From positions 248,001 to 312,000 of the forward strand of contig NZ_JAANOW010000004.1 in assembly GCF_011758805.1 (NCBI RefSeq): a stretch of 64,000 nucleotides of DNA, written 5' to 3'. The stretch is from Mycolicibacterium fluoranthenivorans. GTDB taxonomy: Bacteria; Actinomycetota; Actinomycetes; Mycobacteriales; Mycobacteriaceae. This document shows positions 1-64,000 of this stretch, one piece after another. Below the pieces are notes generated by a model. That model did not search any database and was not told the origin of the DNA. It saw nothing but the letters and a program-made list of their open reading frames with translations. Positions within the stretch are counted from its first letter, which is position 1. Each line of letters begins with the position of its first letter. A program made the position numbers and the translations under genes.

Positions 1-499
1 CGGTCCACAGTTCCAGCGCAGCGGCCGTCGAATCCCCTTGCGGGTATATCCCCTCGGCCATCAGCGTTTCGATCGAGTCACGCATGTGCACGAACGCCGA
101 ACTGGCCAGGGTCATATCGACGTCACTGCCGGGACTGCCTTCGCCCATCGTCGCGATCCGGTACAGCTGCGGGGTCTCGCGGGCGAACCGCACGTAGGCC
201 AGCCCCTGGGCGCGCAGCACCTCGATGGTGGAGCTCTTGCCCACCGCGACCCGCTGCATCTCCTCGTCGAGTCTCTCGAAGTACCGGGCGCACACGGCGT
301 CCAGCAGTGCGTCCTTATCGGCGAAATGCAGGTAGATCGACGGGGAGGTGACACCGACGCGCTGCGCTACCGCCCGGATCGACACCGCTTTCGCGTGACC
401 CGTCTCCAGGAGTAGTTCGGTGGTCGCGTCGAGGATCTCCTCGCGCAACTGTTCACCGGAGCCGCGGGCAGCCCGCCGGCGTTTGAGAGCTTCAACCAC
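1..499 (-). CDS. TetR-family transcriptional regulator (C-terminus cut by window edge)
   Basis: A GTG-initiated frame gives 166 residues with no stop before the window edge. Residues about 15-62 form a TetR N-terminal helix-turn-helix: an ILDATTELLLETG helix, then AVSIRAVAQRVGVTSPSIYLHFADKDALL, a classic TetR recognition-helix region (shown here as two pieces, IRAVAQRVGV and SPSIYLHF). The GTG start lies 8 bases inside the end of the MMPL gene, so the two are probably co-transcribed and translationally coupled. It likely represses the MMPL gene through the palindrome at 2807-2831; this is inference from position. The ligand-binding half is mostly outside the window, so the effector cannot be guessed. 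Confidence 0.85.
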   Translation of the reverse strand, partial: MVEALKRRRAARGSGEQLREEILDATTELLLETGHAKAVSIRAVAQRVGVTSPSIYLHFADKDALLDAVCARYFERLDEEMQRVAVGKSSTIEVLRAQGLAYVRFARETPQLYRIATMGEGSPGSDVDMTLASSAFVHMRDSIETLMAEGIYPQGDSTAAALELWT

Positions 500-2777
500 G
501 CTGACCAGTGTCCGTCACACCGGCGGCCACGGGCTCGCGCCCCTCCGTGTCGTGCTCCCGACCGTTCTCACTGATACCGATCCGCTCGTGCAGCCACGCC
601 AGCGGCTTCGGCGCCCACCAGTTCCAGCCACCCGCCACGTGCATGAACGCCGGCACCAGCACCATCCGCACCAGGGTGGCATCGACCAGCACCGCCAGTG
701 TCAGCCCGACGCCGAACATCCGCATGAACGACACCTGTGCGGCGATCAGCGCGGCGAACGAGATCGACATGACCAGCGCGGCGGCGGTGATGACCCGGCC
801 GGTGCGGGCCAGACCGAGCGCCACCGCCCTGTCGTTTCGCTGCCGGGTCGGCCCGTCCAGGGACAACCAGTACTCCCGGATGCGCGCCGCCAGGAACACC
901 TCGTAGTCCATCGACAACCCGAACGCGATGCAGAACAACAAGACCGGCATATTGGCCACCAGCGTGCCGGTGGCCGTCGTTCCGAGCGCCGACAGATGTC
1001 CGTCCTGGAAGATCCACACCAGGGCCCCGAACGCTGCGGTGAGCGAAAGCACGTTGAGCACAAGGGCTTTCAGGGGAAGCACCACACTGCCGGTGAGCAG
1101 GAAGAGCAGACCGAAGGTGATCACCGCGATCACGCCGAGCACCCAGGGCAGCCGGGTGGTGATGGCGGTGACGCTGTCGCGGTTGATCTGCGCGATCCCG
1201 CCGAACTCGACGGCACGGCCATCCGGTCCGCTGACGGCGTGCAGCGCGTCGAGCTGCTGCTCGGAGACATCGGAGAACAGTGGCGCGGTGCTGGCCACGG
1301 TGAGGAACGCACTGCCCTCGGCGAGACCGGCAGTCGGCCCCGCGCGGCCCACCTTGCCACCCCCGACGAAGGTGCCGGTCGGGCTGGAGACCGAGGTCAC
1401 CGCGGCGACTTTCGACAGCTGCGCTGCGTAGCGGTCGAGTTCGGCCGGCGTCAGGCCGTCGGCGTCGGGGATGACGGCGGTCACCGCCGTGGCGGAGTTG
1501 TCGGTGAAGTCATTGCGCAACTGGTCGCCGACCTCGTGCGCCGATGCGGAGGTGGGCAGCACCCGGTCGTCGGGGAAGCCCCATTTGACGCCGAGGAACG
1601 GTGCACCGAGCAGCACCAGCAGCGCCGTGACGGCGAGGCCGATCGGAATGGCCCGGCGCATCACGGCACCGGCCCACCGGTACCAGAACAGCTGCTCGAC
1701 CGGTTTGGCGGCGGGAGCGGGCCCGCGCCGGAACAGCCGGCGCACGTTGAGGGCGTCGAGCCGGTCACCGAGAAACCAGATCGCGGCCGGCGTGACGATG
1801 ACGGCCGCCATTGCGGCGAAGCCCACGGTCGCGACGCCGGCGTAGGCGAAGGACTTGAGGAAGTACATCGGGAACAGCAGCATGGCGGCCATCGACAGCG
1901 CCAGCGTCGTCGCCGAGAACAGCACCGTGCGCCCGGCCGTCGCCATGGTGCGGATCAGCGCGCGGTCCCGCGGCTGCCCCTCGGCGAGTTCATCGCGGTA
2001 ACGGCTGATGATCAGCAGGGTGTAGTCGATGGCCAGCGCCAGTCCCATCGCGGTGGACAGGTTGAGCGCGAAGATCGACACATCGGTGGAGAAGGTGATG
2101 AGCCGCAGCACCGACATCGTGCCCAGGATCGCCATCCCGCCGACCAGCATCGGCAGGGCGGCCGCGACCAGCCCGCCGAACACCCAGACCAGCACCAGGA
2201 AGCTCAGCGGGATCGCGATGGACTCCATGAGCAACAGGTCCCGCTCGGTCTGGGCATTGATCTGGGCGTAGACCATGGAGACGCCACCGCTCTTGATCGT
2301 CACCCCGGGGTGACCGTCGGCCACGTGCGTCAGCGAGTCGGACAGTTCCTTGGCGTACTTCTGGGCGTCGTTCTCCCCGCCGGTGATGCCGGCGACGACG
2401 AGACCGGACCTCTTGTCCTTGCTCACCAGATCCGCTGCTGCCGCGGGCGGCACCGTCCACGCCGAGGTCACCTGCGCCACATGGGGTGACTCCCCGAGGG
2501 CGGCGGCGATCTCCTTCCCGACGGTGGTCGCCGCGGCACCGTTGACACCGTCGGGCGAGCTGACGGTGATGATCAGCTGCATATCGCCCTGGTGGAACTT
2601 GTCAGTCAGCAGCTGCGTCGCGTGGGCCGATTCCGATGTCGGGTCCTGGAAACCCCCGGCGGACAGGCTCTTGGCGACCGGGATGCCGAAGATCGCGGCC
2701 GCCACCATGACCAGGGCCGAGAGCGCCAGCACACGTCGGGGCGCGGCCATCGCGAGGAGCGCGATTCGATTCAGCAT
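492..2777 (-). CDS. MMPL/RND-family membrane transporter
   Basis: 761 residues when started at the ATG preceded by GAGGGGAAGCTGC, a good ribosome binding site; a GTG 15 bases upstream is less likely because it overlaps that site. It has the duplicated RND layout: an N-terminal membrane anchor, a periplasmic domain beginning with the typical GGFQDPTSES segment, a six-helix block (about 190-360), a second periplasmic domain and a final six-helix block with the GLSMDYEVFL motif. Actinobacterial MMPL proteins export lipids or drugs by proton antiport. It sits next to an SDR/mcr pair as mmpL13 does in M. tuberculosis, where that gene is split in two; here it is intact. Orthology to mmpL13 is inferred from context only. 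The substrate is unknown. Confidence 0.9.
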   Translation of the reverse strand: MLNRIALLAMAAPRRVLALSALVMVAAAIFGIPVAKSLSAGGFQDPTSESAHATQLLTDKFHQGDMQLIITVSSPDGVNGAAATTVGKEIAAALGESPHVAQVTSAWTVPPAAAADLVSKDKRSGLVVAGITGGENDAQKYAKELSDSLTHVADGHPGVTIKSGGVSMVYAQINAQTERDLLLMESIAIPLSFLVLVWVFGGLVAAALPMLVGGMAILGTMSVLRLITFSTDVSIFALNLSTAMGLALAIDYTLLIISRYRDELAEGQPRDRALIRTMATAGRTVLFSATTLALSMAAMLLFPMYFLKSFAYAGVATVGFAAMAAVIVTPAAIWFLGDRLDALNVRRLFRRGPAPAAKPVEQLFWYRWAGAVMRRAIPIGLAVTALLVLLGAPFLGVKWGFPDDRVLPTSASAHEVGDQLRNDFTDNSATAVTAVIPDADGLTPAELDRYAAQLSKVAAVTSVSSPTGTFVGGGKVGRAGPTAGLAEGSAFLTVASTAPLFSDVSEQQLDALHAVSGPDGRAVEFGGIAQINRDSVTAITTRLPWVLGVIAVITFGLLFLLTGSVVLPLKALVLNVLSLTAAFGALVWIFQDGHLSALGTTATGTLVANMPVLLFCIAFGLSMDYEVFLAARIREYWLSLDGPTRQRNDRAVALGLARTGRVITAAALVMSISFAALIAAQVSFMRMFGVGLTLAVLVDATLVRMVLVPAFMHVAGGWNWWAPKPLAWLHERIGISENGREHDTEGREPVAAGVTDTGQRG

Positions 2778-2806
2778 GCAGCTTCCCCTCACCAGAACGG
2801 CTTTAA

Positions 2807-2831
2807 TATCGCCGTTAAGTTAACAGCGATA
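2807..2831. promoter_or_regulatory. 25-bp palindromic operator upstream of the MMPL gene
   Basis: Arms TATCGC and GCGATA flank an inner GTTAA-G-TTAAC palindrome, with one mismatched pair. The site lies 30 bases before the MMPL start, where the promoter should be, and suits a TetR dimer. The best candidate regulator is the TetR encoded at the end of the same transcript. Confidence 0.6.
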
Positions 2832-3144
2832 ACTTGTACCGTCAATCCGTCTTCCCCGATCACGACGCAGCGTTAAGGACGGTTCACCGCCGGGCCGGGC
2901 CCTACTCCGGAGTAGAACTCGGAAGTAACATTTGCTGGAGTCACATCGGCGCCCCCGTGTGTCGGCACACACATCGCGGGGTTCTGAAATCGTTGATCTT
3001 GAAGCTCAGGCGCAGGTCAGGGTCATCCTGACTGTTGAGTAAGGCGATCGGGCGCAACGCCCGCAAACATCCCGAACCTACCCGGCGGTAAGAATTGCCA
3101 CGATATTCAGAATCGTGACTCAAAGATTCCTTAAATGTGACCCA
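2832..3144. other. Intergenic region without a recognisable gene
   Basis: About 310 bases between the MMPL operator and the leaderless small gene. I see no convincing coding frame. There is a short perfect palindrome (TACTCCGGAGTA near 2900) and a small hairpin (GTCAGG/CCTGAC near 3017-3033). It presumably holds the upstream promoter elements for the flanking genes. Confidence 0.4.
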
Positions 3145-3157
3145 TACGCTCAGTGTC
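3145..3157 (+). promoter_or_regulatory. Extended -10 element of a leaderless promoter
   Basis: TACGCT fits the mycobacterial TANNNT -10 hexamer. It is followed by seven bases and then directly by an ATG, the spacing expected when transcription starts at the first base of the start codon. Confidence 0.45.
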
Positions 3158-3280
3158 ATGTGGATCGACGACACCAGTGCCGATGTCATCAAAGTCGACT
3201 TTGACGCCCTGTACCACGGGGATGTCCTCGTCGAGGGTGACACCTCCGAGCAGTTCCCTGACCTCGCTGCAGCGGTCTGA
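3158..3280 (+). CDS. Putative 40-residue acidic small protein, leaderless
   Basis: The frame starts ATG-TGG (MWIDDTSADVIKVDFDALYH) and encodes 40 residues, ten of them Asp or Glu and only one Lys, with no Cys, signal peptide or membrane segment. There is no Shine-Dalgarno sequence, but a TANNNT -10 box ends seven bases before the ATG, and a strong hairpin terminator begins 22 bases after the stop. The frame is bounded as an independent transcription unit. I do not recognise the family. A chance ORF is possible at this length; the promoter-ORF-terminator arrangement is what argues for a gene. Confidence 0.45.
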   Translation: MWIDDTSADVIKVDFDALYHGDVLVEGDTSEQFPDLAAAV

Positions 3281-3302
3281 CCGCAGCAGTTCCCTCCTAG
3301 CA

Positions 3303-3340
3303 CCACAACGCCGCTGAGCCATGCCTCGGCGGCGTTGTGG
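3303..3340. terminator. Hairpin terminator after the small ORF
   Basis: CCACAACGCCGC and its exact complement GCGGCGTTGTGG form a 12-bp stem, extended by four more pairs to a six-base loop. There is no U-tract, as is usual in mycobacteria. Confidence 0.7.
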
Positions 3341-3367
3341 CGTCTCGGGGACGTCCCGACAACGAGA

Positions 3368-3403
3368 ACCGCGCGGCCGAACGTCATTGTTCGACCGCGC
3401 GGT
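3368..3403. terminator. Hairpin terminator of the nitronate monooxygenase operon
   Basis: Arms of 15 bases (ACCGCGCGGCCGAAC and GTTCGACCGCGCGGT, one mismatch) around a six-base loop, ending 17 bases beyond the stop codon of the minus-strand operon. Together with the preceding hairpin it insulates two converging units. Confidence 0.7.
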
Positions 3404-3419
3404 CAGTTCGTAGCGCAGC

Positions 3420-5190
<1,771 letters not shown>

Positions 5191-5228
5191 GTGCCGTGCT
5201 TCCTTCCTATCGGGGTCGTTGCCGGGCT

Positions 5229-6311
5229 CTAGGCCCAGTCGGTGAGAATCGTGTCGTTGTCGGCGCCGACCACCGGGGGCCGCGTGGGCTGCCCCGGCCG
5301 GCTGCGGGAGAACCTCGGGGCGGGCATCGGCTGCAGGCCGCTACCCGTCTCGTAGAAGGTGTCGCGCTCGGCCACATGCGGTTCGGTGAGCACCTCGCCG
5401 AACGCCAGCACCGGTGTGGCGCAGGCATCCGAACCCGCGAAGATCTGCGCCCACTCGTCGCGCGTCTTGGTCTTGAACACCTCGGTGAAGGTGGTCCGCA
5501 GCTCTTCCCAGCGGGCCATGTCGTTCTGGCCGGGCAGCTCCGCTTGGTCCAGCCCCAGCTTGGCCAGCAGCTCGGCGTAGAACTGCGGTTCGATGGCACC
5601 GATCGCGAAATGCTTGCCGTCGGCGGTCTCATAGGTGTCGTAATAGGGAGCGCCGGTGTCGAGCATGTTGGTGCCACGCTCGTCCGACCACAGGCCCTGC
5701 GACCGGAACGACCACATCATCTGGATCAGCACGCTGGAGCCGTCGATCATGGCCGCATCGACCACCTGCCCCTTGCCCGAGGTCTGACGTTCGAAGAGCG
5801 CCGAGAGGATACCCAGCAGCAGGAACATCGACCCGCCACCGAAATCACCGGCCAGGTTCAGCGGCGGCACCGGCTTCTCGCCCTTGCGCCCGATCGCGTG
5901 CAGCACACCGTTGAGGGAGATGTAGTTGATGTCGTGACCGGCCTGCAGTGCCCGCGGGCCGTCCTGCCCCCACCCCGTCATCCGGGCGTAGACCAGCTTC
6001 TCGTTGACCTTCGCGCAATCCTCGGGCCCGAGGCCGAGCCGTTCGGTGACACCGGGCCGGAAACCCTCGATCAACACATCGGCCTTGGCCACCAAATCGA
6101 GCACGAACTGTTTGCCCTCAGCGGATTTCAGATCGGCGGTGACGCTGCGCCGGTTGCGCAGCATGGCATCTTTGGCGGGGCTGTTCGACGCCGTCGGGCG
6201 GTCCACCCGCACCACGTCTGCGCCCAGATCGCCCAGAATCATCGCCGCGTGCGGGCCGGGGCCGATACCGGCCAATTCGACAACCCGCAATCCGTGCAGT
6301 GGTCCCGTCAT
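5229..6311 (-). CDS. mcr: Alpha-methylacyl-CoA racemase
   Basis: 360 residues from the ATG behind GAAGGACGGCGGT. It is a class III CoA-transferase fold (CaiB/BaiF). The catalytic pair known from M. tuberculosis MCR is present at the same numbers: His126 in GHDINYIS and Asp156 in GDFGGGS. The sequence follows Rv1143 closely from end to end. The enzyme interconverts 2R- and 2S-methylacyl-CoA so that branched chains, including sterol side chains, can enter beta-oxidation. First gene of an mcr-SDR-nitronate monooxygenase operon, divergent from a crotonase gene. Confidence 0.95.
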
Positions 6312-6355
6312 ACCGCCGTCCTTCGTCGTTGAGTTTCTCGTCGAGTACGAGTTAG

Positions 6356-6390
6356 TTGACCGCCGACATAGCTTACTTGTATAACCAAGT
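6356..6390 (+). promoter_or_regulatory. Promoter with overlapping palindrome for the crotonase gene
   Basis: TTGACC (6356-6361) and TATAAC (6380-6385) are separated by 18 bases, close to a sigma-A promoter. The -10 is exactly framed by ACTTG (6375-6379) and CAAGT (6386-6390), an inverted repeat that would let a bound repressor block the promoter. The divergent mcr promoter must lie in the same 120 bases. Confidence 0.45.
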
Positions 6391-6433
6391 CGACCGGCCG
6401 TGGGCCACCCAGCCAACCGTGAGGGCGCATCTC

Positions 6434-7228
6434 ATGACATATGCCAGCATCGATTCCCTGCTCGTCGAGCTCGACGACGGGGTGCTGTCGGTGACCCTCA
6501 ATCGTCCCGACACGCTGAACTCGCTGTCCGAAGCCATGCTGACCGGTGTCGCCGAAGCCCTCGAGCGGGCCGCCACAGACCCCGCGGTCCGCGTCGTGAA
6601 GTTGGCCGGCGCGGGCCGCGGTTTCAGCTCCGGCGCCGGTATCAGCGCCGAGGATGTCTCGGCCAAGTCCGTCAACGGACCGGAGGAGGTGCTCGACGCC
6701 GCCAACCGCGCGGTGCGGTCCATCGTCGCGCTGCCCAAACCCGTCGTCGCCGTGGTGCAGGGCCCGGCCGCCGGCGTCGGCGTCTCGCTGGCGCTCGCCG
6801 CCGATATCGTATTGGCTTCGGAGAAGGCCTTTTTCATGCTGGCCTTCACCAAGATCGGACTGATGCCCGACGGCGGCGCCTCCGCCTTGATCGCGGCGGC
6901 CGTCGGGCGCATCCGCGCGCAGCGGATGGCACTGCTGGCCGAGCGCATCACCGCGGCCGAGGCCTACGACTGGGGTCTGGTCACCACGGTGCACGCCGCC
7001 GAGGACTTGGACGCCGCCGTGGCCAAGGTGATCGACACCTTGGCCACCGGCCCGGCCGTGTCGCTACGTAAGACCAAGCAGGCCATCAACGATGCCACCC
7101 TCACCGAACTCGAGGCCGCACTCGAGCGCGAACGCGAGGGTCAGCTGGTCCTGCTGACCTCCGACGATTTCCGGGAGGGCACCAGAGCCTTCCAGGAGCA
7201 CCGCAAGGCCACCTTCACCGATACGTGA
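6434..7228 (+). CDS. Enoyl-CoA hydratase/isomerase-family protein (crotonase fold)
   Basis: 264 residues from the ATG after GTGAGGGCGCATCTC; an upstream ATG at 6356 overlaps the promoter and is rejected. Crotonase signatures are clear: oxyanion-hole segments GRGFSSGAG and GPAAGVGVSLALAAD, then KIGLMPDGG. The two glutamates that hydratases use for water addition are absent: the first position is Ser in GVGVSLA and the second lies in FTKIG. An Asp in MPDGG is retained, as in PaaG-type and enoyl-CoA isomerases. An isomerase role is therefore more likely than hydration. Divergent from mcr, as echA10/echA11 are in M. tuberculosis. Confidence 0.85.
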   Translation: MTYASIDSLLVELDDGVLSVTLNRPDTLNSLSEAMLTGVAEALERAATDPAVRVVKLAGAGRGFSSGAGISAEDVSAKSVNGPEEVLDAANRAVRSIVALPKPVVAVVQGPAAGVGVSLALAADIVLASEKAFFMLAFTKIGLMPDGGASALIAAAVGRIRAQRMALLAERITAAEAYDWGLVTTVHAAEDLDAAVAKVIDTLATGPAVSLRKTKQAINDATLTELEAALEREREGQLVLLTSDDFREGTRAFQEHRKATFTDT

Positions 7229-7271
7229 TCCTGCGCCGAATAATTCGGTGGCTTCGACCAACCCCGATCGG

Positions 7272-7284
7272 TCACCATCGGTGA
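7272..7284. promoter_or_regulatory. Short palindrome before the MFS gene
   Basis: TCACC-ATC-GGTGA is a perfect 13-base palindrome ending one base before the GTG start at 7286. It could be an operator or chance. Confidence 0.25.
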
Positions 7285-7285
7285 T

Positions 7286-8548
7286 GTGACCACGCAATTG
7301 GAGCGACCGCGCTGGCGGGTACTCGCACCGTTGCGACACCGGGAGTACCGCCTGTTGATCGGCGCCGTCGCGCTGTCCATCTTCGCCTCCGGCATGTGGA
7401 CGGTGGTGATGGCGCTGCAGGTCATCGCGCTGGACAACGACCCCACCGCGCTGTCCCTGGTGGCAACCTGCTTGAGCGCAGGCTTGATCGCGTTCGTCCT
7501 GGTCGGCGGCATCGCCGCGGACCGTCTGCCGCAGCGCGCCATCATCATCGCCGTCGAATCGGTCAACACCGCCGTGGCCACGGCGGTGGCGGTACTCGGC
7601 CTCACCGGCCAGCTGCGGTTGTGGCACATGGCCGTGGGCGCCACCGCCCTCGGCGTGGGCGCCGCATTCTTCTTCCCGGCATACAGCGCCTACCTGCCGC
7701 GGCTGCTCCCGCCAGAACAACTGCTGGCCGCCAACGGAATCGAGGGCATGCTCCGGCCCACCATGCAGCAGGCCGTCGGTCCGGCGGTGGCCGGCATGCT
7801 GATCGGCGCCACCTTCCCGTCGCTGGGTGCCGTGGCCGTCGCCATTCTCTACGGCACCGGCTTGATCCTGCTCATCGCGACCAGGCCGGTGGCCCAAGCA
7901 GTTCCGGCCGAACGTCCGAGCACGCATCCGCTGGCCGATCTCCGGGACGGCTTCCGGTTCATGGTGCGCACCCCGTGGCTGCTCGCGACCTTGCTGTTCG
8001 CGAGCGGTTTCGTCCTGCTCATCATCGGTCCACTGGAAGTGCTGCTGCCGTTCATCACGAATGCGCGCTTCGCACACGGTGAGCGGATCTTCGGTTTCGT
8101 GCTGGCAGCGTTCGGCCTCGGCGGGGCGGTCGGTGCGATCGCGATCTCGTCGGTGCGCCTGCCGCGGCGCTATCTCACGGTCATGGTGATGTGCTGGGGA
8201 CTGGGCAATCTGCCGCTGGTCGCGATCGGCTACACGGCGTCGTTCGCGGTGATGGCGGCGGCCGCCTTCGTGGTGGGCATGACCAGCACCGCGGCCACCG
8301 TCATCTGGGGGACGCTGCTCCAGCGCAGGGTTCCCCCGGCGATGCTGGGCCGGGTTTCCAGCCTGGACTTCTTCGTCTCGCTGGTCTTCATGCCGGTGTC
8401 GATGGCCGTGGCCGGGCCGCTGTCCAAAGTGTTCGCGGTGCAGACCATCTTCCTGGCGGCCGGCACCATTCCGGCGGTGCTGGGTCTGATCGCCTGGCTG
8501 GCAGCCCGGATGCCGCGCGACGAGGTGGCGCATCCGCTGAATTCCTGA
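7286..8548 (+). CDS. MFS transporter (EntS/MFS_3-like)
   Basis: 420 residues starting GTG-ACC-ACG. About twelve hydrophobic segments; the loop GGIAADRLPQR between helices 2 and 3 is the family's motif A. The PAYSAYLPRLLPPEQLLAAN and GMLRPTMQQAVGPAVAG stretches are typical of the MFS_3/enterobactin-exporter branch, whose members export siderophores, macrolides or other small molecules. No partner gene reveals the substrate. It is convergent with the CPBP gene, with a short hairpin between. Confidence 0.85.
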   Translation: MTTQLERPRWRVLAPLRHREYRLLIGAVALSIFASGMWTVVMALQVIALDNDPTALSLVATCLSAGLIAFVLVGGIAADRLPQRAIIIAVESVNTAVATAVAVLGLTGQLRLWHMAVGATALGVGAAFFFPAYSAYLPRLLPPEQLLAANGIEGMLRPTMQQAVGPAVAGMLIGATFPSLGAVAVAILYGTGLILLIATRPVAQAVPAERPSTHPLADLRDGFRFMVRTPWLLATLLFASGFVLLIIGPLEVLLPFITNARFAHGERIFGFVLAAFGLGGAVGAIAISSVRLPRRYLTVMVMCWGLGNLPLVAIGYTASFAVMAAAAFVVGMTSTAATVIWGTLLQRRVPPAMLGRVSSLDFFVSLVFMPVSMAVAGPLSKVFAVQTIFLAAGTIPAVLGLIAWLAARMPRDEVAHPLNS

Positions 8549-8550
8549 TG

Positions 8551-8565
8551 TGACCGCGCCGGTCA
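8551..8565. terminator. Short bidirectional hairpin
   Basis: TGACCG-CGC-CGGTCA lies between two converging genes, and its right arm contains the stop codon of the CPBP gene. The stem is only 6 bp, so this is a weak candidate. Confidence 0.35.
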
Positions 8566-9237
8566 GAGACCGAAGATCGGCGGCAGGGCCAGCACCATCA
8601 CCAGACCCCAGAAGAAATGGGTGAGCATGGGCGCCAGCACCCCGCCGGTCGCGCGGCGCAACAGCGCACAGACGGTGCCGAGCAGGATCGCGGCGAACCC
8701 GAGCATCGGGTTGCCCGCCGCCATCACCACGCCGAAATAGATCGCCGTCGACACCGGGACGGGCCGGCGGCCGCCGAGCGCGCTGTACAGCGCGCCACGG
8801 AAGAACAGCTCCTCGGCCAAGCCGTTGACCACGGTGATGAAAACGACCAGCGCAAGTGCACCCTGATCGGCGAATTGCAGGACGGCGGTGACATATTCGC
8901 GCACCGGTGGGATGAGCCGCGCGATCAGGCCGCCGATGACGAACACCGCGCCCAGCCCGATTCCCACCCCGATTCCGAGCAGGACGGGCCGGCGCGCACT
9001 GCCGGGCAGCCGGCCCAGGTGCAATGGCCCGGACAGGACGGCCCCCGCCGACCAGACCACGGCCATGATGAGGGTGAAGACATAGAAGGAGCTGTCCCCC
9101 GGGTGCCTGCTCAGCGAGTACGCCTGCAGCGCCGCCCCCATCACCAACACCGCGACGACGGTGATCCGTCTGCGCAACACCACTTTTCGGGCTTCCTCGA
9201 CGGCAGGCGCAGCGGCGCGCCACGGTGGCGGGATCAT
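8563..9237 (-). CDS. CPBP-family intramembrane glutamic endopeptidase
   Basis: 224 residues with about seven or eight membrane segments. The CAAX-protease/bacteriocin-processing signature is complete: AEELFFRGALY (EExxxR) near residue 142 and the downstream helix THFFWGLVMV carrying the metal-site or catalytic His. Family members are intramembrane proteases, some processing prenylated proteins, peptides or anti-sigma factors; no substrate is evident here. Its ATG overlaps the stop codon of the upstream NAD-binding protein by four bases (ATGA), so the two are co-translated. Confidence 0.85.
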   Translation of the reverse strand: MIPPPWRAAAPAVEEARKVVLRRRITVVAVLVMGAALQAYSLSRHPGDSSFYVFTLIMAVVWSAGAVLSGPLHLGRLPGSARRPVLLGIGVGIGLGAVFVIGGLIARLIPPVREYVTAVLQFADQGALALVVFITVVNGLAEELFFRGALYSALGGRRPVPVSTAIYFGVVMAAGNPMLGFAAILLGTVCALLRRATGGVLAPMLTHFFWGLVMVLALPPIFGL

Positions 9238-10367
9238 CGGCGATGCCCCCGCGGGATCAGCTCGGCCAGAATATCGATCCCGGTACGCAGCGTGGCGGTG
9301 GCCGGACCGGGTAACAGCGCGAGCAGCGCGAGCGCGGGCCGGGCGATCGAAGGGGTGAGCTGACGGATGCGCGACATGTCGCCGCCGGCCCAGGACGGGT
9401 CGGTATCGGCGAGGTGGTGCGGATCGGCCAGATCGGTGACCGGGACCCGCTCGGGCGTATGCAGCGAGCGGGTGATCGCCGTGTTCACCGTCAGCAGACC
9501 GCCGGCCGGGGCGGGCACCAGATTACGTAACCCCTCCCCCGCCGCGGTCATCGGGTGATCCAGTGACGCAGTCAAATCGGCGGTGAGCGCACCGGGAACC
9601 GGAAGCGCCACAGCGGACACCTTCGACGCCACCACGGTCGGCACGCCCGGCGCGGGCACGGTCCACTGCCGTATTCCGGACAGCCGGGCGTAGGCCGCCA
9701 GCAGATCCCGGTAGCTGGTCGTCTGCGGTCCACTGATGTCGTACGCCCCGGCGGGCACCAACTCGCTGTCCACGGCGGCCATGAGGTAGTGCAGCACATC
9801 GCGGATGGAAATGGGGTCGATGGGGTTGGACAGCCAGGACGGTTGCGGCAGCACCGGGAAGCGTTCGGCGACATAGCGCAGGATCTCGAACGACGTCGAC
9901 CCCGCACCGATGATCAGCGCCGCACCGAGCCACACCAGTTCGGCACCGCCGGCAACCGCGAGCGCCTGAGCCACTTCGGCTCGGCCGGCCAGATGTTCGG
10001 ACAACACGTCGTCGGCGGGCACGAAACCGCCGAGGTAGATGATGCGGCCGACGCCCGCCTCGGCAGCGGCCAGCGCAAACCGGCGGGCGCCCTCGTTGTC
10101 GGTGGTCCTGAAGTCCGTCTCACCGATCCCGTGCACCAGGTAGTAGACGGCATCCACATGTCCGCACCGCGCGAAAAGCGTTGCCACCGAATCGGGGTCG
10201 TTCGCATCCAGGGATACCGCCGTGACATCGCGATACCACCCGAAAGCGGTCAGACGCTCCGGCGTCCGGCTGGTCACCACCACGTCGTGGCCCGCCGAGA
10301 GCAGTTCGGCGACCAGTCGTGATCCGATATATCCCGTAGCCCCGGTGACGAGGACGCGCGCGGTCAT
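9234..10367 (-). CDS. NAD(P)-binding epimerase-like protein (YbjT/atypical SDR)
   Basis: 377 residues from the ATG at 10367; in-frame ATGs at 10373 and 10382 are alternatives. A Rossmann motif VTGATGYIGSRL lies at the N-terminus, then VYYLVHGIG and the EGARRFALAAAEAGVGRIIYLGG region typical of NmrA/YbjT-type atypical SDRs that often lack the Tyr-Lys pair. The last 120 residues are not recognisably enzymatic. The ATG chosen overlaps the stop of a 10-codon micro-ORF with an excellent Shine-Dalgarno site. Substrate unknown. Confidence 0.75.
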   Translation of the reverse strand: MTARVLVTGATGYIGSRLVAELLSAGHDVVVTSRTPERLTAFGWYRDVTAVSLDANDPDSVATLFARCGHVDAVYYLVHGIGETDFRTTDNEGARRFALAAAEAGVGRIIYLGGFVPADDVLSEHLAGRAEVAQALAVAGGAELVWLGAALIIGAGSTSFEILRYVAERFPVLPQPSWLSNPIDPISIRDVLHYLMAAVDSELVPAGAYDISGPQTTSYRDLLAAYARLSGIRQWTVPAPGVPTVVASKVSAVALPVPGALTADLTASLDHPMTAAGEGLRNLVPAPAGGLLTVNTAITRSLHTPERVPVTDLADPHHLADTDPSWAGGDMSRIRQLTPSIARPALALLALLPGPATATLRTGIDILAELIPRGHRR

Positions 10368-10396
10368 CCGCATCCCACGCATGCGTTCGACATCAT
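10364..10396 (-). CDS. Putative 10-residue cysteine-containing leader peptide
   Basis: The only strong Shine-Dalgarno (AGGAGG, 10405-10410) in this leader is eight bases before an ATG whose frame reads MMSNACVGCG and ends in TGA overlapping the next ATG (ATGA). Two of ten codons are Cys. This looks like a translationally coupled upstream ORF. Cys-containing leader peptides that regulate downstream genes are known in mycobacteria, but those have longer Cys runs, so a regulatory role here is a guess. Confidence 0.35.
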   Translation of the reverse strand: MMSNACVGCG

Positions 10397-10411
10397 CACC
10401 GAAGCCTCCTG

Positions 10412-10444
10412 ACCACCGCTAGTCCTATCACTGCACGCGGTGGT
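10412..10444. other. Hairpin in a 229-base intergenic region
   Basis: ACCACCGC and GCGGTGGT can pair around a 17-base loop. It is just upstream of the NAD-binding operon and could be part of its leader. The remaining bases up to 10625 hold no gene that I can support. Confidence 0.3.
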
Positions 10445-10625
10445 CCATACCCTGATCGACAGGGTGCTACACGCCAGGGAGTTGCTCGTCACACCAGGCG
10501 GACGACAGGGCGTGCCCGCTGATCCGGACGCCCGTGTGGGCCGCCCTTCACACCCCACCGTCGCGGGAACGTACCGCCTTCGAGGGAAACCTCAGTGGGA
10601 AGCGTTGTCGGCGTTCGCCTTCGGG

Positions 10626-11156
10626 TCAACCCTGCCCGCGGTGCAGGTCGATGAGCCCCTGATAAGACTCGGCGTTGAACCGATTGCCGGCGACCTCCTC
10701 ATCGCCGAGGCTGCGGCGCACCTTCCCCGGCACGCCCGCGACCAGCGACCGTGGCGGAATCACCGCCCCCTGGGGCACCACCGCGCCGGCCGCCACCAGC
10801 GACCCCGCACCCACGACCGCCCCGTTCAGCACGATGGCGCCCATCCCGACGAGCACGTCGTCCTCGACGGTGCAGCCGTGCAGCACCGCATTGTGGCCGA
10901 CCGTGACACCCGCGCCGACGTGCACCGGGAAACCCGGATCGACGTGGACGGTCACACCGTCTTGGATGTTGCTGCCCTCGCCGATCTCGATGGGCTCGAA
11001 CTCGGCGCGCAAGGTGGCGTTGTACCAGACACTCACGCGGGCGGCCAGCGTCACCGGGCCGATCAAGGTGGCGTTGGGCGCCACCCAGGACTCGGCGTGC
11101 AGCTGCGGGGCACGCCCGCGAATAGGAATGATCAGCGCTTCAGGCATGGGCGTCAT
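10626..11156 (-). CDS. Gamma-class carbonic anhydrase-like protein
   Basis: 176 residues, a left-handed beta-helix with hexapeptide repeats (for example IGEGSNIQDG, VGAGVTVGHNAVLHG, VGMGAIVLNGAVVGAG). The three zinc-binding histidines of the gamma-carbonic anhydrase family are visible in VTVHVD and GHNAVLHG. The C-terminal VAGVPGKVRRSL is also standard. Related proteins bind CO2/bicarbonate or are only structural. Start may be the ATG at 11156 or 11147; neither has a clear ribosome binding site. It appears monocistronic. Confidence 0.85.
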   Translation of the reverse strand: MTPMPEALIIPIRGRAPQLHAESWVAPNATLIGPVTLAARVSVWYNATLRAEFEPIEIGEGSNIQDGVTVHVDPGFPVHVGAGVTVGHNAVLHGCTVEDDVLVGMGAIVLNGAVVGAGSLVAAGAVVPQGAVIPPRSLVAGVPGKVRRSLGDEEVAGNRFNAESYQGLIDLHRGQG

Positions 11157-11267
11157 CGTAATCAGAGTTCCCGCACGAGCGCGGCAGGAGTCCGATCTCG
11201 GCGTGACATCCGACGCGTGAGTGGGTAGATTCTCTGCTCACCACAATCGAATAGCCGTCGACACGTT

Positions 11268-11462
11268 GTGGGAGAACCTCGTTCACGAGGCGCCGTAGGA
11301 GCAATATCCTCCCCGGGAATCTCTCAGGCACCAGTACCGCAGCGTCGAGGCAACTCTGGAGACAAGGCGTCACCTCATGGGAACGGCCTTACCGAAGGTG
11401 TAGAGGATCCGCGGGACGACGCGGAACCGCAGACTCTCAGGTTTCAGGACAGAGTGGGGAGG
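11268..11462 (+). ncRNA. Tandem glycine riboswitch
   Basis: Two adjacent aptamers are visible. The first carries GGGAGA, GGCGCCGTAGGAGCAA, CCTCCCCGGGAATCTCTCAGGC and ACTCTGGAGA in order (third piece read as CCTCCCCGGG then AATCTCTCAGGC). The second carries TTACCGAAGGTGTAGAGGA, ACTCTCAGGTTTCAGGACAG and AGTGGGGAG. These are the conserved parts of the gcvT-type RNA, which binds two glycines cooperatively. It lies in the leader of the L-serine dehydratase gene. The family usually turns expression on when glycine is high, which would send excess glycine-derived serine to pyruvate. Confidence 0.93.
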
Positions 11463-11471
11463 GCGCCACCG

Positions 11472-11490
11472 GCCCGGTTTGGCTCCGGGC
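11472..11490 (+). promoter_or_regulatory. Possible riboswitch expression platform
   Basis: GCCCGG and CCGGGC form a six-bp hairpin just after the second aptamer and about 60 bases before the gene. It could be a terminator stem or part of a translation-control switch; the alternate pairing was not modelled. Confidence 0.35.
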
Positions 11491-11550
11491 TCAGCCGAGA
11501 TGGAGTCGCCCGTTGTCCGTTACACCCACCGACCGCAGCCGGTAATTGCC

Positions 11551-12936
11551 ATGGTGGTCAGCGCATTCGAATTGTTCTCCGTTGGTATCGGCCCGTCGAG
11601 TTCGCACACCGTCGGCCCGATGCGTGCCGCCGCCCGGTTCGTCGAAACCCTGCGCGCCGGCGACCGGTTGCGCGACCTCACCCGGATCAGCGTGGAGTTG
11701 TACGGCTCCCTGGCGGCCACCGGCGCCGGCCACGGCACCCAATCGGCGATTCTGCTCGGGCTCGAAGGCTGCCGGCCCGAAGACGTCACCACCGAGGATA
11801 AGGAACGCCGTCTCGCCGAGATCGCCGCCACCGGCACCACGCGGATCGGCGGGGACACGCCGGTGCCCCTGACCGAGGGCGCGATGATTCTGCGCGCCTC
11901 GACGGTCCTGCCGCGCCATCCCAACGCAATGACGTTGAGTGCCTTCAATTCCCGCGGCGAGGTGCTGTCCACCCAGACCTATTACTCCATCGGAGGCGGG
12001 TTCGTCGTCACCGAGGACTGCCCCGATGCCGGCACGGACCACCACTGCGCCACCCCGTTGCCGTACGCCTCGGGTCGCGAACTGCTCGAACTCTGTGCAC
12101 ACAAGGGACTCACCATCAGCGAGGTCGCCATGAGCAACGAACAGTGTTGCCGCTCCGCGGGGGAGGTCCGGACGAGCCTGCTGCACCTGCGCGATGTCAT
12201 GGTCGAGAGTGCACGCAACGGCATCGCCCGCGACGGCGTACTGCCCGGAGTTCTAGAGGTGCGGCGGCGGGCCAAGGCCTGGTACCACAGTCTCAGCGCC
12301 GAAGATCCAGAGCGCACAGCCGAATTCGCCGAAGACTGGGTGAATCTGATCGCGCTGGCGGTCAACGAGGAGAACGCTTCCGGCGGCCGCATCGTCACGG
12401 CTCCGACCAACGGAGCTGCCGGCATCATCCCCGCCGTGCTGCACTACGCCACCCATTACACCCGCGCCGGGACGGCTGACCCGGACGACACCGCGGTACG
12501 GTTCCTGCTCACCGCGGCTGCCATCGGATCGCTGTTCAAGGAGCGCGCGTCGATCTCCGGCGCCGAGGTCGGGTGCCAGGGCGAGGTCGGGTCGGCGGCA
12601 GCCATGGCCGCTGCGGGACTGGCCGAGATCCTCGGCGGCACCACGCACCAGGTGGAGAACGCGGCCGAGATCGCCATGGAACACAGCCTCGGACTGACCT
12701 GCGATCCGATCGCCGGGCTGGTTCAGATCCCCTGCATCGAACGCAATGCCATCTCGGCGGGCAAGGCGATCAACGCCGCCCGGATGGCGTTGCGCGGCGA
12801 CGGCAGCCACCGGGTCAGCCTCGATCAGGTCATCGAGACCATGCGCACCACCGGCGCGGATATGCACGCCAAGTACAAGGAGACCTCGACCGGCGGGCTG
12901 GCCATCAACGTGGGGGTCAACGTCGTCGAATGCTGA
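11551..12936 (+). CDS. sdaA: L-serine ammonia-lyase (iron-sulfur serine dehydratase)
   Basis: 461 residues from ATG 11551; starts further upstream fall in the riboswitch platform region. [18 protein letters not shown] at the N-terminus is diagnostic. The C-terminal half has [24 protein letters not shown] and [12 protein letters not shown], which supply the cysteines of the 4Fe-4S cluster. The enzyme converts L-serine to pyruvate and ammonia. Length and sequence fit single-chain bacterial SdaA. A tandem glycine riboswitch precedes it, so glycine probably controls it. Confidence 0.95.
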
Positions 12937-12946
12937 GGCACCGCAT

Positions 12947-13906
12947 TCAGGCGCCCTGGTACACCTTGCGGTAGCTCGACGGGGACATCCCCATCCCGCG
13001 GCGCAGATGGTGACGCAGGTTGCCGCCGGTGCCCAGCCCCGACAGCCGGGCCACCTCGTCGACCGGAATATCCCTGGACTCCAGCAGTTCCCGGGCCCGA
13101 TCGATACGGCGCTGCCGGATCCAGCTGCCCGGCGCCTCGCCGGTCTCCGCACGGAACCGGCGGTTGAACGTCCGCAGGCTCATATGGGCATGCTCGGCCA
13201 GGGTGTGCACGGTGAGTTCTTCGGTGAGGTGCGCCAGCGCCCAGGCCCGGGTGGCCGCCGTGGCGGCGTGGTCCCCCGCCGGCACCTGCCTGTCGATGAA
13301 CTGCGCTTGGCCGCCTTCCCGCCACGGTGGCACCACGCAGTGGCGGGCGACCGCGGTGGCCACCTGCACACCGTGATCACACCGAATGATGTGCAGGCAC
13401 AAGTCGATTCCCGCGGCCAGCCCGGCCGAGGTGAGCACGTCACCGTCATCGACGAACAGCACGTTCTCGTCCACCCGGACTGCCGGGTAGAGCTCACGCA
13501 GGGTGTCGGCGTACTTCCAGTGGGTCGTCACGGTCCGGCCGTCCAGCCGGCCCACCGCGGCCAGCACGAACGCGCCGGTGCAGATCGACACCACGCGGGC
13601 GCCGGGCCGGATCCGAGCGAACGCGGCGGCCACGGCGTCCTCGACGCCGCGGCCGGTTCGCGCCGGCGGGTAACGCGTGCCGGGGATGACGACGGTGTCG
13701 GCGGTGTCCAGCGCCTCCGGGCCGGCGGTGGGCACGATCGCGAAGCCGTTGGTCGACGCGACGGGCCCCGGTTCGACGGCACACGTCGTCACCTCGTACA
13801 GGGGCTCACCGTCGCCGCCCGCCGCCGTCCCGAACAGGGTCGGCGCGATGGTGGCGTCGAAACCCACCACGGGCGCCAACAGCAGGACGGCGACACGATG
13901 CATCAC
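12947..13906 (-). CDS. GlxA-like transcriptional regulator (DJ-1/PfpI domain plus AraC helix-turn-helix)
   Basis: 319 residues. Residues 1-170 are a DJ-1/PfpI-type domain; the nucleophile-elbow SICTGAFVLAAVGRLDGR keeps the Cys, as in GlxA regulators that sense small nitrogenous ligands. Residues 215-315 are an AraC-type double helix-turn-helix ending in GMSPSSYRKVYQG. GlxA-type proteins control arginine, choline, carnitine or glycine-betaine catabolism. Only 27 bases separate it from the divergent MFS gene, so it probably controls that transporter. Start could be the GTG at 13906 or the next ATG. Confidence 0.88.
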   Translation of the reverse strand: MMHRVAVLLLAPVVGFDATIAPTLFGTAAGGDGEPLYEVTTCAVEPGPVASTNGFAIVPTAGPEALDTADTVVIPGTRYPPARTGRGVEDAVAAAFARIRPGARVVSICTGAFVLAAVGRLDGRTVTTHWKYADTLRELYPAVRVDENVLFVDDGDVLTSAGLAAGIDLCLHIIRCDHGVQVATAVARHCVVPPWREGGQAQFIDRQVPAGDHAATAATRAWALAHLTEELTVHTLAEHAHMSLRTFNRRFRAETGEAPGSWIRQRRIDRARELLESRDIPVDEVARLSGLGTGGNLRHHLRRGMGMSPSSYRKVYQGA

Positions 13907-13933
13907 GCCAGTCTGGCATGTTTTTGATGGATC

Positions 13934-15256
13934 ATGTCGTTTGTGCCACTAGGCGGGCGGCCCGAATTCCGCGACAGTGAGCCGGTGACACTTCTCGGTA
14001 CGCGAACACGCCTGCATTGGGCCTGGGTGGTCGCCGCGGTCAGTTTCGTCGCGATCCTCGGCGCGGCGGCCTTCCGGTCGGTGCCCGGGGTGATGATGAA
14101 CCCGCTGCATCACGAATTCGGCTGGAGTCACGGCACGGTCGGTGCGGCGATGGCGGTCAACATGACGCTCTACGGTCTCACCGCCCCGTTCGCCGCGGCC
14201 CTGATGGACCGCTTCGGCGTGCGCCCGGTGCTCACCGGGGCCCTCACCTTGATCGCGGCCGGCTCGGCGCTCAGCGTGCTCATGACGGCCAGCTGGCAGT
14301 TGGTGCTGTTGTGGGGCGTGCTCGTCGGGTTGGGCACCGGCGCCATCTCGATGGGTTTCGTCGCGACCATCGCCACGCGCTGGTTCGAGGCTCGGCGCGG
14401 ACTGGTCACCGGTGTGCTGACAGCGGCCAGCGCCACCGGTCAGCTCGTATTCCTGCCGGTGGTGGCCGCGGTGACCACCCACCACGGCTGGCGCTGGGCG
14501 TCGCTCATCGTCGCCGCGGCCGCGATCGCGGTGGTACCGCTGGTCGCGGTGTTCATGCGTAACTACCCCCAGGACCTGGGGCTGACGGCCTATGGCGCCG
14601 ACCCCTTTGATTCCGGTGCACGCAAACCCGAGGTGCTCCCCACCGGCACGTTCGCCGCGGCGTTCGAGGGGCTGCGGATCGGGCTGCGCTCCCGGGCGTT
14701 CTGGCTGCTCGCCGCCAGCTTCGCGATCTGCGGGATGACCACCAACGGCCTGATCGGCACCCATTTCATCCCGGCCGCCAACGATCACGGCATGCCCACG
14801 ACGGTGGCCGCGGGCCTGCTGGCGACCATCGGCGTGCTCGACGTGTTGGGCACCGTGTTCTCCGGCTGGCTCACCGACCGGGTCGACCCCCGGCTGCTAC
14901 TGGTCGTCTACTACACCGGGCGCGGGTTGTCGCTGGTACTGCTGCCGTCGCTGCTGTCCCCCCACGCCGAACCGAGCACCTGGGTGTTCGTCATCTTCTA
15001 CGGGCTGGACTGGGTGGCCACCGTGCCGCCGACGATCGTGCTCTGCCGGGAGTACTTCGGTGCCCGCACCCCCGTGGTGTTCGGCTGGGTGTTCGCGTCC
15101 CATCAATTGGGCGCGGCCGTCGCGGCGGCCGGCGCCGGGTGGATCCGGGACCTGCAGGGCACCTATGACCTGGCGTTTTATCTCGCAGCCGGGTTGTGCC
15201 TCATCGCCGCAGGACTTTGCGGGGCGGTCCGCCGCACCCGAATCGACCAGCACTGA
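13934..15256 (+). CDS. MFS transporter (oxalate/monocarboxylate-like branch)
   Basis: 440 residues from the ATG; an in-frame GTG at 13985 is a plausible later start and would better fit a cytosolic N-terminus beginning VTLLGTRTRLHW. Twelve predicted membrane segments. The N-terminal WAWVVAAVSFVAILGAAAF and GVMMNPLHHEFGW resemble the oxalate:formate antiporter and monocarboxylate permease branch of MFS. It is divergent from, and likely regulated by, the GlxA-like protein. Substrate unknown. Confidence 0.82.
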   Translation: MSFVPLGGRPEFRDSEPVTLLGTRTRLHWAWVVAAVSFVAILGAAAFRSVPGVMMNPLHHEFGWSHGTVGAAMAVNMTLYGLTAPFAAALMDRFGVRPVLTGALTLIAAGSALSVLMTASWQLVLLWGVLVGLGTGAISMGFVATIATRWFEARRGLVTGVLTAASATGQLVFLPVVAAVTTHHGWRWASLIVAAAAIAVVPLVAVFMRNYPQDLGLTAYGADPFDSGARKPEVLPTGTFAAAFEGLRIGLRSRAFWLLAASFAICGMTTNGLIGTHFIPAANDHGMPTTVAAGLLATIGVLDVLGTVFSGWLTDRVDPRLLLVVYYTGRGLSLVLLPSLLSPHAEPSTWVFVIFYGLDWVATVPPTIVLCREYFGARTPVVFGWVFASHQLGAAVAAAGAGWIRDLQGTYDLAFYLAAGLCLIAAGLCGAVRRTRIDQH

Positions 15257-15435
15257 GCTGTCTTCGTTTTTGTTCCTCCAGCCGGGACGAATAGCATGCA
15301 AACGGCGCCGCGGGGACGCCGAGGCTTGGATGGATCGGTTAGCTGATGACGCACGCCCCGTGCGTACCACGTCCCCGCCCATCCTCGCCGCCCAGCTTCA
15401 CGCATCCGAACCAGGCACGAGATGGAGGAACTCAC

Positions 15436-16191
15436 GTGCAAGCACGCACAGGCAAACTCATCGGTGGTGTCGTCGCATCCGCGGCGATCGCCCTGTCCGC
15501 CGCGGTGACGGCGCATGCCGACACGACCACCCCGACGGCTCCGATTCCCACTCCGCAGGGACCCGCCTGCGACGCGGGCATCAAGTCCGTCACCTCAGGC
15601 CCCGGCTCGCTGGAAAGCCTGGCCAAGGAGGGGTCGTCCGCTGCGCTGGCGGCGATCCCGGAGATCTCCACCTTCAGTCAGGCCGTCTCCGGACAGCTGA
15701 ATCCCGCCGTGAACGTCGCCAGCGTGCTGGACAACGGTCCGTACGTGGTGTTCGCACCGAGCAACGACGCGTTCGCCAAGCTGGATCCGGCCGAGCTGGA
15801 GGCGATCAAGGCCGATCCCGCGAAGCTGACGGCGCTGGTGTATTACCACATGGTCCTGGGCATCCTGGGCCCCGACGACATCCACGGCACCATGTACACC
15901 CAGCAGGGCAAGCCCGTCGTGGTCAAGGGCAAGGGCGGCGATATCACCGTCAACGACGCCAAGGTCACCTGCGGTGGCATCAAGGCCGAGAACATGCGGG
16001 TCTACATCCTCGACACTGTGCTGGACCCGGCTCAGGCCCCCGAGGTCGTGACCGCCACCCCGACGTCGACCTCGTCGACGGAGACCACGTCCGCCACCGA
16101 GACCAGCACGACGACCACCGCGACGTCCGCGCCGGCGGCCGAGACCCCGGTCACGACCACGACGACCACCACCGTGGCACCGCCGCGGTAA
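15436..16191 (+). CDS. Secreted fasciclin (FAS1) domain protein
   Basis: 251 residues from a GTG preceded by GGAGGAACTCAC. A Sec signal peptide ends near AVTAHA (about residue 28). One FAS1 domain covers about 45-200, with VASVLDNGPYVVFAPSNDAFAKL and LVYYHMVLG as its H1 and H2-like boxes; the family includes MPT70/MPT83. The last 45 residues are a Thr/Ser/Pro-rich tail, likely disordered or glycosylated. No lipobox is seen, so it should be released or held in the cell wall by its tail. FAS1 domains mediate adhesion; the ligand is not known. Confidence 0.88.
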   Translation: MQARTGKLIGGVVASAAIALSAAVTAHADTTTPTAPIPTPQGPACDAGIKSVTSGPGSLESLAKEGSSAALAAIPEISTFSQAVSGQLNPAVNVASVLDNGPYVVFAPSNDAFAKLDPAELEAIKADPAKLTALVYYHMVLGILGPDDIHGTMYTQQGKPVVVKGKGGDITVNDAKVTCGGIKAENMRVYILDTVLDPAQAPEVVTATPTSTSSTETTSATETSTTTTATSAPAAETPVTTTTTTTVAPPR

Positions 16192-16212
16192 CCCGTCGTC
16201 GCAGCGACGAAC

Positions 16213-16244
16213 AGCGGCGCCCACCGGTGACGGTGGGCGCCGCT
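16213..16244. terminator. Strong bidirectional hairpin terminator
   Basis: AGCGGCGCCCACCG and its perfect complement CGGTGGGCGCCGCT close on a GTGA tetraloop. It stands between the FAS1 gene and the convergent fadE operon and can serve both. Confidence 0.8.
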
Positions 16245-16263
16245 TCTCGTTGTCCGGACAGGC

Positions 16264-17406
16264 TTACAAGCCCAGGTCCCGGCCGATGATCTCTTTCATG
16301 ATCTCGGTGGTGCCGCCGTAGATCGTCTGGATGCGGACATCGACGTAATCCTTGGCCACCCGGTACTCGTTCATATAGCCGTAGCCGCCGTGCAGCTGCA
16401 GGCACTGATCGACGACCTTCTTACCGAGCTCGGTACACCACCACTTGGCCTTGGACGCCTGGACCGCGGTGAGTTCCTTGTCGACGACGGCCCGCAGGCA
16501 CCGGTCGACGTACTGCTCGGCGATATCGAGTTCGGTGTCCAGCTCGGCCATCACGAAGCGGCTGTTCTGGAAGCTGCCGATGGGCTGACCGAAAGCCTTG
16601 CGATCCTTGATGTACTGCAGCGTCTCGTTGAAGGTGGCCCGCGCGCCGGCAACACCGGCGATGGCGATCGAAAGCCGTTCCGAGGGAAGGTTTTCCATCA
16701 GGTGATAGAAGCCCTTACCTTCGACACCCAGCAAGTTGGTGGCCGGGACACGGACGTCCTCGAAGTTCAGCTCGGCGGTGTCGGCGGCATGCTGACCGAT
16801 CTTGTCGAGCTTGCGGCCCCGGGTGAAGCCCGGCATGTCCCGTTCGACCACCAGCAGTGAGAAGCCCTTGTGCCCGGCCTCCGGGTCGGTCCGGGCCACC
16901 ACGATGACCAGGTCGGAATTGATACCCGCGGAGATGAACGTCTTGGAGCCGTTGATGATCCAGTCGTCACCGTCGCGGACGGCCGTGGTGCGAATGCCCG
17001 CCAGGTCGCTGCCCGCGCCTGGCTCACTCATGGCGATGGCACCGATCAGCTCGCCGCTGGCGAAGCCGGGCATCCAGCGCTTCAGTTGCTCTTCGGTGGC
17101 CAGGTTGGTGAAGTACGGACCGACGATGTCGTTCTGCAGGGTCAGGCTCGGGCAGGCCAGACCGAACTTGGAGAACTCTTCGACGATGACAGCGTTGAAC
17201 CGGAAGTCGTCGACACCACCGCCGCCGTACTCCTCGGGCATGTTGAACCCGATCAGTCCGTAATTGCCTGCGGCCACATAAGCTTCGCGGTCGACCAGGC
17301 GGTTGGCCTCCCACTTCTCGACGTTGGGCAGGCACTCCTTTTCCAGGAACTGCTTGGCGGTCTCCCGGAACTGCTCGTGTTCGGTTTCGAAAACCAGCCT
17401 CTTCAT
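16264..17406 (-). CDS. Acyl-CoA dehydrogenase (FadE, long-chain/isovaleryl type)
   Basis: 380 residues. FAD and substrate motifs are typical: AMSEPGAGSDLAGI near 125 and DWIINGSKTFIS near 148. The usual C-terminal catalytic Glu is replaced by Gly (IYGGTTEI). Instead Glu243 in NLPSERLSI matches the helix-G catalytic base of long-chain and isovaleryl-CoA dehydrogenases, whose C-terminus also reads IYGGT-EIM. It therefore should be active, with a preference for long or branched substrates. Its ATG overlaps the TAA of the hydratase gene. Third gene of the thiolase-hydratase-dehydrogenase operon. Confidence 0.92.
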   Translation of the reverse strand: MKRLVFETEHEQFRETAKQFLEKECLPNVEKWEANRLVDREAYVAAGNYGLIGFNMPEEYGGGGVDDFRFNAVIVEEFSKFGLACPSLTLQNDIVGPYFTNLATEEQLKRWMPGFASGELIGAIAMSEPGAGSDLAGIRTTAVRDGDDWIINGSKTFISAGINSDLVIVVARTDPEAGHKGFSLLVVERDMPGFTRGRKLDKIGQHAADTAELNFEDVRVPATNLLGVEGKGFYHLMENLPSERLSIAIAGVAGARATFNETLQYIKDRKAFGQPIGSFQNSRFVMAELDTELDIAEQYVDRCLRAVVDKELTAVQASKAKWWCTELGKKVVDQCLQLHGGYGYMNEYRVAKDYVDVRIQTIYGGTTEIMKEIIGRDLGL

Positions 17407-18208
17407 TACTTCGCTTTCCAGACGGGTTCGCGCTTCTGCGCGAAGGCGAGTGGACCCTCTTGTGCGTCCTCGGTCTTGAGCAGGGTGGCGAACTCGCCGA
17501 AGGTCTGCTTCCAGAACGGCTCATCGGCGGCTACCACACCGTCGACGGCGCCGTAGGACACCCGCTTGCTGGCCCGAACGGCCAACGGCGCGTTGACCGC
17601 AATGCGTTCGGCCAGTTCGAGAGCGGCCTCCACGACGGTGCCGTCCGGCACCACCTTGTTGATCAGGCCCCACTTCAGCGCATCCGCCGAGGACAGCGGC
17701 TCGCCGGTGTACACCAGCTCCAACGCCAGCTTCTGCGGCAGCTGCGCCACGATGCGGAACACGCCGCCGGCGCCGGCGATCAGGCCGCGTTTCACCTCGG
17801 GCAGACCGAATTTCGCGCGTTCCTCGGCGACCACCAGATCGCTGGCCAGGGCCAGTTCGGTGCCCCCGCCCAGGGCGGTGCCGTTGACCGCGGCGATGGT
17901 CGGCTTGTCGATGAAATGCCGCACGTAGCCGGCGAAACCCCACTCCGGGTGATCGGGGTGGAACAGGTTCTCCCCGCGCGAGATGGCCTTGAGGTCCGCG
18001 CCGGCACAGAACGACTTGTCGCCCGCACCGGTGAGGATGACCACCCGCACCTCGGGATCGTCCTGCGCGGCCTGCAGCGCGTCGCCGACGCCGACGGACA
18101 CCGAGGCGTTAATCGCGTTGCGCGCCTCGGGCCGGTTGATCGTGATGATCAGGACGTTGCCCCGACGTTCTGTGAGCGCCCCCGAAGCGCTGCCCGGCTG
18201 CTCGTCGC

Positions 18209-18212
<4 letters not shown>
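17406..18212 (-). CDS. Enoyl-CoA hydratase
   Basis: 268 residues from GTG 18212, which overlaps the thiolase stop (GTGA). Crotonase fold with FCAGADLKAI (oxyanion hole and CoA site), GTALGGGTELALASD and LPEVKRGLIAGAGG. Both catalytic glutamates (in GGTELA and in LPEV) are present, unlike in the crotonase at 6434-7228. It should hydrate trans-2-enoyl-CoA in beta-oxidation. Longer N-terminal extensions upstream would run into the thiolase frame and are rejected. Confidence 0.92.
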
Positions 18213-19354
<1,142 letters not shown>

Positions 19355-19430
19355 GAACTTCTCCTTCGAAGGTGTGTTGGCGTTTGCAAAAGTCGCATGG
19401 GGGTGGACTTAAAATGCAACCTAGATCAGA

Positions 19431-19449
19431 AGGTTTACTAGGTCAACCT
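19431..19449. promoter_or_regulatory. Candidate GntR operator between fadA and the regulator gene
   Basis: AGGTTTAC-TAG-GTCAACCT is a 19-base palindrome with one mismatch. A related GGTTTACT occurs again at 19493-19500, next to the regulator start. Position and symmetry suit autoregulated control of both directions by the GntR protein. Confidence 0.5.
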
Positions 19450-19551
19450 ACTGGTTGGTAGACCTGAGATCGCCCACCTGCTGTCGCAGACATGGTTTAC
19501 TGAGTTCACTAGCTGGCGGCAGGCCGGTTCACGTATGCGTAGGAGGCTCCG

Positions 19552-20349
19552 GTGGCGCAGTCCACCCCGTTATCGCCGATGATCGGCCCCAATGCCGTTC
19601 CATCGTCGAGCGGCGGCCCCATCCGCAGCCCGAAGACCGCCGAACTCGTCGCCGGCACGCTACGTCGCATGGTGGTGGACGGGCAGCTCAAAGAGGGTGA
19701 CTTCCTGCCGAACGAGGCCGAGTTGATGGCCCATTTCGGGGTGAGTCGCCCCACCCTGCGCGAAGCGGTGCGAGTACTGGAGTCCGAACGACTCGTCGAG
19801 GTGCGCCGCGGGTCGCGCACCGGCGCCCGGGTGCGGGTGCCCGGGCCGGAGATCGTGGCCCGCCCTGCCGGGCTGCTGCTGGAGTTGTCCGGCGCGACCA
19901 TCGCCGATGTGATGACCGCCCGTGCGGCCGTCGAGCCGATGGCGGTGCGGCTGCTCACCGAGGCCGCCGATACCGCGGCTTTCGACGAGCTGGAGACGAT
20001 GCTCACCGACCACGTGCCGTCCGGGCGCGAGACCGGCCGGATGGCCGAAACCACCGGCGACTTCCACCGCCGCGTCGTGGAGCTGTCCGGTAATGCGACG
20101 CTGACCATCATCGCCGGCATGCTGCACGAGATCACGGTGCGTCACACCGCGTTCGCGATGAAGGAAAACCGTCCACTGTCCAAATCGGACTACGAGCTGT
20201 TGATGCGGTCCTACCGACGACTCATGACGCTGATGCGTTCCGGTGACGGTGCGGCCGCCGAGGCGCACTGGCGCAAGCACCTGGACACCGCACGCGATCT
20301 GCTGCTGAAGGGGATGGAGACCGTCAAGGTCCGCGACGTCATGGGGTGA
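19552..20349 (+). CDS. GntR-family regulator (FadR/FCD subfamily)
   Basis: 265 residues from a GTG preceded by AGGAGGCTCCG. A winged helix-turn-helix lies at about 25-90 (LPNEAELMAHFGVSRPTLRE, then VRRGSRTGARV). An FCD ligand domain follows, with the metal-binding residues spread over TARAAVEPMA, DFHRRVVELSGN and the AEAHWRKHL helix. Members repress catabolic operons and respond to acyl-CoAs or organic acids. It is divergent from the fadA-ech-fadE operon, the obvious target. Its TGA stop sits inside the first copy of a 35-bp tandem repeat. Confidence 0.9.
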   Translation: MAQSTPLSPMIGPNAVPSSSGGPIRSPKTAELVAGTLRRMVVDGQLKEGDFLPNEAELMAHFGVSRPTLREAVRVLESERLVEVRRGSRTGARVRVPGPEIVARPAGLLLELSGATIADVMTARAAVEPMAVRLLTEAADTAAFDELETMLTDHVPSGRETGRMAETTGDFHRRVVELSGNATLTIIAGMLHEITVRHTAFAMKENRPLSKSDYELLMRSYRRLMTLMRSGDGAAAEAHWRKHLDTARDLLLKGMETVKVRDVMG

Positions 20350-20473
20350 GGAGCCTGCGGATCACCCCCGACGTCATGGGGTGAGGAGCCTGCGGATCAC
20401 CCCCGACGTCATGGGGTGAGGAGCCTGCGGATCACCCCCGACGTCATGGGGTGAGGAGCCTGCGGATCACCCC
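20334..20473. repeat. Four perfect 35-bp tandem copies, each a hairpin terminator
   Basis: Copies start at 20334, 20369, 20404 and 20439 and are identical. Each contains GGGGTGA and TCACCCC, a perfect 7-bp stem around a 12-base loop. The first copy holds the TGA of the GntR gene and the last copy holds the TGA of the convergent amidohydrolase gene, each in a hairpin arm. One ancestral unit probably ended both genes and then expanded. The copy number may vary between strains. Confidence 0.9.
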
Positions 20474-21726
20474 CGACCAGATGGGTTAGGCGTTCCAGGG
20501 CGGTCAGCCAGCCACGCGCGCGCCGCGACGGTCAGGGCCTCGACCCCGGTCGCCAGCGTCGGCTCCAGCACCGGTGCGAACTCCGGCGAGTGGTTCGTCG
20601 GCGGCAGCTCTCCCTTGGCGAAAGCGTCGGTGAAGGTCTGCATGGCCACACCGCCCCAGAACCAGAACACCGTCGGCACCCCGAGGGCGTTGCCGAACAC
20701 CCCGACGTCCTCACTGGCCGACAACGGCGGCAGCGGCCACACCTTGTCCGGCCCGAAATGCGTGCGCAGGACGTCCACCGTCTTCTCGGTCGCGGCGGGA
20801 TCGCTGATCAGCACCGGCGCGCTGACCGTCCAGTGCACGTCCGGCTCGCGCGGGGCGGCGGCGGCCGCCGTCTCGGCCCGCACGATCCGCTCGATCGCCG
20901 CCTGGACCGCCGCCCGGCGCTCCGGTGAGTACGTCCGGATGCTGATCCCGAGTTCGGCGGTGTCGGGGATGATGTTCTCTTTGGTTCCGGCGTGCAGGCG
21001 TCCCACCGTCACCACCGCCTGCTCGTGCGACGGCACTTCCCGGGCCACGATGGTCTGCAGCCGCAGCACCACCGCGGCGGCCATCACCACGGGGTCGACC
21101 GTGTGCTCCGGCGTCGACCCGTGTCCGCCACGGCCGTAGAGCGTCACCTCCGCCGCATCGTTACCCGCCATGATCGCTCCGGTCCCGAAACCGATGACGC
21201 CCGCGGGCAGCGGGCCGACGTGCTGACCGAGCACGACCGAAGGCTTGGGAAATCGCTCGAACAGCCCGTCGTCGAGCATGGCGCGCGCACCGCTGACCAG
21301 CTCCTCGGCCGGCTGGAACACGGCGAGCACGGTTCCGGACCACTGCTTGCGGGTGCCCGCCAGCGTCTGTACCGCACCGACCAGGGCCGCGGTGTGCATA
21401 TCGTGTCCGCAGGCGTGGGCCACCGGTACCTGGCCACCACTGCCGTCCGGCACGGTTTTGCTACTGGCATAAGGCAATCCGGTGTTCTCCCGGACCGGAA
21501 GCGCGTCCATATCGGCGCGCAGCATGACCACCGGTCCGTCGCCGTTGCGCAGCACCGCCACCACGCCGGTACCCCCGACGCCCGCGGTGATCTCCGCGCC
21601 GACACCGGTGAGCGCGGTGACCACCCGCTGCGCGGTGGCATGTTCCTGACCCGACAGTTCGGGGTCGCGGTGCAACGCGCGGTACAGGTCGGCCAGCTCG
21701 TCGAGCAGTGGGGTGTCGATCGCCAT
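20467..21726 (-). CDS. M20-family amidohydrolase (hippurate hydrolase/aminoacylase-like)
   Basis: 419 residues. The di-metal site is complete: ADMDALPV, HACGHDMHTAALVG, QPAEELVSGA and a late NHSPEF. The dimerisation domain is in the middle, with GRGGHGSTPEHTVDPV. Such enzymes cleave N-acyl or N-aroyl amino acids and related amides. No signal peptide. Its gene starts ten bases after the DUF3556 stop, so the two may form one operon. Its last codons and stop lie in the 35-bp repeat array. Confidence 0.9.
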   Translation of the reverse strand: MAIDTPLLDELADLYRALHRDPELSGQEHATAQRVVTALTGVGAEITAGVGGTGVVAVLRNGDGPVVMLRADMDALPVRENTGLPYASSKTVPDGSGGQVPVAHACGHDMHTAALVGAVQTLAGTRKQWSGTVLAVFQPAEELVSGARAMLDDGLFERFPKPSVVLGQHVGPLPAGVIGFGTGAIMAGNDAAEVTLYGRGGHGSTPEHTVDPVVMAAAVVLRLQTIVAREVPSHEQAVVTVGRLHAGTKENIIPDTAELGISIRTYSPERRAAVQAAIERIVRAETAAAAAPREPDVHWTVSAPVLISDPAATEKTVDVLRTHFGPDKVWPLPPLSASEDVGVFGNALGVPTVFWFWGGVAMQTFTDAFAKGELPPTNHSPEFAPVLEPTLATGVEALTVAARAWLADRPGTPNPSGRG

Positions 21727-21736
21727 ACCGACAGTT

Positions 21737-23470
21737 CTATCTGTTCGCCGGGGGCGCCACGCCGTAGACGGGCACGTCGTCGTCCCACGGTTGGCGGACC
21801 ACCATGTCGGCGACCTTCACGTAGCCGGACTCGAATTCCCCGGTGGCGGCGTCGACGAGGCGGTAGCGCTGCGTCTGGTGGTGGATGGGCTGTGCGTCGA
21901 GCATGACGATGCGCACCTCGCCGGGCTCGAAGTGACAGCGTGCCTGTAGCGCGGCCACCAGTTGTTCGTTGCTCATGTGGCCGTCGCCGAAGTTCCAGCC
22001 GATGGCGGTGCTCACGATGCGCTCGCCATCGGTCAGGGTGTAGTCGTCCTCGTTGTGACCGGCCATCGCGCGGTGCGCCAGGGTGAACAACGCACGGCCG
22101 TGGGTGTTGAACGAGCGGAACGCGTATCCCATGTAGAGCGGGATCTGGGCGGCCTCCTTGCTGCCGTAGAACTTCTCCAGCTGGGCGGCGGGCATGCTGG
22201 CGATGGCGACGACGCCCTTGGCGATCTTCTCGTCGGCCGACGGTGTGATGCACCACAGCGAGGTGTCCCAGTTGCCGGCGTAGTAGCGCATACCGGGCAG
22301 GAACGACACCTTGCGGGGAAACATGTTGCCCACGGCCACGGTGCCGGCCACCACCACGAAAAGCACGATGGGCCATGGACTTTGCAGGTCACCGAGCCCG
22401 ACGCCGGCGTGCCCGACGAACAGCGTGAGCACCGAGAACATCATGAAGACGTTCCACTCCAGCGGCACACCCATCGGGATCGAGCTCAGGATGCCGAAGT
22501 GGAAGCACAGCATGACGAATGCGGCGATGTAGGTGGGCCAACCGCCGTGCGAGAAGAACAGCACCAGCGGCACCAGGCCTTCGATGGCAGTGGAGAAATG
22601 CGCAAGGAACCGGGACGGCCGCCCCGGGCGTAGGTCGTCGGGGAAGCGTTCGAAGAACATCCGTTTGATCCAGCGCGGCCGAAACACCGGGTTGTTGCTC
22701 ATCATCGTGGAGATGACGAACGGGAAGTGCTTGTTGAGTTTTGAGGTCGCCGCACCCAGCCAGATGACCAGGCACACCAGTTTGGCGGCGATGACGATAT
22801 CGGCGCCCACGAACAGGAAGCACACCGCCAGCGAGCCGTACACCTCGCCGCGGGCGGCCAGGAAGATCACCTTGTCGCGCAGGCCGGCCAGCGCGAGCAG
22901 GCCGACGACGGTCGCGGTCTGCCAGACCGGGAGCACCCCGACGGTCGAGCCGAGCGCGGGGATCGGCCCGGTGCCGTCGCTGAAGATCGCGATGAGCAAC
23001 ACCACCAACAGTGCCCCGTAGAGAACGACGTCGATCGGCGTGCGGGTGTCACCGGCGGTCAGCGGGACCCGTCCTGGCCACGGCGGCAGGCGAATCGTCT
23101 TGGGCCGCAGCCAGTACAGCACCGAACCCATGGGCGGGAAGAAGCGGTTGTTCAGCGGCCCGAAGCCACAGCCCAGACCGACCACCTCGAACAGCATCGT
23201 GTAGAAGACGACCTTCTGGTACACGATGGGCTCGGTGTACCAGTGCGCGACATCGGTGAATCCGCTGATCCCGGTGGTGGTCAGGACCACCAGCCAGCCG
23301 CCCAGGATGTAGAGCAGGATCTTGACGACGTAGAACAGATGCAGGGCCACCGGGGTGCCGAAACCGACTTCGGCCCAGTGCCGGGCCATCGGGATGATCT
23401 TCTCCGAGCGGGTGCCCTTACTCCAGGTCTCGAAGTCGATCTGCGGCGTTTCCTGTTTCAAGAAGCCCAT
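21737..23470 (-). CDS. DUF3556 multi-pass membrane protein
   Basis: 577 residues with at least eight hydrophobic segments between residues 45 and 390 and a soluble C-terminal third. I recognise it as the actinobacterial DUF3556 family by its length and the WSKGTRSEKIIPMARHWAE N-terminus and GCGFGPLNNRFFPPMG segment. Function is unknown. The ATG is directly preceded by TAGTCT plus seven bases, a leaderless promoter, and a KstR-type palindrome overlaps this -10 box. This suggests a role in sterol or lipid use under KstR control; that is inference. Confidence 0.85.
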   Translation of the reverse strand: MGFLKQETPQIDFETWSKGTRSEKIIPMARHWAEVGFGTPVALHLFYVVKILLYILGGWLVVLTTTGISGFTDVAHWYTEPIVYQKVVFYTMLFEVVGLGCGFGPLNNRFFPPMGSVLYWLRPKTIRLPPWPGRVPLTAGDTRTPIDVVLYGALLVVLLIAIFSDGTGPIPALGSTVGVLPVWQTATVVGLLALAGLRDKVIFLAARGEVYGSLAVCFLFVGADIVIAAKLVCLVIWLGAATSKLNKHFPFVISTMMSNNPVFRPRWIKRMFFERFPDDLRPGRPSRFLAHFSTAIEGLVPLVLFFSHGGWPTYIAAFVMLCFHFGILSSIPMGVPLEWNVFMMFSVLTLFVGHAGVGLGDLQSPWPIVLFVVVAGTVAVGNMFPRKVSFLPGMRYYAGNWDTSLWCITPSADEKIAKGVVAIASMPAAQLEKFYGSKEAAQIPLYMGYAFRSFNTHGRALFTLAHRAMAGHNEDDYTLTDGERIVSTAIGWNFGDGHMSNEQLVAALQARCHFEPGEVRIVMLDAQPIHHQTQRYRLVDAATGEFESGYVKVADMVVRQPWDDDVPVYGVAPPANR

Positions 23471-23481
23471 GCCAGACAGAC

Positions 23482-23495
23482 TAGAACGTGTTCTA
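23482..23495. promoter_or_regulatory. KstR-type operator overlapping a leaderless promoter
   Basis: TAGAACGTGTTCTA (or its complement TAGAACACGTTCTA) is a perfect palindrome matching the published KstR consensus TnnAACnnGTTnnA. On the minus strand its end runs into the TAGTCT -10 box, seven bases from the DUF3556 start codon, ideal for repression. Confidence 0.7.
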
Positions 23496-23552
23496 AATCG
23501 AGGGAATCACTTCGCCCAGAACGGCGAAGCACAGGTCAGGCGCGCAAACCGG

Positions 23553-25364
23553 CTATCCCTGGGACTCGAGCTTCCCGAAGGCACCGGCCAGATATTCGGC
23601 GCGGGCGGCTTGTCGGGCCAGCTTCCCGCTGGTGGTCCGCGGCACCGCACCTGCGCTGACCAACCGGATGTCGGCGACCGCCAGGCCGTGACCGCGGGAC
23701 ACCGCCGCACGGATGTCCGCGGTCACCGTTTCGGGGTCGGCACGTCCGTGACCGGGAGCACGTTCGGCCACGATGACGAGGCCTTCGCTCGCGCCGCGGG
23801 GAATGGCGAACGCCACCACGAATCCGGCGCGCACGGCGGGCGTCGCCTCGGCCACGGTGTGTTCGATGTCCTGCGGGTAGTGGTTGCGGCCGTCGACGAT
23901 GAGCACGTCCTTGACGCGTCCGGTGATGAACAGTTCGCCGTCGAGATAGACGCCGAGATCGCCGGTGCGCAGCCAGAGTGCATCGGGCTCAGCGCCCGCG
24001 GCATGGCTGCCTTCCGGCAGCGTGGATACCAGCTTGTTGCGGAACGTCGCTTCGGTTTCCTGGGGCCTGCGCCAGTAGGCGGCACCCATGTTGTCGCCGT
24101 GCAGCCAGACCTCGCCGACCTCGCCGTCGGGCAGTTCGGTACCGGTCGCCGCATCGACGATCGCGGCCCACTGACTCGGGGCGACGTGCCCACAGGAGAC
24201 ATGCGTGGTGGCCGTCGGCGCGGTGGGCGTCGTCTTCACCGCGTGGCCGAACCCGAGTTCGTAGCGATCGAGGTAGATCACCCGCGGTGCGGCGTCCGGG
24301 TCGGTGGTGGACACGAACAGGGTGGCCTCGGCCAGGCCGTACGACGGTTTGACGGCAGTCGGGGAAAGACCGTAGGGGGCGAACGCCTCGTTGAACCGCG
24401 CGATGGAGTCGGCGCTCACCGGTTCGGAGCCGTTGATCAGTCCGGCGACATTGCTGAGGTCGAGCGACTCGCCTTCCGGGGGCAGACCGCGGGTGGCCGC
24501 GAGATCGAACGCGAAATTCGGGGCCGCGGCGAAGGTGCGTCCGGGTTCGGTATCGGAGCCGAGCTCTTTGATCCACCGGTAGGGCCTGCGGACGAAGGCG
24601 GCCGGCGACATCAACGTGATGTGCCCGCCGCACAGCGCCGGGAACATGATCATGAGCAGGCCCATATCGTGGAACAGCGGCAGCCAGCTGACACTGCGGA
24701 TATCGAAGTCCAGTCCGACCGACAGCACCATCTGCAGCACATTCGTGCACACCGACCGATGGGTGATCTCGACGCCCGCCGGCTTGCGGGTGGACCCCGA
24801 GGTGTACTGCAGGTAGGCGATGTCGTCCATCCCGATCGGCACCGGCCGGATCTCGGCGGCCAGAGTTTCGGGGACCTCGTCGACAGCCATCATCCGAGGC
24901 CGCAACCGGACGGCCCGGCGGCGAAGACAATCCCGGACGGTCTCGGCGGCGCTGGAGGTGGTCAGCACGACGGTGGGTTGCGCGTCACCGATGACGTTGT
25001 CCAGGCGCTCGGCCTGCCCGGCCATCTCGGGCGCGAAGAGCGGCACGGCGATACAGCCGGCCTTGATCGCGGCGAAGAAGGCCACCACGTAATCCACACC
25101 CTGGGGCGCCAGGATGGCCACCCGGTCGCCGGGCTCGGTGATCTGCTGTAACCGCGCACCAACAGCCGACACGCGTGACCGCATCTGCTGCCACGACAGG
25201 TCGATCCGCCGGACGCTTCGGTCTGGACCGTAGTCCAGGTACCGATACGCGACCGCGGGCGAGGCAGCCTCGAAGTTGCGGTCGAGATACGTACATATCG
25301 TCGTATCCTTCGGCAGCTCGATCTGGCCACTCTCGCTGAGGTAGTCCTCAACCTTCAGTGCCAC
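23553..25364 (-). CDS. Fatty-acyl-AMP ligase (FadD, FAAL type)
   Basis: 603 residues from a GTG. An ANL adenylating enzyme: YTSGSTRKPAGVEITHR is the P-loop-like A3 motif, then SWLPLFHDMGL, NGSEPVS, YGLAEATL and WLRTGDLGVYLDGELFITGR. FHDMGL and the sequence after the A3 motif are characteristic of FAAL proteins, which make acyl-adenylates and hand them to polyketide synthases or carrier proteins rather than to CoA. The FAAL call rests on overall resemblance; the insertion motif was not aligned. No PKS lies nearby, so the partner is elsewhere or absent. Confidence 0.85.
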   Translation of the reverse strand: MALKVEDYLSESGQIELPKDTTICTYLDRNFEAASPAVAYRYLDYGPDRSVRRIDLSWQQMRSRVSAVGARLQQITEPGDRVAILAPQGVDYVVAFFAAIKAGCIAVPLFAPEMAGQAERLDNVIGDAQPTVVLTTSSAAETVRDCLRRRAVRLRPRMMAVDEVPETLAAEIRPVPIGMDDIAYLQYTSGSTRKPAGVEITHRSVCTNVLQMVLSVGLDFDIRSVSWLPLFHDMGLLMIMFPALCGGHITLMSPAAFVRRPYRWIKELGSDTEPGRTFAAAPNFAFDLAATRGLPPEGESLDLSNVAGLINGSEPVSADSIARFNEAFAPYGLSPTAVKPSYGLAEATLFVSTTDPDAAPRVIYLDRYELGFGHAVKTTPTAPTATTHVSCGHVAPSQWAAIVDAATGTELPDGEVGEVWLHGDNMGAAYWRRPQETEATFRNKLVSTLPEGSHAAGAEPDALWLRTGDLGVYLDGELFITGRVKDVLIVDGRNHYPQDIEHTVAEATPAVRAGFVVAFAIPRGASEGLVIVAERAPGHGRADPETVTADIRAAVSRGHGLAVADIRLVSAGAVPRTTSGKLARQAARAEYLAGAFGKLESQG

Positions 25365-25545
25365 GTCAGCCCGCTCTTCGTATCATTTCCGCCGATACCT
25401 TCGGGAGTCTAGAGAGCGCCGGCCCGGATCCGAGGTTGCGACACTGCCCCCGGGCAGTTCCCTCGATCCGCGCTGGGTGTGCTCTCAGTCACCCCCGTGC
25501 ACACCGTAGCGAATACCACAAAAGCGCGGAGCTAACCCCTCACAC

Positions 25546-26070
25546 TCATCCGGTCTTGGCGGGCGGACGGAAGAAAATGACCAGCTGGCCGATGCCGCCG
25601 GCCAGGCCGAGCACCACCGCGATGGCCAGGCCGCACCAGCCGTGCAGATAGCCGTAGAGGTCCGTGCGGGAGAACAGCAGGTGGTCCAGGCTGTAGCGGC
25701 CCGCACCGGTACCCGCGATGGCGACGGCCGACACCGCCAGGATGAGGTTGTACTCCCAGCCCTCCTTGACGATGAAGAAGCCGTTGTGCCGGTGCACCGT
25801 CCATGCGGCCACGAGCATCAGGGCGACGAAACCGGCGGCCGGCACGGGCGTGAGCAGCCCGAGGGCCAGCCCGACGCCCGCGGCGATCTCGGTGGTCGCT
25901 GCCACCCGGGCGTGGAACATGCCGGGCTTCATGCCGATGCTGTCGAACCAACCCGCGGTGCCCGGGATGCGCCCGCCGCCGAAGAACTTGTTGTAGCCGT
26001 GGGCGGCCATCGTCAGACCGAGCACCACACGCAGGACCAGGATCGCAGTGTCGAAAGCGGAAGAAGCCAC
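25546..26070 (-). CDS. DoxX-family membrane protein
   Basis: 174 residues, four predicted membrane helices. The N-terminal RVVLGLTMAAHGYNKFFGGG and GWFDSIGMKPG, then EIAAGVGLALGLLTP, are standard for the DoxX family. The GTG start follows TAGATT plus seven bases, a leaderless promoter. Family members include subunits linked to thiosulfate oxidation and, in mycobacteria, to a radical-defence membrane complex, but this isolated copy gives no clue to a partner. Confidence 0.8.
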   Translation of the reverse strand: MASSAFDTAILVLRVVLGLTMAAHGYNKFFGGGRIPGTAGWFDSIGMKPGMFHARVAATTEIAAGVGLALGLLTPVPAAGFVALMLVAAWTVHRHNGFFIVKEGWEYNLILAVSAVAIAGTGAGRYSLDHLLFSRTDLYGYLHGWCGLAIAVVLGLAGGIGQLVIFFRPPAKTG

Positions 26071-26092
26071 GTAACAGAATCTAGGCCATCTG

Positions 26093-26345
26093 TTACACGG
26101 CCGCCCAGCCCCCGTCCACGCTGAGCACCGCGCCGTGGATGTTCGCAGCGTCGTCACCGGCCAGGAAGGGCACCGCCGCGGCGACTTCCTGCGGGGTGCT
26201 CATCCGTCGGGACGGAATACGCGCCAGCACCGGACCGACATGGTCGGCAGCCTCCAACGCGCGGTCGGTGGCGATCGGGCCGGGGGCGACGGCGTTGATC
26301 CGCACCCCAGCCGGCCCGTACTCGGCGGCCCAGGATTTGGCGGCC
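26093..26345 (-). pseudogene. C-terminal remnant of a short-chain dehydrogenase gene
   Basis: About the last 80 codons of an SDR are intact: KSWAAEYGPAGVRINAVAPG, the post-Rossmann helix, then PQEVAAAVPFLAGDDAANI and the C-terminal LSVDGGWAAV with a TAA stop. The Rossmann motif and the catalytic Ser-Tyr-Lys are missing. Sequence similarity breaks off at about 26340, where a TetR remnant begins on the other strand. Confidence 0.8.
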
Positions 26346-26700
26346 CAACACGAAGCCCAGCAGGTGCTCGCCGACCAACAACCGCACCTGGGTGCACTCC
26401 ACTCGTGGGCGGCATGGCAACGCTGGCAAGATGCGGTGGTCGACCGCTACCGCCGGCAGGGGCAGAGCTGCCCGCTGAGCATGCTGATGTCCGAGATCGG
26501 CCGGACCACCCCGGGAGCCCAGGCCGTCACGACCACACTGATGCGGCAGTGGCATGACGAGATCGCCGACGGCATCCGGAACATGCAGGCGCAGGCCAAG
26601 ATCTCCGCGCGGGTCGACGCGGTCACGAGTTCCGCGGCACTACCGGCCGGCGTCCAGGGCGGAGTCGGCATCCTGCTGGCCACCAGCGGGCGCGACCTAT
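26338..26700 (+). pseudogene. Internal remnant of a TetR-family regulator gene
   Basis: About 120 codons match the C-terminal ligand domain of a TetR subgroup: LHSWAAWQRWQDAVVDRYRR, CPLSMLMSEIG, TPGAQAVTTTLMRQWHDEI, then GVQGGVGILLATSGRDL. There is no helix-turn-helix and no proper end; after about 26700 the frame runs antisense through the next gene. The assignment is by pattern memory, so confidence is moderate. With the adjacent SDR remnant it looks like what a single deletion would leave of a divergent SDR/TetR pair. Confidence 0.6.
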
Positions 26701-27305
26701 CCGATGCGAGTACGCAGATATTCGGTCATCGCCACGATCGATTCGGCGATCAACTGCGCGTTGCCGTCGGGCTCGTGCCGGAATGCGAACCGCAGCAGGT
26801 AGTCCAGGATCTCGATGGCCACCGCGCAGTGCACCACCTCCAGGCGCGTGGTGCGTTCGGGTTCGATACGCCGCAGCGTCTCCCAGAGTCTGGTGGCGAT
26901 GTACAGGTTGGCCCGCTCGTCCGCGGCGACGGCCACGGGCGACAGGTGCCCGTTGAGCCAGAGTTCGCGCACCGCAGGATTGCGGTAGTAGCCGCTGTAG
27001 GTCGAGATCGCCCGGGCCGTCACTTCTTCCCAGCTGCCGTAGTCCTCCGCGGCGAAGTCGTCCGCCATCGCCGTGGACCGCTCCATATAGTCGAGCGCCA
27101 GAGTCTCCATCGCCATGTCGGGACTGGTGAAGTAGGCGTAGAACGCGCCCTTGCTGACACCGGACTTCTCGACCAGCAGCGCCGGCGATTCCACGGCGCG
27201 CTCGTATCCGACTGTGACGAGCAGGCTTTCGGCAGCATCGAGGATGCGCTGCACCGTCTCCCGACTGCGCCGCTGAGCGGGCAACCTGCGCATCGTTTCG
27301 GCCAT
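26697..27305 (-). CDS. TetR-family transcriptional regulator
   Basis: 202 residues. N-terminal helix-turn-helix at about 15-65 with ILDAAESLLVTVGYERA and EKSGVSKGAFYAYFTSPDMA. The ATG follows TAGAGT plus seven bases, a leaderless start. It is divergent from the PhyH-permease-Rid operon, and a perfect 18-base palindrome lies between the two starts, so it most likely represses that operon and perhaps itself. Confidence 0.9.
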   Translation of the reverse strand: MAETMRRLPAQRRSRETVQRILDAAESLLVTVGYERAVESPALLVEKSGVSKGAFYAYFTSPDMAMETLALDYMERSTAMADDFAAEDYGSWEEVTARAISTYSGYYRNPAVRELWLNGHLSPVAVAADERANLYIATRLWETLRRIEPERTTRLEVVHCAVAIEILDYLLRFAFRHEPDGNAQLIAESIVAMTEYLRTRIG

Positions 27306-27370
27306 GAATGTGACTCTAGTCGGATTTACCGTCTCGTTACGCCGCGAAGCACTCCTGAAACAGACTCAAG

Positions 27371-27388
27371 TTCAGACTGGAGTCTGAA
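27371..27388. promoter_or_regulatory. Perfect 18-bp palindromic operator
   Basis: TTCAGACT-GG-AGTCTGAA is perfectly symmetric. It lies 30 bases upstream of the dioxygenase start and 66 bases from the TetR start, with an extra CAGACT half site just before it (27361-27366). Best candidate binding site for the adjacent TetR. Confidence 0.65.
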
Positions 27389-27417
27389 ATAGCCACCTCG
27401 TCCTTGGGAGTCACCAC

Positions 27418-28329
27418 GTGCCAGAGCTCAACCACCTTCCCGCCACCGCCAGCCCCGAACAGATCACCCGAGCCCTACGGGAAGACGGCTATGTGATCAT
27501 CGACAACCTGGTCCCCGGGTCCCACATGGACCTGATCGCCGAACAACTCACCCCCTACATCGAGGGCACGGACTACGGCGCGGACGACTTCCTCGGCGTC
27601 AAGACCCGGCGCACCGGTTCACTCATCGCACGTTCGACCGCCGCACGCGAACTGGTCGCCCACCCCACCATCCTGTCGGTGGCCGGCGACTACCTCAGTC
27701 ATGCGTCGAAGTTCCAGCTGCACCTGACCCAGGTCATCTCCATCGGCCCGGGATCACCCGCGCAAGCCTTGCATCGCGACGAACTGGCGTGGGATTTCTT
27801 CCCCTTTCCCGCCGACTACCAGGTCCAGTGCAACACCTTGTGGGCGATGAGCGACTACACCGCCGAGATGGGAGCTACCCGGGTGGTCCCGGGCAGCCAT
27901 CTCCTCGGACCGAATGAGAAGTTCTCCCAGGAGGATTCACTCCCGGCTGAGATGGAGCGCGGCTCGGTGCTGCTCTACAACGGGAAGATCTACCACGGCG
28001 GCGGGGCCAACACCACCGCCGACAAGGTGCGGCAGGCGCTCAACATCACCTACGCCGTCGGCTGGGTGCGCCAGGAGGAGAACCAGTACCTGTCCACACC
28101 GCCGGAAATCGCCCAGACCCTCGACGACGATCTTCTCAAGCTCATGGGATACCAGTTGGGCTGCTTCGCCATCGGTTACGTCGGCGACGTCGCCGATCCG
28201 CTGTCCGTCCTGCGCGACAACGTCACCGGCTACCTGTCGGTCGACGATATGCGATCCGCCGCCGACCGTCAGGACTCGGCGAACACGTTGATGAATGCCA
28301 TCTCCGACACCTCGGGCGCACGGGTATGA
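27418..28329 (+). CDS. Phytanoyl-CoA dioxygenase-family Fe(II)/2-oxoglutarate oxygenase
   Basis: 303 residues from a GTG preceded by GGGAGTCACCAC. The iron triad is visible as H119-x-D121 in ALHRDELAWD and H193 in IYHGGGANTT; Arg206 in ADKVRQALN is placed to bind 2-oxoglutarate. VVPGSH (about 157-161) is a family hallmark. PhyH-type enzymes hydroxylate fatty acyl-CoAs, ectoine or other small molecules. Since it is translationally coupled to an amino acid-type permease and a Rid protein, a nitrogenous substrate brought in by the permease is more likely than a lipid; this is inference. Confidence 0.88.
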   Translation: MPELNHLPATASPEQITRALREDGYVIIDNLVPGSHMDLIAEQLTPYIEGTDYGADDFLGVKTRRTGSLIARSTAARELVAHPTILSVAGDYLSHASKFQLHLTQVISIGPGSPAQALHRDELAWDFFPFPADYQVQCNTLWAMSDYTAEMGATRVVPGSHLLGPNEKFSQEDSLPAEMERGSVLLYNGKIYHGGGANTTADKVRQALNITYAVGWVRQEENQYLSTPPEIAQTLDDDLLKLMGYQLGCFAIGYVGDVADPLSVLRDNVTGYLSVDDMRSAADRQDSANTLMNAISDTSGARV

Positions 28330-29831
28330 CCACCGACGACACCGACGGACTCGCCCGCAACAGCGTCACCCTGGGTGAAGCGACATTCGTCTCCATCGCG
28401 ACCATGGCGCCCGGCGTGGGTGCGGCGTTCGCCGTCATCGCCGGTGCCGGGTTCGCCGGCGGGGCGCTGCCTGCCTCGGTCGTATTCGCCTTGCTGGGTT
28501 GCCTTTTCGTCGCCATCGCCATCGGCCAGCTGGCCAAACGGGTGACCTCGGCCGCCGGGATGTCCTCCTACCTGGCCGCGGCGTTCCACGGCGGTGCCGG
28601 ATTCCTCACGGGCTGGGGCACCTTGCTCGTCTACGCCGCGGCATTGCCCTACCTCGCCCTGCTGGTCGGCAACATGGTGGGCACCTCGTTCGCCGGTGCG
28701 ATGGGTCTGGGCTACACCGCCTGGTGGATCATCGGCGCGCTGACGTGTATCGGTCTGGCCTTGGTGATGAACTATCTCGGCGCCCAGTTCGGCACCCGGG
28801 TGGGAATGATGCTCGGCGCCGCCGAGATCATTGTCATGCTGGTGATCTCGGTGTGGATGATCGTCGCCGCCGGCGACCGCAACACGCTGTCGGTGTTCTG
28901 GACCGCCCACGCCGACGTGGACGGCTTCGGCGGAATCAGCGGCATCATCGCCGGCGCCGTCTATGCCTTCCTGGCGTTCATCGGATTTGATGCCGCCGCT
29001 CCCCTGGGCGAGGAAGCCCGCGATCCGCGCCGCACGATCAAATGGGCGGTCATCGGTTCGGTGGTCCTGGTCGGCGTCTTCTTCGTGATCACCACGTACG
29101 CCTCCGCCGTGTACTTCGGGCCCGACCGCTACGCGGGATTCCTCGCCTACGGCGATGGCGACCCGTGGATGGAGATCACTCGCACCTTCTGGGGAGCGGG
29201 CTGGGTGATTCTGCTGATCACACTGCTCAGTTCCGGTCTGGCCTCCGCCAATGGTGCCGCCATGGCGGCGACCCGCACCGCCTGGGCCCTCGGACGAGCC
29301 GGCAGCCTGCCCCACTTCCTCAAGAAGACCCATCGCCGGTTCAAGTCACCGATCGCCGCCATCGCCGTGGTGTTCACCTTCGCCGTCGTGGTCACCCTCG
29401 GTATCGGGTTGGTGTTCGGCCCGGTCTCGGGCTTCATGTTCACCGGAACGGTCCTGACGGTCGGCGTCCTCCCGATCTATATGGCCGTCTGCATCGCCTG
29501 TCCGGTGTACTACCTTCGCTTCCATCGTTCGGAGTTCCGGGTGCTGACCCACCTGGTGATCCCGGTGCTGGGCCTGCTGTTCCTGTTCCCGACGTTCTGT
29601 GCGGGTGCGGGGATCACCGCGTTCAGTTTCGTTGCCGCGCTGTCCTATCCCATGAGCATGGCGGGGTACTGCGTGGCAGCCTGGTGGGCGGTGGGACTGG
29701 CCATCCTCGGCTACCTCGCCATTCGCTTCCCCGAACGCCTGGACCCCAACCTGATCATCAGCGACCCCGGCCCCGAACCGGCCCCCGAGACAGATCCCGA
29801 TTCGCAGACCCGAGAGGCAGTGCCAGCATGA
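28326..29831 (+). CDS. APC-superfamily amino acid/polyamine permease
   Basis: 501 residues, about twelve to fourteen membrane segments. FVSIATMAPGVGAAFAVIAG at the N-terminus and FIGFDAAAPLGEEARDPRRT in the middle are hallmarks of the APC family. Start and stop overlap both neighbours by ATGA, so it is translated together with the dioxygenase and the Rid protein. The C-terminal 30 residues are Pro/Glu/Asp-rich. Substrate not predictable beyond an amine or amino acid. Confidence 0.88.
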   Translation: MTTDDTDGLARNSVTLGEATFVSIATMAPGVGAAFAVIAGAGFAGGALPASVVFALLGCLFVAIAIGQLAKRVTSAAGMSSYLAAAFHGGAGFLTGWGTLLVYAAALPYLALLVGNMVGTSFAGAMGLGYTAWWIIGALTCIGLALVMNYLGAQFGTRVGMMLGAAEIIVMLVISVWMIVAAGDRNTLSVFWTAHADVDGFGGISGIIAGAVYAFLAFIGFDAAAPLGEEARDPRRTIKWAVIGSVVLVGVFFVITTYASAVYFGPDRYAGFLAYGDGDPWMEITRTFWGAGWVILLITLLSSGLASANGAAMAATRTAWALGRAGSLPHFLKKTHRRFKSPIAAIAVVFTFAVVVTLGIGLVFGPVSGFMFTGTVLTVGVLPIYMAVCIACPVYYLRFHRSEFRVLTHLVIPVLGLLFLFPTFCAGAGITAFSFVAALSYPMSMAGYCVAAWWAVGLAILGYLAIRFPERLDPNLIISDPGPEPAPETDPDSQTREAVPA

Positions 29832-30241
29832 CCGATCTGATCACCCGCTCCGTCCCCGATATCGATTACCTCAGCCCGAAACTCTTCGACGATCTGGGCA
29901 TCGTGCAGACCATCGTCGCCAACGACACCGTGTACGTATCGGGTATCGCGCCGCTGACCGATGCCTCCGGCGAGCTCGACGTGGCGGGTACGACCCTCAC
30001 CGAACAACTGGTGTACGTGCTCGGCGTACTGGAGCGGTCGCTGGCCGCCGTCGGGGTGGGCCGAGAAGGCTTGGTGGCGTGGACCATCTACACCACCGAC
30101 GTCCCCGCGCTGGCCGAATGTACGCCCATCCTCAAGGACTGGGTCGGTGCGCACCCGCCGACGAGCACCTGGATCGGCTGCTCGGGTTTCATCCACCCCC
30201 AGCAACTGCTGGAACTCACCGCCACCGCCGTCGTCTCCTAG
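29828..30241 (+). CDS. Rid/YjgF-family protein lacking the RidA arginine
   Basis: 137 residues from ATG 29828, overlapping the permease stop. The RidA core is clear: VANDTVYVSGIAPLTDASGE, then YVLGVLERSLAAVG, and the C-terminal LLELTATAVVS. In archetypal RidA an Arg in PARST binds the substrate and supports 2-imino acid hydrolysis; here the matching stretch reads PPTST, so that Arg is absent. It is likely a Rid subfamily with another role, possibly handling the product of the oxygenase. Last gene of the operon, followed by a strong terminator. Confidence 0.85.
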   Translation: MTDLITRSVPDIDYLSPKLFDDLGIVQTIVANDTVYVSGIAPLTDASGELDVAGTTLTEQLVYVLGVLERSLAAVGVGREGLVAWTIYTTDVPALAECTPILKDWVGAHPPTSTWIGCSGFIHPQQLLELTATAVVS

Positions 30242-30242
30242 C

Positions 30243-30291
30243 GATTTGTGCACGTTTACCGGTGCTCGCCGCCGGTAAACGTGCACAAATC
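30243..30291. terminator. Long perfect bidirectional hairpin terminator
   Basis: Two 20-base arms, GATTTGTGCACGTTTACCGG and its exact complement, around a nine-base loop. It starts two bases after the Rid stop and its right arm contains part of the stop of the convergent WS/DGAT-like gene. Confidence 0.85.
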
Positions 30292-31567
30292 ACGCGAAAA
30301 TGGACTCCAAGCGGTGCATGTAGGTGTCGATATCGCCGATCGCCGACTCGGCGGCGAACACACTGATCGCGAGGGTGTCACCGACCCCGGTCACGCAATG
30401 GGTCAGGCCCACCATCGGCGACAGACCCGGAAACGCCGCAGCCACCCGCACGGGCGATCCACCGAACCCGAAATCCGCGGTACCACAGTTCACGCTGGAC
30501 ATCACCGTGTTCCCGGTGACCGTCGCCGACCGGACGGCCGGGTCGAATTTCCCTATCCCCCAACGTAGCAACGGCGCCGGCGTGGCAGCGAAGGCGCGGT
30601 CGGCGGCGCGCATCGCCGGGTGCGCGGCCCGGGCGCGGCGCGCCTTCAGCTCACCCGCGATGGCCGCGCGGCGCTCCGGAGTCGCCAACTCCGGAAACAG
30701 ACCCACACCGACTGTGCCGAAGTGGTTGTAGGCCTGGCGCGCACCGGCTTTGGCCATCGTCACCTCCGCACCCAGAGTGGATACGTCCTCCCCCAGCTCG
30801 CCCAACTGTGCGGCCAGCGCCTCGGCGATCCCGGCCAGCGCCACCACGGTGACCGTCCCACCGGAGAATGACGACCGCGGCCGCACCAGGGTCCGCATGG
30901 CACGCGCACCCGCCGGCGGCGCGTTCGTGCGAAGCGGCGGCCGCGGCGGGGCAGCCGCCGGCATCAACCCGGACTCGGTGTCCTGCACCAACTCTCGGTA
31001 CGCTCGGGCGGCCAGCACGCTGCGCCAGGGCAAAGACAGCGGGGCGATGCGCGGCGGGGTCACCGGTGGTACATCGCCCACCCGGCCGAACATCAGCGCC
31101 GCCGGCGCGCAGGTACGTCCCCCGCCGCCGAGGGCGTGGGTGATCTGCAGCGCCACGACCGTGCCCGGGCCTGCGGTACCGGGGATCCCGTCGATCTCGG
31201 TGAACAGGTGCAACCGCCACGGCGTCACCCGGGGATCGAGCTGATCGTGGACCACCGCGCTCACCGCCGCCAGGCAGCCGGCCCACGTGCGCTCGCCGGG
31301 CGCATGCACCGTGAACCGGGCGCGGTCGGCCGGGCACGGCACCCAACTCGGGTAGCGCCACCGCGAGGAGTCCTCGATACGCTGTGACAGGTCGGGGCTG
31401 GTGCGGGCCCGCGCGACCAGATCATCGAGTGCCCGGTCCAGATCGGCCGGCACACCGTCGAACCCGAACACCAGGAAGGTGTCGTTGGGGATCTTCGCCG
31501 ACATCCAGAACATCTGAGCGTCGGCGGGGGCCAGCCGCTGCGCGACGCTCTTCGCGCACGCGCTCAT
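30290..31567 (-). CDS. WS/DGAT-like acyltransferase homologue with degenerate active site
   Basis: 425 residues. N-terminal LAPADAQMFWMSAKIPNDT and the length resemble bacterial wax ester synthase/diacylglycerol acyltransferases, and the C-terminal third with NTVMSSVNCGTADFGFGG resembles the same family's second domain. The catalytic HHxxxDG motif of active enzymes is replaced by ITHALGGGGR: one His is kept and the Asp is lost. It is probably not a normal acyltransferase. It lies 16 bases after the second Mce-associated gene and ends the mce transcript, so a part in handling mce cargo is possible. Family assignment is from pattern only. Confidence 0.65.
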   Translation of the reverse strand: MSACAKSVAQRLAPADAQMFWMSAKIPNDTFLVFGFDGVPADLDRALDDLVARARTSPDLSQRIEDSSRWRYPSWVPCPADRARFTVHAPGERTWAGCLAAVSAVVHDQLDPRVTPWRLHLFTEIDGIPGTAGPGTVVALQITHALGGGGRTCAPAALMFGRVGDVPPVTPPRIAPLSLPWRSVLAARAYRELVQDTESGLMPAAAPPRPPLRTNAPPAGARAMRTLVRPRSSFSGGTVTVVALAGIAEALAAQLGELGEDVSTLGAEVTMAKAGARQAYNHFGTVGVGLFPELATPERRAAIAGELKARRARAAHPAMRAADRAFAATPAPLLRWGIGKFDPAVRSATVTGNTVMSSVNCGTADFGFGGSPVRVAAAFPGLSPMVGLTHCVTGVGDTLAISVFAAESAIGDIDTYMHRLESIFA

Positions 31568-31583
31568 CGCCCCGAGGACATCA

Positions 31584-32216
31584 CTACACCGGGTCGAACT
31601 TGGCGATCAGCCAGCGGTCGCCGTGCTTCTCCAGCGTCACCCGGACACTGGAGGCCGTGTCGGTGGGCGCGTCGGCCCCGACCACCACGGTCTGGTTGAC
31701 GAACACCAGCACCACGGCGTGGTTGGGATCGGCCGACACCGATGCCGCCGCGGGGACCGTGGCCACCGCAGAGATCTGCTTCTGCTTGGCACCCGGGATG
31801 ACGACGTCATGGGTCAGCGAGCTGTAGGACTCCTGGAATTCGCCGGTGAGCAGATCGCGCGCGGCACCCAGCTGCTGCTCGACGGTGTCGGGCTTGTACG
31901 ACAACAGTGCGACCGTGCTGTCCTTGGCCACCTGGACCGATTCGGCGCGGGCCTTGTCGGCGTCGCGCACCGAGTTGTCCTGCCACTTGAAAAAGCCCGC
32001 AGTCAAGGCCAGTACCAGGGCCAGCCCCGGCAGCACACCGAAGGCCACCACGCGCTTCCAGTCCACGGATCGTGCCGGCTGCGGCGGTACCGGCGCCTCG
32101 GGGGCGTCATCGACGGTGTCGTCGACCTCCGAAGCCGTATCGGCTCCGGTCTCCTCGACCGCCGACGATTCGGTCAGCTCGGCCTTCTCGGGGCCGTCCT
32201 GCTTCGGTTCGGTCAC
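31584..32216 (-). CDS. Mce-associated membrane protein (second)
   Basis: 210 residues from a GTG overlapping the stop of the previous gene (GTGA). An acidic, Glu/Asp/Pro-rich cytosolic N-terminus of about 50 residues, one membrane helix (VVAFGVLPGLALVLALTAGFF), then an extracytoplasmic alpha/beta domain ending in DRWLIAKFDPV. This is the usual layout of Mas proteins encoded after mceF; these stabilise or assist the Mce transport complex. Confidence 0.85.
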   Translation of the reverse strand: MTEPKQDGPEKAELTESSAVEETGADTASEVDDTVDDAPEAPVPPQPARSVDWKRVVAFGVLPGLALVLALTAGFFKWQDNSVRDADKARAESVQVAKDSTVALLSYKPDTVEQQLGAARDLLTGEFQESYSSLTHDVVIPGAKQKQISAVATVPAAASVSADPNHAVVLVFVNQTVVVGADAPTDTASSVRVTLEKHGDRWLIAKFDPV

Positions 32217-32875
32217 GGCACAAACTCCACGTTGGACACCTTCACGTCGTCACCCATCTTCTGCACGGTGATCCGCATCCGCCACAACCGTGGTTGCTGC
32301 TCGGCTGCTCCCGCATTGGAGGTCTTCACCGCCACCGCCACCAGCACCTCGGCCTCGGTACCGGTATCGGACTCCAGGCCGGCCTCGGTCACGGTGCCGA
32401 CCGATTTGGACTTGGCCTGCTTGACCACCTCGACGAAGGGGCCGGCGCGCTTCTGGAAGTCGTCGTAGAAGGTTCCGGTGGCCGAGTCGAGGATGCGTTG
32501 CACATCGGCGTCGGCATGTTCGAAGTCGATCGTCGTGAGGTTCAGCGCGCCCTGGCGGCCCACCTGCAAGAAGACCTTGCGCTGCTCATCCACCTGCTTG
32601 GACTGATAGGCACGGAAACCCAGCCAGCCGGTGAGCCCGCCGAGCGCCAGCACCAGGACCAGACCCGCGATGAGTGCCAGCGTCACGTGCGAACGCTCCG
32701 ACCCGACCGGCGCCGCAGGGCTCTCGCCGGCTTCGGCCTCAGCCGCGTCGATGTCTTCAGCCGCGTCGATGTCTTCAGCGGTGTCGATGGGCTCGGCCTC
32801 AGCCGCCGTCGTGTCTTCTGCCTTCGTCGCGGACTCGCTTACCGCCCCTTCGGGGGTAGCAGCATCGTCTGCCAT
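32213..32875 (-). CDS. Mce-associated membrane protein (first)
   Basis: 220 residues from an ATG behind GAGGAGCAAAC; the start lies 37 bases inside the end of mceF. A long acidic N-terminus with EDIDAAEDIDAAE repeats, a single membrane helix (VTLALIAGLVLVLALGGLTG) and an external domain ending in DVKVSNVEFVP. Same architecture as the following gene, so the pair arose by duplication. A longer upstream frame exists but has no coding character. Confidence 0.85.
   Translation of the reverse strand: MADDAATPEGAVSESATKAEDTTAAEAEPIDTAEDIDAAEDIDAAEAEAGESPAAPVGSERSHVTLALIAGLVLVLALGGLTGWLGFRAYQSKQVDEQRKVFLQVGRQGALNLTTIDFEHADADVQRILDSATGTFYDDFQKRAGPFVEVVKQAKSKSVGTVTEAGLESDTGTEAEVLVAVAVKTSNAGAAEQQPRLWRMRITVQKMGDDVKVSNVEFVP
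32741..32794. repeat. In-frame 18-bp tandem repeat in a Mas gene
   Basis: Two identical 18-base units and a third diverged one encode the acidic DAAEDI repeats in the cytosolic tail of the first Mas protein. Unit number could vary without breaking the frame. Confidence 0.7.
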
Positions 32876-34314
32876 GTTTGCTCCTCGGTCGCGCTCTGGG
32901 CCAGATTCGACTGGGTATACACCTGCCCGTCGGGTCCAACGTACGTGCCGGTGCTCGGATCGTATTCGGAGGCCGCGATCGGCGGTGGTGGCGGGGCTCC
33001 GGAAGGCACGGGCGGCGCAGCCTGTGCGGGCGGCGTTCCCGGCGGCAATTGCGGGATGGCCTGCCCCGACAATGTCGCGTTGGGGTCGCCCTTCCAGTTG
33101 TAGCCGTCGTTGAGCGGAATGTAGTTCTCCGTGCTCTCGCACATCTTCACCGTCGGCGCGCGTTTCCCGGGCACCGTTTCACACGGCAGGTTACGGGCGC
33201 CGCGCACGTTACCCGCCGCGTCCTGCGGGATGCGGCAGTACAGATCGCCGGTCGGTCGATCGGGATAGTCGACATCGGCGGCGACCCGCTGCTGTCGCGC
33301 GGGAAGGAATCCGGTGGTGCATGGCGGCGGCAGATTCAGGTTCAGGTTCAGGTCCAGATAGGCACCCTTGAAGCTCTGCTTGGTGTTGCGGTTCGCGGTG
33401 CCGACGGCCTGTGAGGTGGCCGTGCCCTGCGGCAGCAGCACCAGCAGCTGCTCCAGCGCCGGCTGGTAGGTGATGGCCACCTGATTGATGTTGACCAGGT
33501 TGGCCAGCACCACCGGAAGGGTGGGCTGCAAGCGGTCGAACAGGGCCCGCAGCTCCTCGGCGGCACCGGGCCCCTGGGCCAGCACGCCCCGCACGGCCTG
33601 GTCCTGGGATTGCAGCTGGCCGGTGATGGTCGCCAGGTGCGACGCCCACGCCCGGATGGAGCCGGAGGTGTCGGTCTGCGTGTCCAGCACCGGCTTCGAC
33701 TGGTCGATCAGCGTGGTGATCGGGTCCAGGTTCGCGCGCGCGTCGATGGCCAGCGCGGTGGAGCCCTTGACCAGACGGGACAGATCCGGCCCGAGACCAC
33801 CGACGGCCTGGTACGCCTCGTCGACGGCGGTCTGCAGATTCTCCCGCGGGATGGCGTCCAGACCTCGATTGGTCGCGTCGAGCAGGCTGTTCACATCCGG
33901 CGGCACGGTGGTCCGGTCGGATGCGATGACGTCACCGTTGCGCAGGTACGGTCCCCCGTCGGCGCGCGGCAACAGTTCGACGAACAGTTCGCCGATCGCG
34001 GTCTGGCTGTGCACCTGGGCTTCGAGGTCCGACGGGATCTTCACTTCGTCGGTGAGCGACAAGATGGCGCTCACCCCGCCGCGCTCGTCGAGATGGATGC
34101 TCTCCACCCGGCCCACCTGGGTACCGCGATAGGTGACGTTGCTGCGCGGGTACAGCCCACCGGTCTCGGGCAGCTGCAGCGTCACCTTGTAGTGCCCGGC
34201 ACCCCACAGCAGATTCGGCAGCTTCATATAGCCGAACACCATGATGCCGATCGCCACGGCCGCGATGAACGTGAACACCGCGAACTGCAGCAGAATGCGT
34301 CTCGTCAACACCAT
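32839..34314 (-). CDS. mceF: Mce family protein MceF
   Basis: 491 residues from the ATG two bases after the mceE stop. One N-terminal membrane helix (residues about 8-30), an MCE domain near 38-115 containing GLYPRSNVTYRGTQVGRVE, a long helical middle region and a Pro-rich tail with PPVPSGAPPPPP. A 6-bp repeat encodes an LNLNLNL run near 33335-33352. Last core gene of the mce operon; MceA-F together form the tube that carries lipids across the envelope. Confidence 0.93.
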   Translation of the reverse strand: MVLTRRILLQFAVFTFIAAVAIGIMVFGYMKLPNLLWGAGHYKVTLQLPETGGLYPRSNVTYRGTQVGRVESIHLDERGGVSAILSLTDEVKIPSDLEAQVHSQTAIGELFVELLPRADGGPYLRNGDVIASDRTTVPPDVNSLLDATNRGLDAIPRENLQTAVDEAYQAVGGLGPDLSRLVKGSTALAIDARANLDPITTLIDQSKPVLDTQTDTSGSIRAWASHLATITGQLQSQDQAVRGVLAQGPGAAEELRALFDRLQPTLPVVLANLVNINQVAITYQPALEQLLVLLPQGTATSQAVGTANRNTKQSFKGAYLDLNLNLNLPPPCTTGFLPARQQRVAADVDYPDRPTGDLYCRIPQDAAGNVRGARNLPCETVPGKRAPTVKMCESTENYIPLNDGYNWKGDPNATLSGQAIPQLPPGTPPAQAAPPVPSGAPPPPPIAASEYDPSTGTYVGPDGQVYTQSNLAQSATEEQTWQTMLLPPKGR

Positions 34315-34316
34315 GG

Positions 34317-35429
34317 TTACGGCCCCTGATCCCAGCGATACGGCACCACGAGCGGATTCACCGCGGTGTAGGGGCTGGGCAGCTGGCCGATGGTACGGCC
34401 CCACTGCATCTCCAGCTCGGTGAGGTCACCCTCCCACCGGGTGCCGGTGAACACGCCCTGGTCGAGCCGGCTCAACGTCAGGTCCACCACGAGGGTGAGG
34501 TTGGCGTAGTCGCCGCGCATCCAGTTGGCCAGCGTCTCCTTCGGGAAGGGATACGTGGTGAAGAAGCTCAGCGACCTGGTCAGCGCCGGGCCCGCATTGG
34601 CCAACTGCTCCAAGGTCGGTCCGAGCGTCTTCAGTTCGGCGACAAGGGAATCCTTGGTCTGGTTGGCCGAGTCCGCGGCCAGCGCACTGAATTTGCCCAG
34701 CTGCGTCACCGCCTCGGCCAGCTGGTCGCGCTGGTCCTTGAGCACCGCCAGCGCGTCCGGCACCGTCTTGAGGGCCTTGTCCACCACCGGTTTCTGCGCG
34801 GCGACCTGACCCACCAGATCGTTGAGGCTGGACGCCGCGTTGATGATGTCGGTCTTCTGGTCGTTGGTGTTCGCGATGAAGATGTTCAGCTGATCGATGA
34901 GGCTGCGCAGGTCGGCCTCGCGGCCGGTGAACGCCTGACTGAACGCCGCGGTGATGTCCTGCACGTTGCCCAGGCCACCGCCGTTGAGCAGCAACGAGAT
35001 TGCGGCCAGCGTCTGCTCGGTGGTCGGGAAGGCACCGCTGTTGGCCAGCGGGATCAGCGAGCCGTCGTGCAGCCGGCCCTGCGGCGGGGCGTCCTTCGGC
35101 GGCGACAGTTCGATGTGCTGGGACCCCAGCAGACTGGTCTGGCCGATCTTGGCGGTGGCGTTGGCCGGCAACACCACATCGGCGTTGAGCTTCATGGTGA
35201 CCAGCGCATGCCAGCCTTGCCGCTGGATGTCGGTGACGTTGCCGACGGTGACATCGTCGACCCGAACCCGCGAATTGCGGTCCAGGTTGTCGACGTCGGG
35301 CATCTCGGCCTTGATCGTGTAGGCACCCGCCCCCTGCCCCTGCACACCGGGCAGCGGTATCGAATTCAAGCCCTGCCACGAGCATCCGCTCAACGCCAGG
35401 CAAGCGAGCACAAGGATCAGCCGAGTCAT
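34317..35429 (-). CDS. mceE: Mce family lipoprotein MceE
   Basis: 370 residues. A lipoprotein signal peptide with lipobox LALSGC, the Cys at residue 16, which is the mark of MceE/Lpr proteins. The MCE domain follows (YTIKAEMPDVDNLDRNSRV, VDDVTVGNVTDI). The helical region covers about 140-310. Start overlaps the mceD stop (ATGA). Comparable to LprK-LprN of M. tuberculosis; which of those is closest could not be settled. Confidence 0.93.
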   Translation of the reverse strand: MTRLILVLACLALSGCSWQGLNSIPLPGVQGQGAGAYTIKAEMPDVDNLDRNSRVRVDDVTVGNVTDIQRQGWHALVTMKLNADVVLPANATAKIGQTSLLGSQHIELSPPKDAPPQGRLHDGSLIPLANSGAFPTTEQTLAAISLLLNGGGLGNVQDITAAFSQAFTGREADLRSLIDQLNIFIANTNDQKTDIINAASSLNDLVGQVAAQKPVVDKALKTVPDALAVLKDQRDQLAEAVTQLGKFSALAADSANQTKDSLVAELKTLGPTLEQLANAGPALTRSLSFFTTYPFPKETLANWMRGDYANLTLVVDLTLSRLDQGVFTGTRWEGDLTELEMQWGRTIGQLPSPYTAVNPLVVPYRWDQGP

Positions 35430-36751
35430 GAGCCACCGCCGCTGTGCACCATCAGACCCGGCAGGCCGGCGTTCGGGTCGGTCACCATCGCTGCCTCGGC
35501 AGGCAGCGGGGGCGCAGCGGGATCAACCACCGGTGGCGGCAGGATCGCGGGCGCGGGACCCGGGGGCGGGATGTAGTCCGGCCGCATCCAGTCCTCGGAG
35601 TAGGTGAGCTCGTTGGGGCGGGCCTGCGCACCGACGAACTGGTTCAGCCCGAGGGGCAGGAAGTTGTACTGACGGTTCTTCACGATCGGCGCCAGGTACT
35701 GCACGCACAGCTTGGCCGACTCCTCGGCACCCATCCGGGAGGCCGCCTGAATTCCACCGCACAGGAACGAGATCGGGTCGGCGAAATTGTTCAGCGCCGG
35801 CACGGCCGCGACCGCGCCCAGGGCCGGCTGGTAGATGTTCACGTAGTTCTGGAATGCCGAGGGTGCCACATGCAGGAACTGCTTGACGTCGGCGAGGCTG
35901 TCGTTGAGCGTCTGCGTCACCCCGGCCAGCTTGTCCGAGGTGGTACCGAGCGCTTCGCGGTTGTCCGCCACGAATGTCTGCACCTGCCCGACGGTGTCGG
36001 CCAGATCCTTCACGGCATTGCCGACCTCGTTCGGGCTGTCCGAGAGCAGACCCGTCACCGAAGCAAGGTTCTGATTGAGCTGACGCATCACCGTGGTGCT
36101 GTCCTGCAGCGCCGAGACCAGGATCGACAGGTTCTTGACCGTGCTGAAGATATCGGTGCTGTGATCCCCGAGCGCCGAAAAGGCTTGGGACAGCTTAGTC
36201 AGCGCGTCCCGGATGCTCGCGCCCTGGCCGCGCAGGTTGTCCGCGGTGGTGTTGATGAACGCACCCAGGGTGCTGACCCCGCCAGGCTCGGTCGGCTGCA
36301 GGGTTTCGGTCAACCGCTGCAACTGTTTACGGAAATCGTCGTACTCGACCGGCACCACCGTGCGTTCCCGCGGGATCACCGCACCGTCGGCGAGCACCGG
36401 TCCTCCCGAATACGTCGGCGTGAGCTGCACCGCGCGGGAGGTCACCAGCATCGGGGACAGGATGGCGGCGTTGACCTTGGCCGGCACCTTGTAGCGGTTG
36501 TCGTAGTGCATCGAGATCTTCACGCGCTGCGGTTCCGGTTCGATCTTGTCGATCCGGCCCACCGGTACGCCGAGGATGACGACATCGTCGCCGACATAGA
36601 TGCCGTTGCTGTTTTCGAAATACGCGACGATGTTCGTCCGGTTCAGCGTGTCGCTGGCCCGGGTCACCAGGTACACCCCGGCCGCGAGCAGGATCACCAG
36701 CGCCACCGCCAGCCCGATCCGCGCATTGCGCGGGTTGACCACTGCGTTCAT
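35426..36751 (-). CDS. mceD: Mce family protein MceD
   Basis: 441 residues, start overlapping mceC (ATGA). One N-terminal membrane helix (IGLAVALVILLAAGVYLV), MCE domain with NSNGIYVGDDVVILGVPVG, a long amphipathic helical region typical of the tube-forming part, two Cys near residue 335 and a Pro-rich C-terminus. Part of the lipid import tube. Confidence 0.93.
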   Translation of the reverse strand: MNAVVNPRNARIGLAVALVILLAAGVYLVTRASDTLNRTNIVAYFENSNGIYVGDDVVILGVPVGRIDKIEPEPQRVKISMHYDNRYKVPAKVNAAILSPMLVTSRAVQLTPTYSGGPVLADGAVIPRERTVVPVEYDDFRKQLQRLTETLQPTEPGGVSTLGAFINTTADNLRGQGASIRDALTKLSQAFSALGDHSTDIFSTVKNLSILVSALQDSTTVMRQLNQNLASVTGLLSDSPNEVGNAVKDLADTVGQVQTFVADNREALGTTSDKLAGVTQTLNDSLADVKQFLHVAPSAFQNYVNIYQPALGAVAAVPALNNFADPISFLCGGIQAASRMGAEESAKLCVQYLAPIVKNRQYNFLPLGLNQFVGAQARPNELTYSEDWMRPDYIPPPGPAPAILPPPVVDPAAPPLPAEAAMVTDPNAGLPGLMVHSGGGS

Positions 36752-38133
36752 TGGCCGGCCCCCGATTGTCCTGTCACTGCACTCGCCCCGTTCGACTGCG
36801 CGGGGGCGGGTTCACCCGGCGCGGGGACCAGCACCGGGCTGGGGAACGGCGTTGGCGTGGAGGCGATCCCCGGCGGGGCGATCGCCGGCGGTCCCGGCGG
36901 CGGTCCGCCCGGCGGTCCCGGCGGGATGGGTTCCCGGTAGGGATAGCAGCCGGTGGGTCCCGGCAACGGCAGCCCGGGCGGCCCGCAACCCTGGTCGCCG
37001 GGGTTACCGGTGATGGCGTCGGGCAGGTTCATCCGCGGCTCGCCGCCCTGGCCGGTCCGCGGGAACGGCAACGGCATGGCTGGGGTGCCGGGCTGGCCGA
37101 GCTGCGGGTCGGTGCGCTGCGAAGGCAGCAGTACATGGGGGTCCAGACCCAGATCGGAGAAGGCCGCGTCGACGAAGGGCTGGACGAACTGCCCCGGAAG
37201 CAGGTTGACGATATAGGTCTTGAAGAACGGGCCCGAGCTGACCGACTCACCGAGGGACATCGCATAGGAGTTGAGCAGCGGCAACGCCTTCTTCAGCCGG
37301 TCCTTGCGGTTGTCCAGGATGGTCAGCACGCCGTTGAGCTTGTCCAGTGCCGGCCTCAGCGTGGTCTTGTTCTCCGCGATCAGCCCCTGCACCTGCTGAC
37401 TCAATGCCGAAATGTTGCCCGAAAGACTGTCCAGCGCAGCGCTTTGCCCCTGCAGCTCGGCCAGCAGCGCGTTGGTGTTGCGGACCAGGCCGACGATCTG
37501 GTCGCTGCGCTGGGCCAGCACCGTGGTGGCCGTGTTGGCGTTCGTCAGCAACCCGCGCAACTGGGCGTCGCGCTCGTTGAGGGTCTGGGAGAACCGGGCC
37601 ACCCCCTCGACGGCCACCTTGAGCTCCGGCGGCGTATCGGCGAAGGTCTCCGACAGCACCCGCAACGAGTCCGAGAGCTGGTCGGTGTTCAGGCCACTGA
37701 CGGTCGCGGCCAGATCACCCAGCGCATCCGGCAATTGGTAAGCGGGCGTGGTGCGGTCCAGCGGGATGGCGGACGTCAACGATCCGTCACCGCGCGGCGA
37801 GACCTCCAGGATCTTGGTACCGAGCAGGCTTTTCGTCTTGACCGCGGCCTCGCTGCGGTCGCCGATGCGCACCCCGTCGTCGATCTTGAATTTGACCAGC
37901 ACCTGCTGGCCGTCCAGTTCCACCGCCGTCACATGCCCCACGCGCATACCCGAAACCTGAACGGCGGCACCGTTTCGCAGACCGCCGGCCTCGGCGAAAT
38001 AGGCCGAGTAGTTCTTGCCGCGGTCGAGCAGCGGCAGCTTGTCGTAGTTGAGTGCGCCCAGCACGATCGCGGCGAACACCGCCAGGCCGATGGCCCCGAC
38101 GACGAACTGGTTACGTTCGGAGAAGGACTTCAT
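36748..38133 (-). CDS. mceC: Mce family protein MceC
   Basis: 461 residues from the ATG that overlaps the mceB stop. N-terminal helix (FVVGAIGLAVFAAIVLG), MCE domain with EAGGLRNGAAVQVSGMRVG, helical region to about 330, then a long Gly/Pro-rich tail (PPGPPGGPPPGPP). The tail is unusually Pro-rich and low in complexity, as in many MceC proteins. Confidence 0.93.
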   Translation of the reverse strand: MKSFSERNQFVVGAIGLAVFAAIVLGALNYDKLPLLDRGKNYSAYFAEAGGLRNGAAVQVSGMRVGHVTAVELDGQQVLVKFKIDDGVRIGDRSEAAVKTKSLLGTKILEVSPRGDGSLTSAIPLDRTTPAYQLPDALGDLAATVSGLNTDQLSDSLRVLSETFADTPPELKVAVEGVARFSQTLNERDAQLRGLLTNANTATTVLAQRSDQIVGLVRNTNALLAELQGQSAALDSLSGNISALSQQVQGLIAENKTTLRPALDKLNGVLTILDNRKDRLKKALPLLNSYAMSLGESVSSGPFFKTYIVNLLPGQFVQPFVDAAFSDLGLDPHVLLPSQRTDPQLGQPGTPAMPLPFPRTGQGGEPRMNLPDAITGNPGDQGCGPPGLPLPGPTGCYPYREPIPPGPPGGPPPGPPAIAPPGIASTPTPFPSPVLVPAPGEPAPAQSNGASAVTGQSGAGQ

Positions 38134-39161
38134 CGCGGCGTACACCGCCCGCTGTCCTGCCCGGCCGCCTTCACATACACCGGCTGCCCGCCCTTGCCGT
38201 TGAGCTTCAAGATGATGTCGCACAGGTAGAAGCTGAAGAAATCACCGTAGATGCCCTGGCGGGCCAGGATCTGATACGAGTCCGGCAGCGTGTTGAGCAG
38301 GTTGTCGAAGTAGTCGTGATCGGCGACGACGATGCCTGCGGCACGGTCGGTTTCGTGCACCGTCTTGACCAGTGGCGGCCGCGCCTGTGACAGCAGGTCG
38401 GCCACACTGCCGGCGGCGGCGCTCGCGTAGGCGACGCCGTTGGCGATATCGGTGCGCCTCGCCGACAGCGTGTCCAGCAGCTGCGCCAGTCCGTCGATGC
38501 CCTTGGCGAACTGCTTGTTCTGATCACCGAGGGAGCCCATTACGGTATTCAGGTTGACGATCACCTCACCGATCAACTGGTCGCGGTCGGCCAGCGTATT
38601 GGTCAGCGCGGCCGTCTGAGTCAGGAACGATCCGATGGTCGCGCCCTGCCCCTGCAGCGCGCTGATCAACTGACCCGACAGCGCATTGACCTGAGTGGGA
38701 TCCAGCGCACGGAACAGCGGCCGGAAACCACCGATCAACGCATCCAGGTCGAGCGCGGGTGCGGTGCGGGCCAGCGGAATCGTGTCACCGGGCTTGAGCT
38801 TCTTGGTATCCCCTGCGCCCTCCTGCAGCGCCAGGTAGCGCCCACCGATCAGGTCGTCGTACCGGATCACCGCGCGGCTGCCCTCGGTCAGCACCACCGA
38901 ATCGTCGGCGGTGAACTCGGCCAGCACCGTGCCGTCATCCTGGATGCGCATGGCGCCGACCTTGCCGACCTCGACACCGGCGATCCGCACGAAATCGCCC
39001 TCCTGCATGCCCGAGGCATTGGCGAACAATGCCTTGTAGGCGTGCGAGGACTCACCGAACCGCAGCTGCGCGAAGATCGCGAACAACCCGAAGACGCCCA
39101 GGATGCATACGGCCAGGAATATGGCGAGGCGCCAGATCGCGCCTACCAGATTGTCTTTCAT
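38130..39161 (-). CDS. mceB: Mce family protein MceB
   Basis: 343 residues from the ATG behind AGAAGGAACGAGCC. N-terminal membrane helix, MCE domain containing NASGMQEGDFVRIAGVEVG, helical region, and a short C-terminus without a Pro-rich tail, which is characteristic of MceB. A 54-base gap separates it from mceA, the only real gap among the mceA-F genes. Confidence 0.93.
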   Translation of the reverse strand: MKDNLVGAIWRLAIFLAVCILGVFGLFAIFAQLRFGESSHAYKALFANASGMQEGDFVRIAGVEVGKVGAMRIQDDGTVLAEFTADDSVVLTEGSRAVIRYDDLIGGRYLALQEGAGDTKKLKPGDTIPLARTAPALDLDALIGGFRPLFRALDPTQVNALSGQLISALQGQGATIGSFLTQTAALTNTLADRDQLIGEVIVNLNTVMGSLGDQNKQFAKGIDGLAQLLDTLSARRTDIANGVAYASAAAGSVADLLSQARPPLVKTVHETDRAAGIVVADHDYFDNLLNTLPDSYQILARQGIYGDFFSFYLCDIILKLNGKGGQPVYVKAAGQDSGRCTPR

Positions 39162-39215
39162 GGCTCGTTCCTTCTAGATGCCTGATGGTGCGGATTGCAC
39201 TGCGTGCTCGGGTTC

Positions 39216-40682
39216 CTACGGTGCGGGGGCGGCCTCCTCCGGCAGCGGTACAGGGGGCAGCGGTGTCGGCTGCACGCCCGGGGCGGCGACCACGAACGGT
39301 TCCGAGCCCGGGGTCGCGCCCGGGTCCCGCGGAGCGCCCGGCGGCGGTGCGGGCGGCAGGCCCGGCCACAGCGGCGTGCCATCGGGTGCGTACAGCGGTG
39401 CACCGTACGCCGGGGCACCCGGGCCCGGAATCGGACCAGGCGCCGGACCGCCGAAGGTGTTGCGAATGCTCGGGGGTTCGGGGACCGCGCGGGTGACCGG
39501 CAGGTAGTTGCCGTACATCGGGAACGCGATGCCCGGATTGGGCCGCCAGTCCACGCCGGTACCGAAGCCGGTGTTGGTGATGAGCTGGCGTACCGGCCAA
39601 TTCTTGTCGACCACCGGCAGCGAACCACACCCCGGCTTACCTCCGGGTCCGCCCTTGGCGCCCACTATCGGCAGGTTCTCCGGGAACTTGTACGGGTCGT
39701 TGCCCAGGCGGATGCCGGTGTCGAGGATGAACGACTTGCCGTTGCCGCCGGTGGCTTCGTAGCCACCGTGTTCCAGCAGGTATTGGGCGCCGATCAGCAT
39801 GCAGGTGTACTCGGGGTTGTACTTGTAGAGCAGATCGGTGGTCGGCTGCAGTGTGTTGATCGCCTTGATCAGGTTGGCCTGGTTGGGGGCGAGCAGCTCG
39901 ATGCCCTTGTTGGAGAACCCGGTGGTGGCCAGCAGCAGCGCATCGAGCTGTTTGGCCTGGCTGGTGACGGTCACCGCGGTGGTGCTGGCGGCGTCGAGCG
40001 TGGACAGGATGTCCTGTGCCGCACCGCTGTACGCGTCGCTGAAGCCCTGCAGTGACTGCCAATCCGCGCGGATGGCCGCACTGCGCGGGTTGATCGCCAG
40101 GAGTACCTGATTGGCATCGGTCGTGGCCTGACCGATGCGCTCGCCCTGCCCGCGGACACCTTCGGCCAGCGCCGAGAGCACCGCGTTGAGCTTGGCGGTA
40201 TCGATCTTGTCCAGCACGCCGACCAGGTTGCCGAAGACGGTGTTCACCTCGGTGGTGACGTTGAGCGACTTGATCACCTGCCCGGACTTCAGCCGCTGGG
40301 GGCTGGGTTGATCGGGGTACACCAGGTCGACGAACTTGGCGCCGAAGATGGTGGTGGCCCGAATCCGGGCCTCCACATTGGCCGGGATGTACCGGATCTG
40401 GTCGGGATCGATGTCCAGGCGCAGCGACACCGGTGCCGAACTCTCGGTGTTGCCACCGGAGATGGCGGTCACCTTGCCCACTTGCACGCCGCGCATCTTC
40501 ACCTTGGCGTTGGTTTCCATCACCAGACCGGAGCGGTCCGAGGTGAGCGTCACCGGTACGGAGGACTTCAGGTCGCCGGTGAACAACGCATACGACAGCC
40601 ACACCGAGGCGACCACGAACGCCGCCAGGATCAGCGTCCACCAGCCGGGCGCCAGACCCTTGTCGCGAGAGAAATGATCCAT
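39216..40682 (-). CDS. mceA: Mce family protein MceA
   Basis: 488 residues from ATG 40682, five bases after the yrbEB stop; a TTG at 40691 that overlaps that stop is an alternative. Membrane helix WWTLILAAFVVASVWLSYAL, MCE domain with DRSGLVMETNAKVKMRGVQV, helical region to about 320, and a long Pro/Gly/Ala-rich tail. First of the six substrate-channel proteins. Confidence 0.93.
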   Translation of the reverse strand: MDHFSRDKGLAPGWWTLILAAFVVASVWLSYALFTGDLKSSVPVTLTSDRSGLVMETNAKVKMRGVQVGKVTAISGGNTESSAPVSLRLDIDPDQIRYIPANVEARIRATTIFGAKFVDLVYPDQPSPQRLKSGQVIKSLNVTTEVNTVFGNLVGVLDKIDTAKLNAVLSALAEGVRGQGERIGQATTDANQVLLAINPRSAAIRADWQSLQGFSDAYSGAAQDILSTLDAASTTAVTVTSQAKQLDALLLATTGFSNKGIELLAPNQANLIKAINTLQPTTDLLYKYNPEYTCMLIGAQYLLEHGGYEATGGNGKSFILDTGIRLGNDPYKFPENLPIVGAKGGPGGKPGCGSLPVVDKNWPVRQLITNTGFGTGVDWRPNPGIAFPMYGNYLPVTRAVPEPPSIRNTFGGPAPGPIPGPGAPAYGAPLYAPDGTPLWPGLPPAPPPGAPRDPGATPGSEPFVVAAPGVQPTPLPPVPLPEEAAPAP

Positions 40683-40687
40683 ATGCG

Positions 40688-41530
40688 TCAACCGGCCAGA
40701 TTGAAGTTGCCCGATTGCCCGTACACGGCGAGCGAGATCAGCACCACGACGAATGCCGAGATGACCAGCGAGGTGCGCACCGCGCGACCGACGGCCTCCC
40801 CGACCCCGGCCGGGCCACCGCTGGCGGTGAAACCGTAGTAGGTGTGCACCAGCATGATCACGACGGCCATCACGATCGACTGCACGAACGACCAGATCAG
40901 GTCGATCGGATTGAGGAACGTGTTGAAGTAGTGGTCGTACACACCGACGGATTGACCGTAGATGGTGGTGGTGCCCAGTTTGGCCGCCCAGAACGACATC
41001 AGCACGCCGATGCAGTACAGCGGGATCACCACCACCACACCGGCGATCACGCGGGTGGACGCCAGATACGCGACGCTGCGAATGCCGATGACCTCCAGCG
41101 CGTCGATCTCCTCGTTGATGCGCATGGCGCCCAGCTGTGCGGTGGCGCCGGCGCCGATGGTGGCCGACAATGCCACCGCGGTGGTCGCGGGTGCGATGAG
41201 CCGGACGTTGAAGAAGGCGGAGGCGAAGCCGGTGAGTGCCTCGACACCGATTTCGGCGAACTGGTTGTAGCCCTGCACCGCGACCAACGCGCCGGTACTG
41301 ACCGTCAGGAAGCCGACGATGGCCACGGTGCCGCCGATGATCGCCAACGCGCCCGTGCCCAGGCCCATTTGGGCGATGAGCCGGATCAGCTCCTTGGGGT
41401 AGTTGAGGAAGACATCGGGAATCGAGCGCAGCGTGCGGCCGAAGAACTTGGTCTGCACGCCGACCTGGTTCCAGCCGTCGACCAGACCGCCCACAGACCG
41501 GCGGACTCGGTGGCCCAGGGCCCCACTCAT
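40688..41530 (-). CDS. yrbEB: YrbEB permease subunit of the Mce transporter
   Basis: 280 residues, five to six membrane helices, of the MlaE/YrbE permease family. GTGALAIIGGTVAIVGFLTV, ATIGAGATAQLGAMRINEE and DALEVIGI form the conserved permease core with the Glu-Ile-Asp-Ala-Leu coupling element. It pairs with YrbEA and an MceG/Mkl ATPase encoded elsewhere. Starts ten bases after yrbEA. Confidence 0.94.
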   Translation of the reverse strand: MSGALGHRVRRSVGGLVDGWNQVGVQTKFFGRTLRSIPDVFLNYPKELIRLIAQMGLGTGALAIIGGTVAIVGFLTVSTGALVAVQGYNQFAEIGVEALTGFASAFFNVRLIAPATTAVALSATIGAGATAQLGAMRINEEIDALEVIGIRSVAYLASTRVIAGVVVVIPLYCIGVLMSFWAAKLGTTTIYGQSVGVYDHYFNTFLNPIDLIWSFVQSIVMAVVIMLVHTYYGFTASGGPAGVGEAVGRAVRTSLVISAFVVVLISLAVYGQSGNFNLAG

Positions 41531-41540
41531 CGGGCGCCCA

Positions 41541-42329
41541 TCACATCGTGGCCTTCACGCCGACGGCGGTGGCGACGACGTTGATGGCGAACAGCGTCAT
41601 GAACGTGAACACCACCGTCTCGTTCACGGCGTTGCCGACGCCCGCCGGTCCACCACCGACGGAAATGCCCTTATAGCAAGCGATCAGGCCGGCCGCGAGC
41701 CCGAAGAGTGCGGCCTTGGCCAGCGCGACCACCACATCGGCGGGCCCGGTGATCAGCGTCAGCCCGGCGACGAATGCGCCGGGTGAAACATGCTGGACGT
41801 ACACGCAGAACAGGTACGCGCCCGTCAGACCCACCAGGACCACGGTGGCCGAGAGCGCAAGCGACACCGTGGTGGCGGCCAGCACACGCGGAATGACCAG
41901 GGCCTGAATGGGATTGATACCCATGACGCGCAAAGCGTCGAGTTCGTCGCGGATGGTCCGCGCACCGAGGTCGGCGCACATCGCGGTGGCGCCGGCGCCG
42001 GCGATCACCAGGACCGTCACGATCGGCCCGATCTGGCTCACCGTGCCCAGCGCAGCACCGGTGCCGGAGAAGTCGGCCGCGCCGAATTCGGTGAGCAGGA
42101 TGTTGAACGTGAAGGTCAGCAACACCGTGTAGGGCACGGTGAGCATCAGCGTCGGCAGGATCGACACCCGTGCGACGAACCAGGACTGCAGGATGAACTC
42201 GCGCCACGCGAACGGGGGCCGCCACATCAGGATGAAGACGTCCAGTGTCATCGAGAAGAAGCCGCCGAAGGCGCGGACCGGCTTGGCAATGACGGCGGGA
42301 ACTGCGTCGGTCGATGCCACTAATGACAC
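41541..42329 (-). CDS. yrbEA: YrbEA permease subunit of the Mce transporter
   Basis: 262 residues from GTG 42329; a GTG at 42344 is the alternative and neither has an ideal ribosome binding site. MlaE-family permease with IVTVLVIAGAGATAMCADLG, TIRDELDALRVMGI and the C-terminal GVGNAVNETVVFTFM. First gene of the mce operon. The 196-base leader up to the TetR gene must hold the operon promoter. Confidence 0.93.
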   Translation of the reverse strand: MSLVASTDAVPAVIAKPVRAFGGFFSMTLDVFILMWRPPFAWREFILQSWFVARVSILPTLMLTVPYTVLLTFTFNILLTEFGAADFSGTGAALGTVSQIGPIVTVLVIAGAGATAMCADLGARTIRDELDALRVMGINPIQALVIPRVLAATTVSLALSATVVLVGLTGAYLFCVYVQHVSPGAFVAGLTLITGPADVVVALAKAALFGLAAGLIACYKGISVGGGPAGVGNAVNETVVFTFMTLFAINVVATAVGVKATM

Positions 42330-42525
42330 CGCCCCGACATGCACCTCTTTCGCATTACCTGCTTGTTCCCTTCCACCACGCCCCGACGATGCCGCTGTCA
42401 CACGAATCTGACCACAGGCACCACCATGGACGGGGGAGAACGTACATAACGATTTTCCCGTCAGCAACATCTGCCGGCGGACGGCCGGATCACCGCCCTG
42501 CGAATAAATTACTGACCGGTAGGTT
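42330..42525 (-). promoter_or_regulatory. Leader/promoter region of the mce operon
   Basis: 196 bases between the TetR stop and yrbEA without coding signs. It is relatively A/T-rich at its distal end (near 42505-42535) and contains an ACCGGT palindrome within TACTGACCGGTAGG. No clear terminator separates it from the TetR gene, so read-through from TetR into the mce operon is possible. Confidence 0.35.
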
Positions 42526-43125
42526 TCAATATTTGCCGGCGCCGAGGGCCCTCATGGCAAAGCTGACCACCCGCTGCTTGGCGACCTCGATGAGAACCGG
42601 GTCGATGATGGACGGCACGCTCAGCTCACGGCTCACCAGCGCGCTGATCGCTACCGCGTCACTCTCGGGCTCGGCCAGCGGAAATGAGCCGTCCTCGACA
42701 CCGCGGCGCAGGATATCGACCAGCGAACGCTCCCGGTTGGCGCGCGCGAGCTCACGGGCGTGCGGGTAGCCTTTCGCGGCCCGCATCTCGTCCGACTCCA
42801 TGACAGCGAGGTAGCTGGACACCAGCGGCTCGGTCGCCAGCGCAAACATTTGCTCGATCCACGCGCGCACCTGCTCCGCCGGCGCGCCGGGCCCGCGGGC
42901 GATCTCGTCGAGCCAGCCGGACAGCGTTGCGGTCAGGTTCTGCAACATCGCCAGGAACAAGTCGTCCTTGGACTCGAAATGCCGGTAGAAAGCACGGCTG
43001 GAAACCCCGGCACGGGCCAGGATCGCCGCCACCGGAACGGGGCCCTCGTGCGGCTCCAGGAGGCAGTGGTAGGTGGCATCGATGATGCGGCCGCGTTCGT
43101 CGACATCGGGACGATCACGCGGCAC
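42526..43125 (-). CDS. TetR-family regulator upstream of the mce operon
   Basis: 199 residues from a GTG. The helix-turn-helix spans about 10-60 with VPVAAILARAGVSSRAFYRH and FESKDDLFLAML. A TAGAAT box eight bases before the GTG suggests a leaderless start. It is divergent from an alpha/beta hydrolase gene and immediately upstream of yrbEA in the same direction. Some mce operons are repressed by TetR proteins (Mce3R) and others by GntR proteins; control of this operon is inferred from position. Confidence 0.88.
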   Translation of the reverse strand: MPRDRPDVDERGRIIDATYHCLLEPHEGPVPVAAILARAGVSSRAFYRHFESKDDLFLAMLQNLTATLSGWLDEIARGPGAPAEQVRAWIEQMFALATEPLVSSYLAVMESDEMRAAKGYPHARELARANRERSLVDILRRGVEDGSFPLAEPESDAVAISALVSRELSVPSIIDPVLIEVAKQRVVSFAMRALGAGKY

Positions 43126-43222
43126 AACGCCAGATTCTAGGGACCGCGACACCACTGGACCGCCGAATGGCGGAATCCGGGCGCTGGGTAACGTGATCGA
43201 CGGGGTCGGCGAGAGGACGCGC

Positions 43223-44080
43223 GTGAGCACTGCAGACAACGCACCACAGACGGTGACTTTCCGCGGCGTCGATGACCTGGCCCTCGTCGCCGACGAGTGG
43301 AATCGCGGCATCGAGACCGATCTGCCCAGCGTGCTGCTGCTGCACGGCGGCGGGCAGAACCGCCACTCGTGGAAGAACACCGGGCAGATCCTGGCCGACC
43401 GGGGAATGCACGTCATCGCACTCGACAGCCGGGGGCACGGGGACAGCGACCGGTCCCTCACCGCCAACTACGCCGTCGAGACGCTGTGCGCGGACACCCT
43501 GCAGGTGCTCTATCAGATCGGCCGACCCGTGGCACTGATCGGTGCCAGCATGGGCGGGCTCACCGGCATCCTGGCCGCCCACGAGGCCGGACCGGACCTG
43601 GTCTCCAAGCTAGTCCTCGTCGACGTCGTGCCGCGGTTCGAGAAGGACGGCAGCGCCCGCATCCGCGATTTCATGTTCAACCACGTGCACGGGTTCGACT
43701 CGCTGGAGCAAGCGGCCGAGGCGGTGGCCGAATACCTGCCGCACCGCCCGAAACCGCGGAGCCCGGAAGGGTTGAAGAAGAATCTGCGACTACGCAACGG
43801 ACGCTGGTACTGGCATTGGGATCCGGCGTTCCTGACCAAGCCCGGCGATGACCCCTTCACCCGGGTGGACAAGTTGGAGCAGGCGGCCATGAACCTGACG
43901 GTGCCGATCCTGCTGATCCGCGGGCGCCTTTCCGACGTGGTATCCGAAGCGGGCGTCCGGGATTTCCTGGAGAAGGTGCCGGCGGCCGAGTTCGCCGAGT
44001 TGTCCGACGCCGGGCACACCGCCGCCGGCGATGACAACGACGCCTTCACCGAAGTGGTCGTCGACTTCGTCAGCCGGTGA
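43223..44080 (+). CDS. Alpha/beta hydrolase
   Basis: 285 residues from a GTG preceded by GAGAGGACGCGC. HGGGQNRHSW forms the oxyanion loop, the nucleophile is the Ser of GASMGG near residue 116, the acid is probably Asp in GRLSDVVS, and the His is in SDAGHTAAGDDND. C-C hydrolases, esterases and epoxide hydrolases share this pattern, so the reaction is open. It ends seven bases before the kinase/aminotransferase fusion, so the two are probably co-transcribed. Confidence 0.88.
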   Translation: MSTADNAPQTVTFRGVDDLALVADEWNRGIETDLPSVLLLHGGGQNRHSWKNTGQILADRGMHVIALDSRGHGDSDRSLTANYAVETLCADTLQVLYQIGRPVALIGASMGGLTGILAAHEAGPDLVSKLVLVDVVPRFEKDGSARIRDFMFNHVHGFDSLEQAAEAVAEYLPHRPKPRSPEGLKKNLRLRNGRWYWHWDPAFLTKPGDDPFTRVDKLEQAAMNLTVPILLIRGRLSDVVSEAGVRDFLEKVPAAEFAELSDAGHTAAGDDNDAFTEVVVDFVSR

Positions 44081-44087
44081 ACCGAAA

Positions 44088-46982
44088 GTGACTGAATCCG
44101 TGGGCTTCAATTTCCTTGAACAACCGGCGCTGCCCGGGCCGCAGGTTTCCGCGACCCAAGCCGAAGCGCTGCTGCACGCCCATTACGGCATGCGCGGTGC
44201 GCTGACACTTCTCGGCAGTCAACAGGACTGCAACTTCCTGGTCCACGAGGCGGGGGAACCCGTTGCGGTGCTCAAGATCGCCAATCCGGCGTTCTCGGCC
44301 ATCGAATTGGAAGCCCAGGACGCCGCGGCCGACCGCATCGCAGCGACGTGCCCGACGCTGCGAGTCGCCACCCCCATGGCCACATCGTCCGGCCAGAAGT
44401 ATGCCACCACAACAGAACTCGGCGATTCGCCGACCTACGTGCGCCTGTTGCCGTTCCTGGCCGGCGGCGCACTGACCGACGCCGGTTACCTGTCGCCACC
44501 GGTGGTGGCCGCCATGGGTGAGCTGGCCGCGCAAGTGAGCCTGGCGCTGGCCGGATTCGATCATCCCGGGCTGGATCGCGCCTTGCAGTGGGATCTGCGC
44601 TTCGGCCACGCCGTGGTCGGAGAGCTCATCTGCCACGTCTCGGAGCACGCCGACCGGATCTCGGCCGCCGCCGACGATGCGTGGGCGCGCATCGAACCCC
44701 TCGCCGCCGATCTACCCCACCAGGCCGTGCACCTGGACCTCACCGACGCCAACGTGGTCGCCGGCGAATCCGGTCTGCCCGACGGTGTCATCGATTTCGG
44801 CGATCTCTCGAACACCTGGGCGGTGTCCGAACTGGCGATCGCGCTGTCGTCGGTCCTGGGCCATCCGGGCACCGATCCGACCTCGATCCTGCCCGGCATC
44901 AAGGCCTTTCACGCGATTCGACCGCTCTCGACTGCCGAGGCGCAGGCGCTGTGGCCACTGCTGGTGCTGCGTACGGCGGTGCTGCTGGTCAGCGGGGCGC
45001 AGCAGGCGGCGCTCGATCCCGAGAACGCCTACGTCACCGAACAGTCCGAGGCGGAGTGGCGGATGTTCGAGCAGGCCGCCTCGGTCCCACCGGAGGTGAT
45101 GACGGCGCTGATCGCAGCGGAGCTGGGGTCGGCGACCGATCGGCCCGAGGTGCAGGTCGAGAATCGGCTGATCTCCGGGCTGGACCCGGATTCGGTGGTG
45201 GCCCTGGACCTCTCGGATACCCGCGACTCCTCGGACACGCTCGCCGAGGAAGCCGTGCGCGAGGGCGCAGCCCTGGTGCTCACCCGCTTCGGGCAGCCGC
45301 AGCTGAACCGCGCTCCCCTGCTCAGCCACGACAGCCCCGACGTCGTCGAGACGGGGATCAGCCTGTGGCCGGCAGCGGCCACCCGCGTGCTCGCCCCCTG
45401 GGACGCCGAGGTCACCGATCGCTCCGACGACCGCATCACGGTGCGCGGCTTGGATTTCGAACTCACCCTCACCGGTGTCGAAGCGGGCGCGGCTCCGGGC
45501 CATGTGCGCGCCGGCGAGCATCTCGGTGTGCTGGGGGCCCAGCAGTGGGCCACGGTGTCGGTCCGGCCCACCGGTGCGCCGGTGGCGCCCCGATTCGTCC
45601 GCGCCGAATTGGCGCCGGGCTGGCTGGCCCTGACCCGCGATCCGCGGGCGGTGTTGGGCCTGGATCCGCTGCCGGCCGCGGAGTCCGCACAGGAGCTGCT
45701 GGCTCGTCGCGATGACAGCTTCGCCAAGGTCCAGGAGCACTATTACCGCCGCCCGCCGCATATCGAACGCGGACAACGGCATTACCTGATGTCGACGGCC
45801 GGCCGGGTGTATCTGGACATGGTGAACAACGTCACCGTGCTGGGACATGCGCATCCGCGGGTGGCCGAGGCCGCGGCCCGCCAGCTGAGCCGGCTCAACA
45901 CCAACTCGCGGTTCAACTACGCGGCGGTCGTCGAGTTCAGCGAGCGGATCGCCGCCACGCTACCGGACCCGTTGGACACCGTGTTCATGGTCAATTCCGG
46001 TTCGGAGGCAAGTGATTTGGCCATCCGGCTGGCCATGGCCGCGACGGGGCGCCGAGATATGGTGGCCGTCCGCGAGGCGTACCACGGCTGGACCTACGCC
46101 ACCGACGCGGTGTCGACATCGACGGCCGACAACCCGAACGCGCTGTCCACCCGGCCGGACTGGGTGCACACCGTGGAGTCCCCCAACAGTTTCCGCGGAA
46201 AGTACCGCGGCGCCGAGGCGTCCCGGTATGCCACCGACGCCGTCGCACAGATCGAGCAGATGACCGCGGCGGGCCGCCCGCCCGCCGGCTTCATCTGCGA
46301 ACCGGTGTACGGTAACGCCGGCGGTATGGCCCTGCCCGAGGGCTATCTGCGCCAGGTGTACGCCGCGGTGCGTGCCGCGGGCGGGTTGGCCATCGCCGAT
46401 GAGGTGCAGGTCGGCTACGGCCGGCTGGGCCGGTGGTTCTGGGGTTTCCACGAACAGCAGGTGGTGCCCGACATCGTGTCGGTGGCCAAGGCCACCGGGA
46501 ACGGATACCCGCTGGGTGTGGTGATCACCAGCCGCGCCGTCGCCGACGCGTTCCGGTCCCAGGGGTATTTCTTCTCCTCGACCGGCGGCAGCCCGCTGTC
46601 GAGCACCATCGGCATCACCGTGCTCGACGTGCTGCGCGACGAAGGCCTGCAGGACAACGCGCTGCGGGTGGGCACGCACCTCAAGACCAGGTTGCTCGGA
46701 TTGCGGGACAAGCACCCGCTCATCGGCACGGTGCACGGGATGGGCCTGTACCTCGGGGTGGAGATGATCCGCGACCTTGAGACGCTGGAGCCGGCGACAG
46801 CCGAGACGACGGCGATCTGCGAGCGGATGCTCGATCTCGGCGTGGTCATCCAGCCGACGGGCGACCATCAGAACATCCTCAAGACCAAGCCGCCGTTGTG
46901 CATCGATATCGACGGGGCCGACTTCTACGTCGACACCCTCGACCGGGCGCTCACCGAACTGTTCCCCACCGGCGGGCGTTGA
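44088..46982 (+). CDS. Fused amino-alcohol kinase-like/class III aminotransferase (phospho-lyase-like) protein
   Basis: 964 residues from GTG 44088. Residues about 15-320 are an APH/homoserine kinase-type domain: the catalytic loop H215-L-D217-x-x-D-x-N222 and the metal Asp236 in VIDFGD are intact. Residues about 420-520 resemble the M23/biotinyl-like insert of such fusions, without obvious M23 zinc ligands. Residues about 535-960 are a class III PLP transaminase with NSGSEASDLA, DEVQVGYGRLG and PLP Lys801 in VAKATGNGYP. In animals the two activities are separate proteins: hydroxylysine kinase with its phospho-lyase, or ethanolamine-phosphate phospho-lyase. The fusion suggests phosphorylation of an amino alcohol followed by elimination of phosphate and ammonia. 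Substrate unproved. Confidence 0.85.
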   Translation: MTESVGFNFLEQPALPGPQVSATQAEALLHAHYGMRGALTLLGSQQDCNFLVHEAGEPVAVLKIANPAFSAIELEAQDAAADRIAATCPTLRVATPMATSSGQKYATTTELGDSPTYVRLLPFLAGGALTDAGYLSPPVVAAMGELAAQVSLALAGFDHPGLDRALQWDLRFGHAVVGELICHVSEHADRISAAADDAWARIEPLAADLPHQAVHLDLTDANVVAGESGLPDGVIDFGDLSNTWAVSELAIALSSVLGHPGTDPTSILPGIKAFHAIRPLSTAEAQALWPLLVLRTAVLLVSGAQQAALDPENAYVTEQSEAEWRMFEQAASVPPEVMTALIAAELGSATDRPEVQVENRLISGLDPDSVVALDLSDTRDSSDTLAEEAVREGAALVLTRFGQPQLNRAPLLSHDSPDVVETGISLWPAAATRVLAPWDAEVTDRSDDRITVRGLDFELTLTGVEAGAAPGHVRAGEHLGVLGAQQWATVSVRPTGAPVAPRFVRAELAPGWLALTRDPRAVLGLDPLPAAESAQELLARRDDSFAKVQEHYYRRPPHIERGQRHYLMSTAGRVYLDMVNNVTVLGHAHPRVAEAAARQLSRLNTNSRFNYAAVVEFSERIAATLPDPLDTVFMVNSGSEASDLAIRLAMAATGRRDMVAVREAYHGWTYATDAVSTSTADNPNALSTRPDWVHTVESPNSFRGKYRGAEASRYATDAVAQIEQMTAAGRPPAGFICEPVYGNAGGMALPEGYLRQVYAAVRAAGGLAIADEVQVGYGRLGRWFWGFHEQQVVPDIVSVAKATGNGYPLGVVITSRAVADAFRSQGYFFSSTGGSPLSSTIGITVLDVLRDEGLQDNALRVGTHLKTRLLGLRDKHPLIGTVHGMGLYLGVEMIRDLETLEPATAETTAICERMLDLGVVIQPTGDHQNILKTKPPLCIDIDGADFYVDTLDRALTELFPTGGR

Positions 46983-46985
46983 GCG

Positions 46986-47156
46986 CTACTTCTGCGCCTC
47001 CGCCAGCCGCTGGTGCAGCCGGGCCCGGATGTCGTCGGGCGTGTAGGCGGCGCGCTTGCGCTGATCCCGGGCAACCAGCACGCCACCGGCCACCACCCCG
47101 GCGACACCGGCCAACCCGACCCACTTCCAGATGCTTCGCATGAAGCGATTGTGCAT
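46986..47156 (-). CDS. Small single-pass membrane protein
   Basis: 56 residues from ATG 47156 or 51 from ATG 47141. One hydrophobic helix (WVGLAGVAGVVAGGVLVA), then a basic stretch DQRKRAAY and a short charged helix DDIRARLHQRLAEAQ. Codon use is normal for the genome. It is convergent with the fusion gene (three bases apart) and divergent from the NlpC/P60-like gene (11 bases). Function unknown. Confidence 0.65.
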   Translation of the reverse strand: MHNRFMRSIWKWVGLAGVAGVVAGGVLVARDQRKRAAYTPDDIRARLHQRLAEAQK

Positions 47157-47167
47157 AAGCTGCCCGA

Positions 47168-47872
47168 GTGAACGCACACACGGTGTCACTGAACCAGGCA
47201 CTGCAGGAAACCCGCACCGGCGATATCTGGCTGTTCCGGGGCGGCTCCGGACCCGATCGGGCCATCCAGGCGCTGACCAACGCACCGGTCAACCACGTCG
47301 GGATGACGGTAGCGATCGACGATCTCCCGCCGCTGATCTGGCATGCCGAACTCGGACAGAAGCTGCTGGACCTCTGGACCGGCACCCACCACCGCGGGGT
47401 GCAGCTCAACGATGCGCGTGAGGTCGTCGAGCAATGGGCGCACGGCTACGGACAGCGCTGCTGGTTGCGCCAGCTGTCGCCGTACGCGACCCGGGAGCAA
47501 GAGGATCGCCTGCTGCAGGTGATCGCCAGGATGAACGGCACGGCGTTCCCGACGACGGCCCGCCTGACCGGACGGTGGTTGCGTGGCCGGCTGCCCGTCG
47601 TCAGCGATTTCACGCGTGGGTTGCCGGTGGTGCACAAGCGGGTGCGCGAATCGGCCGAGCGGAGCAAGGCACAACGTCGCGCCGGCCTGGAGACCGCGTA
47701 CTGCGCCGAGACCGTGGCCATCACCTATGAGGAGATGGGCCTACTGCAGACCGAGAAGCGGGAGAACTACTTCGATCCGGGCAAGTTCTGGAGCGGCGAC
47801 ACCTTGTCCCTGACCGCGGGATATGCCCTGGGTGACGAGATCGCCGTCGATGTCGGTGCACCCCAGGCATAA
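47168..47872 (+). CDS. Permuted NlpC/P60-like papain-fold protein
   Basis: 234 residues from a GTG placed six bases after a TAAGCT -10 box (leaderless). The order of catalytic elements is the permuted one seen in YiiX/LRAT-like proteins: GDIWLFRG with a conserved His43 in APVNHVGM first, and the presumed nucleophile Cys179 in LETAYCAETVAITY late. Such proteins are amidases, thioesterases or acyltransferases acting on lipids or peptides. No signal peptide is seen, so it is probably cytosolic. Ends just before a long hairpin terminator. Confidence 0.72.
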   Translation: MNAHTVSLNQALQETRTGDIWLFRGGSGPDRAIQALTNAPVNHVGMTVAIDDLPPLIWHAELGQKLLDLWTGTHHRGVQLNDAREVVEQWAHGYGQRCWLRQLSPYATREQEDRLLQVIARMNGTAFPTTARLTGRWLRGRLPVVSDFTRGLPVVHKRVRESAERSKAQRRAGLETAYCAETVAITYEEMGLLQTEKRENYFDPGKFWSGDTLSLTAGYALGDEIAVDVGAPQA

Positions 47873-47900
47873 TCGCGGCCATCGATGCGTTATACCCGGC

Positions 47901-47944
47901 AGACCGAACCGTCGATACTACCCCCGAGGTCGACGGTTCGGTCT
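47901..47944. terminator. Hairpin terminator with 15-bp perfect stem
   Basis: AGACCGAACCGTCGA and its exact complement around a 14-base loop, 29 bases after the NlpC/P60-like stop. Confidence 0.75.
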
Positions 47945-47987
47945 CTGAGACTGATTGCATGGCAGTGTTTTTGACTAGGCTGTCGGG

Positions 47988-48914
47988 GTGACGTCAATCA
48001 CCGTGTTCAGCAGCCCCGATCTGGACGCCCCCTCCGGAGTCATCGAGGCGTTCGGCGATATCTGGTTCACCAGTATCGGCAACCACCTTGTCGGCCGTGT
48101 TCGCGACGGCGTGGTGCAGACCTTCGCCGGACCTCCGGGCGCCATCCGGTTGCCCGCCAACATCTTTCCCGGTACTGACGGCAGGGTCTGGTTCACCGCC
48201 CTGGGGTCGGATGCACTGGGTGCCATCGACCCCGACGCACCGGATCCCGCCGCGACCATCACTACGGTGGCACTGCCCTCCGGAAGCCGACCGGTGGCGC
48301 TGAAGTCCGGTCCCGATGGCCGCCTTTGGTTTTCGCTGCGCGGGATCGACGCCATCGGCTCGCTGGAGCCGTCTTCACCCGATGATTCCCTGCAGGTTTT
48401 CGACTCCCCCACCATCGCCGGCCCCGCTGCGTTGTTCGTCACGCGCGACGGCCGGGTGTGGTGGGGGAACTCGTCGTCGGACACCGTGGGCGTACTCGAT
48501 CCGTCGACCGGCGAGGTCACCGCCATCACGGTCATCGGCAGCCCGCGAGCCTGGGCCCAGAGCACTGATGGCCGGTTGTGGCTGACCACCCGTGAGCCCG
48601 CCGGCCTGTTGTCCTTCGATCCCGCCGACCCGTTCAACAGCGCGATACATCGCACTGATTCCCGCGTGGTGGAACCCGACGGCGTCTGGGTGGGCCGCGA
48701 CGGCGCGGTGTGGTTCGCCGATACCGGGGCCAACGCGATCGGCCGCTACCTGCCCGCGTCGGACCAATGGTCGTTCACCGGCGCGCCACCGCAGGTGGAT
48801 GGACCGTTCGACATCAAAGAAGCCGCCGACGGCGCACTGTGGTTCACCAACAAGGCGGGCAACACGCTGGGCCGGATAACGCTGCCCACCCGCCCGCCGA
48901 TAGACGGTGCATGA
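47988..48914 (+). CDS. Virginiamycin B lyase-like beta-propeller protein
   Basis: 308 residues from a GTG lying six bases after TAGGCT (leaderless). Six to seven repeats of about 45 residues carry the blade signature DGRVWFTALG, DGRLWFSLRG, DGRVWWGNSS, DGRLWLTTRE, DGAVWFADTG, DGALWFTNKA. This is the Vgb/SMP-30/NHL-type propeller. Some members inactivate streptogramins; most are uncharacterised, so an antibiotic-resistance role is not claimed. No signal peptide. Confidence 0.8.
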   Translation: MTSITVFSSPDLDAPSGVIEAFGDIWFTSIGNHLVGRVRDGVVQTFAGPPGAIRLPANIFPGTDGRVWFTALGSDALGAIDPDAPDPAATITTVALPSGSRPVALKSGPDGRLWFSLRGIDAIGSLEPSSPDDSLQVFDSPTIAGPAALFVTRDGRVWWGNSSSDTVGVLDPSTGEVTAITVIGSPRAWAQSTDGRLWLTTREPAGLLSFDPADPFNSAIHRTDSRVVEPDGVWVGRDGAVWFADTGANAIGRYLPASDQWSFTGAPPQVDGPFDIKEAADGALWFTNKAGNTLGRITLPTRPPIDGA

Positions 48915-49001
48915 CGCGTTCTTGAGATCGGTAGCGGCTCCCGGGGCGCGTACTGGACGCGAGAGCGCGTCCGGAGGCCGGCGCCTGACGGAAGGACCGA
49001 G

Positions 49002-49415
49002 ATGAACCGAATCGCACGGGTGGCGGCCACGGTGGCCGTGTCCGGCGGGCTGGGGCTGGCGGGATTCGCCCTGTCCACCGGTACCGCCTACGCCGACGGA
49101 CCCAGTTACCAGGGCGGCAACTGTCCGGGCGGGCTGACCTGCACGCACTGGTGTCCAGGTGATCCGCTGATCCCCGGCGCCGAGTTCGGCGTCATCAGCT
49201 GGGACTGGAACATCTGCCACGACTGGTACTGGAATTCCGAGGGCACGGTGGACGTCGCCACCAACACCGTCTACCCGTGGCGCGGGACTCCGCACCAGGC
49301 GGCGCCGGTGCCGCCCGCACCGCCGCCGGCGGCACCCGTTCCGCCACAGCCGCTACCCGCGGATTGCCCGCCCTGGTCGCCGTTCCTGGCCCCCTCGAGG
49401 TGCGGCGGACTGTAG
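49002..49415 (+). CDS. Small secreted protein with Pro-rich tail
   Basis: 137 residues from the ATG behind GGAAGGACCGAG. Signal peptide of about 31 residues ending in TGTAYA. The mature part has six Cys (in GNCPGGLTCTHWCPGD, NICHDW, ADCPPW and SRCGG) and an Ala/Pro-rich segment near 98-120. It resembles the many small cell-wall or secreted proteins of mycobacteria, but I do not recognise a characterised family. Followed by a terminator with a T-run. Confidence 0.8.
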   Translation: MNRIARVAATVAVSGGLGLAGFALSTGTAYADGPSYQGGNCPGGLTCTHWCPGDPLIPGAEFGVISWDWNICHDWYWNSEGTVDVATNTVYPWRGTPHQAAPVPPAPPPAAPVPPQPLPADCPPWSPFLAPSRCGGL

Positions 49416-49429
49416 ATCCACCTGTGGTC

Positions 49430-49472
49430 ACGCCACGGCGAAGAGTGTCGACACTCTTCGCCGTGGCGTTTT
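49430..49472 (+). terminator. Intrinsic terminator with 20-bp arms and T-run
   Basis: ACGCCACGGCGAAGAGTGTC is followed at once by its perfect complement, then TTT. This is the only terminator in the window with a recognisable T-tract on the plus strand. Confidence 0.85.
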
Positions 49473-49620
49473 GCGCTCCATGAATCATATTTCTGCTCAG
49501 CACTTTTGGGCCAGAAAGGGGACGCCTTCGGCTCCAAGAATCCGTCAAGTTCACGGTCTTACGTTGATGTCACCACCACATCAGCGGCCCACCCGGACCG
49601 CCCCACCGAAGGAGCACACC

Positions 49621-49899
49621 ATGAACACCACCCACCACCTCAAGAAGATCGTCCTCGGCGCCCTGCTCTCGGGCAGCGTCGCCGCCGCCGGTCTGGGCCT
49701 GACCGCCGGTACCGCTGCCGCGCAACCGCAAGGCCCGGGCGTCGGCATCGACTACTCCGACGTGGGCCCGCTGGTCACCTGCAACGCCTGCCAGGTCGCC
49801 AAACCCGGCGACGGCTCGGTCCGGGTCAACCCGGGCGCAGGCGTGGCCAAGATCGGTGACGGTTCCGTTCGCGTCGCCGTCCCCAGCGCCGGTCACTGA
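49621..49899 (+). CDS. Small secreted protein with internal repeat
   Basis: 92 residues from the ATG behind AAGGAGCACACC. Signal peptide to about AGTAAAQ (residue 35). The mature 57 residues include a CNAC pair and two copies of a 15-residue unit (VAKPGDGSVRVNPGAG and VAKIGDGSVRVAVPSAG). No recognised family. It lies between two terminators and is probably its own unit. Confidence 0.75.
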   Translation: MNTTHHLKKIVLGALLSGSVAAAGLGLTAGTAAAQPQGPGVGIDYSDVGPLVTCNACQVAKPGDGSVRVNPGAGVAKIGDGSVRVAVPSAGH

Positions 49900-49914
49900 G
49901 CACCGCACCACGGT

Positions 49915-49949
49915 GTGGCCCGCCACCGGTCACGCCGGCGGCGGGCCAC
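49915..49949. terminator. Hairpin terminator
   Basis: GTGGCCCGCC and its exact complement GGCGGGCCAC around a 15-base loop, 16 bases after the stop of the repeat-containing secreted protein. Confidence 0.65.
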
Positions 49950-49966
49950 CCCTGAAAGGACTGAGC

Positions 49967-50542
49967 ATGAACGTCATCGCACGGTCGCTACCTGTGCTGG
50001 CCCTCGCCCTGCTCGCCGGGTGCACGGCGCAACATTCGGCTGCTCCCGCCCCGACGGTGACGGTCACCGCGGCACCCGCCCCCACGGCGTCGCCGGCGAC
50101 GGCGACGGTCACGGTGACAGCGCCGCCGAGTGCGGTACCCGCCACACCGGTCGAGGTCGGGCCGTGCTCCGACGACGACCTGGTGGTCACCAACGGGGCG
50201 ATGGAGTCCGCCGACACTCAGCGCCGGGTCCTCGTCTCGTTCCGGAACTCCTCGGCGCACCCCTGCACGATGGTCGGCTACCCGGGCGCCGATCTGGTGA
50301 CACCGGCCGGCGGGGTGCTCGTCAACGTCCCGCGGCGCCCCGCCAATGCGGCGCCGCGGCTCACCTTGCAGCCCGGTGAGCTCGGCACCGCTGATGTGCT
50401 GACCTATGCGATCGATACGGAGACCGGTAACTCGTGCGCCCGCTGGGGCCAACTGGTGGTCACCCCGCCGAATGACGTCGTCGCGCACACGTTGCCGGTC
50501 GATCTGCCGATCTGCGGCGCGAGCGTCAGCGCGTTGGGCTGA
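49967..50542 (+). CDS. DUF4232-type lipoprotein
   Basis: 191 residues from the ATG behind GAAAGGACTGAGC. Lipoprotein signal peptide with lipobox LLAGC (Cys19). A Thr/Ala/Pro linker (about 25-62) leads to a DUF4232-like beta-sandwich with SFRNSSAHPCTMVGYPGADL and two more Cys near the end (NSCARW, LPICGA) that probably form disulfides. Membrane-anchored on the outside; function unknown. Its end overlaps the convergent VOC gene by 17 bases. Confidence 0.82.
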   Translation: MNVIARSLPVLALALLAGCTAQHSAAPAPTVTVTAAPAPTASPATATVTVTAPPSAVPATPVEVGPCSDDDLVVTNGAMESADTQRRVLVSFRNSSAHPCTMVGYPGADLVTPAGGVLVNVPRRPANAAPRLTLQPGELGTADVLTYAIDTETGNSCARWGQLVVTPPNDVVAHTLPVDLPICGASVSALG

Positions 50543-50936
50543 GCCCGAATTTGGCGCGCGCCTGCTCCGTGACCGGGGTGAACAGGTTCACCAGGTTTCC
50601 GTCCGGGTCGCGGAACAGCAGCGCCCGATTGCCCCACGGCATCGTGGTCGGCTCGGTGACGACCTCACCGACATACGGCCGCAGCCGCGCGTACTCGGCG
50701 TCGACGTCATCGACGATGAACTCGATGATCGCGCTCCGGTTGGCTGCCGGCTCGGCGGATCCCACGCCGAACAGGGGCACGGTCTTGTCGCTGCCGAGGG
50801 CAAGTGTTCCGGCCGGGGTCGGGATCTCGGCGAACAACTCGTTGCCCCATACCGCGGCGATCCCGGTGACCTCCTCGTAGAAGGCCACCAGCCGGGCCAC
50901 GTCCGCGGTGATGATGCGCGTCGATACAAACCTCAT
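50526..50936 (-). CDS. VOC/glyoxalase-family protein
   Basis: 136 residues from ATG 50936. Two beta-alpha-beta-beta-beta units, with VARLVAFYEEVTGI in the first half and FRDPDGNLVNLF in the second, mark the vicinal oxygen chelate fold. Possible metal ligands are few, as in the bleomycin-resistance-like and uncharacterised branches. Reaction unknown. No clear link to the neighbouring eut genes beyond strand. Confidence 0.82.
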   Translation of the reverse strand: MRFVSTRIITADVARLVAFYEEVTGIAAVWGNELFAEIPTPAGTLALGSDKTVPLFGVGSAEPAANRSAIIEFIVDDVDAEYARLRPYVGEVVTEPTTMPWGNRALLFRDPDGNLVNLFTPVTEQARAKFGLSPTR

Positions 50937-50970
50937 GCCGCGAGGGTATGCGGCGGCACCGACAAGTCGG

Positions 50971-51744
50971 TCAGAGCAGTTCCCCGCCGGCTCCCGAGCC
51001 CACCGCCACACCCCGCGACGTGTCCTTGAGCGCCACCCCGGACCGGCCCAACTGGCGCGCTCCGGCGACCAGTCCGGCAGCCACGCGGGCCGCTTCCTGG
51101 TAGCCCAGGCCGTCCGGCGGGTGAATGTTGGAAATGCAGTTTCGATCCGCGTCGGTGCAGCCGGGACGCGGCCGGTGCGTCAAATAGATGCCCAGACTGT
51201 CCGCGACGCTGAGCCCGGGCCGCTCGCCGATGATGACCAGCAGCGTCCCGTATCCACCGCGGGCGGCGATATGGTCGCCCAGAGCCACCCGCGCCTGCGT
51301 CGCGATCACCGGCGGCGCCAGCGAATATCGCTGTCCCAGTTGAGCCACCAGCTCCTTGAGCAGCGGGGCGCCGTGGTGCATCAGGGCCGTCGGCGACAGC
51401 CCGTCCGCCAGGACGAAGCCGATATCGGCCGGCTGGGCCGGCACGGCCGCGAGATCCGCGGGGTTGCGGCCGAGGTCGGGCCGACGCAGGTACTCGCCCC
51501 GCGACGTCGCCTGGCTGGTCACCACGGCGGGCGTCCCGATGCCGATCTCGGTGACATCGGCAGCCAGTCGCTCCACATCGAGCGGCAGATGCACGGCATC
51601 TCGGGCCGCGGCATGAGCCGCGTTCAGTTCCAACACTTCCCGCGTCGGCAGGCCATTGCCGGCCCGGCCGAGGCCGATCCGCGCCTGGGTGGTGGTGCGC
51701 AGTTCGTCCCAGAATCGCTGGCGGGCCAGTTCCTCGGAACTCAT
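50971..51744 (-). CDS. eutC: Ethanolamine ammonia-lyase small subunit
   Basis: 257 residues, start overlapping eutB (ATGA). Contains TQARIGLGRAGNGLPTREVL, FVLADGLSP, IGERPGLSVADSLGIYLTHR and CISNIHPPDG, which are conserved in EutC and help bind adenosylcobalamin. With EutB it turns ethanolamine into acetaldehyde and ammonia. Last gene of the permease-eutB-eutC operon. Confidence 0.96.
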   Translation of the reverse strand: MSSEELARQRFWDELRTTTQARIGLGRAGNGLPTREVLELNAAHAAARDAVHLPLDVERLAADVTEIGIGTPAVVTSQATSRGEYLRRPDLGRNPADLAAVPAQPADIGFVLADGLSPTALMHHGAPLLKELVAQLGQRYSLAPPVIATQARVALGDHIAARGGYGTLLVIIGERPGLSVADSLGIYLTHRPRPGCTDADRNCISNIHPPDGLGYQEAARVAAGLVAGARQLGRSGVALKDTSRGVAVGSGAGGELL

Positions 51745-53156
51745 GACGCGCCCGCCGAGGTCAACGACCGCAGGGGTGACCGGGTGACGTCGAACGGCGT
51801 CAACCGGCCCGCGGTGTCGATCATGCCGATGCGGCGCAGCCAGTCCTCGAATTCGCGGGCCGGTCGCAGCCCGAGCGTGCGCCGGGTGGACAGCACATCG
51901 TGGAATGACAGGCTCTGGTAGCCCAGCATGACGTCATCGGCTCCGGGAACGGTGATGACGAACGCGCACCCGGCCGCGGCCAGCAGCGTCAGCAGGTTGT
52001 CCATATCGTTCTGGTCGGCCTCGGCGTGGTTGGTGTAGCAGACATCGACGCCCATCGGCAGGCCGAGCAGCTTGCCGCAGAAGTGATCTTCCAAACCGGC
52101 GCGGATGATCTGCCTGCCGTCGTACAGGTACTCCGGGCCGATGAACCCGACCACCGTATTGACCAACAGCGGCTGCAGGTCACGCGCGACGGCGTAGGCC
52201 CGGACCTCCAGCGTCTGCTGGTCGACGGGCTTGCCGCCCACCCCGAGATGCGTGTGCGAACTCAACGCCGAGCCCTGCCCGGTCTCCAGGTACATCACGT
52301 TGTCGCCCACGGTGCCGCGATGCAGCGAGCGTGCCGCCTCATTGCCCTCCCGCAGCAGCTTGATGTCCACCCCGAATGCCGAGTTGGCGCCCTCGGTGCC
52401 GGCGATCGACTGGAACACCAGATCGACGGGGACGCCCTCTTCGATCAGCCCGATGGTCGTGGTGATGTGCGACAGCACGCACGACTGCGCCGGAATGTCG
52501 TAGCGGGCCCGGATCGAGTCCAGCAGGTACAGCAGATCCGCTGTGGCATGCGGTGAATCGGTTGCGGGGTTGATGCCGATGACGGCGTCACCACACCCCA
52601 GCAGCAGCCCGTCGAGCACCGCCGCGGCGATTCCGCGCGGGTCGTCGGTCGGATGGTTCGGCTGCAGCCGGGTGGCCAGGGTGCCCGGCGCGCCGACGGT
52701 CGTCCGGAACGCCGCGGTGACCTCCGTGGCGGCGGCGACCGCGATCAGATCCTGATTGCGCATGATCTTGCTGACCGCTGCGGCCATCTCGGGCGTGACC
52801 CCGGCTGTGACGGAAGCGATCCGCTGCGGACCGTCGTCACGAGAGGCGTTGTCCAGCAGCCAGTCCCGGAATCCACCCACGGTCAGATGCGAAATGGCCG
52901 AGAAGGCCTCGCGGTCGTGGGTGTCGATGATCAGCCGGGTCACCTCGTCGGTGTCGTAGGCCACCACCTCCTCGTCGAGGAAAGTCTGCAACGGGAGGTC
53001 AGCCAAAGTCCATGCGGCAGCGGCCCTCTCAGCATCGGACTCGGCCGCGCACCCGGCAAGCTGGTCCCCGGAGCGCAACGGCGTCGCCTTCGCCATGACC
53101 TCGACGAGGCCGTCGAAGGTATAGCTGGTCCCGGAGACTTGCTGCCGGTAGATCAT
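51741..53156 (-). CDS. eutB: Ethanolamine ammonia-lyase large subunit
   Basis: 471 residues. Nearly every conserved block of EutB is present: LRSGDQLAGCAAES, GDAVIGINPATDS, YLETGQGSALSSHTHLG, GPEYLYDGRQIIRAGLEDHF and CYTNHAEADQNDMDN (ethanolamine and cobalamin site region). Length matches the family. Overlaps permease and eutC by ATGA. No reactivase (eutA) and no microcompartment genes are in the window, so this is the compact cytosolic form. Confidence 0.97.
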   Translation of the reverse strand: MIYRQQVSGTSYTFDGLVEVMAKATPLRSGDQLAGCAAESDAERAAAAWTLADLPLQTFLDEEVVAYDTDEVTRLIIDTHDREAFSAISHLTVGGFRDWLLDNASRDDGPQRIASVTAGVTPEMAAAVSKIMRNQDLIAVAAATEVTAAFRTTVGAPGTLATRLQPNHPTDDPRGIAAAVLDGLLLGCGDAVIGINPATDSPHATADLLYLLDSIRARYDIPAQSCVLSHITTTIGLIEEGVPVDLVFQSIAGTEGANSAFGVDIKLLREGNEAARSLHRGTVGDNVMYLETGQGSALSSHTHLGVGGKPVDQQTLEVRAYAVARDLQPLLVNTVVGFIGPEYLYDGRQIIRAGLEDHFCGKLLGLPMGVDVCYTNHAEADQNDMDNLLTLLAAAGCAFVITVPGADDVMLGYQSLSFHDVLSTRRTLGLRPAREFEDWLRRIGMIDTAGRLTPFDVTRSPLRSLTSAGAS

Positions 53157-54574
53157 TTGAGTTCACTCTCCGCTTTGGCCAGCATCGCGAACTCTTCGTC
53201 GGGTGAGTTCGCCACCAGTCGATGCCGGCTGTACACCGCGAAGTATCCCATGAACGCGGCGAAGACGCCGAGGCAAGAGAGCGCGGCGATACTGTCGACC
53301 AGGAAGGTCGCGATGACCGCGAGTACCGCGACGACGAGCGCGAACCCGGTGGTGACAGCTCCACCGGGCGTGCGGTACGGCCGGCGCATCTGCGGTTCAC
53401 GCCAGCGCAGCACGATGTGGCTGACCATCATCAGCACGTAGCTCAGCGCGGCCCCGAAGACCGCCATGTTGAGCAGCAGCGCACCCTCACCCGTCAGCGA
53501 CAGCGCGAAGCCGATGACACCGGGAACGATCAGCGCCAGCGTCGGCGCCTTGCGAGAGTTGGTGACAGACAATCGGGTTGGCAGGTAGCCGGCACGAGAC
53601 AGGGCGAACAGCTGCCGGGAGTAGGCGTAGATGATGGAGAAGAAGCTGGCGATCAACCCGGCCAGGCCGATGTAGTTGACCACCTTCGCGGCCGCACCGT
53701 CGCCGAGGGCCTCCACCAGCGGGTTGCCCGAGGACGACATCTGCTCGGCGCCGCCGGCACCGGTGGCCAGGACCAGCACCACCGCGCAGCTGACCAGCAG
53801 CACCGTGATCGCGGCGATGATGCCGCGCGGGACGTTGCGCTCGGGATCGGCGGTCTCCTCGGCGGCCAGCGGCACACCTTCCACGGCAAGGAAAAACCAG
53901 ATGGCGAAGGGGATCGCGGCCCAGATGCCCATGTAACCGTGTGGCAGGAACGCCGAGGATCCCACCGCATCCGAGGGTGCGATATCGGTCAGGTTGGCGG
54001 CGTCGAACTGCCCGGCGGCGAAGACGGCGAAGACGACCAGTCCGACCAGCGCGATGGCGGTGATGACGAACATCACCTTCAGCGCCTCACCGACACCGGA
54101 CAGGTGGATACCGATGAAAAGCACATAGGCGGCCAGATAGACCCACCAGCCGTCGGTGATGCCGAACAGCCCGAGCGATTCGACATAGGCGCCGATGAAC
54201 GTCGCGATGGCCGCGGGTGCGATCGCGTATTCGATGAGAATGGCTGTGCCGGTGGCGAATCCGCCCCATGGACCGAGTGCGCGGCGGGCGAAGGTGTAGC
54301 CGCCGCCGGCGGCCGGCAACGCCGAGGACAGCTCGGCCATGCCGAGCACCAGCGCCAGGTACATCGCGGCGATCACCACTGCGGCGATAGCCAATCCGCC
54401 GAATCCCCCTTGGGCCAGACCGAAATTCCAGCCCGAGTAGTCGCCCGAGACGACATAGCTGACGCCCAGACCGGCCAGCAGAACCCAGCCGGCGCTACCC
54501 GATTTGAGCTGCCGCTGCTGCAGATAACTGGCGCTCTCGAGGTGCTCCTCCACTGCGCCGTGACTTGTCGTCAC
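53153..54574 (-). CDS. Ethanolamine permease (APC family)
   Basis: 473 residues from the GTG behind AAGGGAGTGGGAA. About twelve membrane helices. LGVSYVVSGDYSGWNFGLAQ near the N-terminus, FFLAVEGVPLAAEETADPER and SRKAPTLALIVPG are typical of the ethanolamine permease branch of the APC superfamily. Translational overlap with eutB supports ethanolamine as the substrate. An earlier TTG start at 54676 is in frame but is not favoured. Confidence 0.9.
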   Translation of the reverse strand: MTTSHGAVEEHLESASYLQQRQLKSGSAGWVLLAGLGVSYVVSGDYSGWNFGLAQGGFGGLAIAAVVIAAMYLALVLGMAELSSALPAAGGGYTFARRALGPWGGFATGTAILIEYAIAPAAIATFIGAYVESLGLFGITDGWWVYLAAYVLFIGIHLSGVGEALKVMFVITAIALVGLVVFAVFAAGQFDAANLTDIAPSDAVGSSAFLPHGYMGIWAAIPFAIWFFLAVEGVPLAAEETADPERNVPRGIIAAITVLLVSCAVVLVLATGAGGAEQMSSSGNPLVEALGDGAAAKVVNYIGLAGLIASFFSIIYAYSRQLFALSRAGYLPTRLSVTNSRKAPTLALIVPGVIGFALSLTGEGALLLNMAVFGAALSYVLMMVSHIVLRWREPQMRRPYRTPGGAVTTGFALVVAVLAVIATFLVDSIAALSCLGVFAAFMGYFAVYSRHRLVANSPDEEFAMLAKAESELK

Positions 54575-54727
54575 TTCCCACTCCCTTGGTTTTCTCTCTC
54601 GGGGCCGCACCTCAGCCGATACACCGGCGATGGGGCCGACGGGCGACACTTCGCGCCCAAAAGGTAGTTTTTCCAACCTTTAAAATAGTGTGACGTATGC
54701 CCCGGTTCTTGTCTAGCGCAACCGCGG

Positions 54728-54760
54728 TTCACACCCCGAGCCGGGGACTCGGGGTGCGAA
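54728..54760. terminator. Hairpin between the eut operon and the aldehyde dehydrogenase gene
   Basis: CACCCCGAG and CTCGGGGTG form a perfect 9-bp stem around a seven-base loop, with further outer pairing. It lies downstream of the aldehyde dehydrogenase gene and upstream of the eut promoter, so it separates two same-strand units. Confidence 0.65.
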
Positions 54761-54772
54761 CCTTCAGTGACT

Positions 54773-54842
54773 CGTCAGGATCGTCGTTTCCTCGCGCAAG
54801 CGCTCGTCAGGATCGTCGTCTCCTCGCGCGAGCGCTCGTCAG
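54773..54842. repeat. 32-bp tandem repeat at the stop codon of the aldehyde dehydrogenase gene
   Basis: Two copies (54773-54804 and 54805-54836) differ at two positions. A third partial copy (CGTCAG) contains the gene's stop codon (54839-54841). The units contain GCGC-rich palindromic pieces (TCGCGCGAG) but no strong hairpin. The arrangement resembles the array at 20334-20473, although the sequences differ. Confidence 0.75.
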
Positions 54843-56362
54843 AAGAAGCCGGCGGCGTTTTCGCTGTAGCTGACCAGCAGGTTCTTGGTCTGCTGGTAAT
54901 GATCGAGCATCATCTTGTGGTTCTCCCGGCCGATACCGGACTGCTTGTACCCACCGAACGCCGCATGCGCCGGATACTGGTGATAACAATTCGTCCACAC
55001 CCGACCAGCCTTGATATCACGACCCGCCCGATACGCGGTATTACCGCTACGACTCCACACCCCCGCACCCAACCCATACAACGTGTCATTGGCCTGCGCG
55101 ATCGCATCCGCATAATCAGTGAACGACGTCACCGCCACCACCGGCCCGAAAATCTCCTCCTGGAAAATCCGCATCTTGTTATGCCCGGTGAAAATCGTCG
55201 GCGCCACATAAAAACCACCACCCAGATCCCCACCAAGCTCCGCACGCTCACCACCAGTGAGCACCTGAGCACCCTCACCCTTACCGATCTCGATATACGA
55301 CAGAATCTTCTCCAACTGATCATTGGAGGCCTGCGCACCGATCATCGTCTCAGTATCAAGAGGATCCCCCTGACGCACCGCCTTCGTCCGGATCGCCGCC
55401 AACGCCAAAAACTCGTCATAAATATCAGCCTGAATCAACGACCGCGACGGACACGTACACACCTCACCCTGATTCAGGGCGAACATCGTGAACCCCTCCA
55501 ACGCCTTATCCTGATACGCGTCATCGCTCGCCAACACATCACTGAAGAAAATGTTCGGCGACTTCCCACCGAGCTCCAGGGTCACCGGGATCAGGTTCTG
55601 GCTGGCGTACTGCATGATCAACCGGCCCGTCGTCGTCTCCCCGGTGAACGCGATCTTCGCGATCCGATTCGACGACGCCAACGGCTTACCCGCCTCCACC
55701 CCGAAACCATTCACAATGTTCACCACACCGGCAGGCAACAAATCCCCGATGACCTCGAACAGATACAGAATCGACGCCGGAGTCTGCTCAGCCGGCTTGA
55801 GCACCACCGCATTACCCGCCGCCAACGCCGGCGCCAACTTCCACACCGCCATCAAAATCGGGAAATTCCACGGGATGATCTGGCCCACCACACCCAACGG
55901 CTCATGAAAGTGATACGCCACGGTGTCCTCATCGATCTGCGACAACGACCCCTCCTGCGCGCGCAGCACACCGGCGAAATACCGGAAATGATCCACCGCC
56001 AACGGAATATCAGCATTCAGCGTCTCCCGGACCGGCTTACCGTTATCCCAGGACTCCGCCACCGCGATCGACTCCAGATTCTCCTCAATCCGATCCGCGA
56101 CCCTATTCAAGATCACCGCCCGCTCCGCCGGACTGGTCTTACCCCACCCCGGGGCCGCCGCATGCGCGGCATCCAACGCCGCCTCCACATCAGCCTCATC
56201 CGAACGCGGAATCTCACAGAAAACCTGCCCCGTCACCGGCGTCGGGTTCTCGAAATACCGGCCGGCCACCGGGGCCACCCACTGCCCACCGATGAAATTG
56301 CCATAACGGGACTTAAACGACATCAAAGCGCCTTCAGTACCCGGGCGCGCGTAAACGGTCAC
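54839..56362 (-). CDS. NAD-dependent aldehyde (acetaldehyde) dehydrogenase
   Basis: 507 residues from a GTG preceded by AGGAGGTCAACT; length and N-terminus ([15 protein letters not shown]) match M. tuberculosis Rv0458. [44 protein letters not shown] and [13 protein letters not shown] (catalytic Cys) are all present. It should oxidise acetaldehyde from ethanolamine to acetate. Codon choice is odd: the coding strand is rich in NNG and NNT codons (GTG, GCG, GGG, TTG, GGT), while its neighbours prefer NNC. This points to a separate history or special selection. Divergence is not involved; the GAF regulator lies just upstream on the same strand. Confidence 0.93.
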
Positions 56363-56413
56363 AGTTGACCTCCTGCTCGATGAATGACTGTGTCGGTCGT
56401 CACTCAAGCTAGT

Positions 56414-56462
56414 TTGCAACCCGTTGCAACACGGTTGGGGAATTTCGCAACGTTGGTGCAAC
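56414..56462. promoter_or_regulatory. Candidate activator sites upstream of the aldehyde dehydrogenase gene
   Basis: TTGCAACCCGTTGCAA (56414-56429) is a perfect palindrome with a two-base centre. A looser second copy (CGCAACGTTGGTGCAAC, 56446-56462) follows, about two helical turns further. Repeated GTTGCAA half sites between the regulator and its likely target suggest binding by the GAF-domain regulator. Confidence 0.5.
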
Positions 56463-56463
56463 G

Positions 56464-57738
56464 TCAGGACAGCGCGGAGTCCAGCGCGGTGAGATGCCCG
56501 CGGATATGGGCGCGCGTGAGTTCGTCGGCGCCGTGGTGATCATGCAATGTCTGCCAGCCGTGCCGGTCATCGCGGGCCTCGGGAAGGTCCAACCAGCGTC
56601 GCAGGGCGCGCGAATCCCCGGCTGAACTGGCTGCCAGCACCGCCCCTCGCACGCTGGTGCTCAGCTCCGTGCGCAGGCGTGCCACGGCCGGTGAGCCGGA
56701 TCGCGGCAGCAGCAATCCGGTGTAGTTGTCCAGGGCGGCGTCGATGTCGCCACGGCGCAAGGCGGCGAACACCTCGCCCATATCGCTGTCCATCGGAGCG
56801 AGCAGCCGGTACGGCCGCGATCCGATCGTGTCGGTGCCGACGATGCGGCGCAGGCGCGACAGCTCGGCGCGGATGGTGACGGCGTCGAGCTCGCGCTCGT
56901 CGAGCAGCACCGCGAGGTGATCGCTGCTGAGCCCCTCCGAATGCTGGAGCAACAACACCAGGATCTCGGCGTGCCGGCCGGACAGCTGCTGAGACCGCGT
57001 CCGCCCCCGTTCGTCGACGGTGTGCCAGGACGGCCGGTCCGCCCCCAAGACCGTGAGACGGCCGACCGAGTCGGCCGGGACGGCGGGTGTCTGGCTGTAG
57101 GACAAGGCAAGTCGGTGTTCCACGGCGACGGCGGTGGCACGCACCAGCGCCAAGGTCTGCGCCGACCCGATCGAGGAACCGCCGGTGAGGTCGATGCTGC
57201 CGATCGGCAGGCCGGTCACCGGATCGTGCACCGGCACCGCCGTGCACGTCCACGGCCGGACCAGCCGGGAAAAGTGCTCGTGCCCGTCGATCTGCACCTC
57301 ACGATCGAGGGCCAGCGCGGTGCCCGGAGCATTGGTCCCTGCGCCCTGTTCGCTCCAGTCGGCGCCGGGAACGAAGTTCATCGCGGCCACCTTGCGGCAG
57401 GCCTCGGCGTCCCCCTCGACCCACAGCATGGTGCCGTCGGCGGCGGTGACGGCCACGACGACCCCGGAGTCGACGGCGTAGTCCACCAGTAGCTTGCGGA
57501 TCACCGGGAGAGCCACCGCCAACGGGTGACCGTTTCGCAGTTCCGACAGCCGCACGGCCGCCGCCGCTTCCCTGGCGCCGCGGTCGGGGTCGACGCCGAT
57601 CGCCAGGCTGCGCTGCCAACTCTCCGCAACGAACCGCCGAAGGGGCTTCTGACCAGCGACGATAAGTTCGTGGACGGGACGCGCGGAATCGGCCGGCGCC
57701 TCGGGCGACGGCTTCACCGACCTCATCTTGTCTGCCAC
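56464..57738 (-). CDS. GAF-domain transcriptional regulator (AcoR-like sensor without AAA+ domain)
   Basis: 424 residues from the GTG ten bases after AGGAG; an ATG at 57726 is also possible. Residues about 55-230 hold a GAF-type sensor like that of Aco[23 protein letters not shown]-like [29 protein letters not shown] and [20 protein letters not shown]. The sigma-54-interacting AAA+ domain of AcoR is missing; instead a winged-helix-like region (about 265-320, [18 protein letters not shown]) follows. This fits organisms lacking sigma-54. Probably activates the aldehyde dehydrogenase gene in response to an alcohol or aldehyde; inferred from context. Confidence 0.8.
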
Positions 57739-57767
57739 GACGTTCACGCTCCTGACGCCAGTGCCAA

Positions 57768-57983
57768 CTACTCGCTGACCATCGGGCCTTCGGGCCACAA
57801 TACCTGCACGTCAGGGCCGCCGACGGAGAATCGTGCGTGGCAGTGTGGGCCGTGGGCACCGAATTCGCCCGGATCGCGTGCACATCCCCCACACTCGGCA
57901 CATCGGTCGAGCGCGTGAAAGGAGCCGTGCCGATGCGCGGAGGCAGCGCGCACCACGAGGCGATCCCGGCGGGCGGTCCGCAC
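57768..57983 (-). CDS. Doubtful small Cys-rich ORF
   Basis: A minus-strand frame of up to 71 codons ends HCHARFSVGGPDVQVLWPEG and includes RCAECGGCARDPGEFG, a possible zinc knuckle. It has no convincing start or ribosome binding site and overlaps the 5' end of the region before the GAF regulator. It may be a remnant or chance. The rest of the 57739-58020 gap holds nothing else I can support. Confidence 0.22.
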   Translation of the reverse strand: MRTARRDRLVVRAASAHRHGSFHALDRCAECGGCARDPGEFGAHGPHCHARFSVGGPDVQVLWPEGPMVSE

Positions 57984-58020
57984 GATTCCGGCTCGGCGAC
58001 CACCCGTGGCCGTGCACCGC

Positions 58021-58389
58021 TCAGAGAACCTTCTTCACCACGCTCGACTTCAATTGCATCTGCCCGAAACCGGGCACCTTCGCATCGATGTCGTGGTCGC
58101 CGACGCCGTCCGTGATGAGGCGGATGCCGCGCACCTTGGTGCCGATCTTGACGACCCCACCACCGGCACCCTTCACCTTCAGACTCTTGACGATGGTCAC
58201 GGTGTCGCCATCGGCGAGCGGGTTGCCCACCGAGTCGAGGACCACACCGCCCGACGCATCACCCGACACGCTGGCATCGTCCGCCCCTGGTGCCCACTCG
58301 TAGGCACACATCGAGCAGACCAGGAGTGCACCGGACTCGTAGGCGAACTCACTCGCACACGCCGGACACGGCGGCAGAACGTCAGACAT
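58021..58389 (-). CDS. PhnA/YjdM-family zinc-ribbon protein
   Basis: 122 residues. N-terminal zinc ribbon with Cys8-x-x-Cys11 and Cys25-x-x-Cys28 (PPCPACASEF, LVCSMCAYEW) and a C-terminal PhnA domain containing DSVGNPLADGDTVTIVKSLK and GTKVRGIRL. The family was once linked to phosphonoacetate hydrolysis, but that activity belongs to other proteins; its role is unknown. Its ATG overlaps the last eight bases of ychF. Confidence 0.88.
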   Translation of the reverse strand: MSDVLPPCPACASEFAYESGALLVCSMCAYEWAPGADDASVSGDASGGVVLDSVGNPLADGDTVTIVKSLKVKGAGGGVVKIGTKVRGIRLITDGVGDHDIDAKVPGFGQMQLKSSVVKKVL

Positions 58390-59455
58390 TGAACCGGAAC
58401 TCCACCACGTCCCCGTCGGCCATCACGTAGTCCTTGCCCTCCATGCGGACCTTGCCCGCTGCCTTGGCCGCCGCCATCGAGCCGGCCGCGATCAGGTCGT
58501 CGAACGACACGATCTCGGCCTTGATGAAGCCCTTCTCGAAGTCGGTGTGGATCACGCCGGCCGCCTTCGGGGCGGTGTCGCCGCGGTGGATCGTCCACGC
58601 CCGCGCCTCTTTCGGCCCGACCGTCAGGTAGGTCTGCAGATTCAGCGTGTGAAAACCGGCCCGCGCCAACGCATCCAGGCCACGCTCGGTCTGCCCGATG
58701 GACTCCAGCAGCTCGGCGGCGGACTCGTCGTCGAGCTCGATGAGCTCCGACTCGATCTTGGCGTCCAGGAACACCGCATCGGCCGGGGCCACCAACGCCC
58801 GCAATTCCGCCTGCTTGGCCGGATCGGTGAGCACCGTCTCATCGGCGTTGAAGACGTAGAGGAACGGCTTGGTGGTCATCAGGTTCAGCTCGCGCAGCAA
58901 CGAGACATCCGACCCCGCCGCGAACAGCGTCTTGCCGGAATCCAGCACGGCCTGCGCAGCCACGGCCGCGTCCAACACGGCCTTGCGGTCCTTGTTGGTG
59001 CGCGCTTCCTTCTCCAGCCGCGGGATCGCCTTCTCCAGCGTCTGCATATCCGCCAGGATCAGTTCGGTCTCGATGACCTCGATATCCGAACGCGGGTCGA
59101 CCCTGCCGTCGACATGCACGACGTCGTCGTCGGCGAAGACCCGCACCACCTGACAGATGGCATCGCACTCGCGGATGTTGGCCAGGAACTTGTTACCCAG
59201 CCCGGCGCCCTCAGAGGCGCCTTTGACGATGCCGGCGATATCGACGAACGTCACCGGCGCCGGGACCAGCTTCTCCGATCCGAAGATCTCGGCCAGCTCG
59301 CCGAGGCGCGGATCGGGCAGCGCCACGACCCCTTCGTTCGGTTCGATCGTCGCGAACGGATAGTTGGCGGCCAGCACGTCATTCCGGGTCAACGCATTGA
59401 AGAGCGTCGACTTGCCCACGTTCGGTAGTCCGACGATTCCCAGGTTCAAGCTCAC
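58382..59455 (-). CDS. ychF: Redox-regulated ATPase YchF (Obg-like)
   Basis: 357 residues from a GTG. P-loop GLPNVGKST near residue 8, [20 protein letters not shown] as switch II, and NADE in place of NKxD, the change that shifts specificity from GTP to ATP in YchF/OLA1 proteins. The C-terminal TGS domain ends [16 protein letters not shown]. Universally conserved, ribosome-associated, linked to stress and catalase control. Corresponds to Rv1112 by neighbourhood. Confidence 0.96.
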
Positions 59456-59538
59456 GGACTCCAGAGTCTAGAGGTTGTGACGGGCACGCCAGCGCGTGCT
59501 GGCAGCGCGTGGGCAGTAACAGCCGGTACGGTCAACAT

Positions 59539-60621
59539 GTGTCAGGTCAGCCCGCAGAGCCGACGGATGCGGTGGTCGACCGCTCCGCGCTCCCCCGCAT
59601 TCCGGGGTTGCCGTGGTGGAGTGCCGTGGTGATCGCGGTGATCTTCACCGCCATCGGTATCGCCTTCGACGCCGGTACAGGCACCAAAGAGCTCGGCGCC
59701 GTCTTCGCGACGTGCTACGTGCTCGGTTGTCTGCTGGCGGTGCTCGCGGTGCGCCAGTCCGCGGTATTCACCGCCGTCATCCAGCCCCCGCTCCTCCTGT
59801 TCGTCGCCGTTCCCACCGCCTACTTCCTGTTCCACAGCGCGGAGATCAGCGGTATCAAGGACATCCTGATCAACTGCGGTTACCCGCTGATCGAGCGGTT
59901 CCCGCTGATGTTCTTCACCTCGGCAGCCGTGCTGATCATCGGGATGGTGCGCTGGTACCTCAGCGCGTCGAACAAGCGGCTGTGGCCGGATAAGCCGGCG
60001 GCGCACGTCACCGCCGCCGCGGCGGCGGCCACTCCCGCACGGCGGGTCGCCCGCCGCTTCGCGCAGACATCGGTCACCGACGACGCCGAGCCGGCCGACG
60101 AGGTCCCGCCGCGGCGCAGTTCGGCGCGCCGGCTCAGCCGGGAGGCCCCGCCGTCCACCGCGTCCACCGCGCGCCGCAGCGGCCGGCCCAGTGCACCGTC
60201 GCGGTCCCGCCACACCCGGCCGCCCGAGAACGACATCGCCGCGTCGGCGGCAGCCGCGGACCGCCGCGAGCGGATGGCGGCCAGCGAACGTCCGGCCCGG
60301 AGCCGTCGGGAGGCCGAGCAGCCCATCGATCCGGCCCGCCAGCCGCGCCGTCCTCGCCCGTCCGGTCGGGATCCGCGCCGCAGCGCGCCGAGTCCCTACG
60401 AACCGGCCGAGTACTACGAACGGCCGAGACGCCCGGAACCTCAGGACGCCTACGAGCGGTACGGACGCGAGCCGCGGGAGGCGCGTTACGACGAGCGCCA
60501 GCGCCCGCCCGCGGGCACCAGCCATCACCCGGTGTCACGAGTGCGGTATCGCAGCAGCGACGAGGATCCCCGCCCGCGAAACTCGCACCGGCGTGACGAC
60601 GAACCCTGGGAAGACCGCTAG
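59539..60621 (+). CDS. DUF6542-type membrane protein with basic disordered tail (Rv1111c-like)
   Basis: 360 residues from a GTG that follows TACGGT plus six bases (leaderless). Four hydrophobic segments in residues 25-150, then about 200 residues of Arg/Pro/Ser/Ala-rich, strongly charged sequence ending [12 protein letters not shown]. Conserved in mycobacteria between ychF and ispH; function unknown. Its stop codon overlaps that of ispH in one CTAG. Confidence 0.82.
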
Positions 60622-61619
60622 GAACGCGGCGGACGGATCTCGCGCGGCAGCGCGAACACCAGCGTCTCGTTCGCGGTGGTGACCGGCTGCACGGTGCCGT
60701 AGCCGTACTCGGCCAGCCGGTCCAGCACGCCCCGCACCAGGATCTCGGGTACCGACGCTCCAGAGGTCACACCGATGGTCGTGACACCGGAGAACCAGGC
60801 CGGGTCGATATCGTCGGCGTAGTCCACCAGGTAGGCAGTCTGCGAGCCGGCGTTCAGCGCCACCTCGACCAGGCGTACCGAGTTCGATGAGTTCTTCGAC
60901 CCGACCACGATCACCAGTTCGCATTCCGGCGCCATCGCCTTCACCGCGACCTGGCGGTTCTGGGTGGCGTAGCAGATGTCGTCGCTGGGCGGATCCTGCA
61001 GCGTCGGGAACTTCTCCCGCAGCCGGCGCACCGTCTCCATGGTCTCGTCGACACTCAGCGTGGTCTGGGACAGCCAGATGACCTTGTTCGGATCGCGCAC
61101 CGTGACCTTGTCGACGGCATCCGGGTTGTCGACCACCTGCACGTGGTCGGGGGCCTCACCGGCGGTGCCGACCACCTCCTCGTGGCCTTCGTGGCCGACC
61201 AACAGGATGTCGTAGTCGTCGCGGGCGAACCGCTTGGCCTCGTTGTGCACCTTCGTCACCAGCGGGCACGTCGCGTCGATGGTCCTCAGATTGCGCTCGG
61301 CGGCCTCGATGTGCACGGTCGGCGCGACGCCGTGCGCGGAGAACACGACGATGGCACCTTCGGGCACCTCATCGGTTTGCTCGACGAAGATCGCGCCGGC
61401 CTTGGCCAGCGTGTCCACGACGTAGCGGTTGTGCACGATCTCGTGTCGCACGTAGATCGGCGCGCCATGCTTCTCCAGCGCGCGCTCGACGGTTTCGACG
61501 GCGCGGTCGACACCCGCGCAGTAGCCACGCGGTTCGGCCAGCAGGACGCGTTTGCCGGCCACACCCGAACTCACCGAGCTCGTGGCGCCCGGGATACCCA
61601 TGTTGACAGTTGGCGGCAT
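60618..61619 (-). CDS. ispH: 4-hydroxy-3-methylbut-2-enyl diphosphate reductase
   Basis: 333 residues. The three cluster cysteines are in [20 protein letters not shown] and [11 protein letters not shown]. The substrate-binding His residues are in [15 protein letters not shown] and [13 protein letters not shown]; a SGASVPE block closes the site. It makes IPP and DMAPP in the last step of the MEP pathway. Start ATG 61619 agrees with the M. tuberculosis LytB2 N-terminus ([11 protein letters not shown] here). Convergent with the DUF6542 gene. Confidence 0.96.
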
Positions 61620-61672
61620 CCTTCAAGGGTACTTACCTGCCGCGGCGCAGGGCCAGCCGTAGGCTGGCACCC

Positions 61673-62269
61673 ATGTCGACAGCACCGTATGGAGTCCGAC
61701 TGCTGGTGGGTGTAGCGGTGACCGCCCTGGATGAGACCCGCAAGCTCCCGCAGACCATCCTCGCGTACCCGATGACGGTGGCCAGTCAGCTCGCACATCT
61801 GGTGATGAAAGTGCAGCAGGACGTCGCCGATCTGGTGATCCGCGGTGACGAAACGCTGGAGGAGCTGTTCCCGCCGAAGGACGAGCAGCCCGAGTGGGCC
61901 ACCTTCGACGAGGACCTGCCCGACGACCCCGATGAGCCCGTCTACGAGGTTCCCGTCAACCGCGCCACGGGGTCACCGGTCGCCAGCCGATCCGAAGGCC
62001 GGTTCGCGCTGTACAGCGAAGGCGAGCCCGAACGTGCCGCCGACACCCCTGCCCCGCACACACCGGCCCCGGGCACCAACGGCTCGGCCCCGTCCGTCGT
62101 CACCGAACTCGGCTACGACGCGCTGACGCTGGCCCAGCTGCGCGCGCGGCTGACCTCCCTGAAGGTCGACGATCTGGAGACCCTGCTGGCCTACGAGGAA
62201 ACCACCAAGGCCCGCGCCCCGTTCCAGACGCTGCTCGCCAACAGGATCACCCGCGCGACGGCCAAGTGA
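61673..62269 (+). CDS. Lipid droplet-associated protein (Rv1109c-like)
   Basis: 198 residues from an ATG seven bases after TAGGCT (leaderless). The N-terminal 60 residues are weakly hydrophobic and amphipathic ([20 protein letters not shown]), the middle is acidic and Pro-rich, and the C-terminus is a helical pair ([20 protein letters not shown]). Its homologue in BCG was found on lipid droplets. Coupled to xseA by GTGA overlap. Confidence 0.85.
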
Positions 62270-63498
62270 GCGATCCGGGCCAGTCACCGGAGAATCCCTG
62301 GCCGGTTCGCGCCGTGGCCACCCGGGTGGCCAAGTGGATCGACCGCCTCGGCATGGTGTGGGTCGAGGGCCAGATCGCCCAGCTGACCATGCGTCCCGGC
62401 TCTGGCACCGCCTTCATCGTGCTGCGGGACCCGGCCGCCGACATGTCACTGACGATCACGTGCCCGCGGGACCTGGTGGCGAACGCGCCGGTGAAACTCG
62501 CCGAGGGCACCCAGGTGATCGTCTACGGCAAGCCGGCGTTCTACACCGGGCGCGGCACGTTCTCCCTTCGGGTGACCGATATCCGCGCGGTCGGCATCGG
62601 TGAGCTGCTGGCCCGCATCGACCGGCTGCGCCGGCTGCTGGAGGCCGAGGGTCTGTTCGACCCACGCCTGAAACGCCCGATTCCGTTCCTGCCCAGCACC
62701 ATTGGTCTCATCACCGGCCGCGCCTCGGCCGCCGAGCACGATGTCATCGCGGTGGCATCGGCCCGCTGGCCCGCCGTGCGGTTCGCGGTACGCAACACCG
62801 CCGTGCAGGGACCCAATGCGGTGGCGCAGATCGTCGAGGAACTCAAGGCGCTGGATGCCGACCCCGAGGTGGACGTCATCGTGCTGGCCCGCGGCGGCGG
62901 CAGCGTCGAGGACCTCCTGCCGTTCTCCGACGAAACCCTGTGCCGCGCCATCTCGGCGTGCACCACCGCGGTGATCAGCGCGGTGGGCCACGAACCGGAC
63001 AACCCGCTGTGCGATCTGGTGGCCGACCTGCGCGCCGCGACCCCGACCGACGCCGCCAAACGGGTGGTACCCGACGCCGTCGCCGAACAGGCGCTGGTGA
63101 ACGAGCTGCGCCGCCGCGGCGCCCACTCGCTGCGGCACTGGGTGCACCGCGAACAGCACCTCATCGACCAGCTCCGCACCCGGCCGGTGCTGGCGCAGCC
63201 CTGGCTGGCCCTGGATGCGCGGACCGAGGAGGTGCAGCGGGCCCGTTCCGCCGCGCGCCGCGATATCAACCGGATGATCGCCGGCGAGAGCGATCGTTTG
63301 GAGCACCTGGCCGCGCGGCTGTCGACCCTGGGCCCGGCGGCCACCCTGGCCCGCGGGTACGCGGTGGTTCAAGTCCTGACCGGGCAGACGCACGTTCTGC
63401 GGTCCATCACCGACGCCCCGGCGGGTACCCGGCTCCGGGTCCGTGTCGCCGACGGCGCAGTCATCACCATCAGCGAGGGATCAGATGAAGCCCATTAG
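62266..63498 (+). CDS. xseA: Exodeoxyribonuclease VII large subunit
   Basis: 410 residues from a GTG overlapping the previous stop. N-terminal OB fold ([20 protein letters not shown]), then the catalytic region with [37 protein letters not shown] and [20 protein letters not shown]. The C-terminal coiled coil is followed by LARGYAVV. Degrades single-stranded DNA with XseB. Confidence 0.96.
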
Positions 63499-63697
63499 TC
63501 AGTTGGGATACGAAGAGGCACGCGACGAACTGGTCGAGGTGGTACGCACCCTCGAGCAGGGTGGACTCGACCTCGACGCTTCGCTCAAGCTCTGGGAAAG
63601 GGGCGAGGAGCTGGCCAAACGATGTGAGGAACACCTGGCCGGAGCCCGCAAACGAGTGGCGGACGCGCTCGGCGCGAACGCGCCTGACGAGGAGTGA
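63485..63697 (+). CDS. xseB: Exodeoxyribonuclease VII small subunit
   Basis: 70 residues from the ATG behind GAGGGATCAG, overlapping xseA by 14 bases. Helical hairpin with [20 protein letters not shown] and [20 protein letters not shown], the standard XseB pattern. Confidence 0.95.
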
Positions 63698-63741
63698 TCG
63701 CGCCATCGGTCGGCCCCGGCTTTCGCGGCGGGGTTTAGAAT

Positions 63742-63755
63742 TGGAACACGTTTCA
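63742..63755. promoter_or_regulatory. KstR-type operator before the hydroxysteroid dehydrogenase gene
   Basis: TGGAACACGTTTCA fits TnnAACnnGTTnnA. It ends three bases before the TATGCT -10 box (63758-63763), which is six bases from the ATG of the next gene. Confidence 0.7.
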
Positions 63756-63769
63756 TTTATGCTCTGGGC

Positions 63770-64000
63770 ATGGGTGACGCATCACTGACGACTGACCTCG
63801 GCCGCGTTCTGGTGACGGGAGGCTCCGGCTTCGTCGGCGCCAACCTGGTGACCACCCTGCTGGAGCGGGGACACGAGGTGCGCTCGTTCGACCGGGCGCC
63901 CTCTCCCCTGCCGGATCATCCGAACCTGCAGACCGTCGTCGGCGACATCACCAACACCGATGACGTCGCCAAGGCCGTGGCCGGCATCGACACCGTCATG
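63770..64000 (+). CDS. 3-beta-hydroxysteroid dehydrogenase (cut by window edge)
   Basis: The first 77 residues are in the window. MGDASLTTDLGRVLVTGGSG and FVGANLVTTLLERGHEVRSF give a Rossmann NAD-binding fold and match the M. tuberculosis Rv1106c N-terminus, which oxidises cholesterol to cholestenone. The ATG is leaderless behind a TATGCT box. A KstR-type operator overlaps the promoter, which fits a sterol catabolic gene. Confidence 0.92.
   Translation, partial: MGDASLTTDLGRVLVTGGSGFVGANLVTTLLERGHEVRSFDRAPSPLPDHPNLQTVVGDITNTDDVAKAVAGIDTVM

Follow-up and report, generated by a model that had tools for sequence, protein, structure and literature searches.

A fused kinase and class III PLP protein of Mycolicibacterium fluoranthenivorans: a predicted two-step enzyme of amino-alcohol degradation

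Introduction

Which reaction would be catalyzed by a protein that carries an APH-type kinase and a class III PLP domain in one chain, and on which substrate would it act? This question is raised by a gene found in the window, i.e., the whole stretch of 64,000 nucleotides of Mycolicibacterium fluoranthenivorans DNA analyzed here. In animals, hydroxylysine kinase (HYKK/AGPHD1), an APH-type kinase, and PHYKPL, the class III lyase that acts after it, share the two-step logic of the fusion but are separate proteins. Bacterial fusions reportedly gave the clue that led to these animal enzymes in a study of 2012. Among the literature matches listed (titles and abstract openings), no assay of a bacterial fusion has been reported.

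The Fusion Gene and Its Family

The gene extends from 44,088 to 46,982 on the forward strand, where the reading-frame check has found 964 uninterrupted codons between a GTG and the stop. With the upstream ATG at 44,031, where the listed open reading frame opens, the coding region would run 50 bases into the gene before it; the start at GTG leaves a gap of 7 bases. In the 964-residue chain, Pfam assigns APH to residues 46–262 (E 1.9e-19; 70.8 bits vs a cut-off of 23.2) and Aminotran_3 to residues 558–955 (E 1.3e-69), with no Pfam match between the two. The open frame and both domains thus confirm the preliminary description, in which a kinase and a class III PLP domain had been placed in one chain. 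In the search for relatives, 4636 of 7997 scored candidates have matched with E ≤ 0.001, and both Pfam domains have been present in all 120 fusion relatives among the matches listed, which shows that the fusion is not due to chance. A promoter and terminator scan has given no signal clear of shuffles.

The protein belongs to the PRK06149/NF004800 family (1418.6 bits vs a cut-off of 973, residues 6–957). This NCBIfam model of 972 positions, named "aminotransferase," covers the whole chain with all three regions in an identical architecture, and its name carries no phospho-lyase role. The fusion described earlier is real, but its novelty is weakened, since an existing model already spans the whole architecture. 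The second-best family match, which remains below its cut-off, is NF004799/PRK06148 ("hypothetical protein"; kinase, M23, and class III), with the same domain order. In the window's genus the NF004800 cut-off is exceeded in 61 of 148 genomes, and in Pseudomonas in 114 of the 149 genomes sampled; the fusion is a typical representative of a family that is already catalogued. Many such bacterial proteins are filed as bare "aminotransferase" (NF004800 itself and many of the 120 matches listed), a label that says nothing of the kinase or of the elimination that probably follows it. Once the substrate is fixed, these labels could be corrected, and a further way for soil bacteria to obtain nitrogen, from amino alcohols or hydroxylated polyamines, might come to light.

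Catalytic Domains and the Predicted Reaction

The kinase domain comprises residues 1–330 with approximate borders (44,088–45,077, forward strand). Small-molecule kinases of the APH type are marked by an HxDxxxxN motif, a second Asp and an ATP-binding Lys. The window protein carries HxDxxxxN at residues 215–222 and IDFGD at 235–239 (44,730–44,804, forward strand), and D47, K63, H215, D217, N222, D236, and D239 are unchanged in all 46 aligned fusions; by its Pfam match and by H215, D217, N222, D236, and K63 it is an APH-type kinase. Lys801 (46,488–46,490, forward strand), the PLP Schiff-base lysine, is likewise kept in 46/46, so that the two active sites, which had been described as intact on the basis of H215, D217, N222, D236, and K801, have indeed been found as stated. 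The solved relatives of the kinase are only remote (6ef6, the homoserine kinase 2ppq, an amicoumacin kinase, and an APH). Its sequence relatives (best 120 of 345) measure 204–585 residues, several being labeled partial, and largely resemble pieces of fusions; the name hydroxylysine kinase has been found on none of these 120 of 345 matches listed.

The PLP domain, residues 531–964 (45,678–46,979, forward strand), has its best PDB relative in human ethanolamine-phosphate phospho-lyase (ETNPPL, 6tor; E 4.6e-102, 42% identity over 403 aligned columns), followed by the bacterial phospholyase 5g4i (34% over 426 aligned columns), which we take to be the Arthrobacter enzyme with accession A1RDF1; decarboxylase, racemase, and transaminase chains rank behind both. 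Unlike the fusion, 6tor is a separate chain of 499 residues without kinase or middle domain, and 5g4i a standalone chain of 446 residues. Two motifs, NNV (580–582) and NTNSR (604–608; together 45,825–45,911, forward strand), have counterparts in 6tor, 5g4i, and L002, and the motif alignment has found them neither in six other class III paralogues of the same genome nor in 1z3z. A third, GDHQNILK (925–932; 46,860–46,883, forward strand), reads GPHRNVLK in 6tor, GPHDNVLK in 5g4i, and GAHGNVLK in L002; this GxHxN-LK pattern is likewise missing from 1z3z and the six paralogues, of which two (L004 and L006) keep the NVL part without the His. The nearest solved relatives and the common motifs, a set of our own definition drawn from few sequences, place the domain with the class III phospho-lyases (ETNPPL/PHYKPL/5g4i).

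A further line of evidence comes from unfused lyases, as an APH kinase lies within ∼2 kb of the lyase in 17 of 21 loci of the genus (16 of 20 when L067, from which one query was taken, is set aside) and in none of 53 control windows, all of which were drawn from two genera, that of the window (10 genomes) and Pseudomonas (8 genomes). Because they are orthologues within one genus, the 13 kinase neighbors of the L067 type are not independent events. L067 is the unfused pair of M. fluoranthenivorans itself, in which a permease-like gene stands between kinase and lyase. In four of the unfused loci the kinase precedes the lyase on the same strand; two of these kinases, in L185 and L197, have been scanned, and both resemble the kinase end of PRK06148. 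An aldehyde dehydrogenase occurs near 2 of the 21 loci (L196 and L197).

Based on the nearest solved relatives, the motifs, the catalytic residues kept in 46/46, and these unfused neighbors, the chain is probably a two-step enzyme of amino-alcohol degradation, acting first as kinase and then as phospho-lyase, as had been suggested, and not as a plain transaminase. The N-terminal kinase would use ATP to phosphorylate the hydroxyl of a small R-CH(OH)-CH2-NH2 compound, the C-terminal PLP domain would then eliminate phosphate, and the resulting enamine/imine would hydrolyze to ammonia and the aldehyde R-CH2-CHO.

Gene Neighborhood and Candidate Substrates

The substrate class that suits this reaction best is a terminal vicinal amino alcohol, with hydroxylysine, a hydroxylated polyamine, ethanolamine, and 1-amino-2-propanol as candidates. 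Directly upstream, across the 7-base gap, the fusion is preceded by an alpha/beta hydrolase (43,112–44,080, forward strand; Abhydrolase_1 87.7 bits), which adjoins it in 29 of 30 loci (L009–L038) and is hence a conserved partner in the window's clade. A divergent TetR-type regulator (42,526–43,143, reverse strand; TetR_N 39.3 bits) is present in 20 of the same 30 loci, whose flanks span only 1.5 kb.

With 5-hydroxylysine as the substrate, the fusion would unite a bacterial hydroxylysine kinase with a bacterial 5-phosphohydroxylysine phospho-lyase, and its product would be 2-aminoadipate semialdehyde. We regard this as a tentative possibility, consistent with Lrp/AsnC-type regulators that adjoin the fusion in L061 and the second fusion of L060, with oligopeptide-type importer genes near it in L095–L097 and L107, and with the name "hydroxylysine kinase" on 2 of 120 source records among the matches listed. 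Such record names are, however, probably automatic, and an aminoadipate pathway gene is named in none of the annotated flanks of L059–L061.

For many lineages, a diamine or polyamine that carries a hydroxyl group can be considered, for instance 2-hydroxyputrescine; elimination of its phosphate would lead to 4-aminobutyraldehyde, a normal polyamine intermediate. A first panel of polyamine genes has matched 28 of 65 fusion loci vs 2 of 53 controls, but it is biased, since it had been picked from the very loci on which it was tested. We have therefore compared 14 flank genes of L059 (its 18 annotated neighbors minus two short ones and two truncated by the ends of the stretch) with 17 other lineages and the 53 control windows. 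In one Mycobacterium clade, the PotB-type permease recurs in 7 and the PotC-type in 12 of 15 loci; an HDAC-type gene occurs in L107 and L065, and AguB in 3 of 15 Pseudomonas loci, all of these being absent from the 53 controls. AguA lies near 12 of the 15 Pseudomonas loci (one being the query source) and, at 35% identity, in L106, and the unfused pair of L197 adjoins an aminobutyraldehyde dehydrogenase above its cut-off. Two ABC ATPases of L059 also match controls (4/53 and 5/53) and have not been counted as evidence. As the present analysis adds, the fusion thus lies near polyamine-type genes in several other lineages but not in the window's clade, where none of these genes has been found (0/16 loci) nor in the window itself. 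A polyamine substrate nevertheless remains doubtful: recurrence is restricted to 4 of 17 lineages (p 0.003 vs windows, with lineages not fully independent and controls from the two most-sampled genera), the PotD-type gene of L059 recurs in no lineage and once in the controls, none of the 65 fusions examined has an aldehyde dehydrogenase nearby, and Pot-type importers and HDAC-like enzymes also serve other compounds.

Ethanolamine had been named in the preliminary description as one candidate substrate because of a eut set 4 kb away. The set is indeed there, starting 3989 bases downstream on the opposite strand, with EutC, EutB, and an ethanolamine permease (50,971–54,676, reverse strand) and the acetaldehyde dehydrogenase ExaC (54,839–56,329, reverse strand; NF050026 950.9 bits vs a cut-off of 900), each above its NCBIfam cut-off. 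The fusion could then act as a B12-independent bypass of the adjoining ammonia-lyase that delivers the same acetaldehyde to ExaC, and the name of the nearest solved relative points in the same direction. Across 148 genomes, however, fusion and EutB are statistically independent (both in 21, fusion only in 40, EutB only in 28, neither in 59; odds ratio 1.1, p 0.86). In 11 of the 21 genomes with both, they share a contig, at a distance of 7.6 kb in the window and of 0.7 to 4.3 Mb in the ten others (one of the several copies of G098 being used), and in the remaining 10 they lie on different contigs, where a distance is not readable. EutB has been found within 10 kb downstream in none of the nine relatives with that much sequence; close proximity has been seen only in the window and one close relative (L039, 88% identical). 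With neither a conserved neighborhood nor co-occurrence with EutB, the eut genes are neighbors by position only, the inference from them fails, and ethanolamine is not favored by the genome evidence and is an unlikely substrate. An aldehyde dehydrogenase has been found near 0 of 65 fusion loci vs 6 of 53 controls, the window, with ExaC ∼8 kb away, lying outside the 65; the expected next step is hence not co-located, and such an enzyme has been rejected as a partner of the fusion on the basis of these loci.

A plain transaminase in the PLP part, with a kinase that acts on something else or is a regulatory or resistance kinase joined by accident, would agree with the "aminotransferase" names that the NCBIfam model and numerous source records carry and with the aminoglycoside and amicoumacin kinases among the solved relatives, but it is highly improbable given the motifs missing from six class III paralogues, the closely spaced kinase and lyase genes in 17/21 loci, and the invariant catalytic residues of both domains.

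An M23-Derived Middle Domain

Between the two domains of the proposed kinase and phospho-lyase lies a middle domain, residues 331–530 with approximate borders (45,078–45,677, forward strand). Its similarity to M23, noted earlier, is borne out by hhalign, which aligns it with the M23-bearing region of PRK06148-type fusions (98.5% probability over 204 columns, from sequence profiles only). The apparent lack of zinc ligands, also remarked on there, is confirmed, since E422/S425 and T489/S491 occupy the positions of HxxxD and HxH. Both zinc motifs are retained in 7 of 46 fusions. HxxxD and HxH are kept in the PRK06148-type relatives L060b, L065, L098, L099, and L100, which branch apart; Pfam M23 is above its cut-off in both proteins of this type that have been scanned, L060b and L065, the latter being slightly below the PRK06148 cut-off. 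As judged from these profiles and motifs, and as a further addition of the present analysis, an M23 domain is the ancestor of the middle domain, its zinc motif has decayed in most fusions, and what is left would now serve as a structural or linker relic.

A broader scenario, which we consider speculative and improbable, is that PRK06149 fusions form an unrecognized polyamine-linked route, in which a hydroxylated diamine, imported by Pot-type systems or freed by an acetylpolyamine-type hydrolase, would be converted by one and the same chain, through phosphorylation and elimination, to an aminoaldehyde, the ancestral M23 domain would have contributed a third activity since decayed in most members, and the window's alpha/beta-hydrolase clade would have turned to a different amino alcohol as its substrate. 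The zinc-motif series by itself provides a good example of the decay of a catalytic domain within a multi-domain enzyme.

Architecture and Family of the Fusion

The fusion gene has been found as an open frame without interruption at 44088-46982 on the forward strand, encoding 964 residues in which Pfam recognises an APH kinase (residues 46-262) and a class III aminotransferase domain (residues 558-955), so that the fusion of a kinase with a class III PLP enzyme proposed in the preliminary description is borne out; between the two domains, nothing is named by Pfam. Translation probably begins with the GTG at 44088, because this leaves a gap of 7 bases after the upstream alpha/beta hydrolase gene, compared with an overlap of 50 bases from the alternative ATG at 44031. 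Within its own genome the fusion is the sole full-length match, and its PLP part alone has been matched at 11 further places.

The design is already known as the NCBIfam family NF004800 (PRK06149, "aminotransferase"), whose model spans residues 6-957 of the chain with 1418.6 bits against a cut-off of 973. Of 7997 scored candidates in the protein search 4636 matched, and both domains are present in all of the best 120 of these. Within the genus, 61 of the 148 sampled genomes exceed the NF004800 cut-off, as do 6 of 296 genomes in the phylum sample, three of the six belonging to the genus (the present genome included); the corresponding counts are 114/149 for Pseudomonas and 6/299 for the phylum sample of the Pseudomonas locus L051. 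Bacterial fusions of this sort are said to have been the clue by which the animal enzymes were identified in 2012. As far as the searched literature shows, the family is known yet experimentally open, and one source lists as class III lyases documented before its own enzyme ethanolamine-phosphate phospho-lyase and one close relative (PMC8154272). The present analysis adds the test of unfused pairs, the decay of the zinc motif and, for other lineages, the polyamine-type neighbours of the fusion.

Kinase and PLP Domains

The kinase residues H215, D217, N222 and D236, previously described as intact, are invariant across 46 aligned fusions, together with D47, K63 and D239. The kinase domain alone has not matched any solved chain at E 0.1, and a profile of 11 kinase sequences has retrieved a solved APH, a homoserine kinase, an amicoumacin kinase and a second APH. 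Based on the invariant residues and these varied matches, the N-terminal domain looks like a working small-molecule kinase of uncertain substrate.

The closest solved relatives of the PLP domain are ethanolamine-phosphate phospho-lyase (6tor, 42% identity over aligned columns) and a bacterial phospholyase (5g4i, 34%). The motifs NNV (residues 580-582), NTNSR (604-608) and GDHQNILK (925-932) have close counterparts in both structures and in the own-genome paralogue L002. NNV and NTNSR are missing in the comparison chain 1z3z and in six other class III paralogues, the alignment holding the fusion and seven paralogues, the first eight of 12 own-genome places; in the GDHQNILK stretch, paralogues L004 and L006 retain the NVL part and not the His. 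These few sequences suggest that the three motifs are phospho-lyase marks.

The fusion is thus proposed to phosphorylate an amino alcohol and then to eliminate the phosphate in a PLP-dependent manner, a reaction class that we regard as likely. The hydroxyl of R-CH(OH)-CH2-NH2 would be phosphorylated with ATP, and PLP-driven loss of phosphate followed by hydrolysis would yield ammonia and an aldehyde. Channelling between the two putative active sites of one chain is plausible.

Unfused Kinase-Lyase Pairs

A second, unfused kinase-lyase set has been observed in the same genome (contig C1, L067:7033-11093), with a separate APH kinase (7033-8157, reverse strand), the standalone phospho-lyase-like L002 and, between the two, a permease-like gene weakly matching an amino acid transporter model. 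Among L067 and 20 stretches that surround standalone relatives and come from other genomes of the genus, taken among the matches listed, lyase and APH kinase are separated by no more than about 2 kb in 17 of 21 loci. Thirteen of these kinases are of the L067 type (the query source L067 included), and as such loci are orthologous they are not independent; the other four resemble the kinase of the fusion itself and lie upstream on the same strand as the lyase. No kinase has been found within the stretches L181, L182, L184 and L186, or in any of 53 control windows. The permease-like gene is matched in 13 of 21 loci, namely in nine of the 13 with the L067-type kinase and in the four without a kinase.

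Middle Domain

By profile comparison, residues 331-530 correspond over 204 columns (98.5%) to the middle region that carries M23 in PRK06148-type fusions, and the zinc-motif positions are occupied by E422/S425 and T489/S491, in agreement with the M23-like domain without zinc ligands that had been suspected. HxxxD and HxH are both kept in 7 of 46 fusions (L060b, L065, L098, L099, L100, L064 and L066) and are not both present in the remaining 39. In a midpoint-rooted tree, the five M23-type fusions split apart from all others, and the motif-bearing L066 and L064 diverge earlier than the Pseudomonas and Rhizobiaceae groups and the main Mycobacterium group; therefore, the zinc motif has probably been lost within the family. 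Since L107, likewise without the motif, is drawn even earlier on a very long branch (those of L065 and L066 being long too), either the motif would have been lost twice or this placement is wrong. L064 and L066 stand outside the PRK06148-type group, yet retain an apparently intact M23 site.

Candidate Substrates and Genomic Neighbourhood

Among the named substrates hydroxylysine is a tentative candidate and a hydroxylated polyamine a slightly less probable one, and apart from ethanolamine the rest of the probability falls to another amino alcohol or to no such reaction.

In a Pararhizobium locus (L059), Pot-type ABC genes, an HDAC-type gene and an AguB-type gene lie downstream of the fusion. 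Fourteen of its flank genes have been compared with 17 other lineages, assigned by identity and in part checked in the tree, and with 53 control windows of 17 kb drawn at random from 18 genomes, which represent two genera. Recurrence with 0/53 controls has been observed for the PotB-type (7/15) and PotC-type (12/15) permeases in one Mycobacterium clade, the HDAC-type gene (L107 and L065), AguB (3/15 Pseudomonas loci) and an amidohydrolase (once, in L062). The PotD-type gene matches no lineage and one control, matches to two ATPases occur both in lineages and in controls, and the other six genes match neither the 17 lineages nor the 53 controls. Pot-type permeases and a binding protein are named by NCBIfam in the Mycobacterium locus L110, all under cut-offs. 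In 12 of 15 Pseudomonas loci, among them the query source L051, AguA is encoded near the fusion, and it also occurs in L106 at 35% identity. However, AguA and L059-type flank genes occur in 0/16 loci of the window's own clade, and a tidy polyamine story is weakened because an aldehyde dehydrogenase is near none of 65 fusion loci examined, compared with 6/53 controls.

In S. meliloti pSymB (L060:8965-16207), PRK06149 and PRK06148 fusions lie 1.2 kb apart with a binding-protein gene between them, adjoining hut and betaine-type transport genes. At L064:10904-12181 (forward strand), a Rieske oxygenase faces the fusion and weakly resembles glycine betaine monooxygenase (171 bits, cut-off 670).

In the window's clade, taken as the 30 best loci by score (L009-L038, flanks of 1.5 kb), an alpha/beta hydrolase directly precedes the fusion in 29 and a TetR-type gene faces it in 20. 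Upstream genes, which we take to be mce/yrbE-like, are shared in eight of nine longer loci of the clade. The gene at 47168-47872 (forward strand), downstream of the fusion and common to most long-flank loci of the clade, has no Pfam or NCBIfam match; its product may be a permuted NlpC/P60-type protein.

Ethanolamine, which had been hinted at by the downstream eut set, is improbable as the substrate, as fusion and EutB are not associated over 148 genomes (both in 21, the fusion without EutB in 40, EutB without the fusion in 28 and neither in 59; odds ratio 1.1, p 0.86). EutB has been seen near the fusion in the window and its close relative L039 only, and in 0/9 other loci with 10 kb downstream. 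Among the 21 genomes with both, ten besides the present one have the two genes on a single contig at distances of 0.7 to 4.3 Mb; in the other ten they fall on different contigs, where no distance can be read. Given this rare proximity and the lack of association, the eut set is most likely a chance neighbour and the ethanolamine hint a coincidence. Four genomes (G050, G088, G092 and G147) each possess an additional EutB gene with one in-frame TGA, which may mark a shared pseudogene or read-through; these copies are 74-75% identical to the EutB of the window.
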